Part shown: piece after piece, positions 1-64,000 of the stretch
Layout: every line of letters begins with the position of its first letter
How positions within the stretch are numbered: position 1 is the stretch's first letter
NCBI GenBank assembly: GCA_030602785.1
Contig: JAUVZB010000002.1
Location: 48,458 to 112,457 of the forward strand
Source of the DNA: Dehalococcoidia bacterium
Lineage (GTDB): Bacteria; Chloroflexota; Dehalococcoidia; GIF9; AB-539-J10
Length of the DNA: 64,000 bases
Direction: 5' to 3'
Notes under the pieces: model-generated
Seen by the model: only the letters and a program-made list of their open reading frames with translations
Told to the model about the DNA's origin: nothing
Databases searched by the model: none
Position numbers and translations under genes: made by a program

Positions 1-223
1 ACACCCATTCGTTGGCAGACCGTCTGTCATTTCCCGGCAGTATACCTACCGTGAACCCTTCACGGGAACGCGCCCCGCGACACACGGCTTCCATCACTCC
101 ACCAAGACCTCCGCACACCACTATTGCTCCACGCCCGGCGAGTAGAGAGCCCACTTCCTCCGCGAGCGCCTCTTCCCGGGGAGAACAGACAGACCTCCCT
201 ATCACGGCGATGACGGGCGGCAT
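1..223 (-). CDS. LOG-like nucleotide-binding protein (TIGR00725 type), 3' part cut by window edge
   Basis: Reading the minus strand from ATG at 223 gives MPPVIAVIGRS followed by an uninterrupted frame to base 1. Visible are an N-terminal Rossmann strand (VIAVIG), the glycine-rich GGLGGVMEAVCRGA and then GFTVGILPG. This order is diagnostic of the lysine-decarboxylase-like/LOG fold family TIGR00725, whose members bind or hydrolyse nucleotides; substrate here is unknown. Only about 74 residues lie inside the window, roughly the first half. A TAGTAT box lies 7 bases upstream of the ATG with no room for a ribosome-binding site, suggesting a leaderless transcript. Confidence 0.8.
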   Translation of the reverse strand, partial: MPPVIAVIGRSVCSPREEALAEEVGSLLAGRGAIVVCGGLGGVMEAVCRGARSREGFTVGILPGNDRRSANEWV

Positions 224-602
224 GGCGCCTATACTACACTACTCATAGATTCTCTCACACACTCCTTCCGAAGCCCGGCCTGCGACAATTCCCGCTGCCA
301 GAGGAGGACGCGTGTGGTCTGATGCAGCGGCGCTTCAAGAACCGCCCGTTTTCAAGGTAGTGTTCCACGGAACGTTGCGGCAGTCCGGTTGCGTGGGCCA
401 GTCGCCCATGTCATCGCGGCGGGCGCGGCCGGTCATCGCCTGAACGCACTCTCTCACGCCCGGTCCACTTATGTTCCTTTCGGCAACGTCTTTTCTAACG
501 CAATTCGCCAATGGCGCGCCCCATCCAAACCACAACGAAGGGAGAGGACGTTTCCGCCGGACAACAACAGCCACAACGGCCCGCAGCTTCGACTCAACGT
601 GT
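224..602. other. intergenic stretch without a supported gene
   Basis: No frame on either strand shows a recognisable family, good start signal or clean extent. Overlapping frames at the right end are antisense to the radical SAM gene. The left end carries the probable promoter of the LOG-like gene. Confidence 0.5.
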
Positions 603-2096
603 CTATTCAACGCCCGCGTGTTCCGCAACCATCTGGTAGTGGTAGCCCTGCACCGCGAAGCTGATGAACAGTGGGAAGCACCGTGGCTTGTGACGCACAG
701 TCCAGGCAAACCCCTTCCAGAAATCGGATCTGCCTCTCTGCTTCACACCGACCGTCCACATGCATCTGAACAGCGCGCGGATGTAGCGTGGGCTATAGTT
801 GCCTCGGCGAATACCGCTCGGCCGATACTCCATCAGGAAAGTGCGCACGCGCTCGTAGTAGTAGCGCGGTGAATAGATTGTGCTGACCACCTGCTTGTAG
901 CCGGCAGTCAGCTTCTCCAGTCCCATCTTCGGGACGATGTTTGTGGAACCATCAGTGTTGTTGCCGCTGCCACCAGGATGAAGTCGGCCCTCTGCCTCCA
1001 ATCGTTTGTACAGAGGGGTGCCGGGCGGCGCCATAAGCACACCAACCATGGCAGTTACGATGCCGCTCTTCTGTATGAAGTCTATCTGACTACGGAAGAT
1101 GGACAGCGGGTCACCATCAAACCCAACGATGAAGCCACCCTGGACCTGCATGCCGTGCCGCTGGATAGTCTTCACGGACTCTATCAGGTCGCGTCCCGTA
1201 TTCGTCATCTTGTTGCATTCAACAAGGCTCTCTTCGTTGGGACTCTCGATGCCAACAAAGACCATATCGAAACCCGCATCCACCATGAGCTGCATCAAGT
1301 CTTCGTCATCGGCCAGGTTGACGGATGCCTCCGTGAAGAAGGAGAAGGGGTACTTCCGCTCCCTGTTCCACTCGATAATTGCCGGCAGTATCTCCGCCTT
1401 CAGCTTCTTCTTGTTGCCGATGAAGTTGTCATCCGTGAAGAAGACATTCCCGCGCCAGCCATGGTCGTACAGCACGCTCAGTTCGGCGGCAATCTGCTCG
1501 CGGCTCTTCGTTCGCGGCACATGCCCGTTCATGATGACGATGTCGCAAAATTCACAGTTGTAGGGACAACCACGGGAGTACTGCAGACTCATCATCTGGT
1601 AGTTCCCTGTATCGACCAGTGACCACAAAGGAACAGGGCTCACTGCAATGTCCGGTCGCTCGTCGGACGAATAGATATGGGCGGCACACCCGTTCTCAAG
1701 ATCCTGAAGGAACTGCGGTAGTATGTTCTCCGCCTCGCCCATGATGATGTGGTCCACGTCATCGAAGCCAACGTCCTCATACCCGGTCCGGTACATCGGG
1801 CCGCCGGCAACCACCTTCGTGCTGAACGCCCTGCACCTGCTGACGACCTCCTGCGCGGAGTCCTGTTGCACAACCATGGCACTGATGAAGACGTAGTCGG
1901 CCCATTGCAGGTCTCTGTCACGCAACTTCGCTGCGTTCATGTCCACCAGCTTCTTCTCCCATTCGGAGGGAAGCATGGCAGCAACGGTGAGCAAGCCGAG
2001 AGGAGGAAACGCTGTCTTCCGCGAGGTGAACTTCAATGCGTGTTTGAAGCTCCAGAACGTCTCTGGTATCCGCGGATATACGAGAAGGACTTTCAC
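603..2096 (-). CDS. B12-binding domain/radical SAM protein with DUF4070-like C-terminus
   Basis: A 497-residue protein. Residues about 1-140 form a cobalamin-binding Rossmann-like domain that lacks the DxHxxG motif (KVLLVYPRIP, PPLGLLTVAAMLP). The radical SAM motif CPYNCEFC follows, with Cys177, Cys181 and Cys184 binding the 4Fe-4S cluster. Next come a TIM-barrel (FFTDDNFIGN, GFDMVFVGIESPNEESL) and a C-terminal tail typical of DUF4070 members. Such enzymes catalyse SAM-dependent radical methylations or rearrangements; the substrate cannot be read from sequence. I chose GTG at 2096 because GGGAGGTG lies just upstream; an in-frame upstream ATG at 2114 lacks such a site. It appears monocistronic. 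Confidence 0.88.
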   Translation of the reverse strand: MKVLLVYPRIPETFWSFKHALKFTSRKTAFPPLGLLTVAAMLPSEWEKKLVDMNAAKLRDRDLQWADYVFISAMVVQQDSAQEVVSRCRAFSTKVVAGGPMYRTGYEDVGFDDVDHIIMGEAENILPQFLQDLENGCAAHIYSSDERPDIAVSPVPLWSLVDTGNYQMMSLQYSRGCPYNCEFCDIVIMNGHVPRTKSREQIAAELSVLYDHGWRGNVFFTDDNFIGNKKKLKAEILPAIIEWNRERKYPFSFFTEASVNLADDEDLMQLMVDAGFDMVFVGIESPNEESLVECNKMTNTGRDLIESVKTIQRHGMQVQGGFIVGFDGDPLSIFRSQIDFIQKSGIVTAMVGVLMAPPGTPLYKRLEAEGRLHPGGSGNNTDGSTNIVPKMGLEKLTAGYKQVVSTIYSPRYYYERVRTFLMEYRPSGIRRGNYSPRYIRALFRCMWTVGVKQRGRSDFWKGFAWTVRHKPRCFPLFISFAVQGYHYQMVAEHAGVE

Positions 2097-2419
2097 GAGA
2101 GCACCTCCCTTCACTGCAACCCAACTCGACTACAAGACGCCGCAGGAACGCGGCGGAGGGGAATGCAACAGGAGAGCAAGGCATTCCATGGCAGGAATCC
2201 TACCACGATGTTGAATTCCGGGGACACCATTGAATTCCGGGGACACCATACTTATCTCTCGACACGGCGCGAGGCGCCATGTCAATATCCCGTAGATGGC
2301 AGGGATTGTTGCGCCGCATTTCCCGCATCTATTGCCCGCGGCGCCCCCTCCCACACCGCAATTCACCTCTCAGAACACCCCACCGACCCTACCTGCAGAT
2401 ACGCCGAGTACCAGCAAAA
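2097..2419. other. intergenic stretch holding a tandem repeat, no gene
   Basis: No credible gene is seen. It contains the ribosome-binding site of the radical SAM gene at its left end and the exact tandem 19-bp repeat listed separately. Confidence 0.5.
2212..2249. repeat. tandem 19-bp direct repeat
   Basis: TGAATTCCGGGGACACCAT occurs twice, head to tail and without mismatch (2212-2230, 2231-2249). The unit contains an EcoRI-type GAATTC palindrome. I recall similar strings beside IS200-like/REP-associated transposases, but no transposase is present here, so it may be a relic. Confidence 0.7.
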
Positions 2420-3004
2420 CTAGTTGTAGCGGTTCATTGCAGTATCGAGGCCTTCCAGGATGATGCATTCCAGCACATCACCGACCAGCGCGATTGACTC
2501 CTGAATAGCGGTCTCTTCTCCCGCAGTGAATCGGCCCAACACATAGCGGATGAGCGCCTCCTCCGACCACGGGAAGTTGGCATCCCTGTCCGGCCGCCCG
2601 ATGCCGACGCGGACACGGGGAAAGCTCTCGGTGTTCAAGGAAGCAACGATAGACTTCATGCCTTTGTGCCCCCCCGGTCCTCCGGAGGACCGCACGCGGA
2701 CTTTCCCGAGCGGCAGGTCCACGTCATCATAGACCAGTATCAGCTTTTCGGCGGGAATCCGGTGCGCCCGGACGAAACAGGCTGCGGCCTCGCCGCTGAG
2801 ATTCATGTAGGTCCGCGGTTTTGCGAGCACGACCTGTCTGCAACGAAGCGTCACGTCGGCGAGCTTCGAGCGGCAGCCGGTGCGCGAGAAGCGCGCCGAG
2901 TGCTTCTTCGCGAAGTAGTCGACACAGCGGAATCCTACGTTATGTCTCGTGGACGCATACTCCTTCCCCGGATTCCCCAGGCCGATGACAACCGTCGCTC
3001 CCAT
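2420..3004 (-). CDS. pth: peptidyl-tRNA hydrolase
   Basis: A 194-residue protein, the usual length for bacterial Pth, which cleaves peptidyl-tRNA released from stalled ribosomes to recycle tRNA in the cytosol. The start MGATVVIGLGNPGKEYASTRHNVGF shows the family signature with Asn11 and catalytic His21. VYDDVDLPLGKVRVRSSGGPGGHKGMKS carries the conserved Asp and the glycine loop. The frame is open upstream, but ATG at 3004 fits the family N-terminus. A near-consensus promoter (3017-3045) leaves only about five leader bases. Confidence 0.95.
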   Translation of the reverse strand: MGATVVIGLGNPGKEYASTRHNVGFRCVDYFAKKHSARFSRTGCRSKLADVTLRCRQVVLAKPRTYMNLSGEAAACFVRAHRIPAEKLILVYDDVDLPLGKVRVRSSGGPGGHKGMKSIVASLNTESFPRVRVGIGRPDRDANFPWSEEALIRYVLGRFTAGEETAIQESIALVGDVLECIILEGLDTAMNRYN

Positions 3005-3016
3005 AGCTATCGCTGC

Positions 3017-3045
3017 ATTATAGTCGAGCACCAGCACAGAACCAA
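3017..3045 (-). promoter_or_regulatory. promoter of pth, nearly leaderless
   Basis: On the minus strand TTGGTT, a 17-base spacer and a perfect TATAAT (3022-3017). The predicted start of transcription is only about five bases before the pth ATG. Confidence 0.6.
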
Positions 3046-3080
3046 CCTCCAGACACCACGAACCCCCTTGCCAATCCGCC

Positions 3081-3109
3081 TTGACACTCTTCGGGGGCCA
3101 CGCTACCAT
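3081..3109 (+). promoter_or_regulatory. promoter of first tandem paralogue
   Basis: TTGACA (3081-3086), 17-base spacer, TACCAT (3104-3109), 110 bases before the start codon. The same layout and spacing recurs at 4461-4489, showing that promoter and leader were duplicated with the gene. Confidence 0.65.
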
Positions 3110-3218
3110 AGCCGCACTGCCAATGGGCCACGTGCAGATTCGACCAACCCCGGTTTCCGGTCAGACCATACACTGCCAGCCATACACGCAGTCTATTCAC
3201 GTACAGGGAGGTTTCTGA

Positions 3219-4091
3219 ATGTTCTACAAAGTAAGTGTTCCTGATGCCGGAAAAGACAAGGTCGCCGCACTCGTCACGCTGAACCCTGCCGAGTCGAGAC
3301 GTCTCATCGCGAAGGCAGTAGTTCAACTGCCCGAGGTCAAAGCTGCCCTCAAGAAAGGCATGATTATCCTCGGCCGCGGCGTGACAAACGCCTACGTCAG
3401 CGAGGAGCTGTTCAACATCACGGTTGAGCCCAAGGCACAGCAGACAGTGGGCATGGTTGTCAACGGCGCCACCAATGCCAACACCTCACCACCTCCTTGC
3501 ACAATGCACGTGGTGCGAGATGGCAAGCCCGTTGAGAACGCGGACTCAAACGTAGAGATACTCGCTTTCGGGCCTGAAGATGTCTTCATCAAGGGCGCCA
3601 ACGCCATCGACCCGCAGGGCAACGCCGGCATCATGGCTTCGTCGCTCAAGGGGGGCACCTGGGGGATGTTCACCCCCATCATAACCGGCAGGAACTCCCA
3701 TCTGATAGTCGCAGCCGGCCTCGAGAAGATGGTGCCGTCAGTCATGGAGGCCTGCGAACATAGCGGGGTCTACTACTACAAGTACAGCCATGGACTCCCC
3801 GCCAAGCTGTCTCCGACAGTTACCGGCAAGGTTGTGACGGAGATTGAGGCACTGGCGGTTCTTGCAGGAGTCAGTGCTTTCCACATCTGCTCCGGCGGCG
3901 TCGGCGGCTCGGAGGGCGCGGTCGTGCTGTCCGTTGAGGGAGACCAGGCACACGTGAAGAAGGCATTCGACCTGGTGAACACCATCAAGGGCGAACCCCC
4001 GGTGACCGTGCCGGACACATACCGCGTGAGTTCTCCCGCCGATTTCGGCTACGATGCGCTGGCGCAACTCGCGACTCTACAGGGCATGTAG
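3219..4091 (+). CDS. conserved protein of unknown function, tandem copy A
   Basis: A 290-residue soluble protein with no signal peptide or membrane segment. I do not recognise a named function. Conserved-looking blocks are GRGVTNAYVSEELF (about 49-62), DVFIKGANAIDPQGNAGIM (about 121-139), GGTWGMFTPIITGR, AAGLEKMVPSVMEAC, GKVVTEIEALAVLAGV and a glycine-rich CSGGVGGSEGAVVLS. The glycine loops suggest a nucleotide or phosphate-binding fold, which is inference. It starts at ATG 3219 after CAGGGAGGTTTCTGA, a good ribosome-binding site. Copy B (4599-5471) has the same length and differs by scattered substitutions, mostly conservative. Each copy has its own promoter and hairpin terminator. Confidence 0.85.
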   Translation: MFYKVSVPDAGKDKVAALVTLNPAESRRLIAKAVVQLPEVKAALKKGMIILGRGVTNAYVSEELFNITVEPKAQQTVGMVVNGATNANTSPPPCTMHVVRDGKPVENADSNVEILAFGPEDVFIKGANAIDPQGNAGIMASSLKGGTWGMFTPIITGRNSHLIVAAGLEKMVPSVMEACEHSGVYYYKYSHGLPAKLSPTVTGKVVTEIEALAVLAGVSAFHICSGGVGGSEGAVVLSVEGDQAHVKKAFDLVNTIKGEPPVTVPDTYRVSSPADFGYDALAQLATLQGM

Positions 4092-4115
4092 CCATCAGGA
4101 TTGCATCTCTAACCC

Positions 4116-4143
4116 GGAAGGCCCGGGAGTTCCCGGGCCTTCC
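4116..4143 (+). terminator. hairpin terminator after copy A
   Basis: A 13-bp perfect stem (GGAAGGCCCGGGA with its complement) around a GT turn, 24 bases after the stop codon. There is no long T run. Confidence 0.7.
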
Positions 4144-4460
4144 TCGTACGTGAGTCACACCGGTCGTGCCACCATCGGCAGGGCAGGTCCCAGAACAGGC
4201 TTCCTGACAGCAAGACAAGACATGGCTGCCTGCAGCACCCACTCCACTTCTCGCTCCACTCCATGGCTGCAACCGCGTGCTGACACAACCGCCGGGAGCC
4301 TCCCGAAGAGCCCCTGCAGCGGACCACACATCCCTGATCCAGAACGTGCGGCGAATGCGTCGCGCCCACAACGACACCATCACCTGCATACGGGCATCTT
4401 CGCTGAACAGCTAAGGGCGGACAGCATCGCAGAACGTCAACACTCCCGTGCCGGCCCGAA
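4144..4460. other. spacer between the tandem copies
   Basis: No recognisable gene. Open frames here lack family features and are probably chance. Only the last part (promoter and leader of copy B) is conserved with the region upstream of copy A. Confidence 0.45.
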
Positions 4461-4489
4461 TTGACGCTGCTCGGGGACCACGCTACCAT
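4461..4489 (+). promoter_or_regulatory. promoter of second tandem paralogue
   Basis: TTGACG (4461-4466), 17-base spacer, TACCAT (4484-4489), again exactly 110 bases before the ATG, with much of the spacer and leader shared with copy A. Confidence 0.65.
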
Positions 4490-4598
4490 AACCGGACTGC
4501 CTATGAGCCGGAGTCAGGTTCATTCATTCCAGGATTGCAGACGCGATCTGTACTACCAGCTACACTTGCAGTCTATTCACACACAGGGAGGTTTCTGA

Positions 4599-5471
4599 AT
4601 GTTCTACAAAGTCAGTGTTCCTGATGCCGGAAAGGACAAGGTCGCCGCACTTGTCACGCTGAACCCCGCCGAGTCGAGACGCCTCATCGCGAAGGCAGTA
4701 GTTCAACTGCCCGAGGTCAAGGCTGCCCTCAAGAAAGGCATGATCATCATCGGCCGTGGCGTGACGAACGCCTACGTCAGCGAGGAGATGTTCAACATCA
4801 CGGTTGAGCCCAAGGCGCAGCAGACAGCCGGCATGGTCGTCCGTGGCGCTACGAACGCCAACTATGCACCTCCTCCTTGCTCCATGCACGTGGTCCGTGA
4901 CGGCAAGGTCGTTGAGAACGCCGACTCCAACGTAGAGATTCTCGACTTCGGGCCTGATGATGTCTTCATCAAGGGCGCAAATGCCATCGACGCCCAGGGC
5001 AACGCCGGGATCATGGCTTCGTCGCTCAAGGGTGGTACCTGGGGGATGTTCACCCCCATCATAACGGGCAGGAACTCCCCTCTGATAATCGCAGCCGGTC
5101 TCGAAAAGATGGTGCCGTCAGTCATGGAGGCCTGCGACCATAGCGGTGTTTACTTCTACAAGTACAGCCAGGGCCTCCCGGCCAAGCTGTCCTTCGCCGT
5201 TACCGGCAAGGTCGTCACCGAGATAGAGGCACTGGCAGTCCTCGCCGGTGTTCAGGCTTTCCATGTCTGCTCCGGCGGCGTTGGCGGCTCGGAGGGCGCG
5301 GTGGTGCTATCCGTCGAGGGAGATGACGCGCGCGTGAAGAAGGCGTTCGACCTCGTGAACTCCATCAAGGGCGAGCCTCCGGTGACCGTGCCGGACACCA
5401 TGTTCGTGAGTTCTCCGGCCGACTACAAATACGATGCCCTGGCGCAACTAGCAACGCTCGGGGGCAAGTAG
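4599..5471 (+). CDS. conserved protein of unknown function, tandem copy B
   Basis: A 290-residue paralogue of the 3219-4091 product, sharing the first 48 residues exactly and every glycine-rich block (GGTWGMFTPIITGR, CSGGVGGSEGAVVLS, IKGEPPVTVPDT). Differences cluster at a few sites such as VNGATNANTSPPPC versus VRGATNANYAPPPC and in the last 30 residues. Its ribosome-binding site GGGAGGTTTCTGA is identical to copy A. Function unknown; the intact frame argues that both copies are under selection or that duplication is recent. Confidence 0.85.
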   Translation: MFYKVSVPDAGKDKVAALVTLNPAESRRLIAKAVVQLPEVKAALKKGMIIIGRGVTNAYVSEEMFNITVEPKAQQTAGMVVRGATNANYAPPPCSMHVVRDGKVVENADSNVEILDFGPDDVFIKGANAIDAQGNAGIMASSLKGGTWGMFTPIITGRNSPLIIAAGLEKMVPSVMEACDHSGVYFYKYSQGLPAKLSFAVTGKVVTEIEALAVLAGVQAFHVCSGGVGGSEGAVVLSVEGDDARVKKAFDLVNSIKGEPPVTVPDTMFVSSPADYKYDALAQLATLGGK

Positions 5472-5497
5472 CCAGCAGATACTGTGCCGCAAGACCG

Positions 5498-5526
5498 GGA
5501 AGGCCCGGGGTTTCCCCGGGCCTTCC
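5498..5526 (+). terminator. hairpin terminator after copy B
   Basis: A 13-bp perfect stem GGAAGGCCCGGGG with a TTT loop, at nearly the same distance from the stop codon as the terminator of copy A and closely similar in sequence. Confidence 0.75.
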
Positions 5527-5706
5527 TCGTACACAGCACAGCTCGGCCGGGCACATCAGTGAGCTGGCTTCCGAACAGCAGAGACGAGGCGCGCCACCCA
5601 CACCAGCCCTTGACGGCCCGCGGGCCATGTTCTACAGTGACTCGATTGCAACACGTGGCAGCATCCGCATACGTTGCGTTCTTGCCATAGCATAGAAGGA
5701 GGAACC

Positions 5707-6474
5707 ATGAAACTGGCACGCATCCAATATCAGGGCACCCCGAAGTGGGGTATCATCGAAGGCGACGACATCTACGCTCTCGAGGGCGACCTCTACGGTG
5801 ATTTCAGCAAGGGCGCCAAGCTCTGTGCACTGGCTGAGGCAAAGCTGCTCGCCCCCGCAGAGCCGACCATCATCGTGGCCTGCGGACTCAACTACATGGG
5901 CGAGATCAAGCACCTCGGCGCGCCCATCCCCCCGGAGCCTTCACTTTTCTTCAAGCCGGCCACCACAGTCCTCGACCCCGGTGTGACAATCCCATATCCC
6001 GCTCTGACGGAGAAGCTTTCGCACGAAGCCGAGTTGTGCTGCGTGATGAAGCGGACTGCACGCAACGTGCCCGAGGACAAGGCACTCGACTACGTGCTCG
6101 GCTACACCTGCGGCAATGACATCGGGATGATGGACATCCTGAAGAAAGACAACAGCCTCATCACGAGGGCGAAGGGTTTTGACATGTCGTCGGCACTCGG
6201 TCCATGTCTGGAGACCGACCTCGACTCGACGAACCTTGCCATCAAGGGCATGATCAACGGCGAGGTCATTCAGGACTCCAACACGGGAGAGATGCTGTTC
6301 AGTGTGGCACACATCGTCAGCTATATCTCCGAATTCATGACTCTTCGGCCCGGCGACGTGGTCTTCACCGGCACGCCCGCGGGCGGCCACTATGTGGTCA
6401 AGGTGGGCGACGTCATGGAAGTGGAGATCGAGAACATCGGCAAGCTCACGACCCCGGTCGGACCAAAGGCATAG
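5707..6474 (+). CDS. fumarylacetoacetate hydrolase family protein
   Basis: A 255-residue cytosolic enzyme of the FAH superfamily, which hydrolyses, isomerises or decarboxylates beta-diketo or 2-oxo acids with Mg2+. GLNYMGEIKHLGAPIPPEPSLFFKPATTVL precedes the metal-binding HEAEL motif. Then come GNDIGMMD (third metal ligand Asp), RAKGFDMSSALGP and the C-terminal LRPGDVVFTGTPAGG. The exact substrate (5-carboxymethyl-2-hydroxymuconate, oxaloacetate, acylpyruvate) cannot be decided. The start ATG at 5707 follows AAGGAGGAACC; an upstream in-frame ATG lacks a site. It stands alone between the tandem pair and the convergent kinase gene. Confidence 0.9.
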   Translation: MKLARIQYQGTPKWGIIEGDDIYALEGDLYGDFSKGAKLCALAEAKLLAPAEPTIIVACGLNYMGEIKHLGAPIPPEPSLFFKPATTVLDPGVTIPYPALTEKLSHEAELCCVMKRTARNVPEDKALDYVLGYTCGNDIGMMDILKKDNSLITRAKGFDMSSALGPCLETDLDSTNLAIKGMINGEVIQDSNTGEMLFSVAHIVSYISEFMTLRPGDVVFTGTPAGGHYVVKVGDVMEVEIENIGKLTTPVGPKA

Positions 6475-6526
6475 AACGCCCCCGGAACGCCCGAGGCGAA
6501 GTCTGAGCCCGCCCGGGGCAACTGCG

Positions 6527-7960
6527 CTACTCCTGGGGCTGTCCGCCCGTCACCTCCCGGTGACCGGTGGGCAGCCTCACTGTGAATACTGCTCCCTTCT
6601 CAGGACCGTTCCCAGCCCGGATGCTGCCCCCGTGCGCGTGCACAATCACTCTTGCTATCGCCAGCCCCAACCCTGCACCCGTCCGCACACCTGCGCCCTG
6701 GTAGAAACGGTCGAACACGTGATCGAGGTTGTCGGGCGGAATCCCCGGGCCCTCGTCGACGACAGAGATCTCAACCCGGTCCATGCCTGCAGCACACGCC
6801 GTCACGCGTATCGTGCCGCCCTGCGGGCTGTGCTTGAGCGCGTTGTCGAGCAGGTTGCCAATGACCTGTTCCAGACGGTCGCTATCACCGATGACACGCA
6901 GACCCTCCGGGACATCGGTCTCGATAGTCACCTCCCTGTCACTCGCACGTCTCGACAGCAGCTCCGAGCAGAGTCCGACCAGCTCGGACACCGGGAGCAC
7001 CTCGCGCAACATCGCTACTTGTCCGGACTGCACACGCGACAGGTCCAGCAGCTCGTCCACCTGCGCCGCAACTCTCCTCGATTCGTCCGCGATTATCTGC
7101 GCTGCTCGTCGCCGTGTTGACTCGTCCTCGGCGGTTCCGTCAAGAAGCGCCTGAGCGAAACCGCCGATAGAGGTAAGAGGGCTTCTCAGCTCATGGGACA
7201 CATCTGCCACGAAGTCCCGGAGGCGCTGTTGCGATAGCTTCACCCTGACCGCCATGTCATTGAACGCCGCAGCGAGCCGCTGGAGCTCGGGAGGACCCGA
7301 CACGGGCACGTTCTGGTCATAGTTGCCTTCGGCAATTGCCGCGACGGCCAACGTCATTCTCTGCACCGGGCGGTACAGAGACCGCGCCACCAGCGCGGCG
7401 ACGACAATCGAGAACACCAACGCAACGAGTCCGGCCCACGCCATCGGGCGGAGTATCAAGCCCCATGTCGCAAGCAACCCTCTTCGAGGGACCGCCAGCA
7501 CCAGCGTGGATGGCTGCATTTCCGCATCCGCTGTCAGCGACAGGCTCGCCAGCGAATAGCTGACGTAGACAAAAGACTGCCCGCCGGGAGCCTTCCACGT
7601 GCCGGTGAGCGTACCAGCAGCCGACAGGACCTCCGGCGGCACCTCCAGTCCATCGATTCCGAGAGCCCGCCATGGCGACGCCGCCTTGATGACCTCTCCC
7701 CCATCATCCAGCATCAGGATGGCCACGCTGGATTCCTCCGCCTGGTCCTCCAAGTTCGCCCACACCTCTCGCAACGTCGCCCGACCGCTTGCAAGCGATC
7801 TGGCCTGGACGTAGATAGGCACGCTCATATCCTGCAGGCGGTCTGTCGTCACTCTATCGCTGTAGCCACGCAGAATCACGGTGAATACGACAGCAACGAT
7901 TCCGAGACAGACGACTATCACGAGAGCGTAGGAGAGAATCAGTCGACCACGCAAGCTCAC
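6527..7960 (-). CDS. membrane sensor histidine kinase
   Basis: A 477-residue kinase. A first membrane helix lies at about 8-30, a sensor domain outside the membrane at about 35-165 and a second helix at about 172-192. These are followed by HAMP (about 193-245), HisKA with phospho-acceptor His256 in VADVSHELRSPL, and an ATPase domain with N box (IGNLLDNALKHS), G1 (DEGPGIPP) and G2 (GAGLGLAIARVI). The stimulus is unknown. It is encoded directly after its response regulator with a 3-base gap, so the two are co-transcribed. Confidence 0.95.
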   Translation of the reverse strand: MSLRGRLILSYALVIVVCLGIVAVVFTVILRGYSDRVTTDRLQDMSVPIYVQARSLASGRATLREVWANLEDQAEESSVAILMLDDGGEVIKAASPWRALGIDGLEVPPEVLSAAGTLTGTWKAPGGQSFVYVSYSLASLSLTADAEMQPSTLVLAVPRRGLLATWGLILRPMAWAGLVALVFSIVVAALVARSLYRPVQRMTLAVAAIAEGNYDQNVPVSGPPELQRLAAAFNDMAVRVKLSQQRLRDFVADVSHELRSPLTSIGGFAQALLDGTAEDESTRRRAAQIIADESRRVAAQVDELLDLSRVQSGQVAMLREVLPVSELVGLCSELLSRRASDREVTIETDVPEGLRVIGDSDRLEQVIGNLLDNALKHSPQGGTIRVTACAAGMDRVEISVVDEGPGIPPDNLDHVFDRFYQGAGVRTGAGLGLAIARVIVHAHGGSIRAGNGPEKGAVFTVRLPTGHREVTGGQPQE

Positions 7961-7963
7961 GAT

Positions 7964-8707
7964 TCAGATTCCTGACTGCGGCGCCGTGTCGGGTGCAGCA
8001 GTCTCCTCCTGCAGTGCGTCCCGGAGCACGAGCTTGTACCCCGTACCGCGAATCGTCTCGATGGCAACAGATGAACCTGCCAGCTTTTCCCGCACGTGAT
8101 TGACATGCACATCGACAGTGCGGGTCTCGCCAGCGTAGTCGTAGCCCCAGACCTTGTCCAGCAACCGCTCTCTCGTGAGTACGATTCCCGGGGCCCGGGC
8201 GAAAGCCGCAAGGAGCGCGAACTCTTTCGACCTGAGTTGCAGCAATCGCTCCTGGAGCCTGGCCTCGTGCCTGGACAGGTCCACTGTCAGGGGGCCGACA
8301 CGCACCTCTGAAGAGTCAGCCTCCCCGGTGGAGCGCCTCCGCAGAATCGCCTTGACGCGAGCGACAAGCTCGCGTGGATTGAACGGCTTGGTCATATAGT
8401 CGTCGGCGCCAAGCTCGAGGCCGACAATCTTGTCGACATCATCGGCACGGGCAGTCAACACCAGTATCGGGACGTCGCTGTGCGCGCGCACCTGTCGGCA
8501 GATCTCAAATCCATCGCCATCCGGCAACATGAGGTCGAGAATGACCAGGTCCGGGCTGGAGGCGTTGATGCGGGACAGCCCGCCGGCCGCAGTGCCGAAT
8601 CCCTCCACTCGATAGCCCTCTCGCTCAAGGTAGAGGCGGGCCAGTTCGATTATCGGTGGCTCGTCATCGATTATGAATACCCTTGCCTGCGTGGCCTGTT
8701 CTCTCAT
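7964..8707 (-). CDS. OmpR/PhoB-type response regulator
   Basis: A 247-residue DNA-binding regulator. The receiver domain has acidic pair Asp14-Asp15, phospho-acceptor Asp58 (VILDLMLPDGDG) and Lys107 (TKPFNP). The winged-helix output domain (about 145-232) has LRSKEFALLAAFARAPGIVLTRERLLDKVWGYDYAGETRTVDVHVNHVREKL. It partners with the downstream kinase. A TATAAT box lies at 8730-8725 and AGAGGA just before the ATG. The secreted protein gene upstream on the same strand is a plausible but unproven target. Confidence 0.95.
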   Translation of the reverse strand: MREQATQARVFIIDDEPPIIELARLYLEREGYRVEGFGTAAGGLSRINASSPDLVILDLMLPDGDGFEICRQVRAHSDVPILVLTARADDVDKIVGLELGADDYMTKPFNPRELVARVKAILRRRSTGEADSSEVRVGPLTVDLSRHEARLQERLLQLRSKEFALLAAFARAPGIVLTRERLLDKVWGYDYAGETRTVDVHVNHVREKLAGSSVAIETIRGTGYKLVLRDALQEETAAPDTAPQSGI

Positions 8708-8760
8708 GACATCCTCTGGCTGTGATTATACCCGACGCACGGGCGCCTCTACATCGCAGA

Positions 8761-8789
8761 GGGAGGTGTCGCCAGAGGCGACACCTCCC
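8761..8789 (-). terminator. hairpin terminator after the secreted-protein gene
   Basis: A 13-bp perfect stem (GGGAGGTGTCGCC and its complement) with a three-base loop lies between the secreted-protein gene and the response regulator gene, 24 bases past the stop of the former. Confidence 0.7.
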
Positions 8790-8812
8790 CGCCTTCGCCT
8801 CATGCAATGCGC

Positions 8813-9352
8813 CTACGGAGCAGGAGACACTTCCGTCCGGGCTGAACCAAACCGACTCCATTGGCCGCGACCTGCACTCCAGTCGAAGGTCTCATCGCCA
8901 TCCACACCGCTCACGACGCACGTGCCATGGCCCCACAGCATGACTCGCCCGATGCCGCCGGCATGCAGATCGATGTCCACTCCTGAAACACAGACAACAA
9001 TCCGACTGCCCGACACACGTGCGTGTCCGCGAAAGCCCGAGTACTGTATCCAGCCGTCCTCGAACTCCTCCTTCTCACCGTAGCCGGAGACGTCAATCCG
9101 GGCGTCGCCCCTCAGGTCCCTTATCCAGAGGATTCCGCTGCCCTTCACGTCCACGACTCCTCTGCCACCGATAAGGGCTATTCCGTCGCCCTCGGCATGC
9201 AGTCGGCCGCCGCCGGCTGCCGCGGCTGCCTCATCCACTTCAGCGAGGGACCCGGTGTCGTCCGCGCTTACTGCGACAGCTCCAACAGTGAGCGCCCCCA
9301 GAACGGTCACCAGCGAGAGCAGTGCCAGTACGATACTCCGTCTCTTCTTCAT
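8813..9352 (-). CDS. secreted protein of unknown function
   Basis: A 179-residue protein with a clear signal peptide: MKKRRS, a hydrophobic stretch LVLALLSLVTVLGALTVGAVAV-like, and a probable cleavage site near VSADD. The mature part is short-period beta-rich sequence with alternating glycine and hydrophobic residues (GIALIGGRGVVDVKGSGILWIRDLRGDARIDVSG), suggesting a beta-sheet or beta-solenoid fold. No enzyme motif is seen. ATG at 9352 follows AGAGGAGGTATATCGAA. Its location directly upstream of a two-component pair hints at an envelope role, which is inference. Confidence 0.75.
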   Translation of the reverse strand: MKKRRSIVLALLSLVTVLGALTVGAVAVSADDTGSLAEVDEAAAAAGGGRLHAEGDGIALIGGRGVVDVKGSGILWIRDLRGDARIDVSGYGEKEEFEDGWIQYSGFRGHARVSGSRIVVCVSGVDIDLHAGGIGRVMLWGHGTCVVSGVDGDETFDWSAGRGQWSRFGSARTEVSPAP

Positions 9353-9632
9353 TTCGATATACCTCCTCTGTCTGCTTGTTGCCGTGTACCTGAAAGGGAG
9401 CTTCATTCCGGGCCCGTCGACTCAGCTCCTCTGCCAGTTGTTCGGCATAGAAGAGAGTCTAGGCGGCGGGAGTTACCCCGGCGTTACCGCTGCGTAAAAC
9501 GTGTGTAAAATCCGGCGCCGCAGGCCATTCCGTGGACGTGATGCCAGGTCCGGCGGGGATTGCAGCAGAAAGGGCCGGAGGTTCACGCCCCGGCCCTCTA
9601 CTACACAGGAGTCGCCGAACGAAAGGCCCGGT

Positions 9633-10817
9633 CTACCAGTGAGACTTCGCTTTCTTCCACGGGTGTGCTCGCAGCACTTCCTCGTTGATCTCCATGCCCC
9701 AACCGGGACCGGAAGGAATAGCCATTCGTCCATTGCTTATGGCCGGAATGTTGCTGACGAGTTGCTCTCTCAAGGGGATGTCATCCACATCGATTTCCAT
9801 GATGTGGACATTCGGAACCACGGCGCACAGGCTCGCACTGATGAATGTGGCGAAATGACTGTAGTAGTTGTGAGGAGCAACGTTGAACTCAAACACCTGC
9901 GCAAGGTCGGCAATCTTCTTCGACTGGCTGAAGCCGACCCAGGGGACGTCAACCATGAAGACGTCCGCGCTGCGGTTCTGGAAATACGGCAGGAACTCAC
10001 GCATGTAGATGTAGTTCTCTCCCGTGCAGATGGGAGTGCGCGACGAGTCCTTGATGGAGCGCAACGCCTCCGGGCTGTACATGTCCACTTCAAGCCACAT
10101 TAGCTTGTAGGGCTCCAGCATCCTCGCGATCCGCGTGCAGCTCTCCGGCTTGAAGTTGAAGTTGAGGTCAAGACACATGTCGACCGTCGGGCCAACTGCG
10201 TCCCGGAAGGTGCCTATCAGCGTCTCTATGTGCGACAGCATGGCGTTATCGACGGCCTGGTCAGTTGTGCCGAGACCGCCGCCAAAGCCATGGAAATGCA
10301 CCCGGGCCGGCTCCCCGGGAAACACGATATTGGTCTTCAGGGCGTTGTAGCCCTTGCTGACCACTTCCTTGCCCAGGTTGTGGATATCAGACATGGTCCT
10401 GATGGGCGGTTTGCCCATCTCGGGGTAAAGCGCCCTGGTTGTGCCGCAGTGCGACCAGTAGAGGCGGACATCCTCCCTCATGGGCCCGCCGAACAGCTCC
10501 ACCACCGAGATACCCAGCGCCCTGGCCTTGATGTCAATCAACGCCAACTCGATCCCTGCGATAGTCTTCGCCCTCACGCCCAAGGGGCCCTGTATCGAGA
10601 GCCGCGCCAAGTCCCAGAACCTCATCTCGAAGGCCCTCGGGTCGGCGCCAATCAGCAGAGCCTTGAAGTCCTCAACAGCACCTACGACAGCAAATGGGCC
10701 ACGCGCCACGCTGCACTCCCCCCATCCAGCTATCCCCTCGTCAGTGGAGACTTTGATGAACGTCCATGGACGCCATCCAGCATCGAATACGAAGGCCTCT
10801 ACATCTGTGATTTTCAT
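9633..10817 (-). CDS. enolase-superfamily enzyme (mandelate racemase/sugar-acid dehydratase type)
   Basis: A 394-residue protein with the two-domain enolase superfamily layout. The N-terminal capping domain starts MKITDVEAFVFDAGWRPWTFIKV; a barrel follows. Metal ligands appear as Asp in CLDLNFN, Glu in MWLEVDMY and Glu in ICTGEN. VAPHNYYSHFATFISASLCA carries a probable catalytic His. This pattern is closest to galactonate or mannonate dehydratase-like members that remove water from sugar acids, but the substrate is not determinable. The start ATG at 10817 follows TGAGGAGGAGTCA. No sugar transporter or kinase adjoins it. Confidence 0.88.
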   Translation of the reverse strand: MKITDVEAFVFDAGWRPWTFIKVSTDEGIAGWGECSVARGPFAVVGAVEDFKALLIGADPRAFEMRFWDLARLSIQGPLGVRAKTIAGIELALIDIKARALGISVVELFGGPMREDVRLYWSHCGTTRALYPEMGKPPIRTMSDIHNLGKEVVSKGYNALKTNIVFPGEPARVHFHGFGGGLGTTDQAVDNAMLSHIETLIGTFRDAVGPTVDMCLDLNFNFKPESCTRIARMLEPYKLMWLEVDMYSPEALRSIKDSSRTPICTGENYIYMREFLPYFQNRSADVFMVDVPWVGFSQSKKIADLAQVFEFNVAPHNYYSHFATFISASLCAVVPNVHIMEIDVDDIPLREQLVSNIPAISNGRMAIPSGPGWGMEINEEVLRAHPWKKAKSHW

Positions 10818-11039
10818 TGACTCCTCCTCACTGATAGGTGGGGCCAGTGTAGCAAAAGAGGGAAGACAAGTGGAGTGCCCCGTGAGGAAACGTCCCCGGA
10901 ATCCCCGGTCACGTAAAGCGGGAAGCTCCTCGTCGTCCGGGTCACAAGGAGCCGGAGCACGCTCGGGCACAGGAGCACAGGATGTTGGTGATCAGAGCCG
11001 GACCGACGGGCCGGCAGTCAGAACAGCCGGACCCCGGTG

Positions 11040-11243
11040 TTACAGACCAAGCAGGCTGTGGTGGCCACCTCGCCTGTCGAAGTCAGCGTCTTCGTGCTCG
11101 TAGTCCATCTGGTCGCCACAGAAACGACCGCCAAACGGGTCCAGGTCAGGTTCTTGCGTGTCATCGGTTTCCACGTCCAGCAACCAGCGGCCGGCAACAG
11201 GGGTGACCCGCTCTGGTTTCTGCACGTGCTTGAGCTCTGCCAT
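11040..11243 (-). CDS. small acidic protein of unknown function
   Basis: A 67-residue product, MAELKHVQKPERVTPVAGRW followed by an acidic, aspartate-rich second half (VETDDTQEPDLDPFGGRFCGDQMDYEHEDADFD). It is supported mainly by a strong ribosome-binding site (GGGAGGTGTACG) before ATG 11243. No family recognised; a chance frame is possible. Confidence 0.45.
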   Translation of the reverse strand: MAELKHVQKPERVTPVAGRWLLDVETDDTQEPDLDPFGGRFCGDQMDYEHEDADFDRRGGHHSLLGL

Positions 11244-11576
11244 CGTACACCTCCCTCGCATTCGCGCAAACGTCCGTCAGCCGGGGGCTCCCTGCCTTTC
11301 GTAGTGCATGCACTGAGGCACGACAGCCCGGGGCGAGGAAGCGAACTACGGGAAACCCCAACGGTCCACCACACAACCACCCGGCGAATCGGAATTATGG
11401 CGCTCTGCAGCTATCTGTCAAGAGGTTGGCGGCCAATCCTGCGGAAAATCCTCGTCCGGCCGCAGCACCTTCCCTGCGCAAGGCGATTGACAGTCACAGC
11501 TGGCCCGCCTAACATACGTAAACAAGTGCAGCGTGCGACCCCTGCCCCGGAACCCGAACTCGGAAGGACTTAGCAG
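11244..11576. other. intergenic stretch between divergent genes
   Basis: Holds the 5' regions of the divergent small acidic protein gene and the 11577 gene. I see no further gene or clear promoter consensus. Confidence 0.4.
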
Positions 11577-12446
11577 ATGGCTATTCGCAAACAGAGAGAG
11601 CGACCCTCTGACGAAACCCTGGAGAGCGTCCGGTATATCGTCGTGTTCCGGGCCAGGTATTCTCCGCCCAAGCCAGCCGATGGCGCCATCGAAACGGATC
11701 CGCTTGGCTCTCTCTTCTACTCGCAGATGATGTCATTCGTCGAGTCGCGGGAGCTGGCCGTGCTGTATCACCGGGGACGCGGGATGTTCGACAAGCACGA
11801 CAAGCTTCACTACCGTATCACTGAGCACAGAGCAGTCCGCCTGGAGTTTGTTGACAGGCTGACGGTCGACGCCATCGACGGACCACACGAACTTGTGAGC
11901 ATAGGCAAGTACACCAGCGGTGGGTGGGAAGACAGGCTCAAGGAGGTCCACGACGAGTGCCTCCGCCTCAGTGACCAGATGGACCACACCGCCTCCGTGG
12001 AGGAGTTACTGAGCAACAGCCAGGACCCGCTGGATGTTGTTGCCCTCCTCGACTCGGCTCCCGACCGCGAAGGCCTGCTGAAGATGCTCTGTCTGAGCCA
12101 GAAGAGAAGCACCAACGCCTACACCCTCTACATGTCCCACATTCTCACCGACAGGATTGCTGAAGCATACGCAATAATCCAGACAGCCATCGAACTCAAC
12201 CCCGGCGACGCCCGACTGCACCTTTCGCTCGGGAACTTCTACTGGGCGGCTCTCTCCAACGCCCGGGGCTGGGCCGAAGGGCGAGACCCTGGACCGCTGA
12301 GGCAAGTGACGCTCGATGCGCTCGACATGCCCTACGAGAAGGCAAGAAGTCTGGCTCGGACTCACTACCTGGAGGCCATGCGCCTGTCCACAAGGCGCGA
12401 AATCGAGGAAGAGGCGGGGGCGCAGCTGTCTGCGCTGCGCTCGTGA
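11577..12446 (+). CDS. hypothetical protein with TPR-like helical segment
   Basis: A 289-residue soluble protein. Residues about 15-110 are mixed alpha/beta (VRYIVVFRARYSPP, FVESRELAVLYHRGRGMFDKHDKLHYRI). Residues about 135-285 are helical with a TPR-like stretch, AEAYAIIQTAIELNPGDARLHLSLGNFYWAALSNAR. I do not recognise the family. TPR helices usually mediate protein contacts, so an adaptor role is possible. GGAAGGA lies upstream of ATG 11577. It converges on the PAC2 gene. Confidence 0.75.
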   Translation: MAIRKQRERPSDETLESVRYIVVFRARYSPPKPADGAIETDPLGSLFYSQMMSFVESRELAVLYHRGRGMFDKHDKLHYRITEHRAVRLEFVDRLTVDAIDGPHELVSIGKYTSGGWEDRLKEVHDECLRLSDQMDHTASVEELLSNSQDPLDVVALLDSAPDREGLLKMLCLSQKRSTNAYTLYMSHILTDRIAEAYAIIQTAIELNPGDARLHLSLGNFYWAALSNARGWAEGRDPGPLRQVTLDALDMPYEKARSLARTHYLEAMRLSTRREIEEEAGAQLSALRS

Positions 12447-12573
12447 ATCTTCCCCGGGGCAACCGGGACAGGCAACCCGTCGCTTCCGGGCTCTCCCTCT
12501 TCCCATGAGGCCCCGGCAGTTTCGTCCGGGGAACGACAGTCAACGTGACACCGATTGCGTCGGAAGGCGGGTA

Positions 12574-13452
12574 TCAGTCCACCCTGTCGCCGTCTCCCAG
12601 TCCATTCAAGAAATCCTCGACCTCCCGGGGCAAAGGAGGCAGCTCCTCATCTCTCCGGCCCAGCCTCGCCTCATAGCGTGATTCAAAGTGGGGCACGACG
12701 GCCGCAAGGTCAGGATTCCGCTGCACGGCTTCGTTGATCGCCTCGGTCTGGTCACGGGCGCGCTCCCTGTCTGCCTCATCAATTGAGACATCATAGAGGG
12801 TGCTGAGAAGCTCCATCAGCCTCAACTTGCCCACATAGTCCTCGTCCACCTGGACATACTGAGGAAGATGGACAATACACCACATCGCCTCCATCCCCTG
12901 AAGAGACGCCTTCTGGACAATCTGGAAGGTCAACGAGGAAGGGCCCTGGTAGTTGGTTGGCTGGATGTCGAGGCGCCGCACATCCTCCTCAGCAGCCGAG
13001 CCGACGGCGCCCCCGCTGACAAGCAGTCTGCGGGTGTGCGGCACCATGTCGTACATGCTTCCAAGCCAGACATAGCGTCGCACTCCAAGCGCCTTCAACA
13101 GCGCAAGGATCGACTCAACATAGACCTCGCCGAACATGTGGGGCTCCAACATCTTCACGATGACCAGGTCCGGCCCTTCAGTCCGTTGCGCGAAGCTGAC
13201 GACGGTGTTGGGCACCGATAGCTCCCTGCTCCCTTCCCGCAGATAAACAGTCGGCCGGTACCGGGTGAAGTCGTAGAACGAGCCGGGTCTGGCAAGGGTC
13301 GCCAGCTCCTGCGCGTCGAACTGCTGTTCAATGTCCAGAAGCGCCAGTGCGCCCACGCTTCCGGCATCCGTCCACGGACGCAGCATGGCAAGTGCATGCG
13401 GCTGATGCAACTCGGGCAGTGGCTCGCGAAAGCTGAACGCGCCGATTCTCAT
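12574..13452 (-). CDS. PAC2 family protein
   Basis: A 292-residue protein of the PAC2 (proteasome assembly chaperone-like) family, which in bacteria lacking proteasomes has no settled role. Typical parts are the N-terminal ALALLDIEQQFDAQELATL, the phrase YRPTVYLREGSRELSVPNTVV, PDLVIVKMLEPHMFGEVYVESILALLKALGVRRYVWLGSMYDMVPHTRRLLVSGG, and the C-terminal helices with EELPPLPREVEDFLNGLG. The ATG at 13452 follows GGAGCGAGGTGGG. It seems monocistronic. Confidence 0.85.
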   Translation of the reverse strand: MRIGAFSFREPLPELHQPHALAMLRPWTDAGSVGALALLDIEQQFDAQELATLARPGSFYDFTRYRPTVYLREGSRELSVPNTVVSFAQRTEGPDLVIVKMLEPHMFGEVYVESILALLKALGVRRYVWLGSMYDMVPHTRRLLVSGGAVGSAAEEDVRRLDIQPTNYQGPSSLTFQIVQKASLQGMEAMWCIVHLPQYVQVDEDYVGKLRLMELLSTLYDVSIDEADRERARDQTEAINEAVQRNPDLAAVVPHFESRYEARLGRRDEELPPLPREVEDFLNGLGDGDRVD

Positions 13453-13853
13453 GGTCAGATACCCACCTCGCTCCTCCCTCCATTGTCGGTAGCCTCAGAG
13501 TTGTTGTCAAGTCGCGCCGGCGTCAGTTGCTGCATAGACCGGTCATATCTGGCAGAATATACTGTGCCGGAGCGCAGTCAGCTGCAGGCCGGGAGGGCTG
13601 GCTGCTCAGGAACGGCCAGGACGTGGAAGATGATCGAGTCCAGGGCATTGGGCGTTGCGGCAGGCATTCTCGCGACAGGAGGAGGCATCAGCGAGTTTCA
13701 GCCTGCCATCGCAACGGCGGCCCCGACCCCGCAGATACTGGAGAACCATCACGAAGACAAGACAGCAGGAATCCACCCCACTTCAGGGGATAACCGCGGA
13801 ACGACGCACATCTGAAGCAATCACCAGCACACCGAAAGACTAAGGAGGAGACC
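13453..13853. other. intergenic stretch upstream of the dodecin gene
   Basis: No firm gene. A plus-strand 61-codon frame starting near 13630 (MIESRALGVAAG...) has a hydrophobic start but no convincing signal-peptide n-region or family; I treat it as unsupported. The last bases hold the strong ribosome-binding site of dodecin. Confidence 0.4.
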
Positions 13854-14060
13854 ATGCCCAACAAAGTCTACAAGAGCATTGAACTGACAGGTTCCTCGCC
13901 CACAAGCATCGAGGATGCAGTCCGCGTCGCAATCGAGAGGGCAGGCAAGACAATCCGCAACATGAGCTGCTTCGAGGTGGTCGATACACGCGGCTACGTG
14001 GAGGGGAACAAGATAGCCTACTGGCAGGCCACCATCAAGATAAGCTTCACTGTGGAATAG
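13854..14060 (+). CDS. dodecin family flavin-binding protein
   Basis: A 68-residue protein, the normal dodecin length. MPNKVYKSIELTGSSPTSIEDAVRVAIERAGKTIRNMSCFEVVDTRGYVEGNKIAYWQATIKISFTVE shows the family order: first strand and helix (SIEDAV..AI..A), the strand with EV, and the closing strand with WQ. The tryptophan in YWQATIK stacks on flavin in characterised dodecins. They assemble as hollow dodecamers that store or buffer flavins. AAGGAGGAGACC precedes the ATG. Confidence 0.93.
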   Translation: MPNKVYKSIELTGSSPTSIEDAVRVAIERAGKTIRNMSCFEVVDTRGYVEGNKIAYWQATIKISFTVE

Positions 14061-14202
14061 CAGTCCTCAGGAGAAAGCCCCTGCGGCCAAGGCAGGCCCG
14101 CCACGACTGGCACAGGTCACGTGCGGACCGAATCGGTCGCCGAGGGGTGCAGTCACTCAGCGCTCCGCTGGCACAGTGGCGCGCTGTTGGCTGCTGCGGA
14201 AG

Positions 14203-14622
14203 TCAGCGGGGAGTTACTGTCACGTTGAAGAGATGCTGTCTGGCAACATCATCCGGCTGCAGCGGCCCGCGAAGCGCAACGAGAATGACCCACTCTCCCA
14301 CGCTGGCCGCCGTGAACGTGAAACGGTAGTAGCCCCACGAGCAGAGCTTGCACTCACGGTCCTCCGGAAACACAAGTTCTTCGGAGACAAGCTCAAAGTC
14401 TGACTCCTCAAACTCGGCATCCCATCTGTACCCCGTATCAGGACTATCGGGAAGAGAGAGGATGAAGCTTTCACCATTCCGAACCAGGATAGGCACGTCT
14501 GGATCCGAATAGATCTTCGGTTCTGAGCTACAGCCCTGCGGTACGAGCATCGCGGCTATAGCCACGATGAGCACAAGAAGTCGACTGTTCGGCAACCATC
14601 GAAATGGTCTCATGTGTATCAA
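14203..14622 (-). CDS. chagasin/I42-like predicted lipoprotein
   Basis: A 139-residue exported protein. A basic N-terminus and hydrophobic helix (about 12-29) end in VPQGC, so Cys31 is a possible lipid-anchored residue although the lipobox is imperfect. The mature domain has SPDTGYRW (60-67), matching the NPTTGY-W loop of chagasin-type cysteine protease inhibitors (family I42), then CSWGYYRFTFTAASVGEWVI, a strand pair typical of that beta-sandwich. The third inhibitory loop is LRGPLQPD instead of the usual RPW. It could shield the cell from foreign proteases; inhibition is unproven. Two start codons (14622, 14613) are possible. Confidence 0.72.
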   Translation of the reverse strand: MIHMRPFRWLPNSRLLVLIVAIAAMLVPQGCSSEPKIYSDPDVPILVRNGESFILSLPDSPDTGYRWDAEFEESDFELVSEELVFPEDRECKLCSWGYYRFTFTAASVGEWVILVALRGPLQPDDVARQHLFNVTVTPR

Positions 14623-14829
14623 TATCGATTCCCCTTGTGCTCACCCCGACTCTGGCATCCCTTCAGATAGCTCTGAAGGCGCACTGTAACTCACAATGCT
14701 ACCCGACAATGCCTCAGGGAGAGGAGGCAAAGGACAGCCGCAACCAGATGAAGCACCGTCTCCATAGAAAGACGGCACTGTGCTCCACGAGCACAATGAG
14801 AGAAGGCCGCGGGCAGGGGTATTCCCGTA

Positions 14830-15222
14830 CTACTTCTTCTTCGCCTGCTCCAGCTTGGCAAGAAGATCAGCACGGGGAGGGATGAAGATATCGATTGCCT
14901 TGCAGCCGCAGTCCAGGACATACCCGCCGTGCTCTACGTTTGAAGGCAGCATGATGATATCGCCTTTCTTCAGGTGATACAGCTTGCCTTCGACTATTTC
15001 ATCCTGCTCGCCATCGAGTACCATCATGACCTGTTCCGCTTCATGACGATGAGGCGGGAAGTAGGCGTTGGGCTCCTGCGTGAGAATACTGAGCATGACT
15101 CCTTCCGTGGCGACGATATGGCTCATGGAGCCCGGGTTCAGCTCTACCTGAGGCACGTCAGGGTAGTGCACGACCCGCTTGTCGTATTCCTCCTGGCTTG
15201 CGTACGGTTCCTTCTTCTCCAT
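14830..15222 (-). CDS. cupin domain protein
   Basis: A 130-residue single-domain cupin. Motif 1 is FPPHRHEAEQVMMVLDGEQD, giving His-X-His and Glu metal ligands. Motif 2 is LKKGDIIMLPSNVEHGGYV with the last His ligand. Such proteins are small metal-dependent enzymes or ligand sensors; function is open. A lysine-rich tail ends the protein. I chose ATG 15222 because GGAAAGGAGTGATTTC lies directly before it. Confidence 0.85.
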   Translation of the reverse strand: MEKKEPYASQEEYDKRVVHYPDVPQVELNPGSMSHIVATEGVMLSILTQEPNAYFPPHRHEAEQVMMVLDGEQDEIVEGKLYHLKKGDIIMLPSNVEHGGYVLDCGCKAIDIFIPPRADLLAKLEQAKKK

Positions 15223-15790
15223 GAAATCACTCCTTTCCGTCTTCTTCGATACCTCGATACCAGCCAGGGCGCAGTTTCTCAACTGCGCGAACACATCACC
15301 GCCACGCTGACGTGGTTCCGTCGACCCCACAGGAGGCGACGCCAGTCAGGCCTGCCAACCTCCACCACCCACCTGCCCTCAACCACAATAGTCCTAACTA
15401 ACAGAGGAGCCGGCAGCAAACAGAAACGCCACCTCGGGAGAACTCTCGCCGTGGCCGCCGACAGTTCCGCACCCGCAGGTGCTACTGACACGCGACCGCA
15501 GGGCACTATAGAAGCCAACGGCAGGGCCTGTCAATTCGCGCGACGACGCACTCCGACACCACCCTCTGCACACCACTGCAACGCGGAGTGTCGCGGCAAG
15601 GGAGTGAGAGCAGTGTCATCGGCCATGCTACGTCCTGAACATACGAGCAGGCGCGGAGCAAAGGGCTCGTCGGGATGGTAAAGGTACGAGTCGCCAGTGC
15701 TTCCACCGCAACGGCCATCCTGCGACGCACTGTCGGGTAGCCACGAGGGGATTTCCTATCACCCACAATGAGGACAAGCAACGAGACAGA
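15223..15790. other. intergenic stretch, no supported gene
   Basis: No recognisable gene, RNA or strong promoter is seen. Frames crossing this region run through the partial tRNA copy at 15791 and are not credible. It is the original chromosomal flank of the integrated element. Confidence 0.45.
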
Positions 15791-15833
15791 TGCCGAGGGA
15801 GGGACTCGAACCCACACTCCCTTGCGGGAAGCG
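15791..15833 (-). repeat. attachment-site copy (displaced tRNA-Leu 3' end)
   Basis: Forty-three bases identical to the last part of the tRNA-Leu gene at 18168-18210 (variable arm, T arm, acceptor and discriminator). Beyond it the sequence diverges from the tRNA, so this is not a functional tRNA gene. Confidence 0.88.
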
Positions 15834-15961
15834 AATTTCAGGTTGTGAGTCCGGGATGCCGCCCCATGTCGCCTCATGCCGCGCACTCGTGCGCCGTCGA
15901 AGGGGTCATAGCTAGCAGGTGTCGGGCGATGATGCCTGATGTTGGCCCCTGACGCGAAGTT

Positions 15962-15980
15962 CGTGACCATTTCGTGACCA
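15962..15980. repeat. arm-type direct repeat, left
   Basis: CGTGACCATTTCGTGACCA, itself two GTGACCA units four bases apart, is repeated exactly at 18081-18099. Paired short repeats near both ends of the element resemble tyrosine-recombinase arm sites. Confidence 0.6.
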
Positions 15981-16140
15981 AGGTCGCAGAGCAAGCCAGT
16001 CGTCAAGTGTACGTCACGTCCACTTAGCGCAGGGGAAAGCAGCGAGAGCCATCGGCCAGCACTCTGTGCGTGTTCGGCCAAGAGGCTGACACGCTGAGCG
16101 CCGAGGTAGGCCCTTCCTTGAAGGGCCTACCTCGGGAACG

Positions 16141-16644
16141 TCACAAATGCGCTGAGTTCGCCAGGGCCATGACCTCATTCAAGACCTCATGCAAGACGGG
16201 GAACTCGTTCCTGGTCAGTCTTACCCTGCTCAGTTGCGTGCCCGAGCACACATCAAATACGTGTTTGTGGTATTCGTCGAAATCGTCCTGGTTGTCGTAC
16301 CGCAGAATATTGTGCTTCCCGGCTATCCTGGCGTTGTAGCCATACGAGAAACACTTGACGCGCATTCGACCGTTCTGCATGACGTCGGTCTCCAAGTATT
16401 TGGAGACCGACAGGATAATGCTCCGAAGGCAATAGATGTCACCAATGAATGTGACAATTGGACGGCCATCGACATCAAACTGGTCGAAAGTAGGAGGAGG
16501 GTGCCCATGGTCTACAAAGGGGTGGTTCTCTATGTGCCAGATGTGGAGATACCTATAGTTCTCGAAGGTGTTCCAGTCGTGCCGGTCGTGCCCTTCGCAT
16601 ATCCATTGCGAAGGTGGGTCAACACCCCGTAGCTCTGCATCCAC
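16141..16644 (-). CDS. hypothetical protein, TumE/DUF6516-like toxin candidate
   Basis: A 167-residue protein. Its centre and end, GRPIVTFIGDIYCLRSIILSVSKYLE...FSYGYNARIAGKHNILRYDNQDDFDEYHKHVFD, resemble in layout the small TumE-type (DUF6516) toxins, with an RYDN element followed by His-rich HKH. This is from memory and is only suggestive. The start is uncertain: the first 38 codons overlap the upstream 96-codon gene in another frame. AT-richer codon use than the neighbouring chromosome and the location in an integrative element suggest foreign origin. Confidence 0.55.
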   Translation of the reverse strand: MDAELRGVDPPSQWICEGHDRHDWNTFENYRYLHIWHIENHPFVDHGHPPPTFDQFDVDGRPIVTFIGDIYCLRSIILSVSKYLETDVMQNGRMRVKCFSYGYNARIAGKHNILRYDNQDDFDEYHKHVFDVCSGTQLSRVRLTRNEFPVLHEVLNEVMALANSAHL

Positions 16645-16820
16645 TTGCTCAGCGCCTCGGTTTCGGTCCTTCGGCCCTCTTGGAGGGCTTGACGCATAAC
16701 AACAGACGACACCCCATAGCTGACTTCAAAACGGGTGACTTCGGCTTCAAGGCGGTCAATCAGTTGCTTGCCAGGGCGCACCCTGATGCCATAATAACGT
16801 TCAGTGGCGGTCAAGTCCAT
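16530..16820 (-). CDS. small antitoxin-like protein
   Basis: A 96-residue product, YYGIRVRPGKQLIDRLEAEVTRFEVSYGVSSVVMRQALQEGRRTETEALSKWMQSYGVL. The pattern of a helix with (E/R)xxYG(M/V)SS, then EG...ET..LSKW, is like the small partner proteins encoded just before TumE-type toxins. The last 30 residues (GTTGTTGTPSRTIG...) overlap the next gene and look degenerate, so a frameshift near 16600 is possible. Confidence in a real gene is moderate, in the antitoxin role low. Confidence 0.5.
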   Translation of the reverse strand: MDLTATERYYGIRVRPGKQLIDRLEAEVTRFEVSYGVSSVVMRQALQEGRRTETEALSKWMQSYGVLTHLRNGYAKGTTGTTGTPSRTIGISTSGT

Positions 16821-17005
16821 GGCACCCCCTTGACTTAGTCCGTCCGGAACCTACTGTCATTGTGCTAGAGCAATATCCCTATGTCAATGCCTTGCGCGAA
16901 TTGCGGGTAAGCATAGCACTAATTGAATATCAGTCGTATAAGACTAAACTGTTGAGCGATACAGCAGATGCATTGACCGCGTGCCAAACAAGAGTGAGCG
17001 AGAGT

Positions 17006-17118
17006 CTAGTCCGTGTGTGTTGCCAAGCATTGGTCCTCGGTCTGAGCGGCTGCCTCTTGGAGACCTGGCAGGACATGAGAATAGGTGTCCATGGTAACGG
17101 CGATGTTGCTGTGCCCAA
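17006..17118 (-). pseudogene. C-terminal remnant of a tyrosine recombinase (phage-type integrase)
   Basis: The minus strand encodes SEGLGHSNIAVTMDTYSHVLPGLQEAAAQ, the C-terminal box of tyrosine integrases (LGH-S-I-TxDTYSHV, with the active-site His in LGH and the nucleophilic Tyr in TYSHV). Nothing upstream resembles the rest of the catalytic domain, so about nine-tenths of the gene is deleted. The upstream sequence instead belongs to the 17157-17921 gene. Confidence 0.8.
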
Positions 17119-17156
17119 GTCCCTCGCTAGCAGGGGAGCTGTAACGCCATTTGACC

Positions 17157-17921
17157 CTAGTGCAGGAAAGTAGTGAGTCTACTGAATGCCTCACGTACTG
17201 CACTGTCTATGAGTGACAGGATGTTATCAACGGGTAGGTCCGTCCTGATACCAGCCGGGGGATTGCCAAAGCAGACACGGATTGTGAGACGGACCTGCAG
17301 GTCAACGTTGCCAGTGGTAGGTACGACAGAGACGAATTCCTGGTCATCCGCGATCTCCGGGTGGATGCGTGAGATGATAGGTGGCTGGTGGTCGCCCGCA
17401 CCGAACCAGCCCACAGCCAAATTCGGAATGTGCCGCCTAGTGAGTAGGAGCTGCCTATGCTTGTCAGCATTGTTGAGCTCATACAGATACCAGAGATACC
17501 ACCAGTAGTCCTGCGGGGGTGTGCTGTAGCAGGGCTGAAGCCCATCTACAACACCATATGCACTGGGAGGAACGCCTGCGAGTTTGCGGCCCTTCGCCTT
17601 CTCGTACTTGCGAGAGTCGTTGAAGATCGGGAACTCGTTGTGGTCACTGGGGGCGTGACCCGCCGATACGACCAGTTGCCAGATGAGATGGTCGAGGGAA
17701 CAGCGGTAGTTGTGCAGGACCTCCCCGATTTGCAGATTGAGCTCGCCTGGCATTGGGGGAACACTTCCGAAGCGGAAGTGAAAGCATCCAGTAGCCGGGT
17801 CGACTTGCTTGACAATACCGTACTGGTTGGCGTCACCAAGGACTGCCAAGTCCCTGGCCAGCGCCTCGCGTAGCGCGGCAGCTCTATCGAGCTTCGCGTG
17901 GGCACTACTTGGACCGGACAT
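17157..17921 (-). CDS. accessory protein of unknown function
   Basis: A 254-residue soluble protein. Notable segments are LQIGEVLHNYRCSLDHLIWQLV, FPIFNDSRKYEKAKGRKLAGV, VDGLQPCYS and LYELNNADKHRQLLLTRRH. This combination (LGE-HN-RSALDHL, DKHR) recurs in uncharacterised proteins of mobile regions in many bacteria as I recall; no activity is known to me. It lies inside the tRNA-Leu element, just upstream on the same strand of the integrase remnant. Confidence 0.7.
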   Translation of the reverse strand: MSGPSSAHAKLDRAAALREALARDLAVLGDANQYGIVKQVDPATGCFHFRFGSVPPMPGELNLQIGEVLHNYRCSLDHLIWQLVVSAGHAPSDHNEFPIFNDSRKYEKAKGRKLAGVPPSAYGVVDGLQPCYSTPPQDYWWYLWYLYELNNADKHRQLLLTRRHIPNLAVGWFGAGDHQPPIISRIHPEIADDQEFVSVVPTTGNVDLQVRLTIRVCFGNPPAGIRTDLPVDNILSLIDSAVREAFSRLTTFLH

Positions 17922-18080
17922 GCTGGGATTCCCACCTCACACGAACTCGCCGCTGTGGCAGACGAGCGCACCTTAGTCGAGAGGTATGCTGGCATGCGAG
18001 CCACAGCGAGTCAACACCTAGGAGGAGTCGCCACCCTCAACTGATTGTGAACAGGGAGCACGGTCCTCTGAACAACGTCC

Positions 18081-18099
18081 CGTGACCATTTCGTGACCA
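18081..18099. repeat. arm-type direct repeat, right
   Basis: Second exact copy of CGTGACCATTTCGTGACCA, 69 bases from the tRNA-side attachment core. A GGTCACC in inverted orientation follows at once. Confidence 0.6.
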
Positions 18100-18167
18100 T
18101 TCGGGTCACCGGACGGGTGTAGAGAAACCGGGAAGGTGCCAGGTCTCCACGTTGGCGTCACGTTCGG

Positions 18168-18250
18168 TGCCGAGGGAGGGACTCGAACCCACACTCCCTT
18201 GCGGGAAGCGGATTTTAAGTCCGCCGCGTCTACCATTCCGCCACCTCGGC
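18168..18250 (-). tRNA. tRNA-Leu (TAA)
   Basis: An 83-base class II tRNA: 5' GCCGAGGT, anticodon loop CTTAAAA with TAA, long variable arm, T arm GGTTCGAGTCC and acceptor 3' strand CCTCGGC with discriminator A. No encoded CCA. Its 3' 43 bases are the insertion site of the adjacent element. Confidence 0.95.
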
Positions 18251-18293
18251 GTTGAGGCCCGGTACGCGAGACAGGACGAAGGAGCAGAAAACA

Positions 18294-18366
18294 AGGCGGC
18301 GAGCGGATTCGAACCGCTGAATAGGGGTTTTGCAGACCCCCGCCTTAACCTCTTGGCTACACCGCC
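18294..18366 (-). tRNA. tRNA-Cys (GCA)
   Basis: Seventy-three bases: acceptor GGCGGTG, anticodon loop with GCA, T arm GGTTCGAATCC, discriminator T as expected for cysteine. CCA is not encoded. Confidence 0.95.
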
Positions 18367-18390
18367 ACGAAGGCAAGTCAAACAGAATGG

Positions 18391-18462
18391 AGCGGAAGAC
18401 GAGATTCGAACTCGCGACCTCCTCCTTGGCAAGGAGGCGTTCTACCACTGAACTACTTCCGC
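18391..18462 (-). tRNA. tRNA-Gly (GCC)
   Basis: Acceptor GCGGAAG, D arm TAGTTCAGTGGTAGA, anticodon GCC in CTTGCCA, discriminator T; an encoded CCA follows at 18388-18390. Confidence 0.95.
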
Positions 18463-18512
18463 CCGCTCGCTATTGTACTGTCTCCTTCTCACCTCGTTCA
18501 AGGAAGAAAGAG

Positions 18513-18596
18513 TGCCGAGGGGGAGACTTGAACTCCCACGCGCTTGCGCGCACCACCCCCTCAAGATGGCGTGTCTACCTATTCCACCACCTCGGC
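18513..18596 (-). tRNA. tRNA-Leu (GAG)
   Basis: An 84-base class II tRNA with anticodon GAG, a long variable arm (GTGCGCGCAAGCGCGT region) and GCCGAGG acceptor like the TAA isoacceptor. No encoded CCA. Confidence 0.95.
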
Positions 18597-18600
18597 ATGG

Positions 18601-18674
18601 CAGGGGCGGCAGGACTCGAACCCACGACCGGCGGTTTTGGAGACCGCTGCTCTACCAAACTGAGCTACGCCCCT
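18601..18674 (-). tRNA. tRNA-Trp (CCA)
   Basis: Acceptor AGGGGCG, D arm TAGCTCAGTTTGGTAGA, anticodon CCA, T arm GGTTCGAGTCC, discriminator G; encoded CCA end at 18598-18600, one base from the preceding tRNA-Leu gene. Confidence 0.95.
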
Positions 18675-18695
18675 AGATACCAAAGATATTCCTCA

Positions 18696-18769
18696 TACCC
18701 CTGGGGCGACTCGAACGCCCGACACGCGGTTTAGGAAACCGCTGCTCTTTCCTACTGAGCTACAGGGGC
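18696..18769 (-). tRNA. tRNA-Arg (CCT)
   Basis: Acceptor GCCCCTG pairs with CAGGGGT, D arm TAGCTCAGTAGG, anticodon CCT, T arm GGGCGTTCGAGTCGCCC, discriminator A, no encoded CCA. Confidence 0.93.
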
Positions 18770-18772
18770 AAG

Positions 18773-18845
18773 TGGAGATAGGGGGACTCGAACCCCCAAC
18801 CTCCGCGATGCGAACGCGGCGCTCTCCCAGCTGAGCTATATCCCC
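18773..18845 (-). tRNA. tRNA-Ala (CGC)
   Basis: Acceptor GGGGATA pairs with TATCTCC, D arm TAGCTCAGCTGGGAGA, anticodon CGC, T arm GGGGGTTCGAGTCCCCC, discriminator A. A G-T pair occupies position 3 of the acceptor, near the usual alanine identity site. Confidence 0.95.
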
Positions 18846-18957
18846 AACGTCGGCATTGTAGCAGTCTCCATGGCCGACAGCAAGATTCCTGGCCTCAAGC
18901 ATCACTGAACTGGAACGCAACAGCCGCGCATGAGCAGAACCTGCGTCCACCCGGGAG

Positions 18958-19572
18958 CTACGGTCCCCACTGTTCGTAGAGGATAACCTCGCGCCTGCAC
19001 CGGGGGCAGAGGAAACTCACATTGTCCCCACGCTCAAGAGCCCTGGCCGGATCGCGCATGCTCTCAGCGACCAGGCCAAGATCCTGGCTCAGCATGAGGG
19101 CAAGACCCATGTTGCCGAACGCCTTGGGCCCCAGTCTCTGCGCCACCCAGCGGATCTGGTCCACAGTGGCTATGACCTCGCCGCACTCCTGGCAAATGAC
19201 CAATTCCTTCTCAACAGTCGACACCGCGAGCGTCCGGTCATAGGTGCCAGTGTCAAACTCGTTCGTCAGCACAACACCTTCCAACGTCGTGCAGTAGCGA
19301 TGACACTGGCCACAGAAGATGCAGTGGTCGTGGTGAATGGTCAGCACGCGACGTCCCTTGCCATCCTCCACATGGTCCACAACTTCGATTGCGTTCGCAG
19401 GACACACCTGGGCGCACGCTCCACAGCCAATGCAGTCCGCCTCAACGAACTTCGGCTTGCCACGGAAGGCCTCCGGCGGCACGGACGGCTCGTAGGGAAA
19501 GCGTATTGTGTAGGGCCGGCTGAAGAGAGACCGTAGCGCCTCTCCAAGCTCCCTGACTTTGGGTGTCCTCAT
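18958..19572 (-). CDS. 4Fe-4S electron-transfer subunit of group 4 hydrogenase (NuoI/HycF-like)
   Basis: A 204-residue protein. Residues about 46-100 carry two ferredoxin motifs, CIGCGACAQVCP and CIFCGQCHRYC, equivalent to NuoI/HycF clusters that pass electrons to the small subunit. A C-terminal extension holds two more cysteine pairs (CQECGE and CPRCRRE) that look like a zinc ribbon, as in HycF-type proteins. It is the last gene of the hydrogenase operon, three bases after the NuoN-like gene. Confidence 0.88.
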   Translation of the reverse strand: MRTPKVRELGEALRSLFSRPYTIRFPYEPSVPPEAFRGKPKFVEADCIGCGACAQVCPANAIEVVDHVEDGKGRRVLTIHHDHCIFCGQCHRYCTTLEGVVLTNEFDTGTYDRTLAVSTVEKELVICQECGEVIATVDQIRWVAQRLGPKAFGNMGLALMLSQDLGLVAESMRDPARALERGDNVSFLCPRCRREVILYEQWGP

Positions 19573-19575
19573 AGT

Positions 19576-21027
19576 CTAAGCTCCAAGCATGATTGCGCGG
19601 ACAGCGGGTTGGAGTACGTGCTCAATGAACCACGGGAACGTAAAGCCGAGCGCTATACACGCGGCAGCCAGAACAACCGCCGGCGCATACATGCTGACGG
19701 GGCTCTCCTTGACGCCACGCAGAGCCTGCGGCAGCGCTCCGAAAAACACGCCGCGCTCGTACCTCAGGAAGTACCCGATTGTGATCACGGCTCCGACCGC
19801 TGCCACAACCGCAAACCCTGTCTGGCCGGCCTGGACCGCAGCTACGATTATCAGGAGCTTGCTCCAGAAGCCGTTGAAGGGCGGGCACCCGCTGATCGAG
19901 AAGAAGCCGATGGCCGACGTCACGCCTGTCACAGGCATCCTGCTGTTCAAGCCGCCCAGCTTGCAGATATCACGAGTTCCTGTCTGGCGTTCAACCGAGC
20001 CGGCCCCGAAGAAGAACAGCTCTTTGAAAAGAGCGTGGTTCACAAGATGAAACAGCGCACCAATGAGCGCCAGCGGCGTACCGAGGCCCAGGCCCAGCAA
20101 CACGTATCCCATCTGGCTGATAGTGCAATAGGCAAGAAGACGCTTCATGTCGCTCTGGACCAGGGCAAGCAGCGCGCCCGCAAGTATCGACAAGGACGCC
20201 AGAACGAGCAGCACAGTCGAGAACACGCCCCCCGGTACAAACACGAGGAAAAGCAGCCGCATGAGTCCGTAGAGCCCGACGACTTTGATGAAGACGCCGG
20301 ACAGAACGGCAGATACCGGAGCCGGCGCCGTTGAGTGCGCGTCCGGAAGCCACGCATGATAGGGCACAAACGCCGCCTTCAAGGCAAGGCCGGAGAGGAG
20401 AAGCACGGCCGGCAGCCCAACGCCCGCAGCGGTGGCGGAACCCATCGCTGCCATCTCGCGGAACGACACCGTGCCCAGGCAGTTGTACGTCAGTCCGATG
20501 CCCGCAATCAGGCAGAGCGTCCCGACGGTGCCGAGCACCTGGTACTTGAACGACGCCTCGAGGTATTCCTTGCCCAACCCGTATGCCACCAGGGCATAGC
20601 ACGCAAGTGCGGCCACCTCAATTCCGACGTAGAGATTGACGAGGTCGGCACCGAGAACAACCATGTTCATACCGGCCAGCATCAACAAAAACAACACGTA
20701 GTACTTCGCCTTCGACGTGTACGACTCCATGTAGGAGACGGAGTAGACCGATGCGGCAAGACAACCCACCGCGCTGACAAGCAGCATCAGGAGGCTCAGC
20801 CCATCCGCACTGAGGCTTATCCCCAGGGGGGACGCGCCACCCATGGACCAGGTCAACGTTGTCCCACCCAGAACCGGACCCGCGACGGCGAGCGCGAGGC
20901 CCAACACGACTACCGTTCCAACATTGCACAGGACGTCGGCAACTCGCTCAGCGCCTCTGGAAAACAACGCTATGGCAAGTGCTGCCGCGAGAGGCACAGC
21001 TATCAGCGCAGGAAGAACAGCACTCAT
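19576..21027 (-). CDS. antiporter-like membrane subunit (NuoN/HyfB type)
   Basis: A 483-residue protein with about 14 membrane helices, of the proton-conducting Mrp/NuoLMN family. The key elements are the helix with VNLYVGIEVAALACYALVAYGLG (Glu in helix 5), KAAFVPYHAWLPDAHSTAPAPVSAVLSGVFIKV (Lys and the broken helix) and DMKRLLAYCTISQMGYVLLG. It should carry an ion channel. The start codon overlaps the NuoK-like stop by four bases. Confidence 0.93.
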   Translation of the reverse strand: MSAVLPALIAVPLAAALAIALFSRGAERVADVLCNVGTVVVLGLALAVAGPVLGGTTLTWSMGGASPLGISLSADGLSLLMLLVSAVGCLAASVYSVSYMESYTSKAKYYVLFLLMLAGMNMVVLGADLVNLYVGIEVAALACYALVAYGLGKEYLEASFKYQVLGTVGTLCLIAGIGLTYNCLGTVSFREMAAMGSATAAGVGLPAVLLLSGLALKAAFVPYHAWLPDAHSTAPAPVSAVLSGVFIKVVGLYGLMRLLFLVFVPGGVFSTVLLVLASLSILAGALLALVQSDMKRLLAYCTISQMGYVLLGLGLGTPLALIGALFHLVNHALFKELFFFGAGSVERQTGTRDICKLGGLNSRMPVTGVTSAIGFFSISGCPPFNGFWSKLLIIVAAVQAGQTGFAVVAAVGAVITIGYFLRYERGVFFGALPQALRGVKESPVSMYAPAVVLAAACIALGFTFPWFIEHVLQPAVRAIMLGA

Positions 21028-21323
21028 CCCTTGAGTCTCCTCATCTCACGGATATCCAGCGTCCCGTATTTCTCATACAGGCGCACCGCTGTGACAGTCA
21101 TCAGGGAGACAACCGACGCCCCACCGATGACAGCCATAAGACCCACCGTCTGCGAGACCTCAGCAACCGATGAGCCTTCCATCCCGACCACCACTACGAG
21201 TGCCGCGACTCCCAGCACCATCATCTCAATGCCGAGGACGACCTTCAGGAGGTTCCGCTTGAGCAGAACGCCGTAGAGGCCAACTGCGACAAGCAGTACT
21301 GAGAAGAGACACAGCTGGCTCAT
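21024..21323 (-). CDS. NuoK/HyfE-like small membrane subunit
   Basis: A 99-residue protein with three membrane helices. LLKRNLLKVVLGIEMMVLGVAALVVVVG holds the conserved Glu in the second helix found in NuoK/MnhC proteins that links ion channels in complex I-like machines. ATG 21323 follows GGAGGGACGA and overlaps the stop of the preceding gene. Confidence 0.9.
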   Translation of the reverse strand: MSQLCLFSVLLVAVGLYGVLLKRNLLKVVLGIEMMVLGVAALVVVVGMEGSSVAEVSQTVGLMAVIGGASVVSLMTVTAVRLYEKYGTLDIREMRRLKG

Positions 21324-21784
21324 TCGTCCCTCCTTCCTGTCTTGCGAAGCATCGCCCACACAGCCGCCAGCGCTGAAATGACCACGATGACTTCACGCAG
21401 GAGCCCCACGTGACTGCCGGCCTCACCATCTGTCCGCGCAATCGTCTCAACCGGGCAATATCCTCTCAGCACCAGGAGGGCAACAATCACGAACGCAACG
21501 ACAGTCACGATTGCCAGAACGCTGCCCGCTCCTTCGCCGAGCGCAGGCACGGTGTCCTCAGCCCCGGTGCGGCCAATGGCCCATTTCATCACGCCCAACA
21601 CCACAACCACCGCCACGACAGCGCCCACTCCCACCTCAACGGCCCCCGCGACAAACATGGCCACGGCGAACAGGACGAGCGCCACTCCTGTCGCCACGAG
21701 CGACTTCTTCAACTGCCGTAGCTCGAGTGCCGCAACGCCGGCAATCGCACTCAACACAAGCAACACAGACACCGGACTCACCAT
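21320..21784 (-). CDS. NuoJ/MbhD-like membrane subunit
   Basis: A 154-residue, very hydrophobic protein with about five helices (VSVLLVLSAIAGVAALEL, SLVATGVALVLFAVAMFVAGAV, GVGAVVAVVVVLGVMKW, SVLAIVTVVAFVIVALLVL, LLREVIVVISALAAVWAML). Its position before a NuoK-like gene and its length fit NuoJ or the MbhD/MnhB group; the exact assignment is uncertain. Confidence 0.75.
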   Translation of the reverse strand: MVSPVSVLLVLSAIAGVAALELRQLKKSLVATGVALVLFAVAMFVAGAVEVGVGAVVAVVVVLGVMKWAIGRTGAEDTVPALGEGAGSVLAIVTVVAFVIVALLVLRGYCPVETIARTDGEAGSHVGLLREVIVVISALAAVWAMLRKTGRRDE

Positions 21785-21794
21785 AATCTATGTC

Positions 21795-23699
21795 CTAGCC
21801 AACAACCGATAACACAACAAACAACACCAGAACACCCCACAACATCCAGGAGACGTAGGTAGACAGTCTGCCGCCGTGCAAGGCGCTCAGAGCCCAACCA
21901 AGCGGAGCTGCAAGCTTGCTCAATCGCTGTATGTCGAAGGCGCCACTCTCACCCTTGTCATAGAGCCGGCTCAAACCAGGCAGCCTTCGTATGCTGTCAT
22001 AGAACTCGGTCCCGAGCACGCGGGTATCAGACATTTCCCTGTTCCGCCCATACTTCGTGTTCAGAGAGTCGCTCGTTCCTTCTCCGGCAGTCTCCCCTCC
22101 GATGTAGACTGGCGCAATCCGAACCGAACGGGTCCGCGACGCGAGGTAGATGAAATACCCGATGAGCAGCGCCAGGAGCAACAGCGCCGTGGCGACTGTC
22201 GGACTCCAGATACCACCAATTGATATGGCTTCAGGGAATGCGGGGAACTGCATGCCAACAGCCGGGCCGATGAAGTGCTGCAGCGGCACCTGGGCAGCGA
22301 CTCCAAAGATGACGCACAGCGTGGCGAGAACAGCCGGGGCAAAGCGCATTGATGGCCCCACCTCAACAACACCTGACAAGCCCCTGGGACTATCCCCAAG
22401 GAAGACGCCATGCGCCACCTTCACGAAAGACGCGAGCGTCAGGGCGCTACCGAACATGGCGGCAACCAGGAATATCCAGTACCTGTCAACGCCGGCCTCA
22501 ACAATGCCCTGGTAGACCATCCACTTCGAGACGAACCCGTTCAAGGGCGGAATGCCTGATATGGCCAGCGCAGCTATGCCGAATGCAACAAATGTGAATG
22601 GCATCACGCGAGCCAGGCCTCCCAGCTTCGCAATATCCATGGTGCCTGTTCGCTTCTCCACCGCCCCTGCTGTCAGGAAAAGGCAGCTCTTGTAGATGGC
22701 GTGGTTCAGCATGTGGAACAGCCCGCCGGCAATGCCTATCGCGGTCCCGGTTCCGATGCCAAGCACCATGTAGCCGACCTGTGACACCGCGTGGAATGAC
22801 AACAGCTTCCGCAGGTCATGCTGCACCATCGCCATCACCACAGCAGCCACTATCGTCACAGCCCCTATGACCATCAGGAGCAGATTGAGGGCAAGGTTGA
22901 CCTGGAATATGTCAAGGACGAGCCTTGCAAGCAAATATATTCCCAGCAGCTTGTCGAGGGATGCAGGTAGAAGCGCCATGACCGATGTGGGAGCCGCCTC
23001 CGCCATGTCAGGAATCCAGCTGTGCATCGGCATTGCGCCGGCCTTCGACAGGGCGCCCAGCATGATGAGGACAAACGCTGCCGCCGACATGGAACCCGTG
23101 ACGGGCAAAGACGTCTCACTGAGTACGAGCGTGCCTGACTGCGCGAACACCAGGCCGACACCCAGTATGAGAGCCAGATCTGCAGCTCCAAGGATTATCA
23201 TGCTCTTGCCGGCCGCACGCATCACCTTGTTCGCATCCGCGTCCGCCGCGCCGATTGTGGTGAGAAGGAAGAGGGTCACGAGTATAAGACCCCAGAACCC
23301 CACAAACGCCAGCCAGTTGTTGGCAAGAAGCGCGCCGTTCGCGGCGCCGATGCTTATCAGCACGTAGGGGTAGTATTCCCGCAACCTCGACCTACCCCGC
23401 ATGTAGCCAAGTGAGAACACGGTCACGAGAAGTCCGAACAGGGTGGCGAACATGACCATGAACCTGTTCAGCTCGTCAATGCGCAGGTCGACAAGATAGC
23501 CCTGCACGAAACCGAGTGAAATCGCACGATACGATGCCTCCGGCCCCACGAGCACAACCATGCCCAGCAGGAACACAGCGCCACTCACAACCGTGCTGAA
23601 CACTTCGCGGAACTTCTCCGCCCTGACGGGGATGGCAAACGCAACCGCCCCCGCAATCAAGGGCAGGAAGACAACCCACGGCAACACGGGAGAACTCAT
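21795..23699 (-). CDS. antiporter-like membrane subunit (NuoL/HyfB type)
   Basis: A 634-residue Mrp/NuoL-type ion-translocating subunit. Recognisable are GAANGALLANNWLAFVGFWGLILV, KAGAMPMHSWIPDMAEAAPTSVMALLPASLDKLLGIYLLARL, VQHDLRKLLSFHAVSQVGYMVLG and LNHAIYKSCLFLTAGAVEKRTGTMDIAKLGGL. The C-terminal 100 residues carry extra helices and a soluble segment typical of HyfB/HycC. ATG 23699 overlaps the large-subunit stop. With the NuoN-like protein the complex has two large pump modules. Confidence 0.92.
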   Translation of the reverse strand: MSSPVLPWVVFLPLIAGAVAFAIPVRAEKFREVFSTVVSGAVFLLGMVVLVGPEASYRAISLGFVQGYLVDLRIDELNRFMVMFATLFGLLVTVFSLGYMRGRSRLREYYPYVLISIGAANGALLANNWLAFVGFWGLILVTLFLLTTIGAADADANKVMRAAGKSMIILGAADLALILGVGLVFAQSGTLVLSETSLPVTGSMSAAAFVLIMLGALSKAGAMPMHSWIPDMAEAAPTSVMALLPASLDKLLGIYLLARLVLDIFQVNLALNLLLMVIGAVTIVAAVVMAMVQHDLRKLLSFHAVSQVGYMVLGIGTGTAIGIAGGLFHMLNHAIYKSCLFLTAGAVEKRTGTMDIAKLGGLARVMPFTFVAFGIAALAISGIPPLNGFVSKWMVYQGIVEAGVDRYWIFLVAAMFGSALTLASFVKVAHGVFLGDSPRGLSGVVEVGPSMRFAPAVLATLCVIFGVAAQVPLQHFIGPAVGMQFPAFPEAISIGGIWSPTVATALLLLALLIGYFIYLASRTRSVRIAPVYIGGETAGEGTSDSLNTKYGRNREMSDTRVLGTEFYDSIRRLPGLSRLYDKGESGAFDIQRLSKLAAPLGWALSALHGGRLSTYVSWMLWGVLVLFVVLSVVG

Positions 23700-24901
23700 A
23701 TCTCCAGCCAACTCCTCGAACGCTGTGGGAAACTCCGCTCGAGCTCCTTCGTGCGTTCCCACGAAAGATCGAGGAGGTTCTTCTCATCCAGCGCTTCCAC
23801 CGACTTTCCGTCCTCCATGCGGACAGCACGATTCGTACAGCAATAGCACGGGTCGATCGACGCCAGGATAATCATGATATCCGCCACTCTCTCACCGATG
23901 AAGCGAGACCTGAAGGACGGCAGGTTGGAGAACGTAGGCGCACGCACCTTCAGTCTGTAAGGGCAATTCGTGCCGTCGGACCGCACGTAGTGGAAGCACT
24001 CACCCCGTGGCGCCTCCTCGACCCCGATGCCCTCACCCGGAGGAACTTCAGGAATCTCCTCAAGAATCGCCCCCTCAGGAATTCCATCCACGCACTGGCG
24101 GACGATTTTCACGGCTTCAAGAATCTCAAGCAGCCTCACCACAGCCATGGCCAACACATCTCCATCTGTCTGAGTGATGACGTTCCACTCAACAGCATCG
24201 TAGGCTGCATAGGGGTAGTCTCTGCGGGTGTCGATGTCGACTCCCGCGCTCCTGGCCACAGGCCCCACAGTGCAGCGTTTCACGGCATCCTCACGGCTGA
24301 GCTTTCCGACGCCTTTCAGTCTCGCGAGCATGACGGGATCATCGAGTATCGCGCCGATGAACATGTTGATCTTCGGCTCAAGCTCATCCATAGCCTTGAC
24401 AATGCCGCTGTACTCCGAGGGCTTGATATCCTGTCGCACTCCGCCCGGCTTGATCATCGCGTAGGACTGCCGGTTGCCGGAGATTCTCTCGAAGAGATCG
24501 CAGACTAGCTCGCGATACCGCCACGACCACATCCAGACCGTGTGGTATCCGATGTAGTGGCCGGCCAACCCGAGCCACAGCAGATGGCTATGCATACGTT
24601 CGAGCTCCGCAACGATGGACCGTATGTACCTGGCTCGCTCCGGGATCTCCACACCGACCAGGTCCTCGACCGCCTGGCAGAACGCTATGGGATGGGAAGT
24701 GGAGCAGATTCCGCAGATTCTCTCCACCAGGAAGACGACCTGGTCATAGGTCTTGCTCTCCGCAATCTTCTCAATGCCACGATGCATGTAGCTCGTGCGC
24801 CAATCGATATCGACAACCCTTTCGCCCTCCACGACAATGCGGAACAGTTCCGGCTCTTCAATCAGAGGGTGATATGGACCAACAGGTATGGTAGTCCTCA
24901 T
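23696..24901 (-). CDS. group 4 [NiFe]-hydrogenase large subunit
   Basis: A 401-residue protein homologous to HycE C-terminal/NuoD. Both Ni-Fe ligand pairs are present: Cys63 and Cys66 in RICGICSTSH, and Cys352 and Cys355 in DPCYCCTNR. Complex I NuoD lacks these, so this should be a real hydrogenase catalytic subunit. About 43 residues follow the Arg after the second motif, compatible with a tail removed by a HycI-type maturation protease. No maturation gene is in the window. Four-base overlaps link it to the genes on both sides. Confidence 0.93.
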   Translation of the reverse strand: MRTTIPVGPYHPLIEEPELFRIVVEGERVVDIDWRTSYMHRGIEKIAESKTYDQVVFLVERICGICSTSHPIAFCQAVEDLVGVEIPERARYIRSIVAELERMHSHLLWLGLAGHYIGYHTVWMWSWRYRELVCDLFERISGNRQSYAMIKPGGVRQDIKPSEYSGIVKAMDELEPKINMFIGAILDDPVMLARLKGVGKLSREDAVKRCTVGPVARSAGVDIDTRRDYPYAAYDAVEWNVITQTDGDVLAMAVVRLLEILEAVKIVRQCVDGIPEGAILEEIPEVPPGEGIGVEEAPRGECFHYVRSDGTNCPYRLKVRAPTFSNLPSFRSRFIGERVADIMIILASIDPCYCCTNRAVRMEDGKSVEALDEKNLLDLSWERTKELERSFPQRSRSWLEI

Positions 24902-25407
24902 TCTGTCCCCTTGCTCCGAATCCGCTTCCTGACTTCTTCCTGTTCCTCCTCAGTCCGGTAGGGGTACCTCCCCTTGTTTTCCTTCCTGTAGGGGTACTCG
25001 CCTTCAGGCCAATCGTCGGCGAGAATGAATCGAGCGGGATTGGGATGACCGATGAACTCGACGCCGAAGAGATCGGCAATCTCTCTTTCGATGTATTCGG
25101 CGCCGTCTATGATTGTGGCAATCGAATCGATCCGGGGTTCCGGCATCGGCACAACCGCCCTCAGGGTCAGGATTTTCCCGAGCTGATCGAACGAGAAGTG
25201 GTACAGAAGCTCCATCCCCGCACGGGTCTCGAGTCCGGTCAGGATAATCAGGCGAGCTCCCATGTCCGTAAACAGAAAACTCGAGATATCCCTGACCTTG
25301 CCCGGCACGATGCTGGCATAGACCCTGGAGTCAGACCGTAGCTCTACATCAGCAACGGCTTCAGGGAAACGCTCTTGAAGGCTCTTGACAGGATCCACGT
25401 TTCTCAC
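24898..25407 (-). CDS. NuoC/HycE N-terminal-like subunit
   Basis: A 169-residue soluble subunit equal to the 30-kDa complex I subunit. IDGAEYIEREIADLFGVEFIGHPNPARFILADDWPEGEYPYRKE is the family signature (the ERE-D-FG-F-GHP-L-R---W-P-R pattern). It holds the large subunit in the peripheral arm. Unlike E. coli HycE, it is encoded separately from the large subunit. Confidence 0.92.
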   Translation of the reverse strand: MRNVDPVKSLQERFPEAVADVELRSDSRVYASIVPGKVRDISSFLFTDMGARLIILTGLETRAGMELLYHFSFDQLGKILTLRAVVPMPEPRIDSIATIIDGAEYIEREIADLFGVEFIGHPNPARFILADDWPEGEYPYRKENKGRYPYRTEEEQEEVRKRIRSKGTE

Positions 25408-25414
25408 CTATCTC

Positions 25415-25852
25415 CTAAAGCTTGGCAAGCCCCTTGACCACCCCGGCGATAATCGCCTCCGGTCGGGGGGGGCAGCCGGGAATGTACACATCAACCGGAA
25501 TTATCTTGTCCAGAGGTCCCACCATATGATAGCTGCCATCGAATATGCCTCCGCTGCATGCACAGGCGCCGATTGCGACAACGAGGCATGGCTTCGCGGT
25601 CTGTTCGTACACATGCAGCAACCTCGGAAAAGTCTGCATCGTCACAATCCCAGTAACCAAAAGCACATCCGCATGCCGGGGCGACCCGACGAGAATAATG
25701 CCAAATCGCTCGGCATCGTATTTCGGTGTTAGCACATCGAGAATCTCGATGTCGCAGTTGTTACACGAGCCGGTATTCAGATGGAACGCCCAGGGTGACT
25801 TCTTGAGTCCCCACCGGGATAACTTGCTCAGCTTTCTTTCGCTTTCTTCCAT
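25415..25852 (-). CDS. group 4 hydrogenase small subunit (NuoB/HycG-like)
   Basis: A 145-residue protein binding the 4Fe-4S cluster nearest the NiFe site. Ligands are in GSCNNCDIEIL, GACACSGGIF and PGCPPRPEAI. The CNxCDIEI form and short length match Ech/Hyc small subunits rather than respiratory complex I. Confidence 0.92.
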   Translation of the reverse strand: MEESERKLSKLSRWGLKKSPWAFHLNTGSCNNCDIEILDVLTPKYDAERFGIILVGSPRHADVLLVTGIVTMQTFPRLLHVYEQTAKPCLVVAIGACACSGGIFDGSYHMVGPLDKIIPVDVYIPGCPPRPEAIIAGVVKGLAKL

Positions 25853-25856
25853 TTCA

Positions 25857-26789
25857 CTACAAGCCCAGTGAGGCCAGCACTATGCCCACGATAGAGAGAA
25901 CCAGGACCGGCCCCCAGAAGAACCGGAGCGCCTGGTCGATTCGAAGTCGCGGGTTCGTGTTCTTAATCAGGGCCACGAATACCAGGATGAGGACGTACCA
26001 CAGTATGGCCCACGGACTCCACGCTGTCGTGGCGAAAAGGGTAATCAGGAACACGGGCAGCACACACACCAGCATCGCTTTCGTCAGCTTGAATGCAGCC
26101 AGCGGCACGCCCGAGTATTCGGTGTATGGTCCCGCTATCAACTCGCACTCGGCCTCCGGTATGTCAAACGGTCCCACAGCCAGCTTCGCTGGCACATATA
26201 TCAGCGCCACGATGAAAGCAATGATGCACGAGATCCCCTGTGACAGCATCGGCCCGCTGGCCTGCTGGTAGGCGACCATTCCGCCGAGAGACACAATACC
26301 GCCGTTCTTCACAACGAGCGTGAAGACCGAGAGGAGGAACCCAACCTCGTAAGCCAGCATCAGCTTCATCTCGCGGCTGGCGCCGAGAGCTGCAAAAGGA
26401 TTTCGGGAGGCCGAACCTCCGACTATGAGAGCCAATGATGGCACATACAAAAGATACAGCACTACGATGAGGTCGCCCACAAACCCGCCGTCAGGTCGGA
26501 TGCTCGCCATCCAGAGTACCGTGGACACGACCACAACCGCGGCGAACCCCACGAAGGGGGCACCGAGAAAAGTGAGCTTCGCGCTCCCATCGGCAACGAC
26601 GGTCTCCTTACCCAGCAGCTTCGCCACGTCGGCAAAGGACTGGTACCAGGGAGGGCCAACGCGCCACTGGAGCCTCGCGCTCAACTTGCGGTCGAACCAC
26701 GACGACAGTAGGCCCACAACAGCCGTGAATACGAACCCCGGGAACACGGCCACCAGACCAACGTACGTCAGCAGATTCGTCAGAGACAC
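25857..26789 (-). CDS. NuoH/HycD-like membrane subunit
   Basis: A 310-residue protein with about eight helices. The loop GPFDIPEAECELIAGPYTEYSGVPLAAFKL is the NuoH signature holding acidic residues that couple redox chemistry to ion movement. WFDRKLSARLQWRVGPPWYQSFADVAKLLGKE is the conserved N-terminal loop. Confidence 0.93.
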   Translation of the reverse strand: MSLTNLLTYVGLVAVFPGFVFTAVVGLLSSWFDRKLSARLQWRVGPPWYQSFADVAKLLGKETVVADGSAKLTFLGAPFVGFAAVVVVSTVLWMASIRPDGGFVGDLIVVLYLLYVPSLALIVGGSASRNPFAALGASREMKLMLAYEVGFLLSVFTLVVKNGGIVSLGGMVAYQQASGPMLSQGISCIIAFIVALIYVPAKLAVGPFDIPEAECELIAGPYTEYSGVPLAAFKLTKAMLVCVLPVFLITLFATTAWSPWAILWYVLILVFVALIKNTNPRLRIDQALRFFWGPVLVLSIVGIVLASLGL

Positions 26790-26791
26790 GC

Positions 26792-27271
26792 CTATACTCT
26801 CCTGAAGAACGGATGACGCCCCTTCATGCTGGAGCCAATCATGACGCTATTCTCAGCGATTTCGTCAGCCTCTTCATACGTGAGGGCGTCTGCAGGACAT
26901 GCCATGACACACGCCGGCTCCCTGCCTTCCTCCAACCTCGAGGCGCAGAGGTCGCACTTGGAGATCACGTATGACCGGATCTCCGGCTCAATCACACCAA
27001 AGGGGCACGCCACCACACACGAGCCACAACCCGTGCACAGCATGTTCATTCTCTTGATTGCCCCACTATCGAGCTTCTTGATAGCGCCCTGGGGGCAGGC
27101 GGCGAGACAGGCAGGCTCCTCGCACTGACGGCAGATGAACGGCAGTCGAACATCTTCCCGCAACTCACCGTACCCTATCGTAGGCCTGTGCTCATTGTGT
27201 GAGTAGTCACACGCCGCCGAGCATGTCCGGCACGCGATGCAACGATCGATATTGACGAAGACTCTCTTCAT
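26792..27271 (-). CDS. four-cluster ferredoxin (HycB/CooF-like)
   Basis: A 159-residue iron-sulfur protein with four cysteine groups: CIACRTCSAACDYSH, CRQCEEPACLAACPQG, CTGCGSCVVACPFG and CDLCASRLEEG...CVMACPADA. This is the HycB/DmsB layout with four 4Fe-4S clusters, linking the molybdopterin protein to the hydrogenase. Its start codon overlaps the stop of the molybdopterin gene. Confidence 0.92.
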   Translation of the reverse strand: MKRVFVNIDRCIACRTCSAACDYSHNEHRPTIGYGELREDVRLPFICRQCEEPACLAACPQGAIKKLDSGAIKRMNMLCTGCGSCVVACPFGVIEPEIRSYVISKCDLCASRLEEGREPACVMACPADALTYEEADEIAENSVMIGSSMKGRHPFFRRV

Positions 27272-29031
27272 GACTTACGTTTCCCGGTCACTCGCGCAGC
27301 CCCGGGGGCCGTGGAGAACCAGCCATCATCTACTGCACGCCATGAGAAAAGGGCTCTCATCTTCACATCATATTCGGGCACTGCGACGACGCCAGCCTGC
27401 AGCCGGTCCGTTATCCTGGCCGTCGCCTCGGCCTCACCAGAGGCCGACGTCAGCACAATGGTGTCTCCATCACATATGCCTTCAGCCGCTGCGTCCACCT
27501 GGCTGAGCTCGACGAAAGCTCCGGGGAAAATCTCCGCAGCCCAGTCCATCCAGCGCGTAACGCTGCCGCAGCCGGAATGGCCGCTCGCAGCCAGGCTGAA
27601 GACCATCTTCTCCTGCGCCGGCGCCGCGACAGCCGCGCTCCTGACAGACTCAAGCCGCTCCGGAAAGTTCGCAGCCGAGAAGACAGCAGCCTCGCTCGAA
27701 GACCCCGGACTCCCCGCTTTCGACGCAGAATCGTCTCCACCATCCAGGGAGCGTTCCAGTAGTGAAATCGCGTCGCCCACCGGGAGCGCACCCCATGACG
27801 GGGGCACGACGGCCTGCCAGTTCTCAACGCTGCCATCAAAGGACGTTGCCGAGCCTGCGGATTCGAGCCACGACGCAGCGGCAAGTACGACGGATGACAT
27901 GTGCTCCATCTCTCCAGGGAGCATCGAGCACGTCGCGACCAGTTCAAGTCCACCAAGAGCCTTCTTCAACTCCGACGAAGGGTATGCCGCGCTGATGTCG
28001 GCCCCGAAGCTCAACAATGCCCTGCACTTGCCCGACTCGAGGTCGGCCACAAGTTGGGACACAGGCTTCCAAGACTCTTCAATCGCGACCTCCAGGGCTC
28101 CCCGCGAGTTGCCGGCAGACGGCAACGAAACATACTGCTTGTCAGCACCGGCAATGGACGCCAGAAGACTGGCGAGGCTCGACACAAGGGCGACATCGGA
28201 GATTCCCCGCACCGGCGGCGCAACAAGCACCGCAGCTTTCTCGGCATCCACGAACGAGCGCGCCATTCGCGCCACCGTCTCTCTGGAAACGCCGGCTGCG
28301 TCCAGAAGCCTCGCGTCATCCACAGTGTCAACCCACCCGGCGGACTCGGAGTCCGCCCTGCCAAGAGCCCTGACTGCCTTCAGCATTGCGGCAAGGACAA
28401 GGGCCTCAGTACCGGGGCGGTTCTGCACGTGCTCGCTCGCGAACCATGCGGTGTTGCTCCTTCGGGGAGCCACAACGAACAGACTGTTGCCACGCGCCGC
28501 GTACTTGGCATCGATGATTCGCTTCGATAGAACAGGATGTGTCGTGAACACATCTCCAAACACAACGATACAGGCGGCTTCCTCGAGGCAGGACGCGTCT
28601 GCGCTCCCGCCGGCCGCCATCAGAGGCCAGTCCTGAGGCTCACACACACACGACACGGCGTCCGTGCCGACACTGCGTGCCAGCCGTCCGACGGCTCGAA
28701 GCTCCTCTGTGCTTCGTGTCGAATCAGTCACTATCGCCACGGATTGCGGGCCGGAGGCGCCGAGAATCACTTTCAGTCGAGAGGCCAACTCCCCGACGGC
28801 AACATCCCACGCAGCCTCCCTGAGCCTCCCCTCCCTTCGAACGAGTGGGGCTGCTATGCGCTGCGGATGGTTCAGCAACTCAGTCGCGTAGAGCCCGCGA
28901 GGGCACACACGGCCATCATTGAGGCCCTGGCCGGGGCAGAATTCCGGACCCACGACTGCCTGGCCTTTCACTCTGAGGCCTATCTTGCAACCCAGAGGGC
29001 ACAGAAGACAGAGCGACTCTTTTACATCCAT
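27268..29031 (-). CDS. molybdopterin oxidoreductase-family protein (formate dehydrogenase/NuoG-like), atypical active site
   Basis: A 587-residue protein, shorter than FdhF-type enzymes. The N-terminal cluster motif is CLLCPLGC with a fourth Cys in VCPRG. Molybdopterin-domain phrases follow (AAWDVAVGELASRL, ACIVVFGDVFTTHPVLSKRI, LFVVAPRRSNTAW), and a C-terminal dinucleotide-binding domain (ELSQVDAAAEGICDGDTIVLTSASGEAEATARITDRLQAGVVAVPEYD). Where formate dehydrogenases have Sec/Cys-His, this protein reads SCVCEPQDWPL: cysteines but no following His. Formate oxidation is therefore doubtful; an electron-transfer or other role is possible. Confidence 0.82.
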   Translation of the reverse strand: MDVKESLCLLCPLGCKIGLRVKGQAVVGPEFCPGQGLNDGRVCPRGLYATELLNHPQRIAAPLVRREGRLREAAWDVAVGELASRLKVILGASGPQSVAIVTDSTRSTEELRAVGRLARSVGTDAVSCVCEPQDWPLMAAGGSADASCLEEAACIVVFGDVFTTHPVLSKRIIDAKYAARGNSLFVVAPRRSNTAWFASEHVQNRPGTEALVLAAMLKAVRALGRADSESAGWVDTVDDARLLDAAGVSRETVARMARSFVDAEKAAVLVAPPVRGISDVALVSSLASLLASIAGADKQYVSLPSAGNSRGALEVAIEESWKPVSQLVADLESGKCRALLSFGADISAAYPSSELKKALGGLELVATCSMLPGEMEHMSSVVLAAASWLESAGSATSFDGSVENWQAVVPPSWGALPVGDAISLLERSLDGGDDSASKAGSPGSSSEAAVFSAANFPERLESVRSAAVAAPAQEKMVFSLAASGHSGCGSVTRWMDWAAEIFPGAFVELSQVDAAAEGICDGDTIVLTSASGEAEATARITDRLQAGVVAVPEYDVKMRALFSWRAVDDGWFSTAPGAARVTGKRKS

Positions 29032-29037
29032 GTTTCT

Positions 29038-29862
29038 CTACGTCCAGGCATCAGGAAAGTCACATATCTGGTCATACGTGAACACCGGGCCGTCTTTGCA
29101 GACGTAGTAGTTGCCTATCCGGCAGTGTCCGCACAGACCCATACCACAACTCATGTTCTTCTCCATCGAGAAGTACATGTGCTCCGGCTTGAAGCCCATC
29201 TTCAGAAGCAGCGGCGCCATGAACCGCAGCATGATCGGAGGACCGCATCCTACCGCGACCGCGTTCGGGATGTCCTTGATGTCCTCAGGTTTCATGATTG
29301 TCGTGACGACGCCTACGTTGTGCCGCCACGATTCAGCAGCAACGTCAACCGTGTAGACAACATCAATCCTTGGATCGGTCTCCCACGAGAGACAGAGCTC
29401 CTTGTACATTCTCAATTCCGGGTTGCGTGCACCGTAGCGAAGGACGATGCTCGTGTACTGCTCGGCCTCGTGCAGGAGCGCAAGGAGAACTCCCCGCATA
29501 GGGGCCATTCCCACTCCACCACCCACAACGTAGACCTCTCGCCCCTTGAAGTAGTCCATCGGGTACCCGTTGCCGAACGGGCCTCTCACAAGAGCTGTCT
29601 GGCCGGGTTTCGCATTGTGCAGCGCAGTCGTGTTCTTGCCGTGAGGCTGTATCTGCACGCTCACTTCGAACTTCTCAAGGTCAAAGCTGGATGATGACAC
29701 GCCGAACGGGGACTCTCCGACCCCCGGCATGCCAGCCATAACGAATTGCCCGGGTTTGAAGCAGAGCGGCTCCCTCGGTTTCAGGACGAATGTCTTGATG
29801 GCCGAATTCTCATCGAGAAGGTCCAGTATCTCCGCTTCGACGGGCAAGTAGGGGTTAGTCAC
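29038..29862 (-). CDS. NAD(P)H-flavin oxidoreductase subunit (sulfhydrogenase gamma/AsrB-like)
   Basis: A 274-residue protein. An FAD-binding beta-barrel (LCFKPGQFVMAGMPGVGESPFGVSS) is followed by a NAD(P)-binding domain (GREVYVVGGGVGMAPMRGVLLALL, LRYGARNPELRMYK) and a C-terminal 2Fe-2S motif CGMGLCGHCRIGNYYVCKDGPVFTYDQI. This is the order in HydG of archaeal sulfhydrogenase and anaerobic sulfite reductase B. I chose GTG 29862, which follows GGAGGAAAGCCAGA and overlaps the upstream stop. Confidence 0.9.
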   Translation of the reverse strand: MTNPYLPVEAEILDLLDENSAIKTFVLKPREPLCFKPGQFVMAGMPGVGESPFGVSSSSFDLEKFEVSVQIQPHGKNTTALHNAKPGQTALVRGPFGNGYPMDYFKGREVYVVGGGVGMAPMRGVLLALLHEAEQYTSIVLRYGARNPELRMYKELCLSWETDPRIDVVYTVDVAAESWRHNVGVVTTIMKPEDIKDIPNAVAVGCGPPIMLRFMAPLLLKMGFKPEHMYFSMEKNMSCGMGLCGHCRIGNYYVCKDGPVFTYDQICDFPDAWT

Positions 29863-30898
29863 TCTGGCTTTCCTCCAGGTCGTGGAGTACCTGTCGCATG
29901 TCGATCCCGGCGAGGCATGCCTCGATGCAACGACCACAGCCGGTACACGCCATCATGTCGAACTTGGACGGGTAGAACTGGAACTTCTTCACGTACTTGT
30001 TTTTGAACCTGTCATTACCTGTTGCACGTGCGCTGTGTCCACCGCCGACGCGCGTGTAGCCACGCAGGTAACAGAAGTCCCACACCCTGACACGCTCGTT
30101 CTGGTCGCCCACTTTCTGATCGTAGAGAACAAAGCAATGGCAGGTCGGGCACACGGCGAGACAGGCGGCGTCCTCCCTGCATCTGCCGACGTACTTAGTC
30201 CAGGCGGGGGACTCGAAATTCGACTCGACGAGTTCAGTGAAGGAGTGGGTGGTCTCGAACTCGCGATTCTGCTCTTCCACCGTCCTGCGTGTCTGCTCCC
30301 TGTTGCGCTCGCGCTCCGCGAGCTGTTGGTCAGTCGCCTCGCTCAGCTCTACGCCGTCAACATCGAGAAGCCTCGCCCCCTTCTCGGTGCCGACCTCCAC
30401 GACGAGACCGCCGGACACGACAGCCACACTGAGATCGAAACCGCTCTGCGGATAGGGCTTCATGTCCAGGAGTGTGCAGAAGCAGGTCGGAGCAGGAGCG
30501 GAGCAGTCGGCGCCTATCACAAATGCCTTCTCGCGCCTCGAAACCCAGAACGGATCCTGGATATCCCCCATGGCAAACGTCTGGTCAAGGCATTCAAGGG
30601 AACGCAAATCGCAGTTCTTCGCACCGACAAGCACAAACCCCGGTTCATCATCAAGGGGATCGGGTCCGGAAGGGTACTTTGCGACGGTCTCTTTGAGGTG
30701 GAAATAGAAAGTCTTCAGAGGCTCGACAGCGCGGATTCCGTCCAATTCGGGCTTGGCCCCTGTCTCCGGGGCAAACCGCCACCAGTGGCGGTGCCCGGCT
30801 CTGGAGACCGGCATGTAGACCGGCCTGTCCTGAGCCCAGGAACCCATCAATCGCTCGAATTCAGACGACGTGATGAAGAATGTCGACATCTGATTCAA
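29855..30898 (-). CDS. iron-sulfur subunit (sulfhydrogenase beta/AsrA-like)
   Basis: A 347-residue soluble protein of the HydB/AsrA family. FVLVGAKNCDLRSLECLDQTF and ADCSAPAPTCFCTLLDMKPYP are family signatures. Two C-terminal 4Fe-4S motifs, CREDAACLAVCPTCHCF and CTGCGRCIEACLAGID, carry electrons between the flavin subunit and its partner. It is the first gene of the 13-gene operon, about 100 bases behind the promoter. Confidence 0.9.
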   Translation of the reverse strand: MNQMSTFFITSSEFERLMGSWAQDRPVYMPVSRAGHRHWWRFAPETGAKPELDGIRAVEPLKTFYFHLKETVAKYPSGPDPLDDEPGFVLVGAKNCDLRSLECLDQTFAMGDIQDPFWVSRREKAFVIGADCSAPAPTCFCTLLDMKPYPQSGFDLSVAVVSGGLVVEVGTEKGARLLDVDGVELSEATDQQLAERERNREQTRRTVEEQNREFETTHSFTELVESNFESPAWTKYVGRCREDAACLAVCPTCHCFVLYDQKVGDQNERVRVWDFCYLRGYTRVGGGHSARATGNDRFKNKYVKKFQFYPSKFDMMACTGCGRCIEACLAGIDMRQVLHDLEESQSD

Positions 30899-31007
30899 CC
30901 CCGGACGGAAACAGCGGGCGTTTAAGCGAAAAAAGAAAACACTTCAGCCGTTGAGGAGCCAACAGCGCCGGGCTGACCGGCCGAAGGAACAGTACCATGA
31001 GTGCCGC

Positions 31008-31037
31008 ATTATACGAGGCGCGCTGAAACAGTGTCAA
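31008..31037 (-). promoter_or_regulatory. promoter of the hydrogenase operon
   Basis: On the minus strand a perfect TTGACA (31037-31032), 18-base spacer and perfect TATAAT (31013-31008). The leader of about 100 bases contains a pyrimidine-rich run TTTTCTTTTTT but no convincing hairpin. Confidence 0.75.
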
Positions 31038-31063
31038 TACATCTGTGGCAGAGAGTCCCGAAT

Positions 31064-31393
31064 TCATTGTGAGCGGAAACTGACTCGCAACTCGGAATCT
31101 TCCCCCGTGAGGAGATCCTCGATCTCCCGCTGCACGGAGGAGTCGACGACAGGCTCAATAGCAGACACGGGCAATCCGTGCTCGTCCTTCTCTGACTGCC
31201 ACTCCTTCACATAGCCCAACACGGTGGCGTAGTGGAAGACCCTGTCGCCACAACACACGGTATCAACCACTGCGTCGGTGAGCAGGTAGAGAACATCTCG
31301 TCCCCGGTGCACAACCGTGCGTTCCCCCCAGTGAGCCTTCACTCCATACCCGCTGTGGTCGTCTGAACCCTCGGGCAGATGTACGTACCGCAA
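31064..31393 (-). CDS. conserved hypothetical protein
   Basis: A 109-residue soluble protein with no membrane segment. It starts RYVHLPEGSDDHSGYGVKAHWGERTVVHRGRDVLYLL and contains a CCGDRVFHYATVLGYVKEW segment, so a metal or redox role via the paired cysteines is conceivable. I do not recognise the family. The start is TTG at 31393, chosen because AAGGAGA lies about nine bases before it. Confidence 0.65.
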   Translation of the reverse strand: MRYVHLPEGSDDHSGYGVKAHWGERTVVHRGRDVLYLLTDAVVDTVCCGDRVFHYATVLGYVKEWQSEKDEHGLPVSAIEPVVDSSVQREIEDLLTGEDSELRVSFRSQ

Positions 31394-31483
31394 GGCCGAT
31401 GTCTCCTTCCGCGGTTCTCCGCGGCGGTTAACTCACACGAAGGAGCCTCCTCAGCCTCCACGGTGGCGCCCTCCGGCAAACGG

Positions 31484-31942
31484 CTACCTGGTGTGGTAGA
31501 GCATGAACATCTGTTGCCTGGTTGCCGCCAACTGGTCAGCCGCGATTCTGACAACCCGCTCCATCACGCGGGCGCAGATGTCCGGGTACGTCTCGCACAG
31601 CTTCCGCATGCGTGACCCATCCAGGACAACCAGCGCGGAATCAGTCACTGCCTTGGCAGTACTCGTGTACCGATAGGGCGGGACCAGAGCCTCCCATCCG
31701 AATACCTCGTTTCGCTTCAGGGACGCCACCTGAAGGCGCGTGTCCGGAATCGCCTCAATCTCCAGATTCACGCGTCCCGAATCCAGGACATACAGCTCGG
31801 TGCTCTCTGCGTTCTCTGTGAACACGACTGCGTCTGTAGAGAAATGCTGAACCCGGACGACGCTCAGCCTGACCATGTCGAGTTCTTCGTCACTGATACC
31901 GTGAAATATTCCAACTTCCTTGAGACGATCTACGCTCACCAT
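31484..31942 (-). CDS. cyclic-nucleotide-binding domain protein
   Basis: A 152-residue protein that is almost entirely one cNMP-binding domain: FHGISDEELDMVRLSVVRVQHFSTDAVVFTENAESTELYVLDSGRVNLEI, EVFGWEALVPPYRYTSTAKAVTDSALVVLDGSRMRKLC. The usual RAA phosphate-binding cassette is replaced by YRYTSTAKA, so cAMP binding is uncertain. No helix-turn-helix follows, unlike Crp/Fnr, so it probably acts by protein contact. Confidence 0.85.
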   Translation of the reverse strand: MVSVDRLKEVGIFHGISDEELDMVRLSVVRVQHFSTDAVVFTENAESTELYVLDSGRVNLEIEAIPDTRLQVASLKRNEVFGWEALVPPYRYTSTAKAVTDSALVVLDGSRMRKLCETYPDICARVMERVVRIAADQLAATRQQMFMLYHTR

Positions 31943-31982
31943 CGCAGTTACCTCCTATCGAGTCTGGCCGGGAGCCATTCCT

Positions 31983-32240
31983 CTACCCCTTGAGCATGCG
32001 GAGTCGCACCGGGTCGATGATGATTCCACATTCACACCTACCCGTGCTTGCAATATCGGCCAGCGCCTCCTCGCAAGGGCAGAGAATGCGGGAGGCCACG
32101 CAAGGGCAATGACCAAGCTCGACATACCTTGCAGTGTGGGACTTGAGGCACTCCGAGTCCGCGAGAACAAAGCCATGCCGCCTCGCGAATTCGCCGAGGT
32201 CGCGGGCGACTTCGGTTGGATCCTTCTCTATCTTGCCCAT
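31983..32240 (-). CDS. ferredoxin-thioredoxin reductase catalytic-chain-like protein
   Basis: An 85-residue protein with three Cys-X-Cys groups: GHCPCVASRILCPCEEALADIASTGRCECG, plus Cys in DSECLKS. FTR catalytic chains use CPC, CPC and CHC to bind a 4Fe-4S cluster next to a redox disulfide; here the spacing between groups differs (about 6 and 12 residues rather than 16 and 8). It may reduce thioredoxin-like partners with ferredoxin. The start at ATG 32240 fits the family N-terminus but lacks a clear ribosome-binding site. Confidence 0.7.
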   Translation of the reverse strand: MGKIEKDPTEVARDLGEFARRHGFVLADSECLKSHTARYVELGHCPCVASRILCPCEEALADIASTGRCECGIIIDPVRLRMLKG

Positions 32241-32441
32241 GACACAGAACGGACTCGTCTCTGGACCAAGTCCTCGCTTCCCCCTCCACCAGGAAACAGC
32301 CGGGAACCCCGATATACTACCAGCGTGACGCGCAAACTGAAAGCATCCGGGCTGCGCGCATGGCACGGCGCAGCGGGACGAACTCTGTGAGTCAAGCTGG
32401 GCGCACGTCAGTGCGAGCTTTCACCACAGCAGCATTATTGG

Positions 32442-32447
32442 TATAAT
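32442..32447 (+). promoter_or_regulatory. extended -10 promoter of secG
   Basis: TGGTATAAT gives an extended -10; a poor -35 (TTTCAC) lies 17 bases upstream. The leader to the GTG start is about 120 bases. Confidence 0.55.
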
Positions 32448-32575
32448 GGCCTGCTGGCCGGGATTGTGCAGTCCCGTGGCGGAGTCTGGACTGCACGACG
32501 GCAGTAACTGGACCATTGTCTGGAATCCGCAGCGAGACAAGGAGCATCGGGCGAGCAGCCCGGGAGGAGCGAGGA

Positions 32576-32794
32576 GTGCCCACCTATCTAGCTATAGGCC
32601 AAATGCTGGTTGCTGTGGCCCTTATCTCTGTCATCCTTCTGCAAGTGCACGGAGGCGGCCTTGGAGGCATATTCGGGCAGCCCGATTCCGTATACCGGAC
32701 CAGAAGGGGTGTAGAGAAGACGCTCTTCCGCCTGACGATTGCTCTGGCGGTATTCTTTGTCATACTCGCCATGGTGATTGTGTCCGTCTCGTAG
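32576..32794 (+). CDS. secG: protein translocase subunit SecG
   Basis: A 72-residue membrane protein with two helices (LAIGQMLVAVALISVILLQV and LFRLTIALAVFFVILAMVIVSV) joined by a loop GGGLGGIFG...VYRTRRGVEKTLFRLT, the SecG signature. It assists SecYE in protein export. GTG at 32576 is chosen because GGGAGGAGCGAG lies just before it. The SAM hydrolase gene starts seven bases after its stop. Confidence 0.93.
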   Translation: MPTYLAIGQMLVAVALISVILLQVHGGGLGGIFGQPDSVYRTRRGVEKTLFRLTIALAVFFVILAMVIVSVS

Positions 32795-32801
32795 CCAGGT
32801 C

Positions 32802-33638
32802 ATGGGGCCACCAATCACGCTGCTTACCGACTTCGGAACCGACGACGCGTACGCAGCAGTGATGAAGGGGGTCATCCTCAGCAGAAACCCGCGCGCGACC
32901 GTCATCGACATCACTCACTCCATCGAGCCTCACAACGTGAGGCATGGCGCGTTCATTCTGGCCACGTCCTACGCCTACTTCCCGGAGAACACGATTCACG
33001 TAGTGGTCATTGACCCGGGCGTCGGCAGCCAGCGCAGGGGAATCATCCTCAAGGTCCCGGGCGCCCTCTTCGTCGCACCCGACAACGGCGTACTCAGCTA
33101 CATAGTGGACCAGCTCGCGCTCAATGAAGACAGCGCTCCGGATGGTGGCACGGAATCCGCAGTGGTGCGGCTGAAGCGAGGAATCGAGGCGGTCTCTATC
33201 ACCGATCCGCGTTTCTGGAGAAATCCGGTCAGCCCTACATTCCATGGAAGGGATATCTTCGCACCCGTCGCGGCCGGCCTCTCGCTCGGCCTGTCTCCCT
33301 ACGAATTCGGAGAGAAGACAAACGTGCTCACTATCCAGCCAATCCCGAAGCCACAGACTGACGCATCAGGGGATGTTGTAGGCCACGTGATGCACGTGGA
33401 CCATTTCGGGAACCTCGTGACGGATATCAGGGGCTCGAACCTGCCACCCGGCCCTGTGGACGTCTACATCGGCAGCACCCGAATCGACGGCATCTCCCAC
33501 TACTACCAGGAGACCGAAGGGCTGGCAGCACTGCTGGGCAGCAGCGGCTACCTCGAGATCTCACTGCGAGACAGCAGTGCCGCAGAGTATCTGGAGGCCC
33601 TGGTGGGAGACGAGGTTCGCGTGGCAGCAGTTGCCTAG
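32802..33638 (+). CDS. SAM hydroxide adenosyltransferase family protein (DUF62)
   Basis: A 278-residue enzyme that hydrolyses S-adenosylmethionine to adenosine and methionine. PPITLLTDFGTDDAYAAVMKGVIL and VIDITHSIEPHNVRHGAFIL are the family N-terminal signatures, followed by VVVIDPGVGSQRRG and FVAPDNGVLS. It lacks the features of fluorinases or chlorinases as far as can be seen. It lies in an operon with secG; the physiological role of such hydrolases is unsettled. Confidence 0.9.
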   Translation: MGPPITLLTDFGTDDAYAAVMKGVILSRNPRATVIDITHSIEPHNVRHGAFILATSYAYFPENTIHVVVIDPGVGSQRRGIILKVPGALFVAPDNGVLSYIVDQLALNEDSAPDGGTESAVVRLKRGIEAVSITDPRFWRNPVSPTFHGRDIFAPVAAGLSLGLSPYEFGEKTNVLTIQPIPKPQTDASGDVVGHVMHVDHFGNLVTDIRGSNLPPGPVDVYIGSTRIDGISHYYQETEGLAALLGSSGYLEISLRDSSAAEYLEALVGDEVRVAAVA

Positions 33639-33648
33639 GACCACGGCT

Positions 33649-34473
33649 CTAGAGGCCAAGCCACTCGAAGGCGCCCATCATCCTCAGGCCCACGTAGACC
33701 ATCAGAACGACGAACAGCAGCCTCAGTCGGCGGGCATCAACCACGTGCGCGGTTCGCGCACCTAACTGCGCCATTGGTATGCTCAGGACGATGAGGGCGA
33801 ACCCCACTGCCAGGTTCACGTAGCCCAGGCTGTAAGGAAGCCTGTCCGGCACGCCGAGCCCGTTCGCAATGTAGCCCACAATACCGCCGAGGGCGGCGAA
33901 GATGATTGCGGCGCTCGACGTGGCCACCGCCCGCCGCATGGGGAAATGGAACAGTAGAACCAGCGCCGGCACCATGAGCGCCCCTCCGCCCAACCCCGTG
34001 AGTCCGCTGACAACCCCCATTACAACACCAAGCACAACCAGATGCACGCGCTTTGGCTGAGGCCAGGACTCGCCCGCGCACGACTCTTCCCGCAACCCAA
34101 CACCCATCCTCACGGCTATCACCAGGACCAGCACTCCGAAGCCCATCTTGAGAACACTCCCCGGCAGACTCGCCGCAACCGTCGAGCTTGCCAGCGCTCC
34201 AACAAGTCCGCACGGGCCAAGAACGAGAGACACGTTCCAGACAACGGCGTCGCACTTGTGATGGCGCCAGGTGCTACTTGCGACGGTGGGAATGATGACG
34301 AAGAGGCTCGTTCCAAAAGCTGTGAGCAGCGCAACGTCTTCAGCGACGCCGGCCCCGGACATGACCCAGTACATCACGGGAACCATGATAAAGCCGCCCC
34401 CCACACCCAGCAGCGCTGCGGTGAAGCCAACCACTGCCCCGGTTACGACAAGGATTGGCAGGAAATCAAACAC
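33649..34473 (-). CDS. TauE/SafE family membrane exporter
   Basis: A 274-residue protein with about eight helices. Two repeated signatures, GAVVGFTAALLGVGGGFIMVPVM and GVVMGVVSGLTGLGGGALMVPALVLLF, mark the sulfite exporter TauE/SafE (DUF81) family that moves anions such as sulfite or sulfoacetate. GTG 34473 follows GGGAGGCGGCCTGC. It converges on the SAM hydrolase gene. Confidence 0.9.
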   Translation of the reverse strand: MFDFLPILVVTGAVVGFTAALLGVGGGFIMVPVMYWVMSGAGVAEDVALLTAFGTSLFVIIPTVASSTWRHHKCDAVVWNVSLVLGPCGLVGALASSTVAASLPGSVLKMGFGVLVLVIAVRMGVGLREESCAGESWPQPKRVHLVVLGVVMGVVSGLTGLGGGALMVPALVLLFHFPMRRAVATSSAAIIFAALGGIVGYIANGLGVPDRLPYSLGYVNLAVGFALIVLSIPMAQLGARTAHVVDARRLRLLFVVLMVYVGLRMMGAFEWLGL

Positions 34474-34800
34474 GCAGGCCGCCTCCCGGGCATTTCGCAA
34501 CCGAAACGGCGGGAAGATGGGTGCGGGTCGATGCAGTGAACCACGTAGCCACGAGGCGGGGGGCTATCGCAGCATCTCGCTGATATCGAAGCCAGTCAGC
34601 CCGGGGCATGAGTGCCCCCGCAGCCGCTGTCATGTGTCACCTCTGCCCAACTGAGTCGGCTCCAGCGCCGGGCACACACGGTTGCATCGGAACAGTATCA
34701 TCACACTTCTGCTGACCCGCACCCCCGAACACGCTCCAGTGTGGTCAATCATCAGTGTCACAAGAAGGACATGTCCAGGGAACTCCGCATGCGAACGCCA
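34474..34800. other. intergenic stretch, no supported gene
   Basis: Both flanking genes lie on the minus strand. No frame with a good start or family signature and no RNA gene is seen. Confidence 0.4.
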
Positions 34801-35031
34801 CTAGATACCGCACGATGTGCAGTTACCGGTGCTACACGTTGAACAGCTGCTGCCACCGGCACCCGAGAAAGACAGGTCATCTGAGCCGGAGCAGAAGAAA
34901 GATGAGAACAACCGCGTGGGACCGACAACTCCACAATCAGGACACTTAAGGTCCGAGCCATCCTCTCCGATAGCCTGTCGAACCTCGAATCTCTTGCCAC
35001 ACCCGTCACACTCGTACTCATAGATCGGCAT
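34801..35031 (-). CDS. FmdB-family zinc ribbon protein
   Basis: A 76-residue protein beginning MPIYEYECDGCGKRFEVRQAIGEDGSDLKCPDCG, the FmdB (putative regulatory) zinc ribbon with two CxxC pairs. The tail is unusual: FSGAGGSSCSTCSTGNCTSCGI has four more cysteines, possibly a second metal site. FmdB was linked to amidase/formamidase regulation in another genus, but function is generally unknown. GGAGGTACTGT precedes the ATG. Confidence 0.88.
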   Translation of the reverse strand: MPIYEYECDGCGKRFEVRQAIGEDGSDLKCPDCGVVGPTRLFSSFFCSGSDDLSFSGAGGSSCSTCSTGNCTSCGI

Positions 35032-35294
35032 ACAGTACCTCCAGGGACTCGTGTAGAGCCTCACACTCTACGCTGCTACTGCGCCCGGCTGCCGGTCAGG
35101 CAGACCTGCCCACATAGCCGACGCAAGGCGCGCCCACAGTCCCATTTCTTATACCGCTGAATTGTAGCACTCCCGAAGCCGGATGCCTGCCGGGACCGCC
35201 ACGCCGAGTCATCATCGAGACAGAGGCCCACTTCCCCACTACCTGCCTGCCCCAAAGGCTTGATAGGCCGGGGCGACTGTGTTAGACATGTCAC

Positions 35295-35567
35295 ATGACT
35301 CGAATCGAGCTGAGCCCTACTGCCGAGCAGTGTATCGAGACAACCGCACGCCGGCGATTTCATCGTCTCACCGAGTCGATTCTCCGTGGGGAGAAGACAG
35401 ACGACGCGACACTGGACGAGATTGAACTCCTGCGGCGATTCCTCGAGACGGCTGACTTCGCGCGGCTGAGAGCAGAGAGCGAGAAGGAACTGCACAGCGG
35501 ACGAAGTGTCACATTCCAGGTATTCCGGACTCACGGTAAGGTCACACAGCGGATGCAGGTGACCTAG
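35295..35567 (+). CDS. hypothetical protein ending at an inserted element
   Basis: A 90-residue, mainly helical, charged protein (TAEQCIETTARRRFHRLTESILRGEKTDDATLDEIELLRRFLETADFARLRAESEKELHSG). No family recognised. Its stop codon TAG is part of the CTAG at which the 378-bp inverted-repeat element begins, so the coding region appears complete and untouched. No strong ribosome-binding site is visible. Confidence 0.6.
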   Translation: MTRIELSPTAEQCIETTARRRFHRLTESILRGEKTDDATLDEIELLRRFLETADFARLRAESEKELHSGRSVTFQVFRTHGKVTQRMQVT

Positions 35568-35945
35568 GAGCCTGTCGGAATAACCACACTCACGGTGAGG
35601 CTACACAGCGTAGGGCAGGGTTGGTGCGCCACTTCACGAAGGCCGGGAGTGCGCGAAGCGCGAAATGCAGGGGCACGTTGCACGTGCCCGGTGGACGCGA
35701 GGCGGTCCGAATGTAGGGGCAGGCCTCTGCGCCTGCCCGTGGTGGAGGCGATGGCTGCAGGTGGAAGTGTTGGCGCAACCAACCGTCGACGGTGTACAAA
35801 CCCGTGGCGGGCGGACACAGAGGTCCGCCCCTACACTAGGGGACTCGACCGTGAATGATGATAATGAGTGGCGTGTCAACAGCGCGACATGGCCAAGTTG
35901 CTCCCTTCGTACCAATACCAAGGGGGCTGTTTCTCCGACAGGCTC
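35568..35945. mobile_element. 378-bp MITE-like element with CTAG target duplication
   Basis: The ends are a perfect inverted repeat GAGCCTGTCGGA (35568-35579 and 35934-35945), flanked on both sides by CTAG (35564-35567, 35946-35949). No transposase gene fits inside. The interior has three hairpin-forming arms built on GGGGCACG...CGTGCCC, GGGGCAGGC...GCCTGCCC and GGGCGGAC...GTCCGCCC. The same end sequence recurs after polA at 63865. Confidence 0.78.
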
Positions 35946-36416
35946 CTAGGGTTCGAGGAGCACAACCGCGTAGGCCGCCATTCCCTCACCACGTCCGATG
36001 AAGCCAAGGCCGTCATTCGTCTTCGCTTTGACAGAGACACGCTCCGGGACAACTCCCATCGCTGCGCCGAGCGTCTCCCTCATCTGCCTGATGAAAGGCG
36101 AGAGCAGCGGGCCCTCCGCAATGACGACCACATCAACATTCGCAACGCTCAGCCCCATCTCCGCAATCATCCCGGCGACTGTCTCCAGCAAGTCGATACT
36201 GGAGACGTCCCGGAACCGCGCGTCGCCGCTGGGGAAATGCGTCCCGATATCCGCGAGACACGCCGCCCCGCAAATGGCATCCACAACAGCGTGAGTGACT
36301 AGATCAGCATCGCTCCACCCATCAAGACCCCGTGCGAAGGGCACATCAACACCACCGAGAATCAGTCTCCTGCCCTCCACAAGGCGATGGCTGTCGTAGC
36401 CTGCTCCGATTCTCAT
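35946..36416 (-). CDS. ispF: 2-C-methyl-D-erythritol 2,4-cyclodiphosphate synthase
   Basis: A 156-residue enzyme of the non-mevalonate isoprenoid pathway that cyclises CDP-ME 2-phosphate with release of CMP. MRIGAGYDSHRLVEGRRLILGGV carries the Asp-X-His zinc site; GWSDADLVTHAVVDAICGAACLADIGTHFP and KAKTNDGLGFIGRGEG complete the signature. ATG 36416 overlaps the ispD stop by four bases. Its own TAG stop lies in the CTAG flanking the inserted element. Confidence 0.95.
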   Translation of the reverse strand: MRIGAGYDSHRLVEGRRLILGGVDVPFARGLDGWSDADLVTHAVVDAICGAACLADIGTHFPSGDARFRDVSSIDLLETVAGMIAEMGLSVANVDVVVIAEGPLLSPFIRQMRETLGAAMGVVPERVSVKAKTNDGLGFIGRGEGMAAYAVVLLEP

Positions 36417-37093
36417 GTGGAATCCCCCCATCTCTCTGCGATTAACCTGGCCAGGAGCAGGTCCTCCGGAGTGGTCACTTTCAGGTTCTGATAGGAGCCG
36501 GGATACAGGCGAACGGTACAACCAAGCCTCTCCGCAAGCATGGCATCGTCAGTGACTGCGTCGCTCATGCCTGCGCAGGCGTCGCGAATGATGTCCGCGC
36601 GAAAGACCTGAGGTGTTTGAGCAGCGCGGAGCACGTCGCGTTCTAGCGTCCGCAGGACGTTGTTCGACTCATCCGCCACCTTCACCGTGTCCTTGACCGG
36701 TACCGCGGCGACAGCAACGCCGGTCTCCCGCGCCGAGCGGAGTCCCTCTTCCAGCAGCTCTTGCGTCAGGAAGGGACGGTCACCATCATGCACAATCACC
36801 CAGCCCACCTCTCCAATGGCTCGAAGCGCGTTCCCGACCGAGTCCTGCCGGCGGTCTCCGCCGAGACAGAACCTGGTCTTGGTCCATCCCCGCGTGCGGC
36901 ACAGTTCCTCACCAAGAGCGATTGTGTCGGGATTGAGGGCAACAACCACATCAGTGACCAGGTCGCAGCGCTCCAGCGTATCGATGCACCACGCCAGCAG
37001 TGATTTCCCGCCCAGGCAGAGAAACAGCTTGTCCTCACCACACATCCGCGTGCCACGCCCCGCGGCAGGGACAACCACACCAACCCGTTCCAT
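36413..37093 (-). CDS. ispD: 2-C-methyl-D-erythritol 4-phosphate cytidylyltransferase
   Basis: A 226-residue nucleotidyltransferase making CDP-methylerythritol from MEP and CTP. VGVVVPAAGRGTRMCGEDKLFLCLGGKSLLAW is the nucleotide-binding loop; VIVHDGDRPFL and VPVKDTVK are conserved. ATG 37093 is preferred to a TTG two codons upstream. It sits two bases after the radA stop and overlaps ispF, so radA-ispD-ispF form one unit. Confidence 0.94.
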   Translation of the reverse strand: MERVGVVVPAAGRGTRMCGEDKLFLCLGGKSLLAWCIDTLERCDLVTDVVVALNPDTIALGEELCRTRGWTKTRFCLGGDRRQDSVGNALRAIGEVGWVIVHDGDRPFLTQELLEEGLRSARETGVAVAAVPVKDTVKVADESNNVLRTLERDVLRAAQTPQVFRADIIRDACAGMSDAVTDDAMLAERLGCTVRLYPGSYQNLKVTTPEDLLLARLIAERWGDST

Positions 37094-37095
37094 TG

Positions 37096-38508
37096 TCAAA
37101 CCTGCGCGCCTGTTTCACCGCTCTCGCGCTCAAACGCGAAAGCAAGCGCCTGGCCGAGTGATGTCGCATACAGCGGCTTTATCCCGGAGACCTCTGAAGG
37201 CGGCAGCTTCGCATCAGATGGAAGGAGGCAGCTTTCGAAGCCGAGTCGTGCTGCTTCGGCCAGACGTCTCGCGGGCTGGGACACGGCTCTCAACTCACCC
37301 CCGAGTCCAAGTTCTCCGAAGACAACGAGTCCTCGCCTGGGAGCCCTGTCCCGCATGCTTGAGACGATTGCCAGCGCCACCCCGAGGTCCGCAGCCGGCT
37401 CCGAGATCCTCAGGCCACCTGTCACGTTCACAATAACATCCTGGTTGGATAGCTTCAGCCTGGTTCGTTTCGTCAGGACAGCCGTAATGAGAAGAAGACG
37501 GTTCACGTCGAACCCGTTGGCCACCCGCCTCGGCGGTCCAAATCCTGAGGGGGTGCTGAGAGCTTGTATCTCCGCCAGAAGCGGTCGACTGCCTTCCAGC
37601 ACGGGCACAACCACGGCCCCACTGGCTTCGCCCCTGTCTCTGCCAACGAAGATGCTGGACGGATTCTCGACCTCGGCCAGGCCGTTGGAAACCATCTCGA
37701 AGACCCCGAGTTCGTCAGTGGAGCCAAACCGGTTCTTGACGCTTCGAACCAGCCGGTACGCACTGTGCCTCTCGCCCTCCATGTAGAGGACGACATCCAC
37801 GATATGATCGAGGGCTCCGGGACCCGCGATGGAACCATCTTTCGTGACATGCCCCGCCATGAGAACGGGGACAGAACGCTGCTTCGCGAATCTCATGAGG
37901 GCCAGCGTGCTCTCACGAACCTGGCTCAGGCTACCCTGCGCACCGGGAACGCCATCCAGGCACATGGTCTGGATTGAGTCAACGATGACCATCGCCGGCG
38001 TCATCACCGACAGGTGGCTGAGGACAGCGTCCAGGTTCGTCTCCGGCAGGAGGATGATGTTCTCGCCCGATACGCCGAGCCGGATGGAGCGAAGCCTCAC
38101 TTGCTGTGAGGACTCCTCGCCCGATACGTACACAACCGGGCTGCCATCGTGCGCCATTCGGGAGCAGACCTGGAGAAGAAGCGTTGACTTGCCGATGCCC
38201 GGTTCCCCTCCAAGCAGCACGAGCGATCCGGGCACAAGCCCCCCACCGAGAACCCTGTCGAACTCGGAGATGCCCAGACTCAGACGCGGAGTGGCATCCA
38301 GGGCTACGGCGGCAAGCTCCTCGGGACTTGCGCTGTTTGAAAGAGAGCGCAGACCGGAGGGAGGACGGCGCTCAACGGAGACAGGTTCGAAGCTATTCCA
38401 GCTTTCGCAGCCAGGACAACGCCCGAGCCATCTCAGGCTCTCGCGACCACACTGCTGACAGATGAATATCTGCTTAAGCTTGCCCTTGTCGCGATTCTCA
38501 GGCGTCAC
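37096..38508 (-). CDS. radA: DNA repair protein RadA
   Basis: A 470-residue RadA/Sms protein that drives branch migration in recombination. An N-terminal C4 zinc finger (CQQCGRESLRWLGRCPGC) precedes a RecA-like ATPase with Walker A GGEPGIGKSTLL, the RadA-specific VKNRFGSTDELGVFEM motif and a C-terminal Lon-protease-like domain (NVTGGLRISEPAADLGVALAIVSS). The start is GTG at 38508, 18 bases after the clpC stop; no strong ribosome-binding site is seen. Confidence 0.96.
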   Translation of the reverse strand: MTPENRDKGKLKQIFICQQCGRESLRWLGRCPGCESWNSFEPVSVERRPPSGLRSLSNSASPEELAAVALDATPRLSLGISEFDRVLGGGLVPGSLVLLGGEPGIGKSTLLLQVCSRMAHDGSPVVYVSGEESSQQVRLRSIRLGVSGENIILLPETNLDAVLSHLSVMTPAMVIVDSIQTMCLDGVPGAQGSLSQVRESTLALMRFAKQRSVPVLMAGHVTKDGSIAGPGALDHIVDVVLYMEGERHSAYRLVRSVKNRFGSTDELGVFEMVSNGLAEVENPSSIFVGRDRGEASGAVVVPVLEGSRPLLAEIQALSTPSGFGPPRRVANGFDVNRLLLITAVLTKRTRLKLSNQDVIVNVTGGLRISEPAADLGVALAIVSSMRDRAPRRGLVVFGELGLGGELRAVSQPARRLAEAARLGFESCLLPSDAKLPPSEVSGIKPLYATSLGQALAFAFERESGETGAQV

Positions 38509-38526
38509 ACTCGGTGTCTGGCGAGT

Positions 38527-40983
38527 CTATGACACAGCTTCCCGGACAAGAGGGCGCATGACAAGCTGATCATCCTCGCAGTCGATCTCCACGGCGTCTC
38601 CGGACTGGAACTCACTACGCAGGATTGCGTCGGAGAGCTGGTCCTCAAGCATGGTCTGAATAAGCCGACGCAGCGGCCGGGCCCCGAATACCGGATCATA
38701 GCCCTTGCTGCCCAACAAGTCCTTCGCCGCTTCCGATACCTCGATAGTGATGTTCTTTTCCTTCAGCGCCGCAGCCACCTGGGCAAGCATGAGGTCGACA
38801 ATCTGGCGAAGTTCTTCCCTGCCCAGAGAATGAAACACAACGGAAGCGTCAAGACGGTTGAGGAACTCGGGACGGAACCGGTTTTTCAACTCCGTGAGGA
38901 CCCGGTCCTTCATCTTCTCGTAGTCCTGCTGCTGCTTCTGAGCCCCGTCGGAATGCGTCGGGAAACCGATGTTCATGTCCTTGCGAATAAGCTCCGCACC
39001 GACGTTGCTGGTCATGATGATGATGCTGTTCCGGAAGTCCACCTTCCGACCCTTGGCGTCGGTGAGATGGCCATCGTCGAAAATCTGCAACAGGATGTTG
39101 AACACGTCATAATGGGCCTTCTCAATCTCGTCGAGCAGGATGCAGCAGTACGACTTGCGGCGAACCGCCTCGGTGAGCTGACCACCATCGTCATAGCCGA
39201 CATAGCCCGGTGGCGCGCCGACGAGCCGTGCAACAGTATGGCGCTCCATAAATTCAGACATGTCCAGGCGGATGAGAGTATCCTCGGCGCCAAACATGAA
39301 CTCGGAGAGCGCCCTCGCGAGCTCGGTCTTGCCGACGCCGGTCGGCCCCAGGAAGATAAAGACACCGATTGGGCGCCTCGGATCCTTCAGGCCGGCCCGG
39401 GCACGACGGACAGCCCTGGCAATCGTCGTGACTGCCTCACCCTGGCCGATTATGCGCTTGTGAAGGGCATCTTCCATCTGTAGCAGCCGGGAGCTCTCAT
39501 CGGAACTCAGGCGCACAACAGGAATGCCCGTCCACATACTGACGACCTCGGCCACATCATCCTCGCCGACCTCGGGTTTCTCCGTTGCGCGCTGAACCTG
39601 CCACTCCTGCTCAACGGTGGTTACTTTGTCCATGAGCTGGAGTTCGCGCTCGCGCAACTCGCTTGAGTACTCGTACTGCTGTGAGGCAATGGCTGTCTCT
39701 TTCTCGCGTCTGAGGCTCTCCAGCGCCTTGCGAGCTTCGGTGAGTCCGATAGGAGCGCTGCCGCGCCGTATGCGAACGCGAGAGCTCGCTTCGTCAATGA
39801 CATCAATGGCCTTGTCGGGTAGAAAGCGGTCAGCGATGTAGCGCGAGGCAAGAGATGCGGCGCTACTGAGTGCGTCATCGGAGATAGTCAGCTGATGGAA
39901 GTCCTCGTAGCGGGACCTTACGCCATGCAGTATGCCGAGCGTCTCCTCAACAGTCGGCTCAGCAACCAGAACCGTCTGGAACCTGCGTTCGAGAGCCGGA
40001 TCCTTCTCAACGTACTTGCGGTAGTCGTTGAGAGTTGTTGCGCCAATGCACTGCAGATGTCCACGAGACAGCGCAGGCTTGAGCATGTTGGAGGCATCGA
40101 CCGCACCCTCGGCGGCACCCGCCCCGACAATAGTATGCATCTCGTCAATGAAGAGAACGCAGTTGCCCGACGCCTTCTCCTCCTCAATGACCTTCTTCAT
40201 GCGCTCTTCGAATTCGCCACGGTACTTGGTGCCCGCGACGAGCGAGCCGATGTCGAGGGCGACAATCCTCTTTCCCTGGAGGACCTCCGGAACATCCCCC
40301 TCCACCACTCGCTGTGCAAGACCCTCGACTATTGCGGTCTTTCCGACTCCCGGCTCGCCTATGAGCGCCGGGTTGTTCTTCGTGCGCCTGCTCAGGATCT
40401 GAATGACCCGCTCGATCTCCTTCGTGCGCCCGATGATTGGATCGAGCTTGCCCGAACGCGCAAGCTCAGTAAGATCAGTGCCAAGCTGGTCGAGGGTAGG
40501 GGTCTTGCTCGCCGTCCGATTGGTCCGGGCACGGACGACATCGTGCTTCATCACCTGGGCGGCCTCTTCGCGGGCGCGCTCGAGCGTGATACCGAAGTTC
40601 TCCAGCACGTTACAGGCCACGCCTTCCTTGCCGCCAAGCAGGCCGAGCAACAAGTGCTCGCTGCCTATGTAGGTGGAGTTGAGTCGCCTTGCCTCGTCAA
40701 CCGCTATCTCAATCGCCCTCTTCGCACGCGGTGAGAGGCTTATCTCGCCTGTGGTCCGGCGCTCGCCTTTGCCAACGACGAACTCCACAGCGGCGCGCAC
40801 CTTAGTGAGAGGGACTCCAAGATTCGTGAGGACCTTCGAGGCGACGCCGGCCTCCTCACCAACAATTCCAAGGAGGATGTGCTCGGTGTCGATATAGCTG
40901 TGACCGAGGCGTTTCGCTTCTTCCTGAGCCTTTGTCAGGACTCTGCGGGCACCTTCGGAAAACCGCTCAAAACCGCTACTCAT
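38527..40983 (-). CDS. clpC: Clp protease ATP-binding subunit ClpC
   Basis: An 818-residue AAA+ unfoldase. It has a double Clp_N domain (about 1-140), a first ATPase with Walker [14 protein letters not shown], a short middle coiled coil ([31 protein letters not shown]) and a second ATPase with [12 protein letters not shown]. The MNIGFPTH segment before the second arginine region is the [ILV]GF loop that docks on ClpP. It feeds damaged proteins to ClpP. The promoter lies at 41043-41015, giving a leader of about 25 bases. Confidence 0.95.
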
Positions 40984-41014
40984 ACGTACAACTACCCTTC
41001 GAACCCTGCTTCGA

Positions 41015-41043
41015 AGTATAGTAGATGCACCTGGGGCAGTCAA
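41015..41043 (-). promoter_or_regulatory. promoter of clpC
   Basis: Minus strand TTGACT, 17-base spacer, TATACT. The predicted transcription start is about 25 bases from the clpC ATG. The divergent rsmD promoter starts 14 bases away. Confidence 0.7.
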
Positions 41044-41056
41044 ACGTTTGGAGCTA

Positions 41057-41086
41057 TTGATGAACGTACGTGGCGCATAGTACAAT
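41057..41086 (+). promoter_or_regulatory. promoter of rsmD
   Basis: TTGATG (41057-41062), 18-base spacer, TACAAT (41081-41086), about 15 leader bases before the rsmD ATG. Confidence 0.6.
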
Positions 41087-41108
41087 GCAGCACCATTCGG
41101 GGCGTAGA

Positions 41109-41660
41109 ATGCGAGTTGTGGGGGGACGTGCGGGGGGTATCGAGCTGAGGGCCCCCTCGGGGCGGCGGGTGAGACCCACCACGAGCCTGACGAGGCAGGC
41201 CATCTTCTCGATGCTTGAGAGTTGCGGCTGCAGCTGCGAGGTTGTGCTCGATCTGTTCGCCGGCACAGGGGCGCTTGGCATTGAGGCCCTGAGCAGAGGT
41301 GCTGCCTGGTGTGACTTCGTGGACCGGAGCCATGACTGTTGCAGCGTCATCAGGCAGAATCTGGCAAAGACAGGTTTCGCCGACCTTGCGGGCGTATACT
41401 GCATCGCGGCGAGCAGGGCGACGGAAGTACTTGAACGGCAATACGACGTGATTTTCCTCGATCCTCCTTACGACGAACCATCCACCGACGGACTGTTGTC
41501 GGTCCTGTCCACGAGCAGGCTGCTTGCGCCGGACGCTCTCATGGTCGTCAGTCACGGCAACCGTCATCCACTGAGCGATACCCACGGGCCACTGACGGCC
41601 TGGAAGAAGCGTCGCTACGGCGACTCACATATCTCTATCTATCGTAGAGAGGAGCAATGA
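41109..41660 (+). CDS. rsmD: 16S rRNA (guanine-N2)-methyltransferase RsmD
   Basis: A 183-residue SAM-dependent methyltransferase that modifies G966 of 16S rRNA in E. coli. MRVVGGRAGGIELRAPSGRRVRPTTSLTRQAIFSML is the family start; VLDLFAGTGALGIEALSRGA binds SAM and FLDPPYD is the catalytic motif. ATG 41109 is chosen on homology of the N-terminus. coaD follows after one base, a very common gene pair. Confidence 0.94.
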   Translation: MRVVGGRAGGIELRAPSGRRVRPTTSLTRQAIFSMLESCGCSCEVVLDLFAGTGALGIEALSRGAAWCDFVDRSHDCCSVIRQNLAKTGFADLAGVYCIAASRATEVLERQYDVIFLDPPYDEPSTDGLLSVLSTSRLLAPDALMVVSHGNRHPLSDTHGPLTAWKKRRYGDSHISIYRREEQ

Positions 41661-41661
41661 G

Positions 41662-42201
41662 ATGACAATCGCGGTATATCCCGGCTCGTTCGACCCTATA
41701 ACGAACGGCCACGCCGACATAATCAGGAGGGCTTCGGCGCTTTTCGACTATCTCTTCGTTGCGGTCTATGACAGGCCGGAGAAGAAACTCCTGTTCAACG
41801 TGCAGGAGCGCGTTGACCTGGCCACCAAGGCCGCCGAGGGTATCCCCAACGTTACGGTCCAGTCCTTCTCGGGCCTGGTGGTTGACTTCATCCACCAGGT
41901 GAAGGCGGATGTCATGATTCGAGGGCTACGGGCAAACTCCGACTTCGAGCGGGAATTCGAGATGGCCCTGATGAACGGATCCCTCGCACCGGATATCGAG
42001 CTCGTATGCCTGATGACGAGCCCCAAGTACCAGTTCATCAGTTCCAGTGTCATCAAGGAAGTCGCAAGGCTCGGTGGCCGCCTCGACGGGATGGTATCCG
42101 ACTACGTGGCCGAGGCCCTCACTCACAAGTACGCCGACTACATACGAGAGGTTGAAAAACGGATGGGAGCCCAGTACAATAGTTCATCTACGCGTACCTG
42201 A
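41662..42201 (+). CDS. coaD: phosphopantetheine adenylyltransferase
   Basis: A 179-residue enzyme for the fourth step of coenzyme A synthesis, adding AMP to 4'-phosphopantetheine. VYPGSFDPITNGHADIIRRA contains the nucleotidyltransferase TxGH motif; MIRGLRANSDFEREFEMALMN and the later ISSSVIKEVARLGG (the ISSTxxR-type motif) complete the active site. GAGAGGAGCAATGAG precedes the ATG. Confidence 0.96.
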   Translation: MTIAVYPGSFDPITNGHADIIRRASALFDYLFVAVYDRPEKKLLFNVQERVDLATKAAEGIPNVTVQSFSGLVVDFIHQVKADVMIRGLRANSDFEREFEMALMNGSLAPDIELVCLMTSPKYQFISSSVIKEVARLGGRLDGMVSDYVAEALTHKYADYIREVEKRMGAQYNSSSTRT

Positions 42202-42218
42202 GGAGGTAGGGCAAGAGC

Positions 42219-42491
42219 ATGGCGTACAAGATCACAGATGACTGCATTAGCTGTGGCGCGTGCGAATCCGAGTGCAAGAACGAGGCCATCAGCGAGGGGG
42301 AAGCGGCGTACGTAATCGATGCCGATAAGTGCACCGAGTGCGTGGGCTGGTTCGAATCTGCTCGCTGCGCTGAGGTCTGCCCTGTCGGAGCGCCCGTGCA
42401 GGATCCAGACAACAGCGAGTCCAAGGAACAGCTCCTGGAGAAATTCAAGAAGCTGCATCCGGGCGAGACGCCGGTAGAGGGAACCTACTAG
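42219..42491 (+). CDS. 2x[4Fe-4S] ferredoxin
   Basis: A 90-residue ferredoxin. The first cluster motif is [11 protein letters not shown]; the second has an insertion, [22 protein letters not shown], as in YfhL/Alvin-type ferredoxins. A charged C-terminal tail follows. It is the third gene of the rsmD-coaD run. Its TAG stop and the TAG stop of the convergent proC gene share one CTAG. Confidence 0.94.
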
Positions 42492-43279
42492 AGGCCCTTC
42501 GTTCTGGTGTAGGCGGCAGCAACCGCCTCGGCAATCAGTGTTCTCAAGCTGCCCTTCTCAAGTTCGTGGAGGGCAGTTGCTGTTGTCCCCCCGGGAGATG
42601 TGACCAGGTTTCTCAGTTCGGCGGGATGTTTCCCCGCTTCACGCAGGTATCCCATCGAGCCAAGAACCGTCTGCACGGCAAGCTCCTCCGCCATTGACCG
42701 CGGCATTCCAATCCTGACCGCTCCGTCAATCAGCGCCTCGACGAAGAGAAAAACGTAGGCAGGCCCGCTGCCGCTGAGCGCAGTGGCCATGTCCACGTAC
42801 TTCTCGTCCGGGACGTACAGTTCTTCGCCAAGAGCAGATAGAATCGTTCGCGCTCGCTCGATGTGCGGCTCTCCCGCTCCGGACGTGGCAGTCCACACCG
42901 TCATGCCCTGTCCAATCTGGGCCGGCATATTCGGCATGGCTCGGACGATGATGCCGTGCTCGAAGCGAGTGGCGAGCCTTTCCAGCTTGACCCCGGCGAG
43001 AATAGACAGCAGCAGCTGCCCCTCCTCGAGCTTTCCCATCTGACTCGCGGCCTTTTCGAGGTCCTGTGGCTTCACGGCGAGCACGACGACATCGGCTCCA
43101 CCTATGCAGTCCGACGGCTCCGGGTACGTATCCACACCATATTGCCGTTCAAGCAGCTCCCGCCGCCCCTCTGCCGGGTCGGCCACCCGCACCTGTCCGG
43201 GCGAAACCACTTCGCCCGCGAGCAGACGCCTGATGAGAGCCTCGGCCATCGTGCCACCGCCAACAAATGTCAGTTTCAT
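42488..43279 (-). CDS. proC: pyrroline-5-carboxylate reductase
   Basis: A 263-residue NAD(P)H-dependent enzyme for the last step of proline synthesis. [19 protein letters not shown] is the dinucleotide-binding start; [28 protein letters not shown] and the C-terminal [42 protein letters not shown] and [15 protein letters not shown] are family signatures. It follows leuS by seven bases with no separate ribosome-binding site, suggesting translational coupling. Confidence 0.96.
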
Positions 43280-43286
43280 CTCATTG

Positions 43287-45731
43287 TCACGATACGACGA
43301 TGCTGACTACGCGCCCGGGGACATAGATAACCTTGCGTATGGTCTTTCCATCGGTGTGGCTTTTCACCCGGTCACTCGCCAGCGCCAGCGTTCGAACCTC
43401 CTCCTCCGACATATTCGCAGGAACAACCAGTTTGTCTCGCAGCTTGCCGTTCACCTGAATCGCAACGGTTGTTTCCTCTTCACGCGCAAGGGACTCGTCG
43501 AATGCCGGCCACAGCTGGTTGTGGATGCTGTATCCATATCCTCGACGCGTCCACAGTTCCTCCGCGATGTGAGGCCCGGTCGGGGCTACCAGGAGCAGGA
43601 GAACCCGTATCGCCTCATTCCACGTGGCCGCCGAGACACTTCCTGCCTCGAGAACGGGGCCAAGCAAGTTCGTGAACTCCATCAGCCTGGCGAGCATCGT
43701 ATTGAACCTGAATTCCTCAATGTCCTCCGTCACGGCTTTGATGGTCTTGTGCGTCGCGTGCAGCACATCCTTCTCGGTCGCCTCATCCACTGTCCCCGGG
43801 GAATACTGCGACTCACAGAGGTTCCACACGCGATTGAACCACCGGCTGAAGCCGACAATGCCGCTGTCGCTCCACTCCCCTCCGAGGTTCCAGGGACCCA
43901 CGAACATGAGATACGCGCGCACCGCGTCCGCGCCCAATTCCGAGACATATTTGTCAGGGGCAACAACATTCCCCTTCGACTTGCTCATCTTGCCGCCACC
44001 ATAGATTATGGTTCCCTGGTTGAACAGCTGCGTGAAGGGCTCATCGAACTGCAGCAACCCCACATCACGAAGGGCCTTCACGAAGAACCGTGAGTACAGC
44101 AGGTGCAGCACGGCATGCTCAGCACCACCCGTATACAGGTCCACGGGCATCCAGTAGTTCAATTTGTCCATATCAAAAGGTGCGTCGTCGACTCCCGGAC
44201 TCGTAAAGCGAAGGAAGTACCAGTTGGAACACATGAACGTGTCCATCGTGTCTGTCTCCCGCTTCGCCGGGCCACCGCACGACGGGCAGACAGTGTTGAC
44301 GAACGAATCGCAGTATTTCAGAGGCGACTCGCCTGTGGGCTTGAACTCGGCGTCAGAGGGGAGCAGCACAGGGAGGTCAGCTTCGGGCACAGGTACGATG
44401 CCACACCTGTCGCAGTACACCATCGGAATCGGGGCTCCCCAGTAGCGCTGGCGCGATATCAGCCAGTCGCGGATGCGATAGGCTACCGAGGCCTTGCCCC
44501 AGCCCTCGCGTTCAGCAATGGCGCAGGCGGCATTGAATCCCTCCGCGGCCGGAAGCCCATCGAGCTCTCCGGAATTCACCAGCGTCCCGTCACCGACATA
44601 CGACTCCTCCAGCTGTTCTCCCGTCCAGTCCGGAGGGGCAATCACGGTCCGTATCGGTAGCCCGAACTTCGTGGCGAACTCGAAGTCCCGCTCGTCATGG
44701 GCCGGAACTCCCATGACCGCCCCTGTGCCGTACGTGGAGAGAACGTAATCGGTTATCCATATCGGCACCCGTTCATCGGTGAACCGGTTGATGACATAGC
44801 TGCCAACAAAGACTCCCGTCTTCTCCCTGCCGAGAGCGGTCCGTTCATAGTCTGCCTGTCGACGGCACCACTGGATGTATTCCTCCACCTCGTCCCGATG
44901 CTCAGGCGTCGTGAGCTTCGACACAAGCGGGTGCTCCGGCGACAGCAGGAAGAACGTGACACCACCGATGGTGTCGGGGCGTGTCGTGAATACTCGAATC
45001 TCTTTCTGCTCTACGCCGGGGTGCTCCAGTCCGAATGAAACATCAGCACCCTCACTTCTCCCAATCCAGTTCGTCTGTATTGTCCTGATTCGCTCGGGCC
45101 AGTCAATCTTGCTGAAGTCGAGCAGTTCCTCTGCGTACTTCGTTATGCGGAAGAACCACTGTTCGAGCTCTCTCTTGGTCACCATCGCGCCGCATCGTTC
45201 GCACTCTCCCTCTCCGATGACCTGCTCATTTGCCAGTACTGTCTGGCACTGTGGACACCAGTTGACGGGCGCCGCCCCCCTGTACGCCAGGCCAGCCTCA
45301 TATAGCTTGAGGAAGAACCACTGGGTCCAGCGATAGTACTCCGGTTGACAGCTGACAACTTCGCGCGTCCAGTCGTAGATGGCCCCCATAGTCCGCAACT
45401 GAGAGCGCATCCTCTCGATGTTCGCCATCGTCCACTTGTAGGGATGAATACCGTGCTTGATGGCTGCGTTCTCCGCGGGAAGACCGAAGGCGTCGAAGCC
45501 CATCGGGTGCATCACATTGAAGCCCTGCATGCGCTTGAAGCGCGCACGAACATCAGATGGAGCCATCGCATACCAGTGCCCGATGTGGAGGTCACCTGAC
45601 GGATAGGGGTACATGGTGAGCGCGTAGTACTTGGGGCGCTCATCGTCCTCGCTGACCTCGTAAAGGCGGTCGGCCGCCCATTTGTCCTGCCATTTCGTCT
45701 CGATTTCCCGGGGAACGTACTTGCTGGTCAT
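43287..45731 (-). CDS. leuS: leucyl-tRNA synthetase
   Basis: An 814-residue class I synthetase. MYPYPSGDLHIGHWYAM holds the HIGH motif, GGGKMSKSKGNVV the KMSKS motif; the inserted editing domain includes TRPDTIGGVTFFLLSPEHPL and GTGAVMGVPAHDERDFEFA, and a zinc-ribbon-like CDRCGIVPVPE segment is present. ATG 45731 lies eight bases after a TAGAAT box, leaving little or no leader. It is followed by proC. Confidence 0.97.
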   Translation of the reverse strand: MTSKYVPREIETKWQDKWAADRLYEVSEDDERPKYYALTMYPYPSGDLHIGHWYAMAPSDVRARFKRMQGFNVMHPMGFDAFGLPAENAAIKHGIHPYKWTMANIERMRSQLRTMGAIYDWTREVVSCQPEYYRWTQWFFLKLYEAGLAYRGAAPVNWCPQCQTVLANEQVIGEGECERCGAMVTKRELEQWFFRITKYAEELLDFSKIDWPERIRTIQTNWIGRSEGADVSFGLEHPGVEQKEIRVFTTRPDTIGGVTFFLLSPEHPLVSKLTTPEHRDEVEEYIQWCRRQADYERTALGREKTGVFVGSYVINRFTDERVPIWITDYVLSTYGTGAVMGVPAHDERDFEFATKFGLPIRTVIAPPDWTGEQLEESYVGDGTLVNSGELDGLPAAEGFNAACAIAEREGWGKASVAYRIRDWLISRQRYWGAPIPMVYCDRCGIVPVPEADLPVLLPSDAEFKPTGESPLKYCDSFVNTVCPSCGGPAKRETDTMDTFMCSNWYFLRFTSPGVDDAPFDMDKLNYWMPVDLYTGGAEHAVLHLLYSRFFVKALRDVGLLQFDEPFTQLFNQGTIIYGGGKMSKSKGNVVAPDKYVSELGADAVRAYLMFVGPWNLGGEWSDSGIVGFSRWFNRVWNLCESQYSPGTVDEATEKDVLHATHKTIKAVTEDIEEFRFNTMLARLMEFTNLLGPVLEAGSVSAATWNEAIRVLLLLVAPTGPHIAEELWTRRGYGYSIHNQLWPAFDESLAREEETTVAIQVNGKLRDKLVVPANMSEEEVRTLALASDRVKSHTDGKTIRKVIYVPGRVVSIVVS

Positions 45732-46322
45732 AGCTGTGAATTCTAGCCGAAGCCAGGCCAAATGGGAAGTCCGAAGCACTCTGAACTCTTATGTCCACTG
45801 TGCCCCAACCCCGCACCTGCCCTCGCGGGAGGCATCGTGAATCATCACAGCCGGTCCGGCCGGGCGAACTGCTCTCTCCGACTCTCCACGCACTCTCTGT
45901 TCCCGGGGCAGCGGTGCGGTGGATGCTTCACGTTCACGCATTGACATGCCCCACGCCACGGCCCTAACCTACGAGTAAGCGCACCGCACGGTGTACAACG
46001 AGGCCGCATGAAGGACAATCGCGCAGTCCGGGTGATTGTGCCGGCACCGGAGGCAGAAGATGCCGGCGTTGAGACAAGGATATTCCCGCGCGTCCCCTGC
46101 ACGACGGTTCCGTGGACAGGCATAATAGATGACGCGCCGGACGCCGCACACAGTCAGGGCTGTCGTCCGGTGCTGCAAACAGGAGGATTCGATCTCGGGA
46201 CTACGAATCACGAACGCAACTCGCGACAACAGGGATGAAGAGTCCTGCAAGCCAATCACATCCTGAAGATAAGCCAGCCCATCATTCACAGATAGCGCAA
46301 AGCTAGGAAGAGGCAGACCCGC
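45732..46322. other. intergenic stretch between leuS and tkt
   Basis: About 590 bases without a gene I can support. A minus-strand cysteine-rich segment near 45970-46150 (CPRNRRAGD...CLNAGIFCLRC) looks zinc-ribbon-like but has no good start. The right end has AGGAAGAGG, the tkt ribosome-binding site. Confidence 0.4.
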
Positions 46323-48341
46323 ATGACAGACACGGATTTCGAGCAGCAGTGCATCAACACCGTCCGCGCGTTGTCGATTGACGCCGTGCAGAGGGCCAAC
46401 TCCGGACACCCGGGGGCCCCACTGGGCGCAGCAGCCATGGCACACGTCCTGTGGACCCGCTTCCTGAGGCATAATCCGGCCAATCCTGGATGGAGCAATC
46501 GCGACCGATTCGTACTGTCGGCAGGGCACGCGTCAGCGCTTCTGTACGCCCTTCTCTACCTCACTGGCTATGACCTGTCACTGGAAGAACTCAAGGGATT
46601 CCGCCAGTGGGGAAGCCGGGCGGCGGGACACCCGGAGTACGGTCTGACTCCCGGTGTCGAGACAACCACCGGGCCTCTGGGCCAGGGTTTCGCGAACGGC
46701 GTAGGCATGGCCATAGCCGAGCGTTGGCTGGCCAGTCGCTACAATCGCCCGGGACACACCGTGGTCGACCACTATGTATACGCCATCGTCTCCGACGGAG
46801 ACCTTCAGGAAGGACTCTCCTCGGAAGCGGCATCTCTTGCCGGGCAGCTTGGCCTCGGGAGACTGATCTATCTTTACGACGACAACAGCATATCTATCGA
46901 GGGGCCAACCCAACTCAGTTTCACAGAGGATGTCGGAGCGCGGTTTCGTTCCTACGGGTGGCAGGTGGTCGGGCCAATCGACGGCATGAACCCGCAGGAA
47001 GTTGAAGTGGCGGTGCGGGAAGCCCGGGAAGACATCAATCACCCTTCCCTCGTCATCTGCCGCACCATCATCGGCTATGGGAGCCCGCACAAGGCAGGCA
47101 CAGCCAGGGCACACGGTGAACCACTCGGTGAGGAGGAGACAGCACTCACCAAGATCAACCTTGGATGGAAGGCAGAGGAGCCTTTCCACGTGCCTCCGGA
47201 TGTACTGTCGTACTTTCGGGAGGCGCTCAGCCGCGGTCAGAAGCAGACAGAGAACTGGGACTCCGCGATGAAGTCCTACAGCTCGGCGTACCCGGAGGAA
47301 GCGCGCCAGTTGGAGGCTCAACTGCGCGGCGAACTGGCGGATGGGTGGGACGAGGGTCTTGCAGCTCTGTTTCTTTCGGCGGAGAAGCCGATGGCCACGA
47401 GGGTTGCTTCGGGCGCGGTGCTCAATAGGCTCGCGCCACGCATACGCAGTCTCCTTGGCGGTTCGGCAGACCTGGCGCCCTCGACCAAGACACTGCTGGA
47501 CGGGGAGGGCGACTTCGGCCCCGCGGACTACAGCGGCCGCAATCTGCACTTCGGCATCAGGGAACACGCGATGGGAGCTATCGCCAATGGAATGGCCGTT
47601 CACGGCGGAGTGATTCCCTACACGGCGACGTTCCTGGTCTTCTACGACTACATGCGCCCCGCGGTACGGCTGGCAGCACTCATGGGCATACGCGTTGTAT
47701 TCATCTTCACTCACGATTCCATCGGCGTAGGAGAAGACGGACCGACCCACCAGCCCATAGAGCAAGTCATGGGGCTCAGGTCCGTGCCGAATCTGACGAC
47801 CATACGTCCGGCCGATGCCACGGAGACAGCTATGGCATGGGTGGCCGCCATAGAGAACGTGCACGGCCCCACCGCCCTGGTCCTGACCCGGCAGTCCCTG
47901 CCCGTCCTCGACAGGGGCGTCTACGCGTCAGCCGAAGGTGTGCTGCGTGGCGGCTACTCGTTGTGGCAGACTTCCGACTCACCTGATCTGCTCATGATAG
48001 CAACCGGGTCGGAAATCCACCTGGCGCTTGAGGCCGCACGGATTCTGGCAGACCGTGGTATCAATCTGAGAGTTGCGTCCATGCCAAGCTGGGAGCTGTT
48101 CGAGGCACAACCTCAGGACTACAGAGAGTCAGTCCTCCCTTCGGCGGTCCGCGCCCGGATATCGGTGGAGGCTGGAATCACACTCGGCTGGGAACGCTAC
48201 GCAGGATTGGATGGAAAGGCCATCGGTATTGACAGATTCGGCGCCTCCGCCCCGGGGCCCGAGCTCTACCGGCGTCTCGGGCTAACGCCTGACAGGATCG
48301 TCCAGGAGGCTCTACAAGTGCTCAAAGGAGGCGGCTATTGA
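46323..48341 (+). CDS. tkt: transketolase
   Basis: A 672-residue thiamine diphosphate enzyme that moves two-carbon units between sugar phosphates. The TPP motif is [38 protein letters not shown]. The pyrimidine domain has [22 protein letters not shown] and [20 protein letters not shown]. Length is normal. Its stop overlaps the TTG start of rpiB, so the two are coupled in a pentose-phosphate operon. Confidence 0.97.
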
Positions 48342-48844
48342 AACTTCGCATCGCTATCGCGGCAGACCACGGAGGCTTCGACCTCAAGCAGGAGCTTGTG
48401 CGGCGGCTGGCAGACGCAGTCGACTTCCTTGATCTGGGGGCGGATTCCTACGATTCAAGCGACGACTATCCTGACTTTGCGATTGCGGCCGCGCGAGCCG
48501 TCTCATCCGGCGACGTTCAGCGCACGGTTGTCATCTGCGGCAGCGGCGTTGGAGCATCCATCGCGTGCAACAAGGTTCCGGGCGTACGCGCAGGGCTCTG
48601 TCACGACACATACTCGGCCCACCAGGGCGTGGAACATGACGACATGAATGCCCTTTGCATGGGCGCCCGGGTGATAGGAATCGAGCTGGCCACAGAGATT
48701 GTCGCGGCATTCCTGATGGCCCGGTTCTCAGGCGAGGAGCGCCATCTGAGACGTATCGACAAAATCATGGCAATCGAGCAGGGCTGGGCCACGAAAGAAG
48801 AAAACGAGGAGGAACCTGCAGACATAGATGACAACGCCGACTGA
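48338..48844 (+). CDS. rpiB: ribose-5-phosphate isomerase B family protein
   Basis: A 168-residue RpiB/LacAB enzyme interconverting ribose 5-phosphate and ribulose 5-phosphate. [14 protein letters not shown] is the start signature; [50 protein letters not shown] contains the catalytic Cys and the His/Asn of the second half. The start TTG at 48338 follows AAAGGAGGCGGCTA. An acidic 20-residue tail is extra. Confidence 0.94.
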
Positions 48845-50486
48845 ATCCTACGACTCCTACGCCTTCCCGCCAGACGTGGCGCACTCCGTCGACCAGTGTC
48901 TCGCGGAAGTCGACGGAATCCGTTTCAACGAGCGCATCCGGGCCCACGATGCGACACTGTGGCAGGGTGACTCTGAAGCAATCGGCGAGCGTCTCGGCTG
49001 GCTTCACGTGGGCGACACCATGCGGCAACACGAAGAGCGTCTGCTGCAGTTCGCGGAGGAGGTCCGACAGGAAGGATTCACAGACGCTGTGCTGCTTGGA
49101 ATGGGAGGAAGCAGCCTGGGCGCCCACGTCATCGGCCAGGTTGCCGGGACCGGCGCCAACAGCCCCAGGCTTCACGTCCTCGACTCAACAGTGCCGGGAG
49201 CGGTCCACGCAGTAGCCGGCAACGTTGCACTTGACCGGACACTCTTCATCGTCTCCTCGAAATCGGGCGGCACTCTCGAGCCGAACCTGTTGTACGATTT
49301 CTTCCGCTCGACGGTCGAGCGCGAACTCGGGGCGAAGGATTCGGGCGGCCATTTCATCGCCATCACGGATCCCGGCACGTCTCTCGCGGAGCTTGCGAGC
49401 CAGAAAGGCTTCCGAAGGCTGTTCCTGAACCCACCGGACATCGGCGGCCGTTTCTCCGTGCTTTCACTCTTCGGCCTTGTTCCCGGAGCGATAGCCGGAG
49501 TCGAGGCAGGCCGCCTGCTCAACAGCGCCAGGCACATGGCGCATTCATGTGCGGCCACGTCAGGTGCCGCCGGGAACCCCGGTGCGTGGCTTGGCGCATA
49601 CCTGGTTGGCTGCGCCCGCACAGGCCGTGACAAGCTCACGTTCATCACCTCTCCGAGACTCGGAGGCTTCGGATTGTGGGCAGAGCAATTGCTCGCGGAG
49701 AGCACCGGGAAGAATGGGCAGGGGATTGTCCCGGTAGTGGATGAGCCTTTCGCGCCACCGGAGTCCTACGCAAATGACAGGGCATTCGTGTACGTCCGTC
49801 TAGAAGGAGATTCGAACCAGGAAAGCGACAGACATGCTCAGCTCGTGGTGGAGGCAGGCTTGCCGTGTGTGACTTTCGGACTGAGAGATGGTGACTCCCT
49901 CGGCTCAGAGTTCTTCCGCTGGGAGTATGCGACTGCGGTCGCCGGGGCCCTCCTCCAGATTGACCCCTTCGACCAGCCGGACGTACAGAGCGCCAAGGAG
50001 GCCACGGGCCAAATCCTCGCGGAATTCGTGTCTGCAGGCGCGCTGCCAGCCATGACCTCACGTGCCGGAGTTCTCAAGGAACTTCGCGACCTGAGGGCGC
50101 CCTCCTATCTTGCACTTCTCGCGTACCTCCGTGAGACCGCCGAGATGAACAGCGTGTTCTCGGAGTTCCGCAGCCAGATAGTCGCTGCTCGCCGAACCGC
50201 CACAACCCTCGGCTACGGTCCGCGCTACCTGCACTCAACAGGTCAGCTTCACAAAGGAGGACCTGACTCGGGCCTCTTCATCCTGCTCACCGCCCGGCGG
50301 ACTGAAGATGACCGTATTCCAGGACGACCCCACGGCTTCGGCGTCGTGTCGCAGGCCCAGGCTATCGGTGATTTCAGGGCTCTCTCACAGCGCGGAAGAG
50401 CGGTGCTGCACATAGAGTTGCCTTCCGAGGACCCGCAGGAACTGCGTGCGGTTCTGAGCAAACTGGCCGGACCGGACACGGATTGA
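48828..50486 (+). CDS. pgi: glucose-6-phosphate isomerase (half of transaldolase-PGI type)
   Basis: A 552-residue isomerase of glucose 6-phosphate and fructose 6-phosphate. LGMGGSSLGAHVIG, FIVSSKSGGTLEPNLLYDFF, PPDIGGRFSVLSLFGLVPGAIAG and YLHSTGQLHKGGPDSGLFILL are PGI motifs. It most resembles the PGI half of the fused transaldolase-PGI proteins, yet here it stands alone and no transaldolase is adjacent. It overlaps rpiB by 17 bases. Confidence 0.94.
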   Translation: MTTPTESYDSYAFPPDVAHSVDQCLAEVDGIRFNERIRAHDATLWQGDSEAIGERLGWLHVGDTMRQHEERLLQFAEEVRQEGFTDAVLLGMGGSSLGAHVIGQVAGTGANSPRLHVLDSTVPGAVHAVAGNVALDRTLFIVSSKSGGTLEPNLLYDFFRSTVERELGAKDSGGHFIAITDPGTSLAELASQKGFRRLFLNPPDIGGRFSVLSLFGLVPGAIAGVEAGRLLNSARHMAHSCAATSGAAGNPGAWLGAYLVGCARTGRDKLTFITSPRLGGFGLWAEQLLAESTGKNGQGIVPVVDEPFAPPESYANDRAFVYVRLEGDSNQESDRHAQLVVEAGLPCVTFGLRDGDSLGSEFFRWEYATAVAGALLQIDPFDQPDVQSAKEATGQILAEFVSAGALPAMTSRAGVLKELRDLRAPSYLALLAYLRETAEMNSVFSEFRSQIVAARRTATTLGYGPRYLHSTGQLHKGGPDSGLFILLTARRTEDDRIPGRPHGFGVVSQAQAIGDFRALSQRGRAVLHIELPSEDPQELRAVLSKLAGPDTD

Positions 50487-50577
50487 GACAACACAACCCC
50501 TGGTCGTGGCCCGAGTAGCGGCACATTTCACATGTGCTGGAGCTTTCTCGGATTCGTCAGCCCGTCTGCAGCGTGTG

Positions 50578-51261
50578 TCAGCCGGTTGCCCGGTCATCCG
50601 ACCGACCGGACGCAGCTCTCCCGGCGAGAGTCACCAACCGCTCATATGCCAGCGGCGGTTCGGGTTGCAGAAAGATAGCGCTTCCCACGCAGATGGAGTC
50701 CGCGCCAGAACGCACAACATCTCCTATGTTGCTCTCCTTGACTCCTCCGTCAACCTCGATCTCCAGCGCCGGAGCCAGAGTACGCAGTTCCCGCACTTTG
50801 TCGAGGACCACCGGAACGAATAGGCTGCCATAGTAGCCGGGAGTCACAGTAAGCAGAAGCAGCACATCCAGGCGGTCCAGCAGGTGAAGGACGGTGTCGA
50901 CAGGAGTTTCAGGATTGAGCGCAAGGCCAACATCCAGCCCCAACTCCCTCGCGGCCCGGATGGAAACGACTGGATCTCCTGACGCCTCCTGATGGAAGAT
51001 GACCCGCTGCGCGCCGGCACGCTTCATGGGAGCGAAGTACGTTTCAGGGCACTGCACCATCAAGTGTGCTTCCCAGTCGAACGGCAGAACCGTCGACTGC
51101 AGATCATCGGCCGTGATACTACGAGCGGGAACGAAATCCCCGTCCATGACATCCACCTGAACGAACGTGGCAAAACCTGCTGCAACACCTGCCATCGTGG
51201 AGAGAGCCGATGCATTGTCGGTGAGCAGCGCCGGCACAACCCGTACCCTTCTGTCCGTCAT
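50578..51261 (-). CDS. rpe: ribulose-phosphate 3-epimerase family protein
   Basis: A 227-residue TIM barrel. FVQVDVMDGDFVP, WEAHLMVQCPE, LLLTVTPGYYGSLFVPVVLDKVRELR and IEVDGGVKESNI follow the Rpe order, which interconverts ribulose and xylulose 5-phosphate. One metal-binding His is changed: where Rpe has HVDVMDG, this has QVDVMDG, while the other His and both Asp remain. Activity may be altered or the substrate different. It converges on the tkt-rpiB-pgi operon. Start ATG 51261 has only a weak ribosome-binding site. Confidence 0.82.
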   Translation of the reverse strand: MTDRRVRVVPALLTDNASALSTMAGVAAGFATFVQVDVMDGDFVPARSITADDLQSTVLPFDWEAHLMVQCPETYFAPMKRAGAQRVIFHQEASGDPVVSIRAARELGLDVGLALNPETPVDTVLHLLDRLDVLLLLTVTPGYYGSLFVPVVLDKVRELRTLAPALEIEVDGGVKESNIGDVVRSGADSICVGSAIFLQPEPPLAYERLVTLAGRAASGRSDDRATG

Positions 51262-51551
51262 CTGTTCCCTGTTCACAATTGTGCCTGGAGCTCTCGTGCA
51301 GGATTCCATATCGCGCTCTGCAGGCGCGCGAGGCAACCCCACAGGAGCCGGTGTCCCGCACTCATGGCAAGGCTACCGCTACCACTCCCACCAGACAGGC
51401 GTTCGGCCGACGTCTGTGTCATGCGCCACCTCACCGCATGACAGGCGCGCTATGAGACCGGAGCTGCACGCGGAGGGATGTCCATTCGGAAGAAGAAACT
51501 CGCCGCTGACACAGGATGCCTCACGCACTGCCCCAGGAGTATTCGAGATGG

Positions 51552-51624
51552 TGGAGCTGATGGGATTCGAACCCACTACCTTCTGACTGCCAGTCAGACG
51601 CTCTCCCGATTGAGCTACAGCCCC
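51552..51624 (-). tRNA. tRNA-Ala (GGC)
   Basis: Acceptor GGGGCTG pairs with CAGCTCC (one G-T pair at position 3, near the usual alanine identity site), anticodon GGC, T arm GTGGGTTCGAATCCCAT, discriminator A; CCA is encoded at 51549-51551. Confidence 0.93.
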
Positions 51625-51666
51625 GCTGAGCGACAAATATACCGTATGGAGCGATGCCCACACAAG

Positions 51667-52230
51667 TTAGACGCTGAGGCCGAGCCACTGGAGCACGGTT
51701 CGGATGCCGAAGTAGCCGACGTAGGCAAGCAGGAGGTTCTTCAGGGTCCTGCCCAGCAACGTCAGGAAGAAGAACTTGCCTATCTTCACGCGCATCACCC
51801 CCATCCACACGGCGAAGGGGTAGTAGATGGGGTTGATGAGGACTGCCATGAGAAACATCGCCTTCGAGCCGTGCCTCTGCATGAGCCCGGAGAAGCGTTG
51901 CTCCATCTCACTGCTGAGCAGCAGGCCACGTCCGCCATACCCGGTTAGATAGGCCCCCACGGCGCCGGTGGCCTCTCCAAGGCCGGCGACAACGCCAACG
52001 ACGGCCGGATGGAGGACTCCGCCTAGCGTGAACGTTATCACTGCGCCCATCCCGGGAACGACAAAAGTCCCGGTTGCGAATACATTGATGAGGAAGCAGC
52101 CGACGTAGCCCCACTGCGAAATCTCATCCAGGTACTCGCGGTGCCGGAGGATCAGGACGCAGAGAACCACAGTGCCTACGACGGAAGCCGCCGCAATAGC
52201 GAACTCACGTCGCGATGCCTTTATCTCCAC
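51667..52230 (-). CDS. VTT-domain membrane protein (YqaA/DedA-like)
   Basis: A 187-residue protein with about five membrane segments. GYVGCFLINVFATGTFVVPGMGAVITFTLGGVLHPAVVGVVAGLGEATGAVGAYLTGYGGR and the amphipathic KIGKFFFLTLLGRTLKNLLLAYVGYF are typical of VTT/SNARE-associated proteins, some of which move lipids between leaflets. The start is GTG 52230, eight bases after a perfect TATAAT (52244-52239), so its mRNA is probably leaderless. Confidence 0.88.
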   Translation of the reverse strand: MEIKASRREFAIAAASVVGTVVLCVLILRHREYLDEISQWGYVGCFLINVFATGTFVVPGMGAVITFTLGGVLHPAVVGVVAGLGEATGAVGAYLTGYGGRGLLLSSEMEQRFSGLMQRHGSKAMFLMAVLINPIYYPFAVWMGVMRVKIGKFFFLTLLGRTLKNLLLAYVGYFGIRTVLQWLGLSV

Positions 52231-52238
52231 AGGGGCGA

Positions 52239-52244
52239 ATTATA
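52239..52244 (-). promoter_or_regulatory. -10 box of the VTT gene (leaderless)
   Basis: Perfect TATAAT on the minus strand, eight bases before GTG 52230, placing the transcription start within about two bases of the start codon. The -35 region is poor. Confidence 0.6.
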
Positions 52245-52280
52245 CCCTATGAGAACACCACGTAGGACGCCTCGACCGCC

Positions 52281-54740
52281 TCAATCGCTGAGAAGCTGCT
52301 CCCGTTCGTTGACTATGAACGCCAGCTCGTCGTCCTGCACGGCGACTCTCACACGATCGCCGTCACGAATCTCCCCGCTGAGAAGTCGAGCCGAAAGGGG
52401 GTTCTCAACGTGTTTCTCGATGGCGCGTCGAAGGGGTCGCGCGCCGTAGACAGGGTCATGCCCCCTGCTGATAAGCCACATCCTGGCCTCATCATCCACT
52501 TCGAGCCTCACGTCGCGCTCGCCAAGACGTTCCTCCGTCTCTCGCAGCATCAACTCGATTATCTTCCGGAGGTGCTCCTCACCCAGCGGGCGGAAAATCA
52601 CGATATCGTCAATCCTGTTGAGCAACTCGGGCCGGAACGTCCGCTTCAGCTCCGCCTCGATGCTCTTGCGCATGTCGGACTCTCCCGGGTCTTCGCCTCG
52701 AGCGAAACCGACAGCCTGACGCTGGAACTCCGACGTTCCGAGGTTACTCGTCATTATCACAACCGTGTTCTTGAAGTCGACTGAACGTCCGTGCCCGTCT
52801 GTCAACCTGCCGTCCTCAAGCAACTGAAGCAGTATGTTGAAGACGTCAGGATGCGCCTTCTCAATCTCGTCGAAGAGGATGAGACGGTAGGGTCTGCGCC
52901 TGACAGCTTCGGTGAGCTGTCCTCCCTCGTCATACCCGACGTACCCGGGAGGAGCTCCTATCAGGCGGGACACAGTGTGCTTCTCCATGTACTCGGACAT
53001 ATCGAGCCGCACAATGGCGTCTTCGTTATCAAAAAGGAACCACGCCAGCGCACGAGCGAGTTCCGTCTTCCCAACGCCTGTCGGGCCGAGGAAGATGAAA
53101 CTGCCTATCGGCCTGCGGGGGTTCTTGAGTCCAGCCCTGCTGCGCCGTATCGCCTCAGATACTGCCGACACGGCCTCCTCCTGGTCGACAAGGCGTTCGT
53201 GCAGTCGCGCCTCCATGTTCACAAGCTTGCCCGCCTCCGCCTCAAGCATGCGGGCCACAGGTATACCGGTCCACTGTGACACCATGGTGGCAATATCCTC
53301 ATCTCTGACAACGCCATCAAGTCGTTTCTCTGCCTGCCACCGGCACTTCACGTCGTTGTACTCGGTCTCCAATCTGGAAATCTCGGCTTTCAGGGAGACC
53401 GCTTCCTCATAGTCCTGCCGCTGCGCCGCGGAGTCCTCCCTGTCATGCAGATGGCGAATGCGCAGTTCACGTCCCTTGACCTCTGCGGGCGCGCTCTCCA
53501 TATCCAGTCGCATCTTGCTCGCAGCCTCATCGATGAGGTCGATGGCCTTGTCGGGCAGGAACCTGTCGGAGATGTACCGCTCGGAGAGCTTCGCGGCCGC
53601 CTCGAGCGCGGAATCATCAATCTTCACCGTCTTGTGATGAGCTTCGTAGCGGGGTCGGAGAGCCTTCAGTATCTCCAGCGTTGTCGCGATGTCAGGCTCA
53701 CCCACGAAGACCGGCTGGAAGCGCCGTTCGAGCGCCCTGTCCTTCTCGACAAACCGCCTATACTCGTCAAGAGTCGTCGCTCCCACGCACTGGAGTTCCC
53801 CCCGTGCGAGGGCGGGTTTGAGCATATTGCTCGCATCTATGGCGCCTTCGGCCGCACCGGCACCTACCACGGTGTGAAGCTCGTCGATGAAGAGAATCAC
53901 CTCTCCGCTCGCCTGGTGAACTTCGTCAAGGACCGCCTTAAACCTCTCCTCGAACTCGCCTCTGAACTTGGCGCCCGCAACAAGCGCCGCCATGTCGAGT
54001 GCGACCACCCGCTTGTCTCTCAGCGAACCGGGAACATCCTCCGCGACAACCCGCTGCGCCAGTCCTTCTGCAATCGCCGTCTTTCCGACGCCCGCATCGC
54101 CTATCAGGACCGGGTTGTTCTTCGTGCGCCTTGAGAGAATCTGAATGGTGCGCCGGATCTCCTCGTCTCTCCCGATAACAGGGTCAAGCCGCCCCTGTCG
54201 CGCCATCTCGGTGAGATCATGGCCATACTTCTCGAGCGAGCGATACTTGCTCTCCGCGTGCTGGTCGGTCACGCGGTGTCCACCACGTATGGTCTGAAGG
54301 ACCTGATAGACTCGCTCCTGGCTGATTCCAAAATCACTCAGGATCCTGGCTGACTCCCCTGTCCTCTCGCCTGCCATGGCAATCAGCATGTGCTCCGTGC
54401 TGATGAATTCGTCGCGAAAACGCTCGGCCTCCTGCCTCGCGCCTTCCACTACTTGCAGGGCACGCGGTGTCGCGTATATCTGTGTGCCTTCGTACGCAAC
54501 CTTGGGAAGGGATTCCAGGGAGCGTCGCAGGGCACTCCGAAGCTGGTCGCCGTCGACTCCCAGCTCCTGCAGGATGCGCCCCATCAAGCCACCCTTCTGC
54601 TCCACCAGCGCCAGCGCAATATGCTCTACATCCCACTGGTTGTGCCGGAACTCCCGAACGTATTCCTGCGAGGCAGCCAGTACCTGCTGCGCCTGCTCGG
54701 TGAACTTGTCCGGGGTGAGGGGCCCGATTCCCTGTTCCAT
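52281..54740 (-). CDS. second Clp-family AAA+ ATPase (ClpC-type)
   Basis: An 819-residue AAA+ protein with Clp_N repeats ([41 protein letters not shown]), Walker [14 protein letters not shown] and [12 protein letters not shown], and a short middle domain ([40 protein letters not shown]). ClpB disaggregases have a much longer coiled coil. AVGFARG matches the ClpP-docking loop. It is thus a second ClpC-like unfoldase, though databases may call it ClpB. It follows the HspR-like repressor gene by nine bases and is probably heat-shock controlled. Confidence 0.9.
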
Positions 54741-54749
54741 GCCCGTCTG

Positions 54750-55208
54750 CTATTCCTCGACATCCGGGCCGGTGGCGCCGTTGACGCCGCGCCTCCTGCG
54801 CTCCAGCCGGCCAAGCCTGCTGGACATCCCGGCCACTTCCCGCTGCAGGTCATCCATTCGCTTCATGAGTGCCAGTGCAAACTGGACTCCGGCTGAATTC
54901 AAGCCAAGGTCATTCATCAGCGTCCTGACACAACGAAGGTGATCGACGTCCTCTTGTGAGTAGAGTCTCGTGTTGCCACCCGAGCGACCGGGATGGACAA
55001 AGCCCAGACGCTCGTAGTGTCGAAGTCGGTGTGCCTCTATGCCCACCATTCTCGACGCGACACTAATCACGTAGCGAGGCTCTGAGTGACCCGGTCCACG
55101 AACGCTTGAGTCGAGCAGGTGACACAGAGCGTCACAGGCGAGGCGCATCTCATCCGGGATTTCGACTGCCTGCCGGGCCGGCTCGCTCGCATCACTGGGC
55201 ATGCTCAT
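54750..55208 (-). CDS. hspR: MerR-family heat-shock regulator (HspR-like)
   Basis: A 152-residue regulator. A non-conserved leader of about 42 residues precedes the MerR helix-turn-helix YVISVASRMVGIEAHRLRHYERLGFVHPGRSGGNTRLYSQEDVDHLRCVRTLMNDLGLNSAGVQFAL, which is HspR-like (GGNxRxYS). A coiled-coil region follows (MKRMDDLQREVAGMSSRLGRLERRRR). HspR represses clpB/dnaK-type operons in other bacteria. Its own promoter holds a palindrome in the spacer, suggesting autoregulation. GGAGGTGAGAGGCG precedes the ATG. Confidence 0.88.
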   Translation of the reverse strand: MSMPSDASEPARQAVEIPDEMRLACDALCHLLDSSVRGPGHSEPRYVISVASRMVGIEAHRLRHYERLGFVHPGRSGGNTRLYSQEDVDHLRCVRTLMNDLGLNSAGVQFALALMKRMDDLQREVAGMSSRLGRLERRRRGVNGATGPDVEE

Positions 55209-55239
55209 CGCCTCTCACCTCCACGTGACTCACGTATGA

Positions 55240-55269
55240 ATTGTACGGCAAATCTAGATTTGTTGTCAA
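55240..55269 (-). promoter_or_regulatory. promoter of hspR-clp with palindromic operator in the spacer
   Basis: Minus strand TTGACA (55269-55264), 18-base spacer, TACAAT (55245-55240). The spacer contains the perfect palindrome CAAATCTAGATTTG (55249-55262), the place where MerR-type regulators bind. Confidence 0.75.
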
Positions 55270-55422
55270 GGACGCGTATGAAATCTCACATCGCCTTGTA
55301 GGCTCCGGCACACGGATTCGGGGAACTGACCCGCGAAAGCCACTGCGGATATGCTCTCCATCACGCTCGTGCCGGACATCCTGCACGAGAAAGGCGCCTC
55401 CGAAGGACAAGGTCCATATTCC

Positions 55423-55992
55423 TCATTTCTCAGCAGTGTCGAGCAGGTCAACCAGATGCCTCAGTATGCGACCCGTGGCCCCCCAGATAACGTGTCCGTC
55501 ATAGTCACACACAGGCCCGGAGTAGTAGTACTCACCGATGGCACGTTCCTGGTGCCGGAACCTCTGAGGGTCCATCAGGACCGCGAGTGGAACGCAGAAG
55601 ATATCCTTCGTCTCCTGTTCATTCGCGTGAAAAACGTAGGGGTAGGGAATGAAGCCGACGAAAGGCGTTATCACGTAGCCAGTGCTCGCCACAACGTTGT
55701 CATCTATCTCCCCTATCACATCGACGTCCTCAGGCCGCAGGCCTGTCTCCTCCCACGCCTCCCGGAGCGCCGTCTCAAGAAGGCTGTCGTCCTCTACCTG
55801 GCTTGTGCCGCCGGGGAAGCAGACCTGCCCCTTGTGCAAGCCAACTTCTTCGGTGCGTTCCGTGAGCAGGACATGCAATTCGCCATCCTTGCACAGGAGC
55901 GGAATCAGCACTGCCGACGGCACAAGATGCCGCCCGTCAAACGGGCGCTTCTCATAGCGAGCGACAACCCCACGCACATCCTCCCTGTTCAC
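55423..55992 (-). CDS. Nudix hydrolase, CoA diphosphatase type
   Basis: A 189-residue Nudix enzyme. [23 protein letters not shown] is the motif that marks coenzyme A diphosphatases, upstream of the Nudix box with [12 protein letters not shown] (catalytic Glu residues). It would cleave CoA or its oxidised forms to phosphopantetheine and ADP. GTG 55992 is chosen as the start because TATAAT lies only six bases before it, putting the transcription start on the GTG. Confidence 0.88.
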
Positions 55993-55998
55993 GGTTCG

Positions 55999-56004
55999 AT
56001 TATA
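55999..56004 (-). promoter_or_regulatory. extended -10 box of the Nudix gene (leaderless)
   Basis: TGCTATAAT on the minus strand, six bases before GTG 55992. The expected transcription start coincides with the start codon. Confidence 0.65.
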
Positions 56005-56065
56005 GCACCGGCAATGGCCGAACCCGGTCGCGCCTGCAGGGCGACTGCGAGTTCGTTCGCGGCAT

Positions 56066-56095
56066 TTGTCATCTCCTGCGTCGCGCATTTACAAT
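56066..56095 (+). promoter_or_regulatory. promoter of dnaJ
   Basis: TTGTCA (56066-56071), 18-base spacer, TACAAT (56090-56095). An in-frame ATG at 56094 overlaps the -10 box, so translation must start at the next ATG, 56118. Confidence 0.6.
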
Positions 56096-56117
56096 GAGGG
56101 GTTCGGAGCATAAGCGA

Positions 56118-57173
56118 ATGCAGGTAAGCCGCGACTACTATGAGGTCCTTGGTGTCACTCGCGATGCCAGTGGCGAGGAGGTCAGGAAGGCGTTCAGGAA
56201 GCTGGCCTTCCAATACCATCCCGACCGCAACCGCGATCCCGGGGCCGAGGAGAGCTTCAAGGAGATTAATGAGGCCTATCAGTGCCTCTGCGATCCGGCC
56301 AAGCGCCAGACATACGACCTGTACGGTCACTCGGGCCAGCGGACACCAGGATTCGAGGACTTCGGCTTTGGTGGCCTGGGCGAGATATTCGACACGTTCT
56401 TTGGCAGCGCCTTTGGTGACTCGGCCGCGCGTGCTCCACGTCAAGGGGAGAGCTTCCAGGTCAGAGCACGGATCTCACTTGAGGAGGCGGCATTCGGCTG
56501 CCTCCGCGAGTTCACTGTCAAGCGGAGAGAATCGTGCGCCGAATGCAGGGGAACGGGATGCGCCCCCGGGACAGCACCACTCAGGTGCCCCGATTGCCGG
56601 GGTAGCGGAAAGCTCAGAAGGGTTGAGCAAAGCATTTTCGGCCGCTTCAGTCACGTTGTGCGGTGTCCCAAGTGTGGAGGGACAGGGTTCGTGGTGGCGC
56701 AACCGTGCTCGGCATGCAACGGGGCCACAGTGGTGACGGGAACCCGCACTCTGAAGACACAGGTGCCTGCGGGCGTCGACAGCGGCAGCGTTATCACTCT
56801 CAAGGGACAGGGAAGCATCGGGCCGAACGGTGGGCGACCGGGAGACGTTCTCATTGCTGTGGAGGTCACTCCCCATGAGCTATTCCTCAGGGACGGCCTC
56901 GACATCCACTGCGAGATTCCCGTCAACTTTGCGCAGGCCGCTCTCGGCACCGATTTGGAGGCACCCTTCCTGGGAGGAACCACCTCTGTCCACGTACCGG
57001 CAAATACACAGACGGGGAAGGTCCTGCGCCTCAAGGGGAAGGGTATTCACGAGCAAAGCGGGCGACATCATGGCGACCACTTCGTCCACATCAAGGTCGT
57101 CACGCCCAGAAAGCTGAATCGCGACCAGCGCAGGCTATTCGAGGAACTGGCCAGGACACTGCCTGCGGAGTAG
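56118..57173 (+). CDS. dnaJ: chaperone DnaJ
   Basis: A 351-residue Hsp40 co-chaperone that stimulates DnaK. The J domain (about 1-65) has the HPD motif in [26 protein letters not shown] short Gly/Phe segment ([19 protein letters not shown]) precedes the zinc domain with [24 protein letters not shown] and CSACNGAT, the last a slight departure from CxxCxGxG. The C-terminal substrate-binding domains follow. No grpE or dnaK adjoins it. ATG 56118 is chosen from the promoter position and GGAG upstream. Confidence 0.95.
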
Positions 57174-57199
57174 CAGACACGGAGGCGAGGGACTCCTCA

Positions 57200-58159
57200 T
57201 CAAGAGCGCTGGACCTGGCTCGTGAATCTGGCAACCGTCCTCGCGACAGGGTAGCCCTCGAAAAGGATTCGGTAGATGGCCATCATGATTGGCGCTTCCA
57301 CTCCCAGTTCGCTCACCAGCCGCTGCACTGCCCGCGTGGTGTGGACGCCTTCTGCGACGTGATGCATTGAGTCCAGCACGTCATCAAGACGCCGTCCGCG
57401 AGCTATTTCGCGGCCCACATAGTGATTCCGGCTGAGGTCGCTGACACAGGTTGCCACGACATCTCCGAAGCCTGCCAGACCGTAGAACGTGGCCTCCCGG
57501 GCGCCAAGAGCAGCGCCAAATGAGATGACCTCGCTCCATGTGAAAGCGATGAACGCCGCTTTCGCGTTGTCGCCGAGGGCAAGCCCATCCATCATGCCGG
57601 CTCCCAGCGCGACGATGTTCTTGAGGGCTCCCGCCAGTTCCACACCAATAAGGTCATCGCTTGTCACAATGACGAAGCGATCAGAGCCGAAAAGGGACTG
57701 CACTTCTCTCGCAAGATCGATATCAGCCGACGCAACCACCGACGCCGCAGGCAGGCCACTTGAGATCTCTGAGGCGAGATTCGGGCCCGAGAGCGCGCAA
57801 AGCCCTCGCAGTGGACCATCTCCAAGCACGGCCTCGAGCACCTGCGTCATCCGCTTGCCTGACCCCACCTCCAGTCCTTTGGCAGCACTCACATGGCACA
57901 CTTCGGGGTCGAACAACCCCCGGAGGCGAGTCGCGTTGGCGCGCATAGTCTGAGACGGAACAACCCACACCACGAAACGAGCACTCTCAAGGGCTTCCTC
58001 TTCTCTGTGGGTCGGACTGTAGCCAGGACCGCTGTTCTGAAGCAACAGGGTCTCCTCCTCCGACCGCGTGAGCAGCCATGCATTCAGCCCCCTCCTGGCC
58101 AGAAGCGCCGCAATGGTGTTGCCCCAGCTTGTGTTGCCGATTACCGTTACCTTTTCCAT
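57200..58159 (-). CDS. gpsA: glycerol-3-phosphate dehydrogenase [NAD(P)+]
   Basis: A 319-residue enzyme producing sn-glycerol 3-phosphate for phospholipids. The dinucleotide loop is atypical, VIGNTSWGNTIAALLARRG instead of GAGSWG. CALSGPNLASEISSGLPAASVVAS, the Lys-containing GVELAGALKNIVALGAGMMDGLALGDNAKAAFIA and GLAGFGDVVATC are conserved. Start ATG 58159. It follows plsY by 16 bases; together they make lysophosphatidic acid. Confidence 0.93.
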   Translation of the reverse strand: MEKVTVIGNTSWGNTIAALLARRGLNAWLLTRSEEETLLLQNSGPGYSPTHREEEALESARFVVWVVPSQTMRANATRLRGLFDPEVCHVSAAKGLEVGSGKRMTQVLEAVLGDGPLRGLCALSGPNLASEISSGLPAASVVASADIDLAREVQSLFGSDRFVIVTSDDLIGVELAGALKNIVALGAGMMDGLALGDNAKAAFIAFTWSEVISFGAALGAREATFYGLAGFGDVVATCVSDLSRNHYVGREIARGRRLDDVLDSMHHVAEGVHTTRAVQRLVSELGVEAPIMMAIYRILFEGYPVARTVARFTSQVQRS

Positions 58160-58175
58160 ACTCGCCGACCGAACC

Positions 58176-58814
58176 CTAGAAGAGCCGCCGTTCGGTGCCA
58201 TTACGCAGACGGCCGATGTTGTCGCGGTGTTTGAAAATCAGCCAACCCGTCGCCACCACCGCGTACAGAAGGTGCGGTAGAACAACCCATCCTGTCAGGA
58301 ACAACGCAAGCATCACAGAGCAGGTAGCCACACCACCGAGAAGAGAGCCGAGCGACATACGCCGGGTGGCAAGCGCAACGATGGCCAGCACCTCGATGCC
58401 GAATAGGGCCGCCGGCAGATGGATTATGCACATCGTGCCGAAGAATGCCGACACGCCTCTGCCCCCGCGGAATCTCGAGAACATGGGACGATTGTGGCCC
58501 GCCATGGCTGCCAGACCGGCCAACCCCTGTACGACGGAGACATCGAGCACCAGAGACCCGAACCCCAGGGCGACGTGGCTCGCAACCATTGTGGCAATGA
58601 TGACAGCCACTCCGGCTTTCAGCCCATCCAGAAAGAGGGTGAGAAAGCCCAGCTTCGCGCCTGCGGACCTCATCACATTCGTGGCGCCGGTCTTGCCGCT
58701 TCCGGTCTCCCGCAGGTCTTCACCTGTCTTCCACCTCGTGATGAGGATGCCGACGGGGACGGAGCCAAGGAAGTATGACAGCGCCAGAATGCCGAGCAAC
58801 AAGACCGTACTCAT
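58176..58814 (-). CDS. plsY: acyl-phosphate glycerol-3-phosphate acyltransferase
   Basis: A 212-residue membrane enzyme with about five helices. SYFLGSVPVGILITR, GSGKTGATNVMRSAG (motif 1-2 with GATN) and GHNRPMFSRFRGGRGVSAFFG (motif 2) are PlsY signatures. It transfers the acyl group of acyl phosphate to glycerol 3-phosphate. Its start codon overlaps the der stop codon. Confidence 0.95.
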   Translation of the reverse strand: MSTVLLLGILALSYFLGSVPVGILITRWKTGEDLRETGSGKTGATNVMRSAGAKLGFLTLFLDGLKAGVAVIIATMVASHVALGFGSLVLDVSVVQGLAGLAAMAGHNRPMFSRFRGGRGVSAFFGTMCIIHLPAALFGIEVLAIVALATRRMSLGSLLGGVATCSVMLALFLTGWVVLPHLLYAVVATGWLIFKHRDNIGRLRNGTERRLF

Positions 58815-60157
58815 CAGCCTTGAGGCTCCTGCTCAGCCCGGCGGGGTCGGCCCGCGCGCACGAACGTGAAATGCAGGGGGACGCCACGATAGCCGAACTT
58901 CCGCCGCATGTGGTGCTCCAGATACCGTTCATACGTAGTGGGCACGAGCGTTGGCTCGTTCACATGAAGAACGAAGGTCCAGGGGTTCTCCTCATCCTGG
59001 TGAGCCCAGATGACATTGAGCCTCCTCGTTCCGACGCGTGGAGGGGAGTGAAGCTCCACGGCCTCCCGTATCGCATTGTCCACCGTAGAGCGAGACAGCC
59101 GGCGTCCTCTCGACTGCCACACATCGAGGGCGCTCTGCAGAACCCGCCTCACGTTCGTACCTTCCTTCGCGGATATGTGCAGGACAGGAACAAACGACAG
59201 GAACGGGAGCCGGCGTTTCATCCAGTCCTTGTGCGTCTCACGGTACTCCGACGGCACCAGGTCCCATTTGTTCACCACGAGAACGAGTCCACGGCCCGAC
59301 TCGATGACATACCTTGCGATGTTGATGTCCTGCGCCGTAGCCGGATCGGTAGCATCAAGGACCAGGAGGGCAACGTCTGAGCGGTCGATAGCATGAAGGG
59401 CACGGAGGACCGAGAAGTAGTCCACCCCGTAGTTGACACGGGAGCGCTTGCGTATTCCTGCCGTGTCGACAAGCACGAGTCGTCTGCCTTGCCACTCGAG
59501 GTCCGCGTCCAGGGAGTCCCTCGTCGTACCCGGTGTCTCATCGACGATCGCCCGCTCGTCGCCAAGCAATGCGTTGAGCAGAGTCGACTTGCCCGCATTA
59601 GGCCGGCCGACGATGGCCAGGCGCACGACACTGTCATCCACCTCCTCCGGAGGCCCCTGAGGAGGCAGCAATTGCACCACCGCGTCTTCGAGGTGACCCA
59701 TGCCCCGGTTGTGAAGTGCACTCACGGGCACGACTTCTTCTATGCCCAGTCTATGGAACTCCGGCACAAGCGAGTCGCGTAGCGAAGTGTCGATCTTGTT
59801 CACGGCCAGCACGGCGGGCTTTCCGGCAGCGCGCACAAGCGATGCAGCCTCCTCATCGGCCGCAATGACTCCGTCTGTCGCCGCGACCACGAGTATGACG
59901 ACATCGGCCTGGGCGACTGCAAGCTCCGCCTGGCGCTTCACCTTGGACCCGATGGGCGAGTCCGCATCGACACCCCATCCTCCGGTGTCGACAATAGTCA
60001 AGTCACGCCCCTGCCACGTCACGGGAAAGAACAGCCTGTCCCGGGTCACGTTCGGCTGGTCGTCGACAACGGCGTATCGAGCACCGACGATGCGATTGAG
60101 AAGCGTGGATTTGCCAACGTTGGTCCTGCCAACGAGAGCAACAACGGGTCTGGACAT
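58814..60157 (-). CDS. der: ribosome biogenesis GTPase Der (EngA)
   Basis: A 447-residue protein with two consecutive GTPase domains, Walker A GRTNVGKSTLLNRI (about 10-23) and GRPNAGKSTLLNALLG, G3 DTGG and DTAG, G4 NKID and NKWD, and a C-terminal KH-like domain. It acts in 50S subunit assembly. ATG 60157 follows GGGGGTGCTTTG. Followed by plsY and gpsA in one operon, a common bacterial arrangement. Confidence 0.96.
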   Translation of the reverse strand: MSRPVVALVGRTNVGKSTLLNRIVGARYAVVDDQPNVTRDRLFFPVTWQGRDLTIVDTGGWGVDADSPIGSKVKRQAELAVAQADVVILVVAATDGVIAADEEAASLVRAAGKPAVLAVNKIDTSLRDSLVPEFHRLGIEEVVPVSALHNRGMGHLEDAVVQLLPPQGPPEEVDDSVVRLAIVGRPNAGKSTLLNALLGDERAIVDETPGTTRDSLDADLEWQGRRLVLVDTAGIRKRSRVNYGVDYFSVLRALHAIDRSDVALLVLDATDPATAQDINIARYVIESGRGLVLVVNKWDLVPSEYRETHKDWMKRRLPFLSFVPVLHISAKEGTNVRRVLQSALDVWQSRGRRLSRSTVDNAIREAVELHSPPRVGTRRLNVIWAHQDEENPWTFVLHVNEPTLVPTTYERYLEHHMRRKFGYRGVPLHFTFVRAGRPRRAEQEPQG

Positions 60158-60169
60158 CAAAGCACCCCC

Positions 60170-61087
60170 TTAATCAGGGGCAAGGAGTATCTGCGCCAGC
60201 ACAGCCTTCTGGATGTGCAGCCTGTTCTCTGCCTGGTCGAACACGATTGAGGCTGGCCCATTCAACACGTCTGAAGTGACCTCCTCGCCATGATGCGCAG
60301 GGAGGCAATGCATGAATACCACGTCCTGCTTCGCCAGGGAGAGGAGAGGACCGTTGACCTGGTAGTCCTCAAACGCCCTGTGCCGGGCCCCAGCCTCTTC
60401 CTCCTGCCCCATACTTGCCCACGCATCAGTATACACAACATCAGCATCGCGGACAGCCTCGGCCGGGTCTCCTGTGACCACGACCTTGCTGCCACTGGCT
60501 GCGGCAAACGAACGGGCCCGCTTCACGGTGTCTTCGTCCAGTTGATAGCCCCCCGGTGACGCAATCGCAAACTCAACGCCCACCATCGCAGATAGCAGGG
60601 CAAGACTGCGCGCCACATTGTTGCCGTCGCCGACGAATGCCAGTCGCAGTCCCTCGATGCGGCCCTTCTTCTCACGGATAGTCAGCAGGTCAGCAAGCGC
60701 CTGGCAAGGGTGCTCCACATTGGAGAGGGCATTGATGACCGAGACAGACGCGGATTGAGCCAGTGAGACCAGTGTCTGATGACTGAACACACGGGCCACA
60801 ATGCAGTCAACGTAGCGACTCAGTACACGCGCCACGTCGGGAACAGGCTCGCGCTTCCCCAGACCGACCTCCTGGGGTGAAAGATACACACAGTGGCCGC
60901 CCAGCTGGGCGACCGCAATCTCGAAGCTGACCCTTGTACGAAGCGAGGGCTTCTCGAACAAGAGCGCCACAGACCTCCACGGAAGAAGGCAGCGCATTTC
61001 GCCTTGCTTCATCACGAGGGCCTGCTCCACAAGCTGCTCGACCTCTCCGCGGCTGAGGTCAGCAACGGAGAGGAGGTCTTTCTTCAC
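60170..61087 (-). CDS. argF: ornithine carbamoyltransferase
   Basis: A 305-residue enzyme forming citrulline from ornithine and carbamoyl phosphate. KPSLRTRVSFE holds the SxRTR carbamoyl-phosphate site; HPCQALADLLTI, FVGDGNNVARSL, DVVYTDAWASMGQE and FMHCLPAHHGEEV complete the OTCase signature. I prefer GTG 61087 (VKKDLLSVADLS), eight bases after TATACT; ATG 61093 two codons upstream would begin ahead of the predicted transcript. It is the promoter-proximal gene before der. Confidence 0.93.
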   Translation of the reverse strand: MKKDLLSVADLSRGEVEQLVEQALVMKQGEMRCLLPWRSVALLFEKPSLRTRVSFEIAVAQLGGHCVYLSPQEVGLGKREPVPDVARVLSRYVDCIVARVFSHQTLVSLAQSASVSVINALSNVEHPCQALADLLTIREKKGRIEGLRLAFVGDGNNVARSLALLSAMVGVEFAIASPGGYQLDEDTVKRARSFAAASGSKVVVTGDPAEAVRDADVVYTDAWASMGQEEEAGARHRAFEDYQVNGPLLSLAKQDVVFMHCLPAHHGEEVTSDVLNGPASIVFDQAENRLHIQKAVLAQILLAPD

Positions 61088-61095
61088 GGCCATTT

Positions 61096-61101
61096 AGTAT
61101 A
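61096..61101 (-). promoter_or_regulatory. extended -10 box of argF
   Basis: TGCTATACT on the minus strand, eight bases before GTG 61087 and only two before ATG 61093. It lies back to back with the polA -10 box. Confidence 0.55.
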
Positions 61102-61118
61102 GCATGGCGTTCGAACGG

Positions 61119-61124
61119 TATAAT
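61119..61124 (+). promoter_or_regulatory. -10 box of polA (leaderless)
   Basis: Perfect TATAAT, seven bases before ATG 61132. An earlier ATG at 61123 overlaps the box and cannot be on the transcript. Confidence 0.65.
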
Positions 61125-61131
61125 GAGAGCG

Positions 61132-63864
61132 ATGCAACCGCCCCTGCTTCTCCTGGTCGACGGCAACGCCCTGATTCACCGCGCGTTCCATGCGCTCCCT
61201 CCTCTCACAACATCGAAGACGGGGGAGATGGTGAACGCAGTGTACGGGTTCACGAACACTCTACTGAAGGTGGTTGCCGACCAGAAGGCAACGCACTGGG
61301 CCATCGCGTTCGACTATCCTGCGCCGACGTTCAGGCACAAGCTGTTTGACCAGTACAAGGCCCAGCGTCCACCCACACCCGAGGAACTCAGGAGTCAGAT
61401 ACGACGGGTCCATGAACTCGTCAGCGCGCTCGGTATGCCGGCTTTCGAAGTCGCCGGCTACGAGGCGGATGACATACTCGGGGCACTGGCGATACAGTCC
61501 CGCAACCTCAACATGGAGGCAGCCATCCTCACGGGAGACCGCGACCTGCTGCAGATGGCAGGTCCGGGCATCAGCATACTGCTGCCCGGAAGGAACTTCA
61601 GTGAAGCCGCCTCGTACGACGCTGCTGCGGTCGAGGCTAGATTCGGAGTGTCGCCGGAGCAGTTCGCAGCCTACAAGGCGCTCGTCGGCGACCCCTCCGA
61701 CAACATCCCGGGAGTACAGGGAGTGGGCGACAAGACAGCAGTACGCCTTCTCACGCAGTTCAAGAGCCTCGAGGGAGTCTACGAGCACCTCGCGGAGGTC
61801 ACCCCCCAGAGGCTGCAGGCAATCATGCTCTCTTCCGAAGCCCAAGCCTACTTGAGTCAGCGCCTGGCGACCATCATGACAGACGTCCCCGTGCAGCTCG
61901 CCCTTTCGGACTGCGCCATCGGAGAGTACAGCCCGGAGCAGGCGCGGAGCCTGTTCACGGAACTCGAGTTCACCCGCCTGCTGTCGCGCCTGCCGTCAGC
62001 CACCGGCGCAGACGCGCATCCGGAGGAACCCGCGCCCGCGCCAACGCAATCGAAAGTGCAAGTCGTGTCCGGTGCACAGGAAGAGCACGAGGTTCTTGAG
62101 AAGATTGCACACTCATCCGAGGCGGTCATATCCCTTGCGCTGGACGGCAATGAGCGGCGCCGCGCGCAGCGGGCACGCGCCGACGGCCCGACGGAGGCGA
62201 CAGCGCTCGGTGTCGCCGTGTCCGCAGGCAGGGGCCATACGTTCTATGTGCCGCTTGAACCGATGCCTTTCGGGCCGCTCGACCAGCTTGCCCTGGCACA
62301 ACCGCCCGAATTCCTCGCCTCCATGCTTGGAAACGAGAAGCTCCACAAGATATGCGAGGACGCCAAAGTCTTCACAAGGCAACTGTCGCGGTACGGTCTG
62401 ACACTCAGAGGACTTGCTTTCGATATCTCTATCGCGGCACACCTTGCCGGAGAGAAGAACGTCTCGCTCCAGTCTCTTGCCCTGACCCGGCTGGGGCTAT
62501 CGCTTCCAGACGCGCCGGATTCCGGGGGAGGGCTGGCCGCCGGAGACGACGACATCGCCCGATGGCTCGCTCAACGCTCCGACATATGCTGGGCGCTCAG
62601 AGAGCCCCTCGATGGCGAACTGGAGAAGAAAGGGCTTGGGCCACTGTTCCGAGACGTGGAACTGCCGCTCATCCCAGTCCTCGCGTCAATGGAAGAGAGC
62701 GGCATACTGATAGACACGGCCATGCTGCGAGAGATGTCTCGAAGACTGGCAGACGACCTCAAGAGACTGGAGGTCGGCATCTACAACGAAGTCGGGCACA
62801 TGTTCAATGTCAACTCTCCCAAGCAACTCGGGAATGTCCTTTTCGACGAACTCGGACTACCGGGCGGGCGCAAGACCAAGGGAAGCTACTCAACTGAGGC
62901 GGCTCTTCTGGAGACACTCAGAAATGCCAACCCCGTCATCGACCTCGTGCTGCAGTACAGGCAACTATCCAAATTGAAGTCGACCTACGTCGACACGCTG
63001 CCCGCACTGGTGAACCCGAGGACGGGCAGGGTGCACACAGTGTTCAGTCAGACAGGAACAACGACAGGGCGTCTGTCGTCGAGCGAGCCGAACCTTCAGA
63101 ATCTGCCTGTCAGGAGCGAGCTCGGCAAGACAATACGGGCGGCAGTCATTGCGCCGGCAGGAAGCATGCTTCTCAGTGCTGACTACTCGCAGATTGACCT
63201 GCGTGCGCTCGCACACCTGTCGCAGGATAAGGAACTCCTCGCCGCCTTCGCGAACGACGAGGACATACACAGGACCACGGCGAGCAAGGTCTTCGGCGTT
63301 CCACCTCACGAGGTGACGGCCGAGATGCGCAGGGCCGCCAAGGTCGTCAACTTCGGCGTCGTGTACGGCATGAGTGACTACGGCCTTGAGCAGGCAACGG
63401 GGTTCACCCGGGCCGAGGCGTCCCATTTCATCACAGCCTACTTCGAGCAGTACCCGGGCGTCCGCCGGTGGATTGAGAGAACCAAGGAGAGCGCGCGAGA
63501 AGACGGGTATGTCCAGACTCTGCTTGGCAGGAGACGCTACATCCTGGAGATACGCTCAACGAACCGACAGGTTCGAGAGGCGGCTGAGCGGATGGCTGTC
63601 AACGCCCCTGTTCAGGGCACTTCGGCAGACATCATCAAGGTTGCCATGATCAGGATTCATGAGGCGATGCGAACAGACGGGCTGCGCAGCAGGATGCTGC
63701 TGCAGATTCACGACGAACTACTGTTCGAGGTCCTGCAAGACGAGCAGGCGCGAGTCAGGCAAGTCGTGGAAAGGCTCATGCCCCGCGCAGTGGCCCTGTC
63801 GGTGCCGCTCAAGGTAGACCTCAAGGCCGGCCCGAACTGGGCCGACATGACGCCCGTTACCTAG
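61132..63864 (+). CDS. polA: DNA polymerase I
   Basis: A 910-residue repair and replication polymerase. The 5'-nuclease domain (about 1-290) has LLVDGNALIHRAFHALP, YEADDILGALA, GDRDLLQ and GDPSDNIPGVQGVGDKTA. The middle 3'-5' exonuclease domain lacks the catalytic acids (LALDGNERR where DxE is expected, KICEDAKVF where N-D is expected), so proofreading is probably absent. Polymerase motifs A (DYSQIDLRALAHLS), B (RRAAKVVNFGVVYGM) and C (IHDELLFEV) are intact. The TAG stop lies in a CTAG where an inverted-repeat element begins. Confidence 0.96.
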   Translation: MQPPLLLLVDGNALIHRAFHALPPLTTSKTGEMVNAVYGFTNTLLKVVADQKATHWAIAFDYPAPTFRHKLFDQYKAQRPPTPEELRSQIRRVHELVSALGMPAFEVAGYEADDILGALAIQSRNLNMEAAILTGDRDLLQMAGPGISILLPGRNFSEAASYDAAAVEARFGVSPEQFAAYKALVGDPSDNIPGVQGVGDKTAVRLLTQFKSLEGVYEHLAEVTPQRLQAIMLSSEAQAYLSQRLATIMTDVPVQLALSDCAIGEYSPEQARSLFTELEFTRLLSRLPSATGADAHPEEPAPAPTQSKVQVVSGAQEEHEVLEKIAHSSEAVISLALDGNERRRAQRARADGPTEATALGVAVSAGRGHTFYVPLEPMPFGPLDQLALAQPPEFLASMLGNEKLHKICEDAKVFTRQLSRYGLTLRGLAFDISIAAHLAGEKNVSLQSLALTRLGLSLPDAPDSGGGLAAGDDDIARWLAQRSDICWALREPLDGELEKKGLGPLFRDVELPLIPVLASMEESGILIDTAMLREMSRRLADDLKRLEVGIYNEVGHMFNVNSPKQLGNVLFDELGLPGGRKTKGSYSTEAALLETLRNANPVIDLVLQYRQLSKLKSTYVDTLPALVNPRTGRVHTVFSQTGTTTGRLSSSEPNLQNLPVRSELGKTIRAAVIAPAGSMLLSADYSQIDLRALAHLSQDKELLAAFANDEDIHRTTASKVFGVPPHEVTAEMRRAAKVVNFGVVYGMSDYGLEQATGFTRAEASHFITAYFEQYPGVRRWIERTKESAREDGYVQTLLGRRRYILEIRSTNRQVREAAERMAVNAPVQGTSADIIKVAMIRIHEAMRTDGLRSRMLLQIHDELLFEVLQDEQARVRQVVERLMPRAVALSVPLKVDLKAGPNWADMTPVT

Positions 63865-64000
63865 GAGCCTGTCGGAGAAACGACTCCGGCACTCATGTCA
63901 CAGCATAGGGATGTGGTGGTTCTCGGGTTTCCTAATGGGCGCGAGTTCACATGGAGAGCCTCGGCATGCACAGCCGTGGCCGGATTGCTCCTCCAAGGGC
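63865..64000. mobile_element. second copy of the CTAG-inserting element (left end only)
   Basis: Directly after the polA stop the sequence reads GAGCCTGTCGGAGAAAC, matching the ends of the 35568-35945 element (17 of 17 with the right end read inward: GAGCCTGTCGGAGAAAC). The window ends before its other terminus, so size and content are unknown. Confidence 0.65.

Follow-up and report, generated by a model that had tools for sequence, protein, structure and literature searches.

A CTAG-flanked, IS1182-related MITE at the shared stop site of two convergent genes in a Dehalococcoidia genome

The 64,000-nucleotide stretch of a Dehalococcoidia genome analysed here (the window) contains a 378-bp element, at positions 35568-35945, that sits between two copies of the tetramer CTAG (35564-35567 and 35946-35949). 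It is a MITE, small and non-autonomous, and is related to an IS1182-family element that the genome carries at another location. It is short, ends in terminal inverted repeats, is flanked by a CTAG duplication, has an empty counterpart in related genomes and is one of many dispersed copies. It is very probable that the ends of the MITE are recognised by the IS1182-family DDE transposase encoded in the same genome and that the CTAG target, its duplication and selection together shape the sites at which such elements are found. The system offers a clean case, complete with empty sites, of how insertion into a short palindromic target can be almost neutral, even where the stop codons of two genes overlap.

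The element and its empty site

The element begins with GAGCCTGTCGGA and ends with TCCGACAGGCTC. Its terminal inverted repeats have 22-bp arms that are 91% complementary; the left arm spans 35563-35584, with its element side at 35568-35584 (plus strand), and the right arm spans 35929-35950, with its element side at 35929-35945 (minus strand). The left CTAG supplies the TAG stop (35565-35567) of a conserved 90-aa gene without an assigned function, here called the 35295 gene (35295-35567, plus strand), whose product has no match in Pfam or NCBIfam. The right CTAG supplies the TAG stop (35948-35946, minus strand) of ispF (35946-36413, minus strand), which matches TIGR00151 (177 bits) and PF02542. 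Since CTAG was copied on insertion, both genes retain their stops. The original prediction had described an inverted-repeat element of this size at a CTAG common to two stops, and its coordinates, flanks and both stop assignments proved exact.

It had also been predicted that an unoccupied site would have one CTAG for the two convergent stops, and such a site is present in two genomes of the same genus. In the closest relative compared, whose ispF is 92% identical, the site reads ...GTGACCTAGGGTTCGAG..., and the two convergent stops overlap there in one CTAG. The arrangement is the same, again with one CTAG for both stops, in a more distant member of the genus (ispF 68% identical). In both genomes the homologue of the 35295 gene terminates at this same CTAG, and by this conservation of its end position the gene looks real. 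The shared-stop state, being common to the two relatives, is most simply taken as ancestral, and the window element would then be a later insertion. A pair of genes that still shows the uninterrupted arrangement is found in the window itself, where the TAG stops of a ferredoxin gene (Fer4 match) and proC (P5CR_dimer match) overlap in the CTAG at 42488-42491, as had been noted from the start. CTAG is otherwise scarce in the window, with 31 occurrences against 141 expected from dinucleotide shuffles.

By alignment, the 378-bp element consists of a 164-bp version of the MITE plus an internal cassette, located at 35655-35875 (boundaries approximate), that the shorter version is missing. The cassette carries GTAGGGGC-type palindromes, and the window copy has one palindrome more than the 332-bp copies, about 46 bp long and located near 35661-35707. 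Palindromes of the GTAGGGGC type occur 30 times in 460 kb, both within the element (at 35713 and 35825) and elsewhere (loci L195, L205 and L207), and are possibly a separate repeat family.

An ORF search of the 378 bp found no credible ORF and no transposase gene, and an Rfam search of 35000-36600 gave no match. As RNA, the element folds far more strongly than shuffled sequences on both strands (z of -5.7 and -7.2), as it might if the inverted repeat were no mobile element but served the convergent genes as a terminator in both directions or as a regulatory hairpin between them. Inverted ends and internal palindromes will, however, make any element fold strongly, and the folding was not taken as a sign of RNA function. 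A scan for terminators and promoters found nothing above chance and no terminator-like site. More than 100 sites have the same ends and the CTAG duplication, and relatives show empty sites, all of which makes a fixed terminator or hairpin very improbable and argues for a mobile element.

The CTAG-flanked family and its transposase

The 12-bp end of the element, with up to one mismatch, has 165 matches in the genome, compared to 30 for the reversed control. When the end is extended to include CTAG (CTAGGAGCCTGTCGGA, at most one mismatch), 124 matches remain and the reversed-pattern control has none, which excludes chance. In all there are 107 distinct element sites, many of them at contig ends; 31 are complete copies, and the other 76 are single ends. 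The elements fall into size classes of 91 bp, 101 bp, 164-165 bp, about 307-378 bp and 1606 bp. The 91-bp class has 11 copies with no differences between them, which suggests that it moved recently.

Many contigs (for example C19, C20, C22, C23, C27 and C28) start or stop about 125-140 bases into these elements. This offers a reason for the break points of the assembly, and suggests that repeats common to many copies broke it and that full-length copies are under-counted.

Collecting the genomic copies bore out the idea that insertion targets CTAG and duplicates it: CTAG is present on both sides of 26 of the 31 complete copies and beside 70 of the 76 single ends. The exceptions have CTAA, CCAG, CTGG or CTCG at one or both sides. 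For four more insertions the closest relative has the corresponding site without an insert; the tetramer there is CTAG at three of these sites and CCAG at the fourth. One insertion is flanked by CTAA on either side over a site that reads CTAG in that relative, which means that the target either is not strictly required or has since changed. Two further sites seem to be filled in both genomes, and some insertions are thus older. Neighbouring elements of differing size classes also occur in runs of at least two with a single CTAG between them (at six loci), which indicates that an inserted copy provides a new target.

The source transposase, which the original prediction had proposed to look for, is encoded on contig C138. 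This contig carries a complete 1606-bp element with CTAG flanks and the same 12-bp ends as the MITE, and the element codes for a DDE transposase of 461 aa. The protein has DUF772 and DDE_Tnp_1_6 domain matches and scores 380 bits against the NCBIfam IS1182 model NF033551, well above the cut-off of 270. Because the two elements have the same 12-bp ends and both use CTAG as target, we infer that the window MITE was moved in trans by a transposase of this type. At locus L079 of C138 (1654-4539), the full-length element splits a gene that encodes a SIR2-like domain (PF13289) and whose frame is fused to that of the transposase.

IS5-type elements use YTAR targets, of which CTAG is one, and the C138 transposase also gives weak matches to IS5 models. 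This raises the question of whether IS5 is the true family of the element, the more so as MITEPsy1, a different type of MITE, is already known to duplicate CTAG (PMC3189936). However, the best IS5 score is 75 bits against a cut-off of 140, and the ends of the window MITE match those of the IS1182 element and differ from those of MITEPsy1. Membership of IS5 is accordingly extremely unlikely.

Support for IS1182 as a user of CTAG extends beyond this genome. About 30 IS1182 relatives from many phyla, roughly 40-70% identical, mostly have CTAG on both sides, with ends of the GAGYCTGTCGGA, GAGTCTGCGCGGCAGA or CAGCCTGTCGGACTT type. These flanks show that this IS1182 subgroup as a rule targets CTAG, which does not hold for the IS1182 family in general. 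The combination of CTAG and GAGYCTGTCGGA provides a simple signature for finding the subgroup and its MITEs.

Related mobile elements

IS1182-derived MITEs with 4-bp duplications are already known from MITEPye1 of Paracoccus yeei (PMC11578231), and the window element adds another. By its published description, MITEPye1 is likewise short, intergenic and devoid of an ORF, with 4-bp direct repeats and a long stem-loop fold, and its inverted ends of about 18 bp are similar to IS1182-family ends. It is present in 1-3 copies per chromosome, and the passages that deal with MITEPye1 give neither a CTAG target nor a link to stop codons.

The window element has its ends and the 4-bp duplication in common with IS1182-family insertion sequences (NF033551), of which its autonomous partner is a member, but unlike them it has no transposase. 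Among described members of the family, ISPse1 has 16-bp ends and a 4-bp duplication (PMC3281130), ISPsy36 targets GGCC (PMC8027508) and IS1272 replaces a palindrome (PMC5678879). MITEPsy1, from Pseudomonas syringae pv. phaseolicola, is a 100-nt MITE that duplicates CTAG or YTAA (PMC3189936); its terminal repeats (GGAAGGTCTGAAAAAGCC) are unrelated to those of the window element, and it is thought to be derived from ISPsy2. No direct precedent was found in the open-access literature for IS1182 elements with a CTAG target in a stop-codon or shared-stop niche.

Insertion sites and stop codons

In the mechanism proposed here, the MITE would retain the ends that the IS1182-family DDE transposase of the full-length copies recognises. 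The transposase would cut the CTAG palindrome with a 4-nt stagger, a step to which the observed target and duplication point, and gap filling would then leave CTAG at either side of the insert. CTAG is depleted in coding DNA, yet common as a C followed by the TAG of a stop codon. An insertion at a stop, even at a CTAG common to two convergent genes, leaves both proteins unaltered, because a copy of CTAG stays on each side. Selection would purge insertions within genes and, to a lesser extent, those upstream of genes, so that copies would build up between genes and at their ends.

The positions of the insertions were compared to those of CTAG at large in 460 kb of sampled stretches of the genome, in which CTAG ends 63 of 406 called genes. 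Insertion and background flanks were classified alike, using a home-made gene caller with a codon model trained on 460 kb of the genome. With flank length matched between the two sets, an exact stop is found at 29 of 110 flanks of insertions (26%), compared to 57 of 583 (10%) for all CTAG, a 2.6-fold difference (p = 1e-5), and the difference persists when coding CTAG is removed from the background (57/319, p = 0.009); flanks that belong to a single insertion are not independent observations in such counts. Coding flanks make up 16 of 110 (14-15%) for insertions and 264 of 583 for the background (p = 3e-10), a contrast that is overstated in size since the background counts both flanks of each coding site. 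Insertions are found on the 3' side and 5' side of genes in a ratio of 66:28, and background CTAG in a ratio of 153:152 (p = 8e-4).

The suggestion that insertions fall harmlessly at gene ends is thus correct in part. About a quarter of the flanks lie exactly at stops and about 15% are coding, but the majority of insertions simply lie between genes. CTAG specificity, together with selection against harmful insertions, accounts for the pattern, and no recognition of stop codons is needed.

A stronger claim would be an active preference, on the part of the transposase or of some host factor, for stop codons or transcription-termination regions that goes beyond CTAG specificity. In a separate comparison, exact-stop flanks do exceed the non-coding CTAG background (30/98 vs 61/344, or 18%; p = 0.007), but the excess is modest, less than 2-fold, and can arise if insertions that hit promoters and regulatory DNA are selected against. 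Shared-stop sites are over-represented as well. Among 20 non-nested complete insertions classified two-sided, a small sample, three are at shared stops (the window site, L021 and L037), against 2 of 315 in the background (p = 0.0017, or 0.017 without the window site). Shared stops are, however, the only class that stands out in the two-sided set, where insertions at any stop (6/17) are no commoner than in non-coding CTAG (60/175). Nor is there a significant stop excess among IS1182 relatives of other phyla by a crude open-frame criterion (10/81 vs 40/503, p = 0.2). An active preference for stops is therefore improbable, and CTAG targeting combined with selection is the preferred explanation.

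More tentatively, CTAG might act as a safe harbour. CTAG-targeting IS1182 elements and their MITEs would exploit a tetramer that is depleted in coding DNA and enriched at stops, with the duplication restoring both stops even of convergent, overlapping genes, and the target preference itself would have been favoured for limiting damage to the host. This last idea is rather doubtful.

A second insertion is located at the right edge of the window (63861-64000). It starts at 63861 with a CTAG that includes the TAG stop of DNA polymerase I, and directly after this comes the 3' end of a full-length IS1182-type element that is cut off by the end of the contig. In the closest relative no element is present at this place; DNA polymerase I stops there at ATAG, and the end of a convergent gene lies 15 bp further on.
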